In this document: positions 1-32,048 of the stretch, one piece after another
How the letters are laid out: every line of letters begins with the position of its first letter
Position numbering within the stretch: the first letter of the stretch is position 1
From: an uncultured Lachnospiraceae bacterium
GTDB taxonomy: Bacteria; Bacillota; Clostridia; Lachnospirales; Lachnospiraceae
Length of the DNA stretch: 32,048 nucleotides
NCBI GenBank assembly: GCA_902778245.1
Contig: CACYXH010000044.1
Span: 1-32,048 of the forward strand
Direction of reading: 5' to 3'
Position numbers and translations under genes: made by a program
The notes under the pieces: generated by a model
Seen by the model: the letters and a program-made list of their open reading frames with translations, nothing else
Database searches by the model: none
What the model was told of the DNA's origin: nothing

Positions 1-17
1 CTACGGGAAACGGGCTG

Positions 18-46
18 TTGACACAGAAAAACAAGCGTGTTAATAT
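18..46 (+). promoter_or_regulatory. Sigma-A promoter of the ABC-F leader
   Basis: TTGACA at 18-23 and TAATAT at 41-46 are separated by exactly 17 bases. Transcription would start near 53, about 315 bases before the ABC-F start codon, leaving a long leader. Confidence 0.8.
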
Positions 47-52
47 AAGGAT

Positions 53-295
53 ATCTTGAAAAGAGGGGTGAAAAGATGAGAAGATAGTTTACTTTTGATT
101 ACATGAAGGTTTTGACGGTATGGTTCATAAGACGCATACTGTTTTCATGTTGCCAAAAGTGGATTATGTTCTCATAACCTCTCTTTTTGCATGCGTAAAA
201 ATTATTTACGCGAGAAATTTGCGGAGCGCCTTTCTCGTCGTTGTAAGTGATGGTTATCAAATCATCCCTCCAAATACATGAGGTTATAGTACGTA
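53..295 (+). promoter_or_regulatory. Structured leader upstream of the ABC-F gene (candidate attenuator)
   Basis: The leader contains a 3-codon ORF at 76-87. Bases 59-69, which hold the ribosome site of that ORF, can pair with 177-187 over 11 positions with one G-U wobble, and the second arm runs into a T-tract (184-188). Between them, ACATGAA and TTCATGT (about 103-150) enclose GTATG/CATAC. Further down are a 7-bp hairpin at 193-211 and a second stem at 211-237. This arrangement fits drug-responsive, ribosome-mediated attenuation known for several ABC-F genes. The fold is inferred by eye, and the T-tract follows a long-range helix rather than a compact terminator. Confidence 0.45.
76..87 (+). 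CDS. Possible 3-codon leader peptide (Met-Arg-Arg)
   Basis: ATG AGA AGA TAG follows a GAGGGGTG ribosome site (63-70) at normal spacing and lies about 23 bases after the predicted transcription start. Very short upstream ORFs are known in antibiotic-responsive leaders. On its own such a tiny ORF could be chance; the promoter, ribosome site and pairing potential around it make it worth listing. Confidence 0.3.
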   Translation: MRR

Positions 296-367
296 ATGGA
301 ACTGTTTGGCAACAAATGGTTCCTTTATTATTTTGCTCAAAAAGGAATTATACCAGGAGGAATGAAT

Positions 368-1897
368 ATGGCACAGATAAGTGTAAATCGTCTTACGTTT
401 CATTATGACGGAAGTTTTGACAATATCTTTGAAGATGTTTCATTTTCCATCGATACGAATTGGAAATTGGGATTCATAGGTCGAAACGGAAAAGGAAAAA
501 CAACATTTTTAAACTTATTATTGGGAAAATATGCTTATGAGGGTTCCATAAATACTACTACAATGTTTGATTATTTTCCATATCAGATTACAGAAAACCA
601 GATGCAGTTACCGGCGTCCGACTTTATAGAGGAGCTGAAGACCAGATGTGAGCTATGGCGGGTTATATGTGAATTGTCAGAATTGGGAGAAAGTGCAGAA
701 ATCCTCTATAGACCTTATCAAACACTGAGCCCGGGAGAGCGTACAAAAGTTTTACTGGCAGTTTTGTTTTCCGGAGATAATGATTTTTTATTAGTAGATG
801 AGCCAACCAATCATCTGGATCAGGAAGCCAGAGAAATAGTAAAAATGTATCTTTCGTCAAAGAGAGGATTTATTCTGGTATCCCATGACAGAGATCTGCT
901 GGATGCTTGTATTGACCATTGTTTAGTACTCAATCGGAAAAGTATTGAAGTACAGAACGGCAATTTTTCCAGTTGGTGGGAGAATAAGAAGCGGAAAGAC
1001 CAGTTTGCTGTAGCGGAAAATGAAAAGCATCAGAAGGAGATACTGAAACTAAAGCAGGCAGCAATGCGAACATCGAAGTGGGCAGACCAGAATGAACGAA
1101 CTAAGATAGGATTTGATCCAGTAAAAGAGCATGACAGATCTTTAAATACAAGGGCATATATCGGAGCGAAAACAAAAAAGATGCAGAGCAGAGTGAAGCA
1201 ATTGGAAAAGCGGATCCGCCTGGAGATAGAAGAAAAAGAGGGCCTTTTGCAGGATTTGGAAACACCTGTTGATTTAAAACTGGTTTTGCTTACGCATCAC
1301 AAGAACACACTCGTCAATATAAAGGACTATAGTTTGATATATGCAGACGCAGATGATCCGGTCTTCGAAGGTCTGACATTTGCAATTAGTAAAGGGGACC
1401 GGATTGCTTTGTCCGGAAAAAATGGATGCGGGAAATCGACCCTTATAAAAATGCTTTTGCAGAAAGCCGATTCAGATGATATCAATATGAATATTTCGGA
1501 AAAGGGTGTGTGTGAAATGGCTTCGGGACTTGTGATTTCTTATGTTGGACAGGATGCGGCCAATTTAAGCGGCGATATTACAACTTTTTGCAGAGAACAC
1601 GATTTAGATAAGAGTCTGTTTTGCGCAATACTTAGGCAGCTTGATTTTGAACGGGTTCAGTTTTTGAAAAAAATGGAAGATTATTCGGAAGGGCAGAAAA
1701 AGAAAATACTGCTTGCGGCAAGTTTATTAACGCCGGCTCATCTTTACATTTGGGATGAACCTCTAAATTATATTGACGTATTTTCGAGAATGCAGATTGA
1801 AAAACTGTTGTTGGAGTATCAGCCCACGATGCTATTTGTAGAGCATGACGAACAGTTTCGCAGGAAGATTGCAACGCAAACGATTGAACTAAGATGA
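368..1897 (+). CDS. Lsa-type ABC-F ribosomal protection protein
   Basis: A 509-residue tandem ATPase without membrane segments. The first nucleotide domain shows Walker A GRNGKGKT (about 39-46), signature LSPGERTKV (about 120) and Walker B LVDEPTNHLD (about 141-150). A charged helical linker follows, then a second Walker A GKNGCGKS (about 350), a divergent signature YSEGQKKK and Walker B YIWDEPLNYID. The opening segment with TNWKLGFIGRNG and the closing EHDEQFRRKIA match the Lsa subgroup, whose studied members protect ribosomes against lincosamides, streptogramin A and pleuromutilins. Drug range here is inference. Start 368 is preferred over 296 and 362 because AGGAGG (355-360) lies 7 bases before it. 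It follows a long leader that is probably regulatory. Confidence 0.88.
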   Translation: MAQISVNRLTFHYDGSFDNIFEDVSFSIDTNWKLGFIGRNGKGKTTFLNLLLGKYAYEGSINTTTMFDYFPYQITENQMQLPASDFIEELKTRCELWRVICELSELGESAEILYRPYQTLSPGERTKVLLAVLFSGDNDFLLVDEPTNHLDQEAREIVKMYLSSKRGFILVSHDRDLLDACIDHCLVLNRKSIEVQNGNFSSWWENKKRKDQFAVAENEKHQKEILKLKQAAMRTSKWADQNERTKIGFDPVKEHDRSLNTRAYIGAKTKKMQSRVKQLEKRIRLEIEEKEGLLQDLETPVDLKLVLLTHHKNTLVNIKDYSLIYADADDPVFEGLTFAISKGDRIALSGKNGCGKSTLIKMLLQKADSDDINMNISEKGVCEMASGLVISYVGQDAANLSGDITTFCREHDLDKSLFCAILRQLDFERVQFLKKMEDYSEGQKKKILLAASLLTPAHLYIWDEPLNYIDVFSRMQIEKLLLEYQPTMLFVEHDEQFRRKIATQTIELR

Positions 1898-1984
1898 ACC
1901 GCTTTTAAGGGAAAATGCAAATCTCCCGGGAATTGACTTTTGGGCCTATAAAGAGCATACTATCTATGAAAATAAGGCAATGTT

Positions 1985-2065
1985 ATGATAACAAAAATTC
2001 AGATGGTCCAAAGACTCGTGATAACCGAGCAAAATCTGGCGCTGAAGGATATCGCGTATGCGTAG
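1985..2065 (+). pseudogene. Remnant of an AraC-type regulator N-terminus
   Basis: A 26-codon ORF starting MITKIQMVQRLVITEQ and ending LALKDIAYA before TAG. It resembles the first helix and turn of AraC regulators that begin with their DNA-binding domain, cut off just where the conserved Gly-Tyr/Phe of the second helix should come. The stop codon merges into the ribosome site of the next gene. The 26 codons before it, in another frame (1908-1988), are also open and may be older debris. A similar ending recurs near 8389-8412. Confidence 0.35.
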
Positions 2066-2080
2066 GAGGGTACATTTTAT

Positions 2081-3004
2081 ATGGTTGATGGTCAAAAGAA
2101 CATTTCGGCCGATGCAGTAAAAATTGGCATTGAGGACAAATTTCATTATGTAATATCTGATTCTTGTGTGATGTGCGGAACGTGTTCTGATGAGTGTCCT
2201 GTTAATGCAATTACGCAAGAGGGCAGCAAGTATCATATTAATCCCAAGACTTGTATTGATTGCGGAACATGCTCCGTGGTCTGTCCCGTAGGGGCAGCTC
2301 ACCGCTCGCCGTATATACGAGACAGTATTTCCATCCAAGATATTGATAGGAACAAGTGCTATTTCAATCCGGGATGTGCCCTGAGCTTGTATAAACCAGA
2401 AGTTCCACAGTTGATGTTGCAATTGCTGCATAAGAACTTTGGAGATATTAAACTTCACAATGTTTGCTGCAGACATAATCCCAAGTTGGAAGCAGGCGCC
2501 ACCATCATCAACAACTGTGCAGGCTGTGACCGCCGTTTTCGCTCGCTGTATCAGGGTATTAATACGATTTCTTATTGGGAGATTATTGATGGCATAGCAG
2601 ACTTAAAATTGCCGAATCACACGGGACTGACGGTTTCTATTCATGATTCTTGCGGGTATCGGCACAAGCCCCAGGTGCATCGTGCTGTCAGAAATCTTTT
2701 GAAGAAAATGCATATTGAGATTGTGGAGGCTGAGTTTAGCGGAACAGAATCCGTGTGTTGCGGCGATAACTTTTACGGCGCTGTTCCGAACGAGCAGGTG
2801 GAAAAGCGTATACAGATGCGTGCGGATCAATTTCCGTGTCAGGATGTCGTTGTGTACTGCATTGGATGTGCGAGGGCAATGACAGCCAGTGGGAAAACAC
2901 CACATTATCTTCCTGATCTGCTGTTTGATCGAATTGCTGAGCCTATGCCTGACACATTGGATGAATATCATTCAAAACTAGGAGATTACATAGAAATTCA
3001 TTGA
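2081..3004 (+). CDS. 4Fe-4S ferredoxin / CCG-domain iron-sulfur protein
   Basis: 307 residues. The N-terminal part carries two ferredoxin clusters: CVMCGTCSDECP (about 29-40) and CIDCGTCSVVCP. The rest resembles cysteine-rich CCG domains of heterodisulfide reductase subunit B and related electron-transfer proteins: CCRHNP, NNCAGC, then HDSCGYRH, CCGDNFYG and CIGCARAM. No membrane segment or signal peptide is seen, so it is probably a soluble redox protein. AGGAGGG (2064-2070) sits 10 bases before the ATG. The partner oxidoreductase is not adjacent, so the substrate is unknown. The stop codon lies in a 12-base tandem duplication, after which the same frame stays open for 60 codons. Confidence 0.8.
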   Translation: MVDGQKNISADAVKIGIEDKFHYVISDSCVMCGTCSDECPVNAITQEGSKYHINPKTCIDCGTCSVVCPVGAAHRSPYIRDSISIQDIDRNKCYFNPGCALSLYKPEVPQLMLQLLHKNFGDIKLHNVCCRHNPKLEAGATIINNCAGCDRRFRSLYQGINTISYWEIIDGIADLKLPNHTGLTVSIHDSCGYRHKPQVHRAVRNLLKKMHIEIVEAEFSGTESVCCGDNFYGAVPNEQVEKRIQMRADQFPCQDVVVYCIGCARAMTASGKTPHYLPDLLFDRIAEPMPDTLDEYHSKLGDYIEIH

Positions 3005-3015
3005 GAAATTCATTC
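2992..3015 (+). repeat. 12-base tandem duplication spanning a stop codon
   Basis: AGAAATTCATTG at 2992-3003 is followed directly by AGAAATTCATTC at 3004-3015, 11 of 12 bases identical. The junction creates the TGA that ends the iron-sulfur gene. The frame continues open to TAA at 3185-3187. Confidence 0.8.
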
Positions 3016-3191
3016 TCGGCTTATCCATTATAAAAGAGTTGCTAAAACTGAAAAAACAAAAATAAACATTATCATCAATGCTGAAAGTAATAGCATTGCT
3101 CTTCAAGCAAACGGAAATCTGATATATTCAAGAAATTATTATAATAATCGTTTATTAGCAAATGGGATAATTATATTTGAGGAGTAAAGAG

Positions 3192-3746
3192 ATGCAGACA
3201 TTATCCGTAAACAATATAGAATACAAAATGATCAAGCTGCTCGGCCGCGGTAAGGGCGGTTACTCTTATCTTGTCGAAAAAGGAGGCAAGCAGTATGTAT
3301 TAAAACAGATCCATCACGAGCCCTGCGCCTACTACACTTTTGGCAATAAAATAGAAGCCGAAAGAAATGATTATGGGAGGCTTCTGGATGCGGGGATCAG
3401 GATTCCGAAAATGATTGAGCTTGATGTCCAAAACGAGAGAATTGTCAAGGAATATATTGATGGAGACACAATTTTTGATATGGTAAAGAATGAGACTTCC
3501 GTTGAAACGTACATGGAGCAGATTCTCAAAATGGCGGAACAGGCAAAGTCAGCAGGATTGAATATTGACTATTTTCCAACGAATTTTGTTGTTCAGGAGG
3601 GGTTAATTTACTACGTTGACTATGAATGCAACCATTATATGGATGAGTGGAATTTTGAAAATTGGGGAATAAAGTATTGGTCTAAAACGCCTGAATTTTT
3701 GGAATATTTGAAGAATAGTTTGTTTGGAGATGATGTGATAATATGA
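3192..3746 (+). CDS. Small protein-kinase-like protein
   Basis: 184 residues with a reduced kinase fold. A glycine-rich loop LGRGKGGYS (about 17-25), an ATP-anchoring lysine in YVLKQI (about 40), a catalytic-loop-like DYFPTNF (about 126) and a metal-binding VDYE segment (about 142-145) are visible. The C-lobe is much shorter than in Hanks-type kinases, so it may be an atypical RIO-like or small-molecule kinase; the substrate is unknown. The ATG at 3192 has GAGGAG seven bases upstream. Its stop overlaps the next start by 4 bases (ATGA), suggesting translational coupling with the AraC regulator. Confidence 0.72.
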   Translation: MQTLSVNNIEYKMIKLLGRGKGGYSYLVEKGGKQYVLKQIHHEPCAYYTFGNKIEAERNDYGRLLDAGIRIPKMIELDVQNERIVKEYIDGDTIFDMVKNETSVETYMEQILKMAEQAKSAGLNIDYFPTNFVVQEGLIYYVDYECNHYMDEWNFENWGIKYWSKTPEFLEYLKNSLFGDDVII

Positions 3747-4378
3747 AAAACAACATTATATACGAACGAAAAGACGATAATATAGAATATATTTACTATA
3801 AGGACGCGGTGCAGTCTTATCCTACGCATACGCATGCAAATCATGTTACGTTCGGATACGTTTTGGATGGAGTGGTTTGCATTATTTGTAATGGAGAAAA
3901 GAATTTATATCATGCGGGCAAGCATTTTCGTGTCTTGCCGGATACTCCCCATTCAGTAGAGTGTGTGAATGGTACCACCTATTCTATGGTGAGTATATGT
4001 GCAGCGGTCGATAAACGGTCAGATGAGGCCGCGAATGAAATTAGCTGCACAAAGAGGCTGAAGCAATTGATTTTAGAGGCACCGGAGAGGACATTTCTAA
4101 TTGATGAGATGGCCAAGATCATAAGTATGAGTTCATACTATATGATTCGGAAGTTTAAGGAAGCCTGTGGTTTGACACCTCATCAGTTTCAAATACAGTG
4201 CAGAATTAGAAAAGCACAGAAATTATTAGAAGAGGAAAAACGCGTGATCGAAGCAGCTTATGCCACAGGGTTTTGTGACCAAAGCCACTTTGATCGATGC
4301 TTTTATAAAATTGTCGGACTGACTCCAAGTGAATATAAGCAGTCTGTAAAACGGCAGCTTAGCATAATGCCGGAATAA
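3743..4378 (+). CDS. AraC-family regulator with N-terminal cupin sensor
   Basis: 211 residues. The N-terminal half is a cupin-like sensor with the HTHANHVTFGYVLDG segment and a later LPDTPHSVE. The C-terminal half is a two-helix-turn-helix AraC domain, IISMSSYYMIRKFKE followed by EAAYATGFCDQSHFDRCF and the closing GLTPSEYKQ. It is somewhat short for the family but looks complete. It overlaps the kinase-like gene by 4 bases and its last 20 bases overlap the 3' end of the opposite-strand cupin gene, which is a natural candidate target. The ligand is unknown. Confidence 0.88.
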   Translation: MKNNIIYERKDDNIEYIYYKDAVQSYPTHTHANHVTFGYVLDGVVCIICNGEKNLYHAGKHFRVLPDTPHSVECVNGTTYSMVSICAAVDKRSDEAANEISCTKRLKQLILEAPERTFLIDEMAKIISMSSYYMIRKFKEACGLTPHQFQIQCRIRKAQKLLEEEKRVIEAAYATGFCDQSHFDRCFYKIVGLTPSEYKQSVKRQLSIMPE

Positions 4379-4748
4379 ATTTTGCGAATAGATAAAGTCC
4401 GTCTTTTCCTGCATTTACTTCGTGCGGGATACCGATCGGTATGATGGAAATGGTTCCAACTTCATAAGGAATTGTTGCGCTATTGTTGATACATACCCCA
4501 GAACCGGCAATTACCTCATGTGTTTCCAATTGTGTTTCGTGGACATGATTTTTAATACTTTTGTTCGGCGCGATGCGGACAAGATGATAGCTGAATTCAC
4601 CATTCGTATCTTTAGCGGTAACGATGTGCTTGAGTTCTACACCCTCAAAGGTGGGATGCTTTGACCATGGAATCCCAGAAAATTTTACTGTGGTTGTTGG
4701 CAGTCTGAGAGAACCGTTATTGAATGCCTCAAATAAATTACTACTCAT
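4359..4748 (-). CDS. Cupin-domain protein
   Basis: 129 residues forming one small beta-barrel. Metal-site residues can be seen in NHVHETQLETHEVIAG and in the later IPIGIPHEVNAG, matching the two cupin motifs. AAAGGAG lies just upstream on the minus strand. The enzymatic or binding role cannot be read from sequence. It converges on the AraC gene with a 20-base tail overlap, so opposing transcription may interfere. Confidence 0.78.
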   Translation of the reverse strand: MSSNLFEAFNNGSLRLPTTTVKFSGIPWSKHPTFEGVELKHIVTAKDTNGEFSYHLVRIAPNKSIKNHVHETQLETHEVIAGSGVCINNSATIPYEVGTISIIPIGIPHEVNAGKDGLYLFAKFIPALC

Positions 4749-4836
4749 AAATGTTTGTCTCCTTTGCTTTGTATTTAGTAACTATTTCCCTTCCCAGTTT
4801 TGGTGCATGTTCTGGGAATGCTGAACAGTTACATAT

Positions 4837-4842
4837 ATTATA
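4837..4842 (-). promoter_or_regulatory. Possible -10 box for the cupin gene
   Basis: Read on the minus strand this is a perfect TATAAT, about 90 bases before the cupin start codon, with TG upstream. No convincing -35 box was found at the usual distance. The rest of 4749-4979 shows no gene. Confidence 0.3.
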
Positions 4843-4979
4843 AGCATAGGAGAAGGTGAAAGATTGGATAAAATTGCGGTGTATGCACCTCCTGCGGTCA
4901 TCACGGTTTCTGCGGGATCGAATTTGCCATACCGATATATCACTGCCGGATGCAGCGGATGGAGGGAGTGCTGAGAATT

Positions 4980-5016
4980 TTTCAGGGGACGGACGATGAC
5001 CGTCTGCCCCCTGAAA
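4980..5016. repeat. Inverted repeat after the SulP gene
   Basis: TTTCAGGGG (4980-4988) pairs perfectly with CCCCTGAAA (5008-5016). After one mismatch the stem continues for six more pairs around a 5-base loop. It begins 8 bases after the SulP stop codon, as a terminator should, but neither side has a T-tract following the stem. It may be an mRNA-stabilising hairpin or a weak terminator. Confidence 0.6.
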
Positions 5017-5024
5017 GTATGAGA

Positions 5025-6677
5025 TTATTCCTGACAAAGCCTGGTAGCCCATTCGATTGCATCATCAATATGCGGGCGGAAGTTTTCCGCGCCGACCAGT
5101 TCGATAAACCCGTCTTTTTCCATCGTGCGCATCGGCTGCTCATTTACGTGGGAGAATACAAGGGTTATGCCGTGCTCCCTGCAGCGCGCGTAGAACTGCT
5201 CCAGATGGTGCATAGCTGTGGCATCCAGCGCGGGAACGCCCCTCATGCGAAGAATCAGCACCTTTGTGAAATCCTTAAAGTCGATACCGGCAATCTGCTC
5301 GGAATCACCGAAAAACATCGGACCATAAATTTCAAACACACGCACCTGTTTCGGGAGCGGTTTCAGATCCATGCCATCCGGATCCTCTTCCGGGTCATAA
5401 TATTTCCAGCCTTTGATCGAGGACTCCTCACTCATACGCTTCATAAACAGTACGATGGCAAGTGCCATGCCGACTTCGATCGCAATGACCAGATCGAATA
5501 CTACAGTGAGAATAAATGTAGTTACGAGAACAATAATATCGCTCTTCGGGGCGGTTTTGCACAGATGTACAAAGGTTCTCCACTGGCACATATTATAAGC
5601 GACTACAAAAAGGATCGCGGCGATCGTCGGCATCGGGATCAGCGCAGCGTAAGGCATAAGGATCACGAGCACCAGGATTAGAACAACCGAGTGGACCATG
5701 CCGGCGATCGGCGTGCGTCCTCCGTTTTTAATATTTGCGGCCGTTCTGGCGATCGCGCCGGTAGCCGGGATCCCGCCAAACAGTGCGGAACCGATATTTC
5801 CGCAGCCCTGAGCGATCAGTTCCATATTGGAGCGGTGATGCGAATTGATCATACTGTCGGCGACCACACAGGACAAGAGCGATTCAATGGAGGCAAGGAT
5901 GGCGATGGTAAAACCATCGGAGGCAACGCTTCGGATATCGGCGAACGTAACGTGCAGAGTATGAAATTTCGGAAGACTATTGCTGATCGTGTAGAGATCA
6001 CCGATCGTGTTGACCTGAAGTTTTCCGAATTTCACAATCAGTATTCCGACGATTACAGCGATCAGAGAACCGGGGATCTTTTCGCTGACGCGCGGCCACA
6101 GGATCAGAATCACAAGACTGATGATCCCGACCAAAAGGGCGAGCGGGTTGATCGTCTTCAGGTTTGAGGCAAATGCCTCTACCTTGTCCATGGTCTCTAT
6201 AGTTACCGTTCCCTGCGGGTATGTAAGGCCGAAAAAGTCTTTCAGCTGTCCTATGAGGATCGTCACGGCGATACCAGCCGTAAAACCGGTGGTTATAGTA
6301 TAAGGAATGAATTTGATCAGGCCGCCTAAGCGAAAGGCGCCCATGAGGATCAATAGAATACCGGCAATGATCGTAGCGAGCATCAGCCCTTCCATTCCAT
6401 TTTTGGCCACGATACCGGCGACAATGGTCGCGAACGCGGCCGTGGGGCCAGCAATCTGTACACGGCTTCCGCCGAGGAAGGAGATGATAAAGCCGGCAAC
6501 GATCGCAGTGTAGATACCCTCTTCCGGGCCAACGCCCGAGGCGAGAGCCAGGGCAATCGACAGCGGAAGTGCGATAATGGCAACGATGATGCCGGATATC
6601 GCATCGGAAGCAAACTGCTTGCCGCTGTAATGCTTCAGGGTGCTAAACAGCATTGGTTTTAGTTTGTCTTTGTTCAT
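5025..6677 (-). CDS. SulP-family anion transporter with STAS domain
   Basis: 550 residues. The N-terminal three-quarters is hydrophobic with many membrane spans, including the SulP hallmarks DAISGIIVAIIALPLSIALA and GGSRVQIAGPTAAF, and ARTAANIKNGGRTPIAGMVH further on. The last about 110 residues form a cytoplasmic STAS domain with VLILRMRGVPALDATAMHHL. Family members carry sulfate, bicarbonate or other anions by symport or exchange; the substrate here is not predictable. I chose the start at 6677 (MNKDKLKPM) because a GAGGT ribosome site precedes it; the 14 codons upstream lack one. It stands alone on the minus strand, divergent from the riboswitch operon. Confidence 0.92.
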   Translation of the reverse strand: MNKDKLKPMLFSTLKHYSGKQFASDAISGIIVAIIALPLSIALALASGVGPEEGIYTAIVAGFIISFLGGSRVQIAGPTAAFATIVAGIVAKNGMEGLMLATIIAGILLILMGAFRLGGLIKFIPYTITTGFTAGIAVTILIGQLKDFFGLTYPQGTVTIETMDKVEAFASNLKTINPLALLVGIISLVILILWPRVSEKIPGSLIAVIVGILIVKFGKLQVNTIGDLYTISNSLPKFHTLHVTFADIRSVASDGFTIAILASIESLLSCVVADSMINSHHRSNMELIAQGCGNIGSALFGGIPATGAIARTAANIKNGGRTPIAGMVHSVVLILVLVILMPYAALIPMPTIAAILFVVAYNMCQWRTFVHLCKTAPKSDIIVLVTTFILTVVFDLVIAIEVGMALAIVLFMKRMSEESSIKGWKYYDPEEDPDGMDLKPLPKQVRVFEIYGPMFFGDSEQIAGIDFKDFTKVLILRMRGVPALDATAMHHLEQFYARCREHGITLVFSHVNEQPMRTMEKDGFIELVGAENFRPHIDDAIEWATRLCQE

Positions 6678-6722
6678 GGCAGACCTCTTCTGAATATATA
6701 AAATTTTTATAAACACCAAATC

Positions 6723-6750
6723 ATTATACTACCGGAAAGGAGAATTGCAA
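6723..6750 (-). promoter_or_regulatory. Promoter of the SulP gene
   Basis: On the minus strand TTGCAA (6745-6750) and TATAAT (6723-6728) are separated by 16 bases, about 45 bases before the SulP start codon. Confidence 0.55.
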
Positions 6751-6778
6751 GAGAAAAAATATGATTAAAAAATAAGTA

Positions 6779-6809
6779 TTGACATTTGGGTCCGAATGTG
6801 ATAGATAAT
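6779..6809 (+). promoter_or_regulatory. Promoter of the first yybP-ykoY riboswitch
   Basis: TTGACA at 6779-6784 and GATAAT at 6804-6809 have a 19-base spacer, slightly long. The aptamer begins about 12 bases after the -10 box, so the start lies at its edge. Confidence 0.55.
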
Positions 6810-6820
6810 TATCAACCAAT

Positions 6821-6913
6821 ACAAAGGGAGTAGCCAAACGCCGAAAGGCGGGCTTGAAATCGTCAGCTGATGCGAGAGCATCCGTATCGAGTGAGATGGC
6901 AAGACTTTTATTG
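6821..6913 (+). ncRNA. yybP-ykoY manganese riboswitch, copy 1
   Basis: The aptamer carries the conserved GGGAGTAGC (6826-6834), a CGCC-GAAA-GGCG hairpin (6839-6850), AATCGTCAGC (about 6858-6867), a GATGC-GAGA-GCATC hairpin (6869-6882) and the closing GCAAGAC. The outer helix pairs AAAG (6823-6826) with CTTT (6905-6908). These are features of the yybP-ykoY class, which binds Mn2+ and usually switches genes on. The 3' strand of the outer helix is also the 5' strand of the following terminator, so ligand binding should prevent termination. A second copy with covarying helices lies at 25258-25346. Confidence 0.8.
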
Positions 6914-6942
6914 TGACACAGTCATGATAGAAGTCTTTTTTT
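6902..6942 (+). terminator. Riboswitch expression-platform terminator, copy 1
   Basis: AGACTTTTATTGTGA (6902-6916) pairs with TCATGATAGAAGTCT (6922-6936) with a few G-U wobbles, followed by seven T. It overlaps the aptamer's closing helix. Confidence 0.8.
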
Positions 6943-6976
6943 ATTCCTGGAAAGAAGAAGCAAAGGAGGAGAGCAT

Positions 6977-7201
6977 ATGTTGAGATCAATGTTTTTACTG
7001 TGGATTTTCATGGTATTATTTGGGTATGGGAGAGAGGCGAACAGGATGCTGCGAATCGTTCTGGGTATTGCGGTATTCGGCTGGGCGGCGCGGATTATCC
7101 TATCTTTTGGCTTTAGCATGCTCCCGATCATTTTATTCGTACTGCTGCTTAGCAATGTAGTTGTACCGTTTGTTCGCGGGTTTGTCAGCAGATTTCGTTG
7201 A
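6977..7201 (+). CDS. Small membrane protein under manganese-riboswitch control
   Basis: 74 residues, almost wholly hydrophobic, with two or three predicted membrane segments: residues about 2-17, 24-44 and 46-65. An AAAGGAGG site (6962-6969) precedes the ATG. I do not recognise the family. The central RMLRIVLGIAVFGW resembles GILRIVILVAIIRW in the small protein behind the second riboswitch (25382-25525): both share LRIV and a Trp eight residues later. Its place right behind a Mn2+ riboswitch suggests a role in manganese export or membrane response to manganese, which is inference only. Confidence 0.75.
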   Translation: MLRSMFLLWIFMVLFGYGREANRMLRIVLGIAVFGWAARIILSFGFSMLPIILFVLLLSNVVVPFVRGFVSRFR

Positions 7202-7212
7202 GGAGGAAGATT

Positions 7213-7375
7213 ATGAAACAGACTGATCATTTCCGACGCCTGGGGTACAGAGGTGGGTATGTTAAAGCCGAAGCTGGAGATTGATTTCAAAGGCTGGAAG
7301 GTAGAAGGCGATATCTGGCACTGGCATTTTCAGGTGAAAGATCAGGCGGACCGTCTGGTGGCGAGGGTGGATTAG
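7213..7375 (+). pseudogene. LURP-one-related (YxjI-like) gene fragment
   Basis: An AGGAGG site and ATG at 7213 open a 23-codon frame that stops. From 7259 another frame reads 38 codons with LKPKLEIDFKGWKVEGDIW, matching the later part of LURP-one-related proteins, which are normally about 160 residues. The N-terminal two-thirds and the end are missing, so this is a frameshifted remnant. Confidence 0.5.
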
Positions 7376-7385
7376 GGGGTGCAAT

Positions 7386-7478
7386 ATGAGAAAACTAGGA
7401 TTGATTGGCGGCACAGGGCCAGAATCCACAATAGAATATTACCGTCAGATTGCACTTTTTATTGTCACTTGGATATAA
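7386..7478 (+). pseudogene. Truncated aspartate/glutamate racemase N-terminus
   Basis: The 30-codon ORF begins MRKLGLIGGTGPESTIEYYR, the first strand and substrate loop of the Asp/Glu racemase family, normally about 230 residues. Homology stops near 7455 and the sequence then runs into the promoter of the toxin-antitoxin pair. No matching 3' part was found after the pair. Confidence 0.7.
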
Positions 7479-7490
7479 TTATGCTATAAT
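7462..7490 (+). promoter_or_regulatory. Promoter of the toxin-antitoxin operon
   Basis: TTGTCA (7462-7467) and TATAAT (7485-7490) are spaced by 17 bases, with AAAGGAG and the antitoxin start close downstream. Confidence 0.75.
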
Positions 7491-7516
7491 TGTGTCAAAA
7501 AAAGGAGTGAAGCATT

Positions 7517-7780
7517 ATGCCGCTTATTATGCCTATTAAGGATTTACGCAATACAACCGAGATTTCTAATATCGCACACAAGGAACAGGAGCCTATTTTT
7601 ATTACCAAAAACGGATATAGCGACTTGGTTGTAATGAGTAGTGAATTATATGATAAATTTGCAAAAATCAACCGCATCGACCAAGCCATATTTGAGTCCG
7701 AGCAGGAAATTGCTAACGGAGCAGAAGCAGTTGACGCAGAGATAGTTTTTGCAGAATTGGAGAAAAAACATTTTGGATAA
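7517..7780 (+). CDS. Phd/YefM-family antitoxin
   Basis: 87 residues. The N-terminal MPIKDLRNTTEISNIAHKEQ and PIFITKNGYSDLVVMSSE are the typical Phd/YefM DNA-binding fold; the C-terminal acidic helix would wrap the toxin. It binds and neutralises the toxin encoded by the overlapping next gene, and probably represses its own promoter at 7462-7490. The last 8 bases overlap the toxin start. Confidence 0.88.
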   Translation: MPLIMPIKDLRNTTEISNIAHKEQEPIFITKNGYSDLVVMSSELYDKFAKINRIDQAIFESEQEIANGAEAVDAEIVFAELEKKHFG

Positions 7781-8075
7781 ATACAAGGTAAAAGTCAACC
7801 CCAGAGCAATCCGCGAATTAGATAACATTTATGAATATATCGCAAACGAGAAATTGGCTCCTGAGAATGCTAAAGGACAAGTTGACCGAATCAAGAAGGC
7901 TGTTTTAAGCCTGGATACATTTCCACAATCCCACCAAGAGCGTAACGAGGGCAGATATGCCGGAAAAGGCTACCGTCAGTTACTGATTGATAATTATATC
8001 GCCATTTTCCGCATTGATGAACCACGCAAAACAGTTTATGTAGTAACAATACAGTATCAAGGACGAAATCTATAA
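7773..8075 (+). CDS. RelE/ParE-family toxin
   Basis: About 100 residues starting with KYKVKVNPRAIRELDNIYEY and continuing to a GKGYRQLLIDNYIAIFRID strand and a C-terminal VYVVTIQYQGRN. This is the RelE/ParE fold; RelE-type members cut mRNA on ribosomes and ParE-type members poison gyrase, and the sequence does not let me decide. I chose TTG at 7773 because GGAG lies 10 bases upstream and it overlaps the antitoxin stop, as usual for coupled pairs. A good terminator follows directly. Confidence 0.85.
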   Translation: MDKYKVKVNPRAIRELDNIYEYIANEKLAPENAKGQVDRIKKAVLSLDTFPQSHQERNEGRYAGKGYRQLLIDNYIAIFRIDEPRKTVYVVTIQYQGRNL

Positions 8076-8118
8076 AACAAGCATCAAATGACACTATAAA
8101 TTATTTGGTGCTTGTTTT
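8076..8118 (+). terminator. Terminator of the toxin-antitoxin operon
   Basis: AACAAGCATCAAAT and ATTTGGTGCTTGTT form a 14-bp stem with one wobble, followed by TTTT. It starts at the toxin stop codon. Confidence 0.85.
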
Positions 8119-8119
8119 G

Positions 8120-8419
8120 ACTTAAGAATTATAAGTGCATATATAGCTTCCGCAATAACTAGGAGCATTATTCCGTGATGAAAATGTTGTTGAATATCAT
8201 GATAATATTTCCGTCTATATGATGGATCATGATCTTATAGGAAGACTTCAGGGAAGCCATCAAGTCAGATGCATATCAAAAGAGTTACCGTAGGAGAAGA
8301 AAATTATCTGTTCTTTTGCGTATATGATACAAAATGGGCATCTTTGATTACGAATCATGATGGACGGTATAACTGAGTCAAAATTGATGCTGAAGGATAT
8401 TGTGTATGCGTGAGAAATG
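8120..8419 (+). other. Degraded region without an intact gene
   Basis: Several short open stretches occur in different frames, for example MHIKRVTVGEENYLFF at 8269-8376 (35 codons), but none has a convincing ribosome site or a recognised family. Near 8389-8412 the sequence reads LMLKDIVYA before a stop, closely like the AraC remnant end at 2042-2065. I read this as decayed coding DNA. Confidence 0.4.
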
Positions 8420-8444
8420 GGGCAGTTGGGTGGCTGCCCTTTTT
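8420..8444 (+). terminator. Intrinsic terminator
   Basis: GGGCAG (8420-8425) pairs with CTGCCC (8434-8439), followed by TTTTT. It sits just after the degraded AraC-like fragment, so it is probably the relic end of a lost transcription unit. Confidence 0.75.
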
Positions 8445-8578
8445 CGATTTTCGGATTTGTGGATTTTGTTATGATTTGATGGTTTTATGACGATAGATAT
8501 GGTAGAATAAAATGCAAAATATGGATTCGGAGAGAAACCAAAAGAATTTGCAGAGATGTTAATGCAGGTTAGAGAATT

Positions 8579-9054
8579 ATGCGAATTGGGTTAGTTTCGT
8601 ATAGATGCGAAAACAAGAATGTGTTCTTTAATATGAGCCAAATAGAGAGGGCCAAATTTTACATAATTATAGAAGGATCTCTAAGGGTTGGAAAGAATAC
8701 TGGCAAAGGGATGAACACTATCAAGAAGGAACTGAGATAAGTGAGTTCCGGCTTTATAATCGAGATATCATGTTGGCTCTTTGCGGGGATTTATGGGATT
8801 ATCCTGAAAAATTCAAAACAGATCATTTGCTTATCTGGCCAGTTTATGTCAATTTCACTCCTATGGAATGGGAACAGGGAGAATTAAAGGAATATGCAAA
8901 GCAGGCGTCTTTGGTTGCAAGTGATGTTCTTATGATTAATCCGATTGATTTTGCGCTAAAAAACTATGGTGGCTCTTTCTATTTTCAGAAAGGTGGAGTT
9001 ATTGACAGAATACCTTTTGAACAGGAGCAAATATTGATTGTAGACGTAAACTGA
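8579..9054 (+). pseudogene. Nitrilase-superfamily amidohydrolase, internally deleted
   Basis: ATG at 8579 opens a typical nitrilase start, MRIGLVSYRCENK, reading to about 8650. The protein then continues in another frame: ILHNYRRISKGWKEYW with the catalytic-lysine region, MLALCGDLWDYPEKF with the catalytic cysteine, LLIWPVYVNFT and the end at 9054. About 100 codons that should hold the catalytic glutamate are missing and the frame has shifted. A product starting at 8770 would be only 94 residues and lack the lysine. It is inactive as a carbon-nitrogen hydrolase. Confidence 0.75.
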
Positions 9055-9148
9055 AACAAAACAACAAACTGAAACGTGAAATCCCCGAAATCATGGTTAA
9101 ACGCCTATGATTTTATGGGGCTCAAATCTGGATTTGATGAGGTGACAA

Positions 9149-10024
9149 ATGAAGAACTTCTATAGCGTCAAAGAAGATGGTTTTCAGGCCTACTGGTTTG
9201 AGGGAACAAAAAGCAAAGAAAAAGCTATCATCTGGATGCATGGCTCCGGGATGAATGAAAAACATTGTCTTGCGGATTCTGAATACTTGAGAAAAGCAGG
9301 CTATTCTGTTCTTGTCCTCGGCTTTTACTTCTGGAAAGGGATGTCCAGGAAAATGCGAGCGATCCCGGTTGAATATGTTGAAAGGGCCGTAGCAGAACTA
9401 AAACGAAATAGTTATACCCGTATAGGCATCCACGGGATTTCATCTGGTGCCGCTTATGCGCTCCTGTGTGCAACGCTGATTCCAGATATCAGCCTGGTAC
9501 TCAGCATCTGCCCTTTCGACTATGTGGTGGAAGAACCCAAGATTATCGGAAAACCTACCGGAAGATCGTGGTTCAGCTATCAGGGAAAGGATTATCCATG
9601 CTCTCTGTTTACCAGTCTACGCCAGAAGGGATTTTTTGGCGCCCTCCGCGCATATAAAAAGCAGGACACAGAACATCAAAACGAATTTCTGCGCTCTTTT
9701 TATGAAAACGCAACGCTGACGGAGGAGTCCCGCATCAAAGTGGAGAACATGAAGGCGGATGTATTGCTAGTTGCGCCGGAGAGGGATAATGAATGGCCGT
9801 CGCCGGTAGCAGTAAGACGAATAAAGCAAAAGCTGTCTGAAACAAGCTATCCCTACCGTGTCAAGGTAGTCATCTATCCTCACGCCAGTCATCTACTTGG
9901 TACGAATCCGCCGGAGTCATGGAAGAAGGCATTTCCCGCAGAAAAGAAATGGCCTGTAGAATGTAATGAAGCAAGAAAGGATTGCTTTGAGCAGGAGTTT
10001 CAGTTTCTGAAGGAATGGCAATAA
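9149..10024 (+). CDS. Alpha/beta hydrolase, BAAT/acyl-CoA thioesterase-like
   Basis: 291 residues, no signal peptide. An oxyanion-hole segment IIWMHGSGMNEKH (about 27-39), nucleophile elbow GISSGAAYAL (about 96-105), acid region LVAPERDNEWPSP (about 207-219) and catalytic histidine in YPHASHLLG (about 246) are all in order. The layout is that of the C-terminal hydrolase domain of BAAT/acyl-CoA thioesterases; the natural substrate may be an acyl-thioester or ester. GAGGTG sits just before the ATG. It stands alone between a dead nitrilase and a terminator. Confidence 0.75.
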   Translation: MKNFYSVKEDGFQAYWFEGTKSKEKAIIWMHGSGMNEKHCLADSEYLRKAGYSVLVLGFYFWKGMSRKMRAIPVEYVERAVAELKRNSYTRIGIHGISSGAAYALLCATLIPDISLVLSICPFDYVVEEPKIIGKPTGRSWFSYQGKDYPCSLFTSLRQKGFFGALRAYKKQDTEHQNEFLRSFYENATLTEESRIKVENMKADVLLVAPERDNEWPSPVAVRRIKQKLSETSYPYRVKVVIYPHASHLLGTNPPESWKKAFPAEKKWPVECNEARKDCFEQEFQFLKEWQ

Positions 10025-10052
10025 TCCGACAAATTCCATTTGAACAAAATCG

Positions 10053-10088
10053 CTGCGCGATGGCCTGCCGAGGCTGTGGCGCAGTTTT
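10053..10088 (+). terminator. Terminator after the alpha/beta hydrolase
   Basis: CTGCGC (10053-10058) pairs with GCGCAG (10079-10084). The loop holds a secondary GGCCT/AGGCT pairing and TTTT follows. Confidence 0.65.
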
Positions 10089-10295
10089 ACTTTAATGACA
10101 ATTAAAAAGCAATGGAAATACTTTTCGTAATTCTGTATTGTTAAGTTACCACACAAAACAACTGCATACGGAAAGCCCCACTGCTTATGAATAGAATAGC
10201 ATTTTTAGGCGTCTTCCGCAATCGGAATTATGATGTCAACGCGCCTCCTGATAGGTAGTTGTCTCTGTTAACACTACTTTCAAGGAGGTTTCATT

Positions 10296-10718
10296 ATGTA
10301 CGAAGATATTTTTGCCCAGATCCGCAATGAAGCTGAAAAGCGGAACCTGAAGACATCAACGATTAATGCTTACTGCAACTCTGTAGATTACTTCCTTCGC
10401 GTTATAAACAAAGACATTTCTTCTCTGACAACAGATGATGTTGATGCGTTCCTTACGGAAAAGCGGCTTGGTGGATTAGCTCCCCGGACCTACAACCACT
10501 ACATGTCTTCCCGAAACAAAAATCGAAAGAACACTCTTTGTAGGAAACTTTTAGGCTGCAAGAAGTATCTGTCCAAGCTAAAGTATCTGGACGCTTCGGC
10601 AATCATCCGCCTTCTCTATAACAAAGATGTCTGTAAGTGTGCATCCTGTGGAGGGAAGATCATTCCACTTAGTGCTGAGAAGGTCTTTATCCGAACCGAG
10701 CCACATCTTCTCTGTTGA
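10296..10718 (+). mobile_element. Integrase/IS91-like transposase chimera (decayed element)
   Basis: A 140-codon ORF with a good AAGGAGG site. Residues 1-70 match the SAM-like N-terminal core-binding domain of tyrosine recombinases (TSTINAYCNSVDYFLR, LAPRTYNHYMSS). From about residue 71 the sequence changes to KNRKNTLCRKLLGCKKYL and DVCKCASCGGKIIPL with a final RTEPHLLC, resembling the C-terminus of IS91-type Y2 transposases. In intact elements an integrase gene lies upstream of such a transposase, so one large deletion could have fused the two. The catalytic domains of both are missing. Neither terminal repeats nor target duplications were identified. Confidence 0.6.
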
Positions 10719-11084
10719 AATATAATAACTGAATACTTAATTCCAGAAGCCTTGTAGCGCAAAGGCTTATTTCTGATACAGTGATTATTGTTTTAATACA
10801 TGAAACGGTATCATTCTCAGGGAATCCGTGTTATACTTTAAACGGAAATACGCCGATTGAAAGCCCATATATACTGGCTGTTCGGACGCGCTTTGTTCAA
10901 CCAGGAAAAATCGAAATTGATGCAAACGAAAGAGCAGTTATCGAAGCGTTCAAAGCTGATTTTTCGTTTGCACCACCTTCGATTCTTTCCTTAACGATTT
11001 GAGGAGGTTTTTTGAAAGAATTTTGGAAGCGATGTATGAGGGACTTTCGGATCCGAAGAAAAAGAAATGGGGGCACACTCCGCA
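10719..11084 (+). other. Mosaic of unrecognised coding fragments
   Basis: One frame ending at 11002 reads TPIESPYILAVRTRFVQPGK and stops at TTGA. Another, around 10985-11080, reads RRFFERILEAMYEGLSDPKK and runs out in the GNAT fragment. Neither has a start with a proper ribosome site and I could not name either family. Together they look like pieces of genes joined by deletions. Confidence 0.3.
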
Positions 11085-11227
11085 TCACGGGACTTGTGTA
11101 TGCTTCGAATATTGCATCGAAGCGTGTGCTTGAACATAATGGGTTTATACGAGAAGGTCTGCAAAGGAATGCGGTCTTTAAGGATGGGAAGATATATGAC
11201 CTTTGCCTATATGGTAAGGTGAAATAA
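11085..11227 (+). pseudogene. GNAT acetyltransferase C-terminal fragment
   Basis: About 47 codons containing GLVYASNIASKRVLEHNGF and IREGLQRNAVFKDGKIYD. This is the end of RimJ/RimL-type N-acetyltransferases: the acetyl-CoA-binding N-x2-S-x3-L helix and the Gly-Phe strand. The N-terminal two-thirds is absent. Confidence 0.7.
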
Positions 11228-11312
11228 AGCCAGGAATTAAAGTCTTTGATACAAAGCGAGGCCGTAAGGTAATTTCTAGTTCTGCAGTCTTTGTGAAAGG
11301 AGCAATAAAATA

Positions 11313-12413
11313 TTGAAAAAGAAAGTGAAAAAATTTGTGATTGCTGTTTTATTTGCCATTATGGCTGTTATTATACTATCTGTGCTTGCAGTTGTTATCG
11401 CGCGATTCATTAACAGCAATCAGAACAAAATAAACACCGAAAACGGCATTCAGGAATCTGATTACATAGATATCAATGGAATAAAGCAATACATCCAAAT
11501 ACGGGGGGAGGACACTGAAAATCCCATTATGATTTTTATTCATGGCGGTCCGGCAAGTCCTACGGGATATGTGTCTGCTTATTATCAAAAAGATCTTGAA
11601 GCGGAGCTAACAATCATCAACTATGATCAGCGCGGCTGCGGCAGAACATATTATGCCAACAACCTCGATGGTAATGCTAATATTGAACTGCTTGTGGAGG
11701 ATTTAAACGGGATTGTTGAATATGCAAAGGAACGCTTTAACAAGGAAAAGGTAATCATAGCAGGACATTCCTGGGGAACGGTAATCGGTAGTATCTACGC
11801 CCAAAAGTATCCGGAAAACGTAAGTTGTTATATAGGCGTTAGCCAGATTACAAGCCTTTATGAAAATAAACTGAATGCCGCGCGCATGGCGATAAAGGAA
11901 GCGGAAATGAAAGACGCGAAAGCAGCGGACAAGCTTTCAGAACTTGTAGAACGTATGAGCAGTGTAAGCAAATATGAGGATATGTCCATTGATGATCTTA
12001 ATCAGCTTGTTTCTCTTACTGCAAAATATATTGCCTGCGATGGCGAGATGTCAGGGATAAGACAGATTTGGACGGGTATCACTTCTCCCGACATGAACAT
12101 AGATGATATAAAATGGTTTCTGTCGATGATTGACACAGAAAAGTTCTTTGCACAGAACAAAGATATTATGGAATATGCATTCTTTGGATTTGATATTCAT
12201 AATCTTTCGCCAACCTATGATGTGCCTGTATATTATATTTCCGGCGAGGGCGATTATGCAGTCTGCCAAAATGATGTACAGAATTATTATGAAAGCATAG
12301 AGGCGCCGGATAAAGCATTTTATCTGCTGGAAAATGTCGGACACACTATGTTCATGGATAATCCGAAATTATACTGTGAGAGTGTAAAAACAATTTTATC
12401 TAGAATAAAATAG
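11313..12413 (+). CDS. Membrane-anchored alpha/beta hydrolase (proline iminopeptidase-like)
   Basis: 366 residues. Lysines followed by a hydrophobic segment (about 8-33) form an N-terminal anchor with the enzyme outside the membrane. The hydrolase shows the oxyanion-hole FIHGGPAS (about 76-83), INYDQRGCGRT (about 104-113), nucleophile elbow AGHSWGTVIG (Ser about 152), acid in YYISGEGDYAV (about 314) and histidine in NVGHTMFMDN (about 342). This pattern is typical of S33 proline iminopeptidase-like hydrolases; peptide or ester substrates are possible. Start TTG at 11313 has AAAGGAG 10 bases upstream. It appears intact although both flanks are decayed. Confidence 0.8.
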   Translation: MKKKVKKFVIAVLFAIMAVIILSVLAVVIARFINSNQNKINTENGIQESDYIDINGIKQYIQIRGEDTENPIMIFIHGGPASPTGYVSAYYQKDLEAELTIINYDQRGCGRTYYANNLDGNANIELLVEDLNGIVEYAKERFNKEKVIIAGHSWGTVIGSIYAQKYPENVSCYIGVSQITSLYENKLNAARMAIKEAEMKDAKAADKLSELVERMSSVSKYEDMSIDDLNQLVSLTAKYIACDGEMSGIRQIWTGITSPDMNIDDIKWFLSMIDTEKFFAQNKDIMEYAFFGFDIHNLSPTYDVPVYYISGEGDYAVCQNDVQNYYESIEAPDKAFYLLENVGHTMFMDNPKLYCESVKTILSRIK

Positions 12414-12517
12414 CATCAGCAATCCATCATTCAAGAGCAAAATCATATTACTATTTACAGAACAGTATTTTCTTCACGCGGCTGCGGAACTTTATGACAA
12501 TCGGAGGGAAATAGAAT

Positions 12518-12643
12518 ATGGGTTGCTGTGGACGATATATTTGTGAATCTGCACTTCACATGTATGCAAAATTCGGATTTAGAGAATATACAATTAAGCA
12601 AAAAGGAACGAACATATGGATTCGAATCATATTTTTATTCAAG
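12518..12643 (+). pseudogene. Possible GNAT-like fragment
   Basis: A short ORF with CESALHMYAKFGFREYTIKQ, which resembles the last helix and strand of a GNAT acetyltransferase, preceded by GGAGGG. It overlaps the start of the YgjV-like gene. The evidence is one motif only. Confidence 0.3.
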
Positions 12644-13091
12644 TGATTGGTTTTGTTGGAACGGTGTTATTTTTTGTGTCTTTTCAATGCAAGAATAACA
12701 AAAATCTGTTCAGAGTACAGTTTTTATCTTACCTGTTTTACACCATTCACCTTATACTTCTGGGAGCGTTCACAGGCGGGATCAGTTACATTATTAATAC
12801 ATTTCGATCTCTTTGCCTGGGAAGCAGATGGGAATTTGCCCAAAGAAAAGAGATGTGTGTCTTTATTTGTCTCCTACAGCGGCAAATATTGCAACGACAA
12901 TTGGCGGATATACACACAATGCACGTAAGATAAGGCTTGCAGGCATGTTGATCAATTCGCCGCTTTGGATCATCTATGACGTGATTGTGGGTTCATGGGC
13001 AGGCATTCTTGATGAGGCTGTCAGTGAGGCTTCCATGGTGCTTTCCATTATCCGTTACGGATGGGCGGATCTTGACAAAGTTGAGGATTAG
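12616..13091 (+). pseudogene. YgjV-family membrane protein, frameshifted
   Basis: From ATG 12616 the frame reads IGFVGTVLFFVSFQCKNNKN and ILLGAFTGGISYIINTFRS up to about 12870, as in YgjV-family inner-membrane proteins. The family continues in another frame with TAANIATTIGGYTHNARK and SPLWIIYDVIVGSWAG, ending at 13091. Roughly 15-20 codons seem missing at the junction near 12870-12880. The function of YgjV is unknown; as sequenced this copy cannot make a full protein. Confidence 0.75.
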
Positions 13092-13155
13092 TCAAATATG
13101 AAACAGGAAGGGAAATGGGTATATGTGTAATAAGCAACGATTGGAGGTTAAAAGC

Positions 13156-14190
13156 ATGGTATCATTTGAGAGCGACTATATTGCCGGAGCGCACCCGGAA
13201 ATCATCAAAAAATTGGGAGAGACAAATTTTGAATGTCTGTCAGGTTATGGGACAGATAAATATTGTAACAGTGCAAGAGATAAAATTCGTAAAGCCTGTG
13301 GCTTGGAAGAAGCAGAGGTGGAGTTTCTTGTGGGAGGGACACAGACCAATGCAGTTATTATTTCTACGATGCTTGCGGACTATGAGGGCGTAGTTGCGGC
13401 AAAAACCGGACATGTGAGCATCCATGAGGCTGGGGCAATAGAATTTACCGGGCATGAAGTTCTGGAACTGCCACAAGAGAACGGGAAGATCAAACCGGAT
13501 ATTTTAGGTCAGTATCTTGCCGACTTCTTTGCAGACGGCAATCATGAACACATGACTTTTCCGGGTATGGTGTATCTGTCATATCCGACAGAATATGGGA
13601 CATTGTACACAAAGGCCGAATTGAAAACGATTTCAGAAATCTGTCATACATATCATATACCGCTTTTTATTGATGGCGCACGGCTTGGATATGGTCTGAT
13701 GAGCAGCCGCGCTGAATTGACGCTGCAGGATATTGCCAACCTGTGCGATGTATTTTATATCGGCGGAACAAAGGTCGGTGCACTTTGTGGAGAAGCTGTA
13801 GTATTTACAAAGGGCAATAAGCCAAAACATTTTATGACGTCTGTAAAGAAACGAGGAGCTCTTCTTGCAAAGGGAAGGTTGTTGGGCGTACAGTTTGATA
13901 CGCTGTTTACAGATGATCTGTATTTTCATATCAGTCGTCATGCCATCGAAATGGCGGAGCGAATGAAAGAATTGTTCTTATCAAATGGACTGCGACTTTA
14001 TTTGGATTCTCCCACGAATCAGCAATTCGTGATATTGGACAACGAACGGATGGAAGCAATGAGAGAACGGATCGCTTTCAGTTTTTGGGAAAAGTATGAT
14101 GATTCCCATACAGTTGTCAGATTTGCAACGAGTTGGTCAACCAATGAAGATGACCTTGCTGCATTGGAAGAGGCTCTTTTAGCACAGTAA
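13156..14190 (+). CDS. Threonine aldolase family PLP enzyme
   Basis: 344 residues of the beta-eliminating-lyase fold. Visible are LSGYGTDKYCNSARDKI at the start, FLVGGTQTNAVII (cofactor phosphate binding), LFIDGARLGYGL with the aspartate that contacts the pyridine nitrogen, and FYIGGTKVGALCGEAVV with the PLP-binding lysine. The family cleaves threonine or related beta-hydroxy amino acids to glycine and an aldehyde. ATG at 13156 is chosen because GGAGG (13143-13147) precedes it by 8 bases. The gene is complete and probably monocistronic. Confidence 0.9.
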   Translation: MVSFESDYIAGAHPEIIKKLGETNFECLSGYGTDKYCNSARDKIRKACGLEEAEVEFLVGGTQTNAVIISTMLADYEGVVAAKTGHVSIHEAGAIEFTGHEVLELPQENGKIKPDILGQYLADFFADGNHEHMTFPGMVYLSYPTEYGTLYTKAELKTISEICHTYHIPLFIDGARLGYGLMSSRAELTLQDIANLCDVFYIGGTKVGALCGEAVVFTKGNKPKHFMTSVKKRGALLAKGRLLGVQFDTLFTDDLYFHISRHAIEMAERMKELFLSNGLRLYLDSPTNQQFVILDNERMEAMRERIAFSFWEKYDDSHTVVRFATSWSTNEDDLAALEEALLAQ

Positions 14191-14276
14191 TTTTACAAAT
14201 TTGAAGAGGCGGAATATCTGTGTAGCAAACGCTATACAAGGATATCGGGGATAAATATAGAGAGGCTGGAGGAAGT

Positions 14277-14450
14277 ATGTCAGGCAACTGTGATTCATGT
14301 GCGTACATGATCTATGATGAAGATTACGAGGAATACATTTGTGATGCGAATATGGATGAGGACGACTACGTCAGACTGCAGGATAATTCTTTTAAAGGAT
14401 GTCCTTACTACCGTAACGGCGACGAATATCGCATTGCCAGAAAACAGTGA
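14277..14450 (+). CDS. Small cysteine-containing acidic protein, DUF6472-like
   Basis: 57 residues with Cys at about positions 5, 8, 22 and 43 in the pattern CDSCAY, YICDANMDEDDY and GCPYYRNGDEY, likely binding a metal such as zinc. Length and spacing are like the DUF6472 family from Clostridia, whose function is unknown. GGAGG lies just before the ATG. The stop is followed within 17 bases by the rhomboid start, so the two are co-transcribed. Confidence 0.7.
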   Translation: MSGNCDSCAYMIYDEDYEEYICDANMDEDDYVRLQDNSFKGCPYYRNGDEYRIARKQ

Positions 14451-14467
14451 GGAGGTATACGAAGGAT

Positions 14468-15037
14468 ATGAGGACAAAATTCAAAATTGTGATTAATTCT
14501 CCCGTTGTTATTGGATTTGTCGCACTGTGTTTTGCTGCGACGCTTGCGGGAATCCTGACGCGAGGGTACAGCAGCAGGCTGCTGTTTCAAACTTATCACT
14601 CGTCACTGGCATTGCCATTAACTTATGTGCGGTTTTTTACTCATGTGCTCGGGCATAGCGGGTGGAGCCATTTTATGGGCAATGCTTCTTACATTCTTCT
14701 GCTGGGTCCGATGCTGGAAGAGAAGTATGGATCAGCTGTTCTGGTGAAGGTAATTGTGATCACGGCTGTCATTACAGCGCTGGTGAATTACATCTTCTTT
14801 CCGGGAATTGCCCTGCTGGGAGCCAGCGGAGTGGTTTTTGCATTTATCATTTTGACATCTTTTACCGGTTTCCGCTCTGGGGAGATCCCGCTGACATTCC
14901 TGCTGATAGCAGTGATTTTCATTGGTCAGCAGATCTATGAAGGAGCTTTTATCAAAGATGACATCTCACATCTGTCCCACATCATAGGCGGCGCGGTAGG
15001 CGCAGTGATCGGATATTTCTGGAACAGGAAGAAGTAA
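14468..15037 (+). CDS. Rhomboid-family intramembrane serine protease
   Basis: 189 residues with about six membrane segments. The WSHFMGNASYILLLGPMLE region has the His and Asn typical of the second segment, the nucleophile is in LLGASGVVFAF (Gly-Ala-Ser-Gly) and the catalytic His in DISHLSHIIGGAVGAVIGY. Rhomboids cleave membrane proteins inside or near the bilayer; the targets here are unknown. ATG 14468 was preferred because GAAGG and the upstream AGGAGG precede it. It forms a short operon with the DUF6472-like gene. Confidence 0.88.
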   Translation: MRTKFKIVINSPVVIGFVALCFAATLAGILTRGYSSRLLFQTYHSSLALPLTYVRFFTHVLGHSGWSHFMGNASYILLLGPMLEEKYGSAVLVKVIVITAVITALVNYIFFPGIALLGASGVVFAFIILTSFTGFRSGEIPLTFLLIAVIFIGQQIYEGAFIKDDISHLSHIIGGAVGAVIGYFWNRKK

Positions 15038-15073
15038 TGTCTTTTGCTATTGAGTGGAAGGTGGCGTGAAATT

Positions 15074-15406
15074 ATGCAAAATGTTATTGGAAAAATAGTT
15101 AAAGGGAAAATAGATCGTCCGCTTGGCAGCCGCCACCCTCGACACCCGGATATGATATATCCTATAAATTACGGATATGTTGAAGGTGTAATTGCAGGCG
15201 ACGGCGCCGAACAGGATGTTTATGTATTCGGCACAGACAGACCTATTGAAACATTTGAAGGCAAAGTGATTGCGATTTATCACCGCTTCAATGATGTGGA
15301 AGATAAATGGATAGTTTCATTAGATGGAACTGACTATTCAGATGAGGAAATATTGCGAATGATTCATTTTCAAGAACAGTATTTTGATGGAGAATTAGTT
15401 CGATAA
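15074..15406 (+). CDS. Inorganic pyrophosphatase-like protein
   Basis: 110 residues. KIDRPLGSRHPRHPDMIYP, INYGYVEG and DGAEQDVYVFG resemble the core strands and part of the metal/pyrophosphate site of soluble class I pyrophosphatases, which are normally 165-220 residues. Short proteins of this type from Firmicutes are usually called inorganic pyrophosphatases, but activity is unproven. The start at 15074 follows GAAGGTGG. It sits 36 bases after the rhomboid gene, possibly in the same operon. Confidence 0.7.
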   Translation: MQNVIGKIVKGKIDRPLGSRHPRHPDMIYPINYGYVEGVIAGDGAEQDVYVFGTDRPIETFEGKVIAIYHRFNDVEDKWIVSLDGTDYSDEEILRMIHFQEQYFDGELVR

Positions 15407-15444
15407 ATCATGCGTGAATACAGAAAGCAGGAATTCTTGGAAGA

Positions 15445-16125
15445 ATGAAAGAGGAGCATATCATAAATCTTGACAATATTGCCTGTTTCCTATATGGGGA
15501 TCGGCACTCTGAAAACTGGCTGATTCAGCCTGTCGATGATCATGACCTTGAGGGAATGGATAACGAAGTTTCCGTTATTACAGAGTTGACAGGGAACACG
15601 GACTTCTGCCTGATCACGTTCAAAGTGCGTAATTGGAACACGGACTTGTCTCCCTGGAAAGCGCCGGCAGTATTTGGAAATGCAGATTTTGGCGATGGGG
15701 CACGAACTACCCTCGATTTCCTTACCCGGGAATTATTGCCAAAACTATCAGAGGGAATGGCTCCGGACACACGGAAAATGTATCTTGGCGGGTACTCATT
15801 AGCCGGTTTGTTTTCTCTTTGGACATCCTACCAGACGGATATTTTTACAGGTGTTGCAGGGGTATCGCCGTCGGTCTGGTTTCCTGGATGGCCGGATTAT
15901 GCCAAGGGACGGAAATGTTTGTCTCCCAAATTATACCTTAGCCTTGGCAACAAGGAATCTAGGACCAGAAATCCGGTCATGGGCAAGGTTGGCGAAGCGA
16001 TTGCGCAGCAGTACGAACTTGGCTGCCGTGATGGTTCAAAAGCAGTTTTGGAATGGAATGAGGGCAATCATTTCAAGGAACCGGACGTGAGAATGGCGAA
16101 GGGATTTGCCTGGCTGCTTCGGTGA
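15445..16125 (+). CDS. Putative esterase, alpha/beta hydrolase fold
   Basis: 226 residues, no signal peptide. LGGYSLAGLFSLW (about 112-124) is a nucleophile elbow with Ser, VAGVSPSVWFPGW follows as in esterase-D/enterochelin-esterase-like proteins, and EWNEGNHFKEP near the C-terminus provides the catalytic His. The acid residue is not clear to me; KLYLSLGNKESRT is its likely location. The ribosome site (GGAAG) is weak and close to the ATG. The substrate is unknown. Confidence 0.72.
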   Translation: MKEEHIINLDNIACFLYGDRHSENWLIQPVDDHDLEGMDNEVSVITELTGNTDFCLITFKVRNWNTDLSPWKAPAVFGNADFGDGARTTLDFLTRELLPKLSEGMAPDTRKMYLGGYSLAGLFSLWTSYQTDIFTGVAGVSPSVWFPGWPDYAKGRKCLSPKLYLSLGNKESRTRNPVMGKVGEAIAQQYELGCRDGSKAVLEWNEGNHFKEPDVRMAKGFAWLLR

Positions 16126-16132
16126 AAGAAAA

Positions 16133-16144
16133 CCGTATATACGG
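16133..16144. repeat. Perfect 12-base palindrome
   Basis: CCGTATATACGG lies 8 bases after the esterase stop and about 110 bases before the sigma factor start. It could be an operator, but no other copy was seen in the window. Confidence 0.4.
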
Positions 16145-16254
16145 CAAAGATGGTTGCGTTGTATGTGTTGCAATATTGTCAGAGAAGATATATCATGAAA
16201 ACAGTGGTTTGTTATGACCAGAATATAAGGAACTTTAAAGAGAAAGGCGCAGCA

Positions 16255-16815
16255 ATGAATGACGCAGAGATCATTACGTTATATTTTGGGAAGGATCAGC
16301 AGGCTATCGTTCAGACTGACCTGAAATACGGAAAGTATTGCCATGTCATTGCATGGAACATACTTTTTAACAACGAGGATTCGGAAGAGTGTGTGAATGA
16401 TGCTTATCTGGAGACATGGAACGCAATCCCCCCAACAAGGCCGTTTAGTTTAAAAGCATTTTTGGGAAAGATCACGCGAAACAATGCCATTAACCGATAT
16501 GAGAGAAATACCGCGCAGAAAAGAGGGGGCGGGGAGACTGCGGCCTGCCTTGAGGAACTGGGGGAATGTGTCTCCGGAAGCGATGAACTTGGCAGCCTGG
16601 ACGACTACAACCATCTCGTTTCCTGCATCAATGATTTTCTTGCCGGTCTTGGGAAAGAGCAGAGGATCATTTTCCTGCGAAGATATTGGTATGAAAGCTC
16701 TGTTTTGGATATTTCCAGAGATTATGGCATCGGAGAAAGTAAAGTGAAGGTGACTCTTTTGCGTCTTCGAAAAAGGCTGAAGGATTATCTGGAGAAGGAA
16801 GGTGTTGCGGTATGA
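16255..16815 (+). CDS. Sigma-70 family (ECF-like) RNA polymerase sigma factor
   Basis: 186 residues. Region 2 shows DSEECVNDAYLETWNAIPP and the promoter-melting FLGKITRNNAINRYER; region 4 shows LGKEQRIIFLRRYWYESSV and the helix-turn-helix DYGIGESKVKVTLLRLRKRL. It should redirect polymerase to a small regulon, perhaps including its own operon. I chose ATG 16255 because homologous proteins start with this MNDAE-like segment and AAAGG precedes it; upstream in-frame starts at 16150 and 16195 are possible. It overlaps the next gene by 4 bases (ATGA). Confidence 0.88.
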   Translation: MNDAEIITLYFGKDQQAIVQTDLKYGKYCHVIAWNILFNNEDSEECVNDAYLETWNAIPPTRPFSLKAFLGKITRNNAINRYERNTAQKRGGGETAACLEELGECVSGSDELGSLDDYNHLVSCINDFLAGLGKEQRIIFLRRYWYESSVLDISRDYGIGESKVKVTLLRLRKRLKDYLEKEGVAV

Positions 16816-17204
16816 AAGAAAAAGATCTTTTCAGGGCGATGACCGACATCGATGATAAATTTGTGCTGGAAGCCTCCCCGGACAATGTTCCTTCCAAAAT
16901 GGTCCCGTTATGGAAAAAAAAGAGTTTTCAGATTATCTCAGGATTGGCGGCAGCCTGCTTTGTCTTTGCGATTGGACTTGGAGTGTACCGCCTAAACCAT
17001 TCCCCAAAGAATGCTTCGGATGTTCCGCTTACGGAAACAGCGTATGAGGATTATTATGGCTATGCTCCGGAAGATATGGAGGAGCAGGATAATGCTGTTG
17101 ATATTGCGCAGCAGTCCAAAGACAGCGCTTCTGCTGTGGCGGAGACTGAGACGGAAAAAGAGAGCGAGACGGAAACGGAAGAAGAGATAAAAAGACAAAA
17201 ATAA
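16812..17204 (+). CDS. Single-pass membrane protein, probable anti-sigma partner
   Basis: 130 residues. The N-terminal 36 residues are cytoplasmic and charged, one membrane segment IISGLAAACFVFAIGLGVY lies at about 41-59, and the external part is rich in acidic residues, ending in a Glu/Thr repeat (ETETEKESETETEEE). Position and coupling to the sigma gene point to an anti-sigma factor, but no zinc-binding HxxxCxxC motif is present. Proteins at this position are often longer, so the low-complexity end may reflect truncation. The function is inference from context. Confidence 0.6.
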   Translation: MKEKDLFRAMTDIDDKFVLEASPDNVPSKMVPLWKKKSFQIISGLAAACFVFAIGLGVYRLNHSPKNASDVPLTETAYEDYYGYAPEDMEEQDNAVDIAQQSKDSASAVAETETEKESETETEEEIKRQK

Positions 17205-17236
17205 AATTTTAAGGAAAGTGTAACTTTTCCTGCGAT

Positions 17237-17280
17237 CCTCCTGCCTTTTTGTTTAAAGACATAAAACAAAAAGAAGGAGG
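17237..17280 (+). promoter_or_regulatory. Hairpin that hides the VWA ribosome site
   Basis: CCTCCT (17237-17242) pairs with AGGAGG (17275-17280), and CTTTTTGTTT (17245-17254) pairs with AAACAAAAAG (17264-17273) around a 9-base loop. Only a small internal bulge interrupts this 16-bp helix. The AGGAGG is the ribosome site for the ATG at 17289. The short TTTT after it could also give weak termination. Confidence 0.7.
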
Positions 17281-17288
17281 ATTTTGTT

Positions 17289-18896
17289 ATGAAAAGAAAA
17301 ATGATCACAGGGATTCTTTGCGTTGCTGCGGCTGTTATGCTTGGAGGATGCAGTATGATCCGGGATATGCGCAGTCTTTTGAATGTTAAGAGAGAGACGG
17401 AAAATGCGGCGACGGAAATATTGGAAGACACGGGAATCGAATTCGGATACGTTGAAGAAGATAGCTGCGAGGCATACCCGGAAATTTTTGAACCGGATTG
17501 GAATACGGAGGAGTATAAATTTAATGAAGAAAATGGGTGGTGCTCCGCTGTCACTTCACCTTTTTCTACCTTTTCTGCGGATGTAGATACCGCTTCTTAT
17601 GCCAATGTGCGAAGAATGCTGCTGGAAGGGAAGGAAGTGCCGGAGGCAGCGGTGCGGATAGAAGAAATGATTAATTATTTTGATTATGATTATCCTTCTG
17701 CCACCGGGAATGAGCCGTTTTCCGTCACCACAGAGATTGCTCCCTGCCCATGGAATGAGGATACAAAACTTCTGCTGGTTGGCCTTAAGGCAAGGGAAAT
17801 TCAGCAGGAGGAGAGGACGCCGTCCAATCTGGTATTTTTGATCGATGTGTCCGGATCTATGGATGAATATAATAAACTTCCGCTGGTGCAGCGGGCGTTC
17901 CGCTTATTGATCAATGAACTGGGGGAAGAAGATACAGTTTCCATCGTTACCTACGCAAATGAAGACCATATCGTGCTGGACGGAATATCCGGTTCGGAAA
18001 AAACGCTGCTTTGCGATACGGTAGAGGATCTGTATGCAAGTGGAGGTACCAACGGTTCCGACGGACTTATTATGGCGTATAAAATCGCAGAGGATCATTT
18101 CATCCAGGGAGGGAACAACCGGGTCATTCTTGCCACAGACGGTGATCTGAATATCGGGATGACGGATGAAGGATCTCTGACCAGACTGATCGAAGAAAAA
18201 GCAAAATCGGGAGTCTATCTGTCGGTGCTTGGCTTTGGAGAGGGCAATATTTCTGATACGAATATGGAAGCGCTGGCGGATCATGGAAACGGCAACTACA
18301 ATTACATTGACAGCATCAGTGAGGCGAGAAAAGTGCTGATCGACGAGGCCGGCGGTACTTTGTTCACCGTTGCAAAAGATGTAAAGCTGCAGGTGGAATT
18401 CAATCCGGAGAAAGTGAAGGGATACCGGCTGATCGGATATGAAAACAGAACCATGTCCGCCGAGGATTTTTCAGATGATACAAAGGACGGAGGGGAAATC
18501 GGAAGCGGACACACCGTCACTGCTCTGTATGAAATTGCTTCCACCGGTTCTTCATTTGAAATCAGTTCTGTGACATCAAAATATATTACGCCTGACGTGC
18601 CGGAAGGCTCCGGTGAATTCTCGGATGAGTGGGCGACGGTCCATATCTGTTACAAAGAGCCGGATGGAGATGAAAGTGTCCTCATGGATCATATTGTGGA
18701 CGAAACTGCCATTTCGGATCAGATGAGCGGCAATTTGTCCTGGGCAGCAGGAGTGGCCCAGGTCGGGATGGTATTGAAAGATTCTGAATATGCCGGTACC
18801 ACCGATCTTGAGGAAGTTCGCAGCCGCCTGAAGACGCTGACGGGCAATGACGAATTCAGGGAAGAATTTGTCTACATGATGAACAAAATAAAATAA
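17289..18896 (+). CDS. VWA-domain lipoprotein (YfbK-like)
   Basis: 535 residues. The start MKRKMITGILCVAAAVMLGG followed by Cys21 is a lipoprotein signal with lipobox LGGC, so the protein is anchored outside the membrane. A YfbK-type N-terminal region (ENGWCSAVTSPFSTFSADVD, about 82-101) precedes a von Willebrand A domain at about 176-360 with metal-site residues in FLIDVSGSMDE (about 188), SGGTNGSDG (about 252) and LATDGDLNIG (about 283). The C-terminal part fits the DUF3520 domain. It is the third gene of the sigma operon, suggesting a role in envelope signalling or stress; the ligand is unknown. Confidence 0.88.
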   Translation: MKRKMITGILCVAAAVMLGGCSMIRDMRSLLNVKRETENAATEILEDTGIEFGYVEEDSCEAYPEIFEPDWNTEEYKFNEENGWCSAVTSPFSTFSADVDTASYANVRRMLLEGKEVPEAAVRIEEMINYFDYDYPSATGNEPFSVTTEIAPCPWNEDTKLLLVGLKAREIQQEERTPSNLVFLIDVSGSMDEYNKLPLVQRAFRLLINELGEEDTVSIVTYANEDHIVLDGISGSEKTLLCDTVEDLYASGGTNGSDGLIMAYKIAEDHFIQGGNNRVILATDGDLNIGMTDEGSLTRLIEEKAKSGVYLSVLGFGEGNISDTNMEALADHGNGNYNYIDSISEARKVLIDEAGGTLFTVAKDVKLQVEFNPEKVKGYRLIGYENRTMSAEDFSDDTKDGGEIGSGHTVTALYEIASTGSSFEISSVTSKYITPDVPEGSGEFSDEWATVHICYKEPDGDESVLMDHIVDETAISDQMSGNLSWAAGVAQVGMVLKDSEYAGTTDLEEVRSRLKTLTGNDEFREEFVYMMNKIK

Positions 18897-18915
18897 TGAT
18901 TGTGTAATTTTCAAC

Positions 18916-18944
18916 TTGACGAAAAGTGGAGAGAGATTTATGAT
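18916..18944 (+). promoter_or_regulatory. Promoter of the atp operon
   Basis: TTGACG (18916-18921), a 17-base spacer and TATGAT (18939-18944). The start codon of the a subunit is about 40 bases further, after AAGGAG. Confidence 0.7.
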
Positions 18945-18985
18945 GTGGTTGATTGTTTTCAATAAGAAAAAGGAGATAACAAAAA

Positions 18986-19780
18986 ATGGAGAAACGACAA
19001 AGAAATCGGTCGATTCTGATCATTGCCGCCATAGAAGTGATCCTCATGGTTGCGGCATTGATGGTAGGTCCTCCGGATAGCGGAAGCAGTTCGATCAAAG
19101 AAGTCATGCGGGACGCGGTACTTCATGAGAAGGAAAAGGTGTATCTGTTTGGAAGGCTGGCGGCTAATCCGGGCCTGATCTCCGCTTTTACCGTGACGGG
19201 AATTATTTTGGTGTTAGCGCTGATCATTCGGATCTTTATAATTCCGAGATTTCAGACCATTCCCGGAAAATTCCAAATGCTGCTGGAACAGGCGGTGGGG
19301 ATGTTTGATGGGCTTGCGAAATCAAACAGTCCTCACAGAAACAAATTTTTGGGAGTCTATGTATTTACCGCCGGTACTTACATTTTTATCGGTACCCTGT
19401 TTGAACTGCTGGGGGTGCAGGTGGTTACAACCGAGGGGGCATCGATCTCTCTTCCGGCGCCGCTGGCGGATATTAATGGGGCTATTGCATTGGGTGTGAT
19501 GTCCTACGGCGTGATCCTGGCAGGGGGACTGATCTCAAATGGAGTGAAGGGTGTGCTGAATACCCTGAAGGATTTTTCCCTTCCGATATCCATGAGCTTC
19601 CGTCTATTTGGCGCTCTGCTCAGCGGCGCACTGGTGACGGAACTGGTTTACTATTATACAAATCTGAGCTTTGTGCTGCCGGTTATTGTCGGCGTACTGT
19701 TTACACTGCTGCACGCTCTGATCCAGGCATACGTGCTGACTATGCTGACGGCATTGTTTTACGGTGAAGTTTCTGAATAA
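18986..19780 (+). CDS. atpB: F-type ATP synthase subunit a
   Basis: 264 residues of the membrane stator that forms the ion half-channels. Membrane segments are spread through the protein. The essential arginine lies in SMSFRLFGALLSG (about 211-223), and the last helix contains HALIQAYVLTMLTALFYGE, matching the conserved Gln region of the E. coli protein. Sequence around the arginine is divergent (ALLSG instead of the common NMxAG). It is the first gene of the operon; no atpI precedes it. Confidence 0.93.
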   Translation: MEKRQRNRSILIIAAIEVILMVAALMVGPPDSGSSSIKEVMRDAVLHEKEKVYLFGRLAANPGLISAFTVTGIILVLALIIRIFIIPRFQTIPGKFQMLLEQAVGMFDGLAKSNSPHRNKFLGVYVFTAGTYIFIGTLFELLGVQVVTTEGASISLPAPLADINGAIALGVMSYGVILAGGLISNGVKGVLNTLKDFSLPISMSFRLFGALLSGALVTELVYYYTNLSFVLPVIVGVLFTLLHALIQAYVLTMLTALFYGEVSE

Positions 19781-19816
19781 TGTATGAATAAGAATAAAAT
19801 AAAGGAGAAAAGAAAC

Positions 19817-20200
19817 ATGAGAAAAGTATCAAAATTAATGAATTCTATCAGGCTATTTGCAGCAGCAGCAGCTTTGGTGCTGATCTGCAGCTTTGGAGTA
19901 TCCTCAGCTGTATATGCATCTGCGGAGGAGACCACACAGGAGGAGCAGACGATAGATGTGGTTCAGGAGGACAATGGAGGTACTTCTAAGGCGTTTGCGG
20001 CAGCTATCTGCGTGGGCCTTGCGGCAGCGGCCGGCGCGATCGGTATGGGTATGGCGATTTCTAAGGCTGCGGATGGTATTGCAAGACAGCCTGAGGCAGA
20101 CGGAAAAATCCGTACCAGCCTGATGCTTGGTCTGGTATTTATCGAGACCGCCATCATCTATGCGCTGATCATTGCGATCCTGATCATTTTCGTTCTCTGA
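19817..20200 (+). CDS. atpE: F-type ATP synthase subunit c with signal-peptide-like extension
   Basis: 127 residues, while the family is usually 70-90. Residues 1-36 look like a cleavable signal peptide (RLFAAAAALVLICSF, then AVYASAEE), followed by an acidic linker (about 35-53). The hairpin proper is FAAAICVGLAAAAGAIGMGM, the loop ARQPEADGKIR, and the second helix with the ion-binding glutamate in FIETAIIYAL. Aligned on RQPE to Ilyobacter c, the sodium ligand Gln32 is Met and Thr67 is Ala, so proton use seems likelier. AAAGGAG (19801-19807) supports start 19817. Confidence 0.93.
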   Translation: MRKVSKLMNSIRLFAAAAALVLICSFGVSSAVYASAEETTQEEQTIDVVQEDNGGTSKAFAAAICVGLAAAAGAIGMGMAISKAADGIARQPEADGKIRTSLMLGLVFIETAIIYALIIAILIIFVL

Positions 20201-20215
20201 TAAGGCGGTGAGATT

Positions 20216-20716
20216 ATGCCATTAAATATTGATTTTCAGCAGATTTTACTTCATATGTTTAATGTCGTCCTACTGTTCGGGATCCTGTACCTGCTTCTTT
20301 ACAAACCGGTGAAGGATTTTATGGATAAACGCGTAAAAGAGTATGCGGATATGGACGCGGAGGCGAAGGAAGCCTTGGGGAAGGCAAAACAGGAGCAGGA
20401 AACCTATGAGCAGAAACTCCAGAGTGTGTACAAGGAGATTGCCCGGCTTCGGGAAACTGCTGTAAAAGAACGGGAGACGGAAGTTGCGCAAATTCTGGAA
20501 AGCGCGAATGCCCAGGCTGCTTCTATCCTTGCCAAAGCCCGCGCAGAAGGCGCGGCTGAGCATGACCGGCTGATCCAAAGTGCCGGAAGCGAACTGCGTG
20601 ATATGATCACATCCGCGGCGCAAAAACTGACCTACAAGGATGTCTCCGATGCCTATGACAGCTTCTTGAATGCAGGAAATAAAACAGATTCCGGGAAAGG
20701 TGATGTAAATGAATAG
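20216..20716 (+). CDS. atpF: F-type ATP synthase subunit b
   Basis: 166 residues: one N-terminal membrane helix (about 10-28, MFNVVLLFGILYLLLYKPV) followed by a long charged coiled coil rich in Glu, Lys and Ala that forms the peripheral stalk. Length is normal, so the delta N-terminal domain is not fused here, unlike in mycobacterial b-delta. Its last 8 bases overlap the alpha gene start. Confidence 0.93.
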   Translation: MPLNIDFQQILLHMFNVVLLFGILYLLLYKPVKDFMDKRVKEYADMDAEAKEALGKAKQEQETYEQKLQSVYKEIARLRETAVKERETEVAQILESANAQAASILAKARAEGAAEHDRLIQSAGSELRDMITSAAQKLTYKDVSDAYDSFLNAGNKTDSGKGDVNE

Positions 20717-22439
20717 GGCAATTCTATACAGCAATGCCGAGCCGAGTCCGAAGCAGCGGGAGAAGTTTGTAGAATTCCTGCGGGGAAAATATGGAGAAGA
20801 TTACGAACTTGTCTGGGAGCAGGAAGAGGTAGAGGGAAATGGGTTCCGCCTTGCAGTAGGAACAGAGGTTTATGACTGGAGTCTCCAGGGCAGGATTGCC
20901 CAGCTTCGGGAGACCCTTCAAAAAGTAAAAGCGGAGGGAAAATTGATCCCTCTTTTAAAGGAGACGGTGCATGACTGGGTTCCTCAGGCTCTTGCCGAAG
21001 AAATCGGTACGGTGGAATCCGTGGGCGACGGGATTGCCACGGTATCGGGACTGGACAATGCCGTTTACGGTGAGATCCTGATCTTCCAGGGCGGCGTCCG
21101 GGGAATGGTGATGGAACTGCAGCAGGAGTTCCTGGGTTGTATTTTGTTTGATGATGATGACAATGTCAGCGCCGGAAGCCGGGTCAGCCGTACCAAAAGG
21201 ACAGCAGCGGTACCCGTTGGAGAGGGCTTCCTCGGTCGCGTGGTAAATGCTCTGGGTGTACCTGTAGATGGAAAGGAGTCTGTCCGCGAGGACGGATACC
21301 GTCCCATTGAACATCCGGCACCGGCGATCATTGACCGCCAGCCGGTGAATGAACCTATGGAGACAGGGATCCTGGCCATTGACTCCATGTTTCCCATTGG
21401 CAGAGGCCAGCGTGAGCTGATCATTGGGGATCGCCAGACCGGTAAGACCGCAATCGCTATTGACGCGATCCTGAACCAGAAGGGCAGAGATGTTATTTGT
21501 ATCTATGTAGCCATCGGCCAGAAAGAGAGCTCTGTGGCTCAGCTGACAGAGAATCTAAGAAAACGCGGAGCTATGGATTATACCATCATTGTGATGGCGG
21601 GAGCCTCCGATTCTGACCCTATGCTGTATCTGGCGCCGTATTCCGCTACCGCAATGGGCGAATATTTTATGGAAAAAGGAAAAGATGTTCTCATCGTGTA
21701 TGATGATCTTTCCAAGCATGCGGTAGCCTATCGCGCGATTTCCCTGCTGCTGGATCGTTCTCCGGGGCGTGAGGCATATCCGGGAGACGTATTTTATCTC
21801 CACTCCAGACTGTTGGAGCGGTCCGCGCATTTAAGTGATGAAAAGGGAGGCGGCAGTATGACCGCGCTTCCCATCGTTGAGACACAAAACAGTGATATTT
21901 CCGCGTATATTCCGACGAATATCATTTCAATCACCGACGGACAGCTGTTTCTGGAGGATGACCTGTTCTTTGCCGGACAGCGTCCTGCGGTAAATGTAGG
22001 TCTTTCGGTGTCCCGAGTGGGCGGAGACGCCCAGACAAAGGCGATGAAAAAGTCAGCCGGAGCGCTCCGTCTGGACCTTGCGCAGTACCGGGAGATGGAA
22101 GTGTTTACTCAGTTTGCCAGTGATCTGGATGATACGACAAAGAGGCAGCTTCTCTACGGCCAGGGGTTGATGCGTATGCTGCGTCAGAAGCAGTATCATC
22201 CCATGAGCCAGCATCAGCAAGTTGTTGTTTTGTGCGCTGCATTGGGACATTGCATGCAAAATATTCCGGAAACCCAGATTGAAACGTACGTAAACCGGCT
22301 GATCGGCCAGATGGAACAGACCCAGTCTGCTCTTTGCAATAAGATCGACCGTGAGGGCATTTTGACGGATGCGGAGCGTACTCAGATCCAGGAAGAGGCA
22401 AAACAGGTGGCAGAGCAGTTTATTAAGGAGACAGAGTAG
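20709..22439 (+). CDS. atpA: ATP synthase subunit alpha with N-terminal delta-like domain
   Basis: 576 residues; alpha is normally about 500. Residues 1 to about 70 resemble the C-terminal part of delta/OSCP: EPSPKQREKFVEFLRGKYG, then VYDWSLQGRIAQLRETL (compare the delta ending with its G-x-R-GRL-x-L). From about residue 97 it is standard alpha: EIGTVESVGDGIATVSGL, Walker A GDRQTGKT (about 240), SRLLERSAHLSDEKGGGSMT. No other delta gene lies in the operon, and the six-helix N-terminal domain of delta is absent. An internal TTG at 20943 with GGAGG upstream would give a 498-residue ordinary alpha. Confidence 0.93.
   Translation: MNRAILYSNAEPSPKQREKFVEFLRGKYGEDYELVWEQEEVEGNGFRLAVGTEVYDWSLQGRIAQLRETLQKVKAEGKLIPLLKETVHDWVPQALAEEIGTVESVGDGIATVSGLDNAVYGEILIFQGGVRGMVMELQQEFLGCILFDDDDNVSAGSRVSRTKRTAAVPVGEGFLGRVVNALGVPVDGKESVREDGYRPIEHPAPAIIDRQPVNEPMETGILAIDSMFPIGRGQRELIIGDRQTGKTAIAIDAILNQKGRDVICIYVAIGQKESSVAQLTENLRKRGAMDYTIIVMAGASDSDPMLYLAPYSATAMGEYFMEKGKDVLIVYDDLSKHAVAYRAISLLLDRSPGREAYPGDVFYLHSRLLERSAHLSDEKGGGSMTALPIVETQNSDISAYIPTNIISITDGQLFLEDDLFFAGQRPAVNVGLSVSRVGGDAQTKAMKKSAGALRLDLAQYREMEVFTQFASDLDDTTKRQLLYGQGLMRMLRQKQYHPMSQHQQVVVLCAALGHCMQNIPETQIETYVNRLIGQMEQTQSALCNKIDREGILTDAERTQIQEEAKQVAEQFIKETE
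20933..20945 (+). promoter_or_regulatory. Possible internal translation start inside atpA
   Basis: GGAGG (20933-20937), four or five bases, then TTG (20943-20945), which is codon 79 of the atpA frame. Starting there gives 498 residues, close to a normal alpha. This could produce both a fusion and a plain alpha. Confidence 0.45.
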
Positions 22440-22442
22440 CCT

Positions 22443-25173
<2,731 letters not shown>

Positions 25174-25220
25174 CAGGCGGCGATATACCAAGGGAGATGC
25201 AGCAGGCCGAAATTTCATGC

Positions 25221-25249
25221 TTGACAATCAATTAACAATGTGGTATAGT
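25221..25249 (+). promoter_or_regulatory. Promoter of the second yybP-ykoY riboswitch
   Basis: TTGACA (25221-25226), exactly 17 bases, then TATAGT (25244-25249), about 9 bases before the aptamer. Confidence 0.8.
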
Positions 25250-25257
25250 CCTTTCAA

Positions 25258-25346
25258 GTTCAGGGAGTAGCTAAACACCGGAAGGTGTATTTGAAATCGT
25301 CAGCCGGTACGATGAGTACCCGTATCAAATGAGATAGCAAGACTGA
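25258..25346 (+). ncRNA. yybP-ykoY manganese riboswitch, copy 2
   Basis: Same conserved blocks as the first copy: GGGAGTAGC (25263-25271), AATCGTCAGC, CCGTATC and GCAAGAC. Helices differ by compensating changes: CACC-GGAA-GGTG replaces CGCC-GAAA-GGCG, GGTAC-GATGA-GTACC replaces GATGC-GAGA-GCATC, and the closing helix is TCAG/CTGA instead of AAAG/CTTT. This covariation strongly supports a structured RNA. As in copy 1, the closing strand is part of the terminator, predicting a Mn2+ ON switch. Confidence 0.82.
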
Positions 25347-25380
25347 GCAGTGAATAAAACATCACTGCCCGGTCTTTTTT
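25341..25380 (+). terminator. Riboswitch expression-platform terminator, copy 2
   Basis: GACTGAGCAGTGA (25341-25353) pairs with TCACTGCCCGGTC (25362-25374) with one mismatch and one wobble, followed by six T. Confidence 0.88.
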
Positions 25381-25381
25381 G

Positions 25382-25525
25382 TTGTATAAGAGAATTTTAT
25401 TTCTGGCAATTCTGTCGCCATTATTTGCGATCAGATGGTGGCTGCTGAAAGGAATTTTGCGTATCGTGATCTTGGTAGCGATCATCCGCTGGGTGATTTC
25501 TTTTTTTGAGAGGAACAGATATTAG
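25382..25525 (+). CDS. Small membrane protein behind the second manganese riboswitch
   Basis: 47 residues, starting at TTG directly after the terminator's T-tract; no ribosome site is visible, so the start is uncertain. It has two hydrophobic stretches, RILFLAILSPLFAI and GILRIVILVAIIRWVISFF, and a basic end. The second stretch resembles the central part of the 6977-7201 product (LRIV, Ala at +4 and Trp at +8). Both being downstream of the same riboswitch class suggests a shared manganese-related role, which is inference. The family is not recognised. Confidence 0.5.
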   Translation: MYKRILFLAILSPLFAIRWWLLKGILRIVILVAIIRWVISFFERNRY

Positions 25526-25555
25526 CTATACTAAACCGAAAAAATGGAGTGTGCT

Positions 25556-26884
25556 ATGAGCCTTTTAAGTGCAATGTTAAAAACCTATCGCGGCGGTAAC
25601 GCTGATAGGGAGATAATGGTGCGGCTGCAGCAGCGTCGACTTGTAAAACTGGTGCGTTATGCAAAAGCAAACAGCCGGTTTTACAAGAAGCTGTATGCAG
25701 ACATAAGCGATGATTTTCGTTTGGAAGATCTGCCGACTACGAATAAGCTGGAAATGATGGCGAATTTCGACGATTTCCTTACTGACAGCCATATCACAAT
25801 GAGCAGAATAAATGCTTTTACAAGCGATCTTGAAAACATCGGGCGAATGATTGACGGAAAGTATCTTATTTTTAAGACCTCCGGTTCTACGGGCAATCCT
25901 GCTGTTGTTTTGTACGATAAACAGAGTATAGATGTTTCCTCGGCTGTAGCCGCATTCCGCACATTCGCAAGGCGTGAGGACTATACTGCGTTTATGAGGC
26001 ACGGCAAGAAAACAGCGGGGGTTTTTGCAGATTACGGTTTTTATCTCGCCTGCGGAATGTCACGGTATCTGCAGCTAAAAATGCCGCATAAGCATACAAA
26101 GATCACCGTTGACGTCAACGCGCCAGAGGAACAGATAATCGGGCAGCTCAACGAGTTTATGCCCTCTATGCTCAGCGGCTACCCGTCAATTCTTTCCCTG
26201 CTTGCGGATTATGATGAATTAAAGATCCGGCCCGATGTCATAATCACGGGCGGTGAGCTTCTTACTGACGGGATACGAAAAAAACTCATGGAAAGATTTG
26301 GCTGTTACGTGCAGACACATTATTCCTGCACAGAAGGAGGCGAGATCGCTTGCGAATGTTCCAACGGGCATCTGCATATTAACGAGGACTGGGTAATCGT
26401 TGAACCTGTCGATAAGGACAACAGATCAGTGCCCTGCGGTGTGCGCTCAGACAAGGTCCTTATCACAAATTTGTCTAATTATATCCAGCCTTTTATTCGA
26501 TATGAGCTGACGGATCGAGTTATCGTACACAATGAAAAATGCGGGTGCGGCAGGAGTACCTGCTGGCTTGAGATTGAAGGCAGAACAGACGACATTCTGA
26601 AATTTGACAATGACGTGCAGGTAGCGCCTATGTCGCTGTATAAGATATTGGAGGAAGTAAAGTCTATTCGCAGATTTCAGCTTGTGCAAAGAACAGCAAA
26701 ACAATTGGAACTGAGAATTATCGCCGAGGACAGAAATGAAGCGTTTGAGGAGGCAAAACGGGATCTGATGTTGTTCTTTGGGAACAAAGGGATATCTGAC
26801 GTGGAGATCACTTTGTCTGATGCCCCCCCGCAGGCGCATAAAACGAGCGGAAAATTTAAGCATATCTATGCAGATTATTCGTAA
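25556..26884 (+). CDS. PaaK-like adenylate-forming ligase (phenylacetate-CoA ligase/F390 synthetase family)
   Basis: 442 residues. FKTSGSTGNPAVVLYD (about 106-121) is the P-loop, IITGGELLTDGIRKKL and HYSCTEGGEIACEC follow as in PaaK-like enzymes, then FIRYELTDRV and GRTDDILKF (hinge), with a small C-terminal domain ending GKFKHIY. The family activates a carboxylic acid with ATP, usually toward a CoA thioester; the substrate is unknown. ATG 25556 with GGAG six bases upstream is preferred over 25544. It may be read through from the riboswitch promoter; the divergence from the TetR-controlled genes is unclear. Confidence 0.82.
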   Translation: MSLLSAMLKTYRGGNADREIMVRLQQRRLVKLVRYAKANSRFYKKLYADISDDFRLEDLPTTNKLEMMANFDDFLTDSHITMSRINAFTSDLENIGRMIDGKYLIFKTSGSTGNPAVVLYDKQSIDVSSAVAAFRTFARREDYTAFMRHGKKTAGVFADYGFYLACGMSRYLQLKMPHKHTKITVDVNAPEEQIIGQLNEFMPSMLSGYPSILSLLADYDELKIRPDVIITGGELLTDGIRKKLMERFGCYVQTHYSCTEGGEIACECSNGHLHINEDWVIVEPVDKDNRSVPCGVRSDKVLITNLSNYIQPFIRYELTDRVIVHNEKCGCGRSTCWLEIEGRTDDILKFDNDVQVAPMSLYKILEEVKSIRRFQLVQRTAKQLELRIIAEDRNEAFEEAKRDLMLFFGNKGISDVEITLSDAPPQAHKTSGKFKHIYADYS

Positions 26885-26928
26885 ATAACCTGCCATTTCC
26901 CAAATCAAAAATTTATGGAGGCAATCTC

Positions 26929-26957
26929 TTGACAAGGGTTCATTAAAAAGATATAAT
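26929..26957 (+). promoter_or_regulatory. Promoter of the tetR-EFR1 operon
   Basis: TTGACA (26929-26934), 17 bases, TATAAT (26952-26957): a full consensus promoter. Confidence 0.88.
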
Positions 26958-26975
26958 CTTAACACTGCTAAGATT
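26955..26975. promoter_or_regulatory. Candidate operator of the TetR regulator
   Basis: AATCTTA (26955-26961) and TAAGATT (26969-26975) form a perfect inverted repeat with a 7-base spacer. It covers the end of the -10 box and the start site, a typical place for autorepression by the TetR protein encoded 13 bases downstream. Confidence 0.65.
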
Positions 26976-26987
26976 AAGGAGACTGAA

Positions 26988-27608
26988 ATGAGTAAAAGAG
27001 CATATCACCATGGAAATCTGAAACAGGAACTGATTGAAAGAGGACTTGAATTTATCGATCAGAACGGAGTAGAATCTCTATCCATGCGTAAGTTGGCAAT
27101 TCTTTCCGGAGTAAGCAGTGCAGCACCGTATGCGCATTTTGAGAATAAAGAAGCCTTTCTGTCGGAAGTGCAGAATTATATTACAGAACAGTTTACGGAT
27201 ACACTCCAGGAAACATATGAATCATGCCACGATAGACAAAGAGTGCTTTTAGAACTTGGGAAAAGCTATGTGTTGTTCTTCAGTCAAAATCCTTTATATT
27301 ATAGTTTTATTTTTTCTCATGGAGATATAGATATAAATAATTATCCGCCTTTTCAAATGTTTAAAAACATTGCAGGTAATGTAATGAACGAAATATACGA
27401 CGGAAAGATTGGCGAGCATGACATTTATAATAAGACCCTGGCAATGTGGGCTATGGTACATGGCCTGGCGCAATTATATACATTGCCGGCATTTCGGATG
27501 ATGGATAGTCAGAAGGTGGAGCAGAAGAATCTGCAAAATGCCTCTTCAGCAGAGATACAAAGAATAGACGAGAGGATAGAGAATATTCTATCTTCAGTGG
27601 AGATCTGA
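26988..27608 (+). CDS. TetR-family transcriptional regulator
   Basis: 206 residues. The N-terminal helix-turn-helix is clear: GLEFIDQNGVESLSMRKLAI, then GVSSAAPYAHFENKEAFLSE. The larger ligand-binding part ends in a mostly helical region with MWAMVHGLAQLY, as in the WHG-type C-terminal domain. Ligand unknown. It likely represses its own strong promoter and the EFR1 gene 17 bases downstream. Confidence 0.9.
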   Translation: MSKRAYHHGNLKQELIERGLEFIDQNGVESLSMRKLAILSGVSSAAPYAHFENKEAFLSEVQNYITEQFTDTLQETYESCHDRQRVLLELGKSYVLFFSQNPLYYSFIFSHGDIDINNYPPFQMFKNIAGNVMNEIYDGKIGEHDIYNKTLAMWAMVHGLAQLYTLPAFRMMDSQKVEQKNLQNASSAEIQRIDERIENILSSVEI

Positions 27609-27625
27609 TAGTAGGAGATGAGGTA

Positions 27626-28399
27626 ATGTTAGGGATTTATTTGAGCGGAACGGGAAATACGGAGCATTGTATTACAAAGCTTCTTGGGTTGATTGATCCT
27701 GAGGCTGAAATAATTCGGATGACTAAGGCGGATGAAGAAAAGATCATTGGAAAGATCAGGGGAAATGACACAATAGTTCTTGCATACCCTACTCAGTTTT
27801 CTAATGTGCCCTATATGGTTCGTGATTTTATTAAAAGAAATAAAAATGAATGGTCGGGAAAGAAAGTGTTATGTATGACGACAATGGGAGCATTTTCTGG
27901 TGATGGTGCCGGCTGCAGCGCAAGACTTCTGAAAGGATACGGAGCGGAAATAATAGGTGGACTTCAGATCCGAATGCCGGATGCGGTATGCGATAACAAA
28001 ATGCTGAAAAAGCCTCTGGAAGAGAACAAAAAGATCGTAAGAGAAGCGGATAAAAAGATAGAAACTGTGGCAAGGGATATCATAGAAAATGGGAAATATC
28101 CAAAAGAAGGAATCAGTTTTATTTCCCATATAGCAGGACTTTTTGGACAGAGACTGTGGTTTTATAACAAGACAACAGACTATTCGAAAAAACTTAAAAT
28201 AAGTGATGATTGTATAGGATGCGGACTTTGCAGTAAAAACTGTCCGATGGAAAATTTGCGTATTAAGGATGGAAGGGCTATTGCAGGAGACAGCTGTGCG
28301 ATGTGCTATTCCTGCATAAGCACATGCCCGAAACAGGCAATAACACTTCTCGGAAGCAAAGTTTATGAGCAATGCAGATACGAGAAGTATGAGGGATAG
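27626..28399 (+). CDS. EFR1-family flavodoxin/ferredoxin
   Basis: 257 residues. The N-terminal flavodoxin-like part has an FMN phosphate loop YLSGTGNTEH (about 5-14) and VLAYPTQFSNVPYMVRDFI. The C-terminal part holds two 4Fe-4S clusters, CIGCGLCSKNCP and CAMCYSCISTCP. Such proteins move electrons in anaerobes; the partner is unknown. It is co-transcribed with the TetR gene, so its expression probably responds to that regulator's ligand. It is complete. Confidence 0.9.
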   Translation: MLGIYLSGTGNTEHCITKLLGLIDPEAEIIRMTKADEEKIIGKIRGNDTIVLAYPTQFSNVPYMVRDFIKRNKNEWSGKKVLCMTTMGAFSGDGAGCSARLLKGYGAEIIGGLQIRMPDAVCDNKMLKKPLEENKKIVREADKKIETVARDIIENGKYPKEGISFISHIAGLFGQRLWFYNKTTDYSKKLKISDDCIGCGLCSKNCPMENLRIKDGRAIAGDSCAMCYSCISTCPKQAITLLGSKVYEQCRYEKYEG

Positions 28400-28400
28400 T

Positions 28401-28619
28401 ATGAATATTATGAAAAACGATGGAATGATGAGAGAGGTTGATCGGAGACATATGCTTCAGCTGTTTGATCTATTCAGCGATTCCGAATACGATACCTTTG
28501 AGTTAATTCGCGGGTACAGTGAATTGGATAGCCGCATGAAAGCCGATCAGGGGTCCGAGTATCATATCCTGAATTATGATCCTGATGGCAACTTGATTGA
28601 GGTAGGAACACCCATTTGA
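28401..28619 (+). CDS. Small acidic protein of unknown function
   Basis: 72 residues from ATG 28401 with GAGG upstream. It starts one base after the EFR1 stop codon, so it is probably translated with it. Sequence highlights are HMLQLFDLFSDSEYDTFELI and EYHILNYDPDGNLIEVG; no membrane segment or cysteine pair. I do not recognise a family. Confidence 0.55.
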   Translation: MNIMKNDGMMREVDRRHMLQLFDLFSDSEYDTFELIRGYSELDSRMKADQGSEYHILNYDPDGNLIEVGTPI

Positions 28620-28749
28620 CAAGAAAGGAATACGTAGGGTGGATATTATCCTGTTTTCCAATATCCTATGAATTAGTATATTTATTTCGTACTATTGTGG
28701 AACGAATAAATCACCTCGCCCTGCACATACTAACCTTGAGGTGATGAAA

Positions 28750-28947
28750 ATGGCAAAACAAGGAATGAAGAGGCCCGATTATACAGATACTCACCCGAAC
28801 AACGATGTATCTCCGGTGCCGGAAATTCAGGGGAAGGCAAAAAACACAAAAAAGAAAGCAAACCCGATCATTACAGGGACCCAAGGGGCTTCCCAGAAGG
28901 TCTATCATACAAAACCATTTCAAAAAATAGATTCGCAAGACATATAA
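28750..28947 (+). CDS. Small basic hydrophilic protein of unknown function
   Basis: 65 residues from ATG 28750, preceded by TTGAGGTGATG. The sequence is hydrophilic and proline- and lysine-rich (MKRPDYTDTHPNNDVSPVPE, then KAKNTKKKANPIITG), with no hydrophobic core, so it may be largely disordered. A strong terminator follows the stop codon, which supports a real gene. Function unknown. Confidence 0.6.
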   Translation: MAKQGMKRPDYTDTHPNNDVSPVPEIQGKAKNTKKKANPIITGTQGASQKVYHTKPFQKIDSQDI

Positions 28948-28955
28948 AACGTAAT

Positions 28956-29020
28956 AAGGTTGTTGCAAAATACTGACATAGCGTAACCCTGGTCCATTTT
29001 TGCAGCAACCTTGTTCTATT
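28956..29020 (+). terminator. Terminator after the small basic gene
   Basis: AAGGTTGTTGCAAAA (28956-28970) pairs with TTTTGCAGCAACCTT (28998-29012), 15 bp with one wobble and a 27-base loop, followed by a T-rich tail. Confidence 0.75.
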
Positions 29021-29033
29021 TTGGAGGGACAGA

Positions 29034-30335
29034 ATGGAATCATTATGGAAATCAAATACGAAGCTGCCAAAATTTCCGGAACTTAGCGAAGACGTTGACA
29101 CGGATGTTCTAATTATCGGCGGTGGAATTGCCGGGATACTCACGGCATATTTTCTGCATCAAAACAGAGTAAAGTACATTCTTGTTGAGAAGGACAGAAT
29201 CTGTTCCGGAACGACAGGAAATACCACCGCAAAGATAACCTTTCAGCATGGACTGGTCTATCAGAAGATCGTGAAAAGCGCAGGAGTGGAAGCTGCCCAA
29301 ATCTATTTGCAGGCCAATAAAGCTGCGTTTGAAAAGTATGCAGAACTTTGCCAAAATATGGATTGTGATTACGAGAGAAAAGATAATTATGTTTATTCAG
29401 TGCATGACCGCCAAAAGTTGGAAGAGGAAATGGCTGCGCTGGACCGGATCGGATATCGTGCAGTATTTTGTGAAAACGTTACGATACCAATAGCGGTGGT
29501 AGGAGCGGTAAAGTTTCCGGGGCAGGCGCAGTTCGCTCCGCTCAAATTCATTTCCAAACTGGCGGACAATCTCCATATCTATGAGAACACGTTTGTAAGA
29601 GAAATGATCGGAACAACCGCGGTGACTGACCGGTGCAGGATCAAGGCGAAGAAGGTGATCAGCGCCACTCATTTTCCGTTCATAAACAAACACGGCAGCT
29701 ATTTTCTGAAGCTTTATCAGCATCGATCCTATGTGATCGCGCTGGAACATGCGCAGAATGTAAATGGGATGTATGTGGATGAAAATCATACAGGCATGTC
29801 ATTTCGAAATTACAAAGATATGCTTTTTGTCGGCGGAGGCGGTCACAGGACAGGAAAGTCAGGTGGTAACTGGGAAGAACTTCGCAATTTTGCGGCACAT
29901 AACATTCCCAATGCCAAGGAAAGGTTTTATTGGGCAGCACAGGATTGTATGAGCCTGGATGAGATACCGTATATCGGTAGATATTCTAAAAACACACCCA
30001 ATTTGTACGTTGCAGCCGGCTTCAACAAGTGGGGAATGACCGGCTCTATGGTTGGGGCCATGTTGCTGTGTGATATGGTTCTAGAAAAGAAAAATGACTT
30101 TGCTGATGTATTTAATCCGTCGAGAAGTATGTTAAAGCCGCAGCTTTTATCAAATGCTTTTGAGACAACAAAAAGTCTGCTTACCCCTACAATACCCAGA
30201 TGCCCGCACCTTGGCTGCGCACTGAAATGGAATCCTGCCGAACATTCATGGGACTGTTCCTGTCACGGTTCGCGTTTCGCGGAGGACGGCAGAGTGCTGG
30301 ATAATCCGGCGAATGGAAATTTGAGGAGAGGGTAA
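29034..30335 (+). CDS. FAD-dependent oxidoreductase with C-terminal Rieske domain
   Basis: 433 residues. The N-terminal Rossmann segment VDTDVLIIGGGIAGILTAYF (about 21-40) binds FAD as in DAO-type oxidases, with FVGGGGHRTGKS and GRYSKNTPNLYVAAGFNKWG near the end of that domain. The last about 40 residues form a Rieske 2Fe-2S site: RCPHLGCALKWNP and WDCSCHGSRF with the Cys-His and Cys-x2-His ligands. Proteins of this layout are common in Firmicutes but their substrates are unknown. GGAGG (about 29022) precedes the ATG. Confidence 0.9.
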   Translation: MESLWKSNTKLPKFPELSEDVDTDVLIIGGGIAGILTAYFLHQNRVKYILVEKDRICSGTTGNTTAKITFQHGLVYQKIVKSAGVEAAQIYLQANKAAFEKYAELCQNMDCDYERKDNYVYSVHDRQKLEEEMAALDRIGYRAVFCENVTIPIAVVGAVKFPGQAQFAPLKFISKLADNLHIYENTFVREMIGTTAVTDRCRIKAKKVISATHFPFINKHGSYFLKLYQHRSYVIALEHAQNVNGMYVDENHTGMSFRNYKDMLFVGGGGHRTGKSGGNWEELRNFAAHNIPNAKERFYWAAQDCMSLDEIPYIGRYSKNTPNLYVAAGFNKWGMTGSMVGAMLLCDMVLEKKNDFADVFNPSRSMLKPQLLSNAFETTKSLLTPTIPRCPHLGCALKWNPAEHSWDCSCHGSRFAEDGRVLDNPANGNLRRG

Positions 30336-30415
30336 TGTGCGGCGGATACCTCTTATGGAGGGCTGTGGGAGGTGTCTTTCACGCTGAAGGAATTTTGAAA
30401 AAGTACAAAAAATGA
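30335..30415 (+). CDS. Possible 26-residue microprotein overlapping the oxidoreductase stop
   Basis: The TAA of the oxidoreductase overlaps this ATG (TAATG), and AGGAGAGGG lies before it. The product MCGGYLLWRAVGGVFHAEGI with a basic end has one hydrophobic stretch. Coupled restart is possible, but it may be chance. Confidence 0.25.
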   Translation: MCGGYLLWRAVGGVFHAEGILKKYKK

Positions 30416-30423
30416 AAAAAGTG

Positions 30424-30454
30424 TTGACCCCTACGTTGCGTCATAGTTTATATT
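30424..30454 (+). promoter_or_regulatory. MerR-type promoter with 19-base spacer
   Basis: TTGACC (30424-30429) and TATATT (30449-30454) are 19 bases apart, the spacing that MerR proteins untwist. The spacer contains the dyad CTACGTTGCGTCATAG (ACG-TTG-CGT core), a likely operator for the gene downstream. Confidence 0.75.
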
Positions 30455-30484
30455 GACATTACCAAGCGAACGGAGGATACGACA

Positions 30485-31180
30485 ATGATGACAGTACATG
30501 AGGTGAGCAAGGTTGCCGGGGTGAGTATGCATCCGACGGGATACACCGATGCGGGATACAGGCTGTATGACGATACAGATCTGGAACGCCTTCAGCACAT
30601 CTTACTATTTCGTGAGTTGGAGTTTCCTTTGAAGGATATCAAGGAAATCCTGAACAATTCTGACTTTGACAGGAGCAAGGCGTTAGAACAGCAGATAGAA
30701 TTGCTGACGCTAAAAAAGGAACACATTGATAATCTGATAAACTTTGCGCTTGGAATAAAAATGTTAGGAGTGAATCATATGGATTTTACAGCTTTTGATA
30801 GAAGCAAATTGGATGAATATTCCAAACAGGCAAAGGAACAATGGGGAAACACGCCGGAGTATAAGGAGTTTGCAGAGCGAACCAAGAACCGGTCAAATCA
30901 GGAGGATAAGCTTTTGGCTGACAGATTCATGCTGCTCTTCAAAGAGGCCGGAGAGATTCGACATTCTGATCCAGCTTCTGCAGAGGCACAGGATCTTGTG
31001 AAGAGAATACAGAGCTTTATTACGGAGAATATGTACACCTGCTCCAATAAGATTTTAAGAGGACTTGGGAAGATGTATTCCGGTGGCGGTGACTTCACAA
31101 AGAATATTGATGAATATGGCGGTGAAGGAACCGGTGAATTCGTTGACAAGGCGATACAGATTTACTGTGACAATTTATAG
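30485..31180 (+). CDS. MerR/TipAS-family regulator with a deletion in the DNA-binding domain
   Basis: 231 residues. The start MMTVHEVSKVAGVSM is the first MerR helix, but the next residues are HPTGYTDAGYRLYDDTDLER. The usual RTLHYYDxIGLL segment, completing the recognition helix and first wing, is missing (about 12 residues, in frame). The dimer helix and the C-terminal TipAS domain are present (DFTAFDRSKLDEYSKQAKEQ, KILRGLGKMYSGGGDFTKNI). TipAS domains bind thiopeptide or similar drugs. GGAGGATACGACA precedes the ATG. The full-length form may not bind DNA. An internal ATG at 30779 could give the sensor domain alone. Confidence 0.85.
   Translation: MMTVHEVSKVAGVSMHPTGYTDAGYRLYDDTDLERLQHILLFRELEFPLKDIKEILNNSDFDRSKALEQQIELLTLKKEHIDNLINFALGIKMLGVNHMDFTAFDRSKLDEYSKQAKEQWGNTPEYKEFAERTKNRSNQEDKLLADRFMLLFKEAGEIRHSDPASAEAQDLVKRIQSFITENMYTCSNKILRGLGKMYSGGGDFTKNIDEYGGEGTGEFVDKAIQIYCDNL
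30764..30781 (+). promoter_or_regulatory. Internal ribosome site and start for a TipAS-only product
   Basis: TTAGGAG (30764-30770) lies 8 bases before an in-frame ATG (30779-30781). The product of 133 residues would begin MDFTAFDRSKLDEY, exactly the TipAS domain. Streptomyces tipA is known to make such a short form. Confidence 0.5.
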
Positions 31181-31366
31181 TGCTACGCACTTCCTCGCTG
31201 GAAATATGGTCACGGAGGTTTCCAGGGCGAGAAACCCCAAAATATTCTGTGATGTCAACTTTCGGTAGAGCACAGAACTTGCAGCGTTTCGGGGACACTC
31301 AACTATCTGTTCCTGTTAATCCGGTCAGTTTGAGTTTATATTGCTCCCAGAAAGGAGGTGCTCCTC

Positions 31367-31833
31367 ATGGATCAAGAAAAAATCGGAAGATTCATAGCGA
31401 CTTGTAGAAAAGAACAGAGGCTTACTCAGGCTGTCCTTGCAGAAAAGCTCGGAATTACAGATCGGGCGGTCTCGAAGTGGGAAACAGGCAGGAGGAACGG
31501 ACAAACAAGAAGCTGCTTTCGTTGGAAACCGTGATTGGGTACATATCCTCGATATCGTTTTTGTTGATGATTTTTGCAGTATCTTTCGCTGTGGCAAACA
31601 CATGGTGGAGAGTAGCTCTAATTGTTGCTGGATCCATCATCTTTATAGTAGGCATTGCGTACTGCCTGAAGCTGGAGCATGATGCAGCGTATTATGAGTG
31701 TCCAGAATGCGGCGCCATCTATATACCATCAATGAAGTCGGTGATCTTCGCACCGCACATCTGGAGAAACAGAAAGATGACCTGCCCTCATTGTGGCAAT
31801 CGTGCATACCACAAGAAGGTACTTACAAAGTAA
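31367..31833 (+). pseudogene. XRE regulator with membrane/zinc-ribbon tail, frameshifted
   Basis: ATG 31367 follows AAAGGAGGTG and opens a helix-turn-helix: CRKEQRLTQAVLAEKLGITD then RAVSKWETG. After about 45 codons the frame leaves the family and stops at 31532. A second frame to 31833 has two hydrophobic segments (TVIGYISSISFLLMIFAVSF, VALIVAGSIIFIVGIAYCL) and a zinc ribbon (CPECGAIY and CPHCGNRAY). Related genes join these parts in one protein. A deletion near 31485-31500 removed the end of the HTH domain and the linker. Confidence 0.7.
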
Positions 31834-31838
31834 AAACG

Positions 31839-31915
31839 GCTCCCGGCCACCGGAATTATCCGATGACCGGGAGCTTGCTTTCTCGTATAGGAAACTTCGT
31901 CTCCTATACGAGAAA
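31839..31915. repeat. Pair of strong inverted repeats
   Basis: GCTCCCGG (31839-31846) pairs with CCGGGAGC (31867-31874). TTTCTCGTATAGGA (31879-31892) pairs perfectly with TCCTATACGAGAAA (31902-31915) around 9 bases. A GCCC-TTC-GGGC hairpin follows at 31916-31926. This stacked arrangement resembles an intergenic palindromic repeat rather than one terminator. Confidence 0.7.
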
Positions 31916-31985
31916 GCCCTTCGGGCAAAGATGCGCAGCTTCGCGCGCAAAGCAAAAGTTGTGCTGCCAAAATTATTGATCGCAG

Positions 31986-32006
31986 AGTGTGCGAAGCACA
32001 CTTTTT
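31986..32006 (+). terminator. Intrinsic terminator near the window end
   Basis: AGTGTGC (31986-31992), loop GAA, GCACACT (31996-32002) and a run of T. No gene is visible in 31834-32048 apart from the hairpins. Confidence 0.8.
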
Positions 32007-32048
32007 CTTGCTGAACATTTAATATCTCTTAACTGACAAATTCCAGTT

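What the first reader, a model, noticed from the sequence alone, without database searches (positions are those of the whole stretch)
20709..22439. ATP synthase alpha carries a delta-like domain, and the operon lacks a delta gene
The operon order is a, c, b, alpha, gamma, beta, epsilon with no separate atpH. The first about 70 residues of alpha look like the C-terminal half of delta/OSCP (SPKQREKFVEFLRGKYG and WSLQGRIAQLRETL). The helical N-terminal domain of delta, which normally grips alpha, would be unnecessary if the rest is covalently attached. Mycobacteria fuse delta to b; I am not aware of a described fusion to alpha. With three alphas per enzyme, three delta domains would face one stalk, a stoichiometry puzzle.
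Basis: partly seen in the sequence, partly recalled or inferred. Interest (0 to 1): 0.82.

Follow-up and report, generated by a model that had tools for sequence, protein, structure and literature searches.

The report
ATP synthase alpha carrying delta's stalk dock
In this bacterium and many relatives, the piece of the ATP synthase that holds the outer stalk is built into each of the three alpha subunits instead of being one separate protein, the same design that in an engineered enzyme lets up to three stalks bind and raises the number of protons spent per ATP.

Summary
Residues 4-70 of the 576-aa alpha are the C-terminal (stalk-binding) domain of delta/OSCP, by Pfam and by predicted fold. 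The operon a-c-b-alpha-gamma-beta-epsilon has no room for a separate delta (b and alpha overlap by 8 nt). A complete delta exists on another 5.7-kb contig, but inside a second, canonical operon, and that contig may be mis-binned. 'Undescribed' is out of date: Ueno et al. 2025 built this architecture in Bacillus PS3 (up to three stalks, H+/ATP 5.8) and noted a natural case in Acidaminococcus. New here: a large Clostridia family with full-length delta-alpha fusions as well; 12 separate clades (at least 8 changes forced) lack delta's N-terminal domain; c subunits of this family look H+-type while canonical operons of the same genomes look Na+-type; no conserved internal start thins out the three delta copies. 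One relative (94% complete) has the fused enzyme as its only detected ion-translocating rotary ATPase. PDB chain counts suggest that one natural F-type enzyme (Chloroflexus aurantiacus) already has two stalks. Multi-stalk assembly in this family is plausible and testable, not shown.

The parts
18986..19780 (+). atpB, subunit a (264 aa)
   Evidence: Pfam ATP-synt_A E 8.9e-21
19784..20200 (+). atpE, subunit c (138 aa) with an N-terminal extension of about 60 aa that looks like a signal peptide by eye; proton-type ion site (Met at the Na+-ligand Gln position, Glu-Thr at the carboxylate)
   Evidence: Pfam ATP-synt_C E 7.1e-16; alignments; the ion-site rule is recalled
20216..20716 (+). atpF, subunit b (166 aa), no delta/OSCP match; overlaps alpha by 8 nt
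   Evidence: Pfam ATP-synt_B E 6.5e-14, no PF00213; overlap
20709..22439 (+). atpA: delta-C-terminal-domain/alpha fusion, 576 aa
   Evidence: TIGR00962 718.5 bits (cut-off 484.45) over aa 80-572; OSCP aa 4-70
20718..20918 (+). delta/OSCP C-terminal domain (aa 4-70), the part that in known enzymes binds the b2 stalk; the N-terminal domain is absent
   Evidence: invariant P12, G45, F46, D56 and nearly invariant Q16, W57, S58, G61, R62, Q65
20919..21005 (+). linker plus the alpha N-terminal helix (aa 71-99), mostly low-confidence in the model
   Evidence: block pLDDT 64, 48, 46 for aa 71-100; the family profile aligns across it to the engineered linker of 9jc1 with one gap
22443..23354 (+). atpG, gamma (303 aa)
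   Evidence: Pfam ATP-synt E 1.2e-87
23351..24757 (+). atpD, beta (468 aa)
   Evidence: TIGR01039 778.8 bits
24754..25173 (+). atpC, epsilon (139 aa, both domains)
   Evidence: PF02823 and PF00401

Best explanation
The operon encodes an F-type ATP synthase with an H+-type rotor in which delta was fused to alpha and its N-terminal domain is gone. Shown by sequence and fold comparison: every alpha made from this gene carries delta's C-terminal domain on its N-terminus, and no delta is encoded in the operon. Inferred from known structures: this domain is where the b2 stalk docks, so the stalk is held by a covalent tether and the alpha-gripping domain is no longer needed. Inferred by analogy with the engineered PS3 enzyme, which has the same cut point and a near-equal junction: F1 then offers three equivalent docks with a free three-fold axis, so that part or all of the enzymes carry more than one b2 stalk, each with an a subunit, spending more protons per ATP and working at a low proton-motive force.
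For: OSCP C-terminal half on alpha. Of the 80 loci kept from the genome-contig scan, 77 are fused (59 full-length, 18 C-terminal-only), 2 unfused, 1 with a split frame (ranked by likeness to a fused query, so no frequency estimate). Delta-domain residues conserved alike in both forms. The C-terminal-only form falls in 12 clades; 12 changes by parsimony, 8 forced by starred branches; one clade for the half rows is rejected, AU p 1.5e-4 for 14 rows and 2.5e-37 for 11 without the window's three-row group (groups named after the tree was seen). No room for the N-terminal domain: b-to-alpha gap -29 to +3 nt in 23 of 24 half rows, near-copies included; in the other, L133, the ORF runs back into b. 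No conserved internal start: 4 of 83 junctions at or below -6 kcal/mol, against 69 of 83 true starts and 136 of 830 control stretches. In G011 (94% complete) the fused alpha is the only delta-like match and, with its beta, the only rotary-ATPase-type pair. Engineered enzyme: 0-3 stalks, H+/ATP 5.8 against 3.0. A natural two-stalk F-type enzyme is suggested by PDB chain counts: Chloroflexus aurantiacus entries hold 3 alpha (18 chains in 6 entries), 2 delta (12 in 6) and 4 b (72 in 18) each; its b is also the best PDB match of the window's b (E 5.9e-10, next 0.0077).
Against: No structure or stoichiometry of a member of this family was found; multi-stalk is analogy. Operon genes are single copies, and ribosome-binding energies show no raised a or b relative to gamma. 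Most of the 80 loci are full-length fusions, which keep the domain that should occupy the axis. In the engineered enzyme 51% of particles had one stalk and 15% none, and its pump activity was lower than wild type.
Confidence: 0.57

Rival explanations
1. Covalent tether only: one stalk per enzyme as usual. Fusion secures delta on alpha; one of the three docks is used and two are idle because a or b is limiting or because a second a subunit does not fit the rotor.
For: PMC12229609 states that all ATP synthases so far have a single a subunit; no sign of raised a or b translation; 59 of the 80 loci are full-length fusions.
Against: Absence, in 12 clades, of the very domain that enforces a single stalk in the engineered enzyme; delta domain kept on every alpha with no conserved internal start to dilute it; chain counts of a natural enzyme with two stalks.
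Confidence: 0.36
2. The window's alpha is made in two forms, long and short, from an internal start (TTG after GGAGG, about 21 codons before the alpha core), so that about one delta domain per enzyme results.
For: In the window this site has a ribosome-binding energy of -10.0 kcal/mol, as strong as the true start (-9.2).
Against: The 99% identical alpha of G011 lacks it (best -0.2), as does L049 (-2.2), and junctions overall are poorer in such sites than control stretches: 4 of 83 against 136 of 830.
Confidence: 0.04
3. The extension is a vestige, and the separate delta of the second operon (contig C121) serves this enzyme.
For: C121 holds a complete delta, and 10 of the 11 genomes with a fused frame also have a separate delta.
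Against: Fused-only genomes: G011, Sedimentibacter saalensis DSM 13558, Caproiciproducens galactitolivorans and Anaerosacchariphilus polymeriproducens, 4 of 13 searched; conservation of the delta domain; C121's operon has its own alpha, beta and Na+-type c.
Confidence: 0.03

Closest known systems
Engineered delta-deltaN-alpha fused Bacillus PS3 FoF1 (Ueno et al. 2025, PMC12229609; PDB 9jc1)
   Same: Delta residues 105-178 joined to the N-terminus of alpha, N-terminal domain missing, near-equal junction; best PDB sequence match of the junction profile
   Different: Engineered from a canonical enzyme with epsilon truncated; stalk number and H+/ATP measured there, not here
Natural delta-alpha fusion of Acidaminococcus fermentans (noted in the Discussion of PMC12229609)
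   Same: C-terminal domain of delta on alpha, N-terminal domain missing, proposed multi-stalk
   Different: Sequence not available to me, so not compared; the window's family is mostly Lachnospiraceae, has an H+-type c beside a Na+-type enzyme in many genomes, and contains full-length fusions
Chloroflexus aurantiacus ATP synthase (PDB 9itj and related entries)
   Same: By chain counts three alpha, two delta and four b per entry, so two stalks on one F1; its b is the best PDB match of the window's b
   Different: Delta (157 aa) is a separate protein, not fused; in 9itk only 69-70 residues of each delta chain are listed. I found no held paper on it, so the two-stalk reading is mine from chain counts
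Mycobacterial b-delta fusion
   Same: Delta is fused to another subunit of the enzyme
   Different: Partner is b, one copy per enzyme (recalled); here b is plain and the partner is alpha, three copies
H+-type second ATP synthase of Pseudobutyrivibrio ruminis (review PMC11187502, passages; the original 2020 paper is not held)
   Same: P. ruminis DSM 9787 has this family's operon (L113, H+-type c) beside a canonical one with Na+-type c (L156)
   Different: There the fusion is full-length; the review passages that I saw do not mention a fusion. That L113 is the H+ enzyme of the review is my inference

Membership tests
F-type ATP synthase, alpha subunit | Match to the atpA equivalog over the whole alpha | tested here: met
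   TIGR00962 718.5 bits, cut-off 484.45, aa 80-572
F-type ATP synthase | Operon with a, c, b, alpha, gamma, beta, epsilon | tested here: met
Delta/OSCP (PF00213) | C-terminal (b-binding) domain | tested here: met
   profile 105-172, 24.2 bits on aa 1-100, cut-off 22.3; 20.4 bits, under it, on the whole protein; fold
Delta/OSCP (PF00213) | N-terminal helical domain | tested here: not met
   no match to profile 1-104; alpha starts inside the end of b
Natural delta-deltaN-alpha enzymes (as in Ueno et al. 2025) | Delta without its N-terminal domain, fused to the N-terminus of alpha | tested here: met
Natural delta-deltaN-alpha enzymes (as in Ueno et al. 2025) | No separate delta in the operon | tested here: met
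Natural delta-deltaN-alpha enzymes (as in Ueno et al. 2025) | More than one peripheral stalk per enzyme (proposed there, not shown for a natural fusion) | not testable with these tools
   needs the purified enzyme
N-type (alternate) F-ATPase | Alpha and beta over the alternate-F1F0 cut-offs | tested here: not met
   alpha TIGR03324 612.2 bits, cut-off 750.5; beta TIGR03305 585.9, cut-off 752
Mycobacterial b-delta fusion | OSCP domain on subunit b | tested here: not met
   no PF00213 in b at E up to 1

The most novel reading that the evidence does not exclude
Bacillota have evolved natural multi-stalk ATP synthases many times over: fusing delta to alpha made three stalk docks, and each independent loss of delta's axis-occupying N-terminal domain switched an H+-driven enzyme from one stalk to up to three, multiplying protons per ATP (a low gear for a weak proton-motive force), in many genomes beside a Na+-driven normal-gear enzyme in the same cell.
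Probability: 0.45. Interest if true: 0.92.

Novelty: new member of a known kind. Interest (0 to 1): 0.71.

Why it matters
Protons per ATP are usually taken to be set by rotor size alone, because one stalk and one a subunit are assumed. This family offers culturable bacteria in which the domain that limits the stalk number in the engineered enzyme is missing, by repeated loss, so the question whether nature changes the gear by stalk number becomes directly testable. The split of Na+-type canonical and H+-type fused operons in one genome gives a setting in which a low gear could be useful.

Tried and rejected
Internal start to dilute the delta copies: a first scan used a motif list that missed the usual ribosome-binding sequence of these genes (it found 10 of 84 true starts; 13 of 84 junctions against 80 of 588 controls); replaced by an energy scan, which rejects it for the family. 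Raised translation of a or b in C-terminal-only operons: no signature. Pairing of the fused enzyme with the hydrogenase Ech: a marker family (PF00346) was found in 4 of 13 genomes and not in the window's own, while a marker of Rnf is present there; so no link. Mis-annotated start hiding the N-terminal domain: rejected, no room upstream. Re-gain of the N-terminal domain in full-length rows: unlikely, 61 of 61 fused N-terminal domains are nearer to another fused one than to any of 18 canonical ones, and identities track the alpha core (Spearman 0.68). Four further low-scoring hits were fetched (in G027, G025, G040, G004) and hold no F-type alpha. Is the canonical operon (C121) truly in this genome? 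Not settled: its DNA is 67-82% identical to canonical operons of other genus members, but the window and another contig are 98.6-99.97% identical to contigs of G011, in which it was not found. Whether the C-terminal-only fusions of other classes share one fusion event with the window's clade is not resolved: they form their own supported group, but only Na+-type rows served as outgroup. The full-length model has low confidence in parts of the core and was not used. Literature: ten full-text searches. I opened four papers: PMC12229609 (abstract, Introduction, Results, Discussion) and passages of PMC4478896, PMC7793690 and PMC11187502; only the first describes a delta-alpha fusion in what I saw. 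That is no proof of absence in print, since most subscription papers are not held.

Full report
Observation. The window holds a complete ATP synthase operon, 18986-25173, in the order a, c, b, alpha, gamma, beta, epsilon. Alpha is 576 aa. TIGR00962 (atpA) covers aa 80-572 at 718.5 bits. Ahead of it, aa 4-70 match the C-terminal part of Pfam OSCP (profile 105-172 of 172), 24.2 bits when aa 1-100 are searched alone (cut-off 22.3) and 20.4 bits, under the cut-off, in the whole protein. NCBIfam delta models match the same stretch weakly (best E 3.8e-4, far under their cut-offs). The predicted structure of aa 1-100 from 44 aligned relatives is strand-helix-strand-strand-strand-helix, with block pLDDT over 90 for aa 1-40 and low confidence after about aa 75. 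Its first 41 PDB matches are chains of F-type ATP synthase entries, of delta/OSCP or b-delta kind as I judge from entry, chain length and the names; V-ATPase chains follow from rank 42 and the engineered fusion 9jc1 is at ranks 43 and 44. Alpha starts inside the last codons of b (8-nt overlap), so no delta N-terminal domain is encoded next to it.

The rest of the genome. The same bin (2.96 Mb, 180 contigs, 95.4% complete, 2.2% contaminated) has one more OSCP match, a complete delta on contig C121 (E 2.5e-41). It lies in a canonical operon, a (cut by the contig end)-c-b-delta-alpha-gamma-beta-epsilon, that fills the 5.7-kb contig. Its DNA is 67-82% identical to canonical operons of other genus members. 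The window's contig, however, is 98.6-99.95% identical to a contig of G011, another genome of the genus, and a 13.3-kb stretch of contig C17 is 99.97% identical to a further G011 contig. G011 shows no canonical operon (its matches to C121 lie in its fused operon), no other OSCP match, and no rotary-ATPase-type pair except the fused alpha and its beta (its third PF00006 match, E 6.9e-28, 480 aa, I take for Rho). So C121 may be mis-binned, and the fused enzyme may be the only one in this organism. G011 is 94% complete, so absence there is likely, not certain.

The family. Among 61 genomes (own plus 60 relatives) 11 have a fused frame: 5 with most of delta on alpha (open frames 673-715 aa) and 6 with the C-terminal domain only (576-603 aa; one of them, G016, under the Pfam cut-off); 10 of the 11 also have a separate delta. 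Of the 80, 59 are full-length fusions, 18 are C-terminal-only, 2 (L064, L107) have delta and alpha as neighbouring genes in the same frame, and 1 (L116) has a split frame. By record titles they are mostly Lachnospiraceae, with Caproiciproducens, Sedimentibacter and others. They were ranked by likeness to a fused query, so the shares are not frequencies. Further out, of 299 genomes drawn from the phylum (whose list of matches was cut off, so I make no count from it) I took 22 with weak or multiple OSCP matches and read 16 loci: 12 of 16 have C-terminal-only fusions, 1 has a delta with two C-terminal domains beside a plain alpha, 1 has a free 80-aa delta C-terminal domain before a plain alpha, and 2 show only an N-terminal delta fragment with no alpha in the fetched stretch.

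Evolution. On an alpha-core plus beta tree of 104 rows (delta columns left out), the C-terminal-only form falls in 12 half-only clades; parsimony needs 12 changes of that label, and 8 are forced by starred branches. Holding the half rows together is rejected (AU p 1.5e-4 for 14 rows; 2.5e-37 for 11 rows without the window's group; 33-row tree, groups chosen after seeing the first tree). The N-terminal domains of 61 full-length fusions form one group apart from 18 canonical ones, and their identities follow those of the alpha core. The simplest reading is one fusion in this clade and repeated loss of the N-terminal domain. The window's own group (window, G011, G016, and G318) branches first and on long branches, so for it alone the order of events is less sure.

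What goes with it. In 91 rows of this clade (88 fused, 2 unfused, 1 split; four duplicate loci included) the c subunit has Ile (88) or Met (3) where Na+ rotors have Gln or Glu, and Glu followed by Ala, Thr or Gly at the carboxylate; in 19 of 19 canonical operons the first position is Gln (17) or Glu (2) with Glu-Thr. Of the 19, 18 come from genomes with a fused operon and 1 (G068) from a genome with the unfused member. By ion-site rules that I recall, the former are H+-type and the latter Na+-type. A review states that P. ruminis uses a Na+ and an H+ ATP synthase (passages); its DSM 9787 genome has both kinds here, the H+-type one being a full-length fusion.

Mechanism. In the engineered PS3 enzyme (Introduction, Results and Discussion read) delta residues 105-178 were fused to alpha to remove the N-terminal domain that sits on the three-fold axis. 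The enzyme formed up to three stalks each with an a subunit, had 2.2 and 1.8 times the a and b content, and an H+/ATP ratio of 5.8 against 3.0; in cryo-EM 15, 51, 26 and 8% of particles had 0, 1, 2 and 3 stalks. The authors noted the same natural architecture in Acidaminococcus fermentans and two UniProt entries and proposed multi-stalk enzymes there. The window's protein has the same cut point, and its family profile aligns to the engineered chain across domain and linker with one gap. Residues of the delta domain are conserved alike in both forms; which of them touch b was not tested. No conserved internal start would thin out the docks. Independently, PDB chain counts suggest two stalks on the F1 of Chloroflexus aurantiacus, with a separate delta: 3 alpha, 2 delta and 4 b per entry; I found no held paper on it. 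If so, a natural F-type enzyme with more than one stalk is already solved, and a complete delta need not forbid it. I take three covalent docks per enzyme as near certain, b2 docking on them as very likely, and more than one stalk as about an even chance; translation signals give no support for extra a and b.

Verdict. A real, conserved and functional-looking architecture, described in principle in 2025, here extended to a large H+-type family with full-length forms and repeated absence of the limiting domain.

Noticed in passing
window 6795-6944 and 25262-25375: A repeated intergenic element, RNA-like by eye (GGAGTAG, a small hairpin with paired differences, a shared AAATCGTCAGC stretch, then a terminator-like hairpin with a T run), with many partial copies in the genus; no Rfam match at the gathering score and none credible at E up to 5.
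   Followed up: partly
window 19784-20200: Subunit c has a signal-peptide-like extension of about 60 aa; similar ones are in G011, G016 and G318. Longer c ORFs elsewhere were not examined.
   Followed up: partly
PDB 9itj and related entries (Chloroflexus aurantiacus): Chain counts of 3 alpha, 2 delta and 4 b per entry suggest a natural F-type enzyme with two stalks; its b is the best PDB match of the window's b.
   Followed up: partly
L212 (G113), delta ORF of 290 aa: A delta with a second C-terminal domain in tandem beside an unfused alpha: possibly two stalk docks on one delta.
   Followed up: no
L214 (G330), 80-aa ORF before alpha: A free-standing delta C-terminal domain without the N-terminal domain, not fused to alpha.
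   Followed up: no
L066, alpha ORF of 782 aa: Fusion with one nearly whole and one partial delta ahead of alpha.
   Followed up: no
L064 and L107: Delta and alpha as separate genes in the same frame, nested among full-length fusions: a possible fission.
   Followed up: partly
L211 (G212), L215 (G283): ORFs with only the N-terminal half of delta and no other ATP synthase gene found in the fetched stretch.
   Followed up: no
window 16150-18896: Sigma-70-type factor, a small membrane-protein-like ORF that may be its anti-sigma factor, and a YfbK-like von Willebrand factor protein directly ahead of the ATP synthase operon.
   Followed up: no
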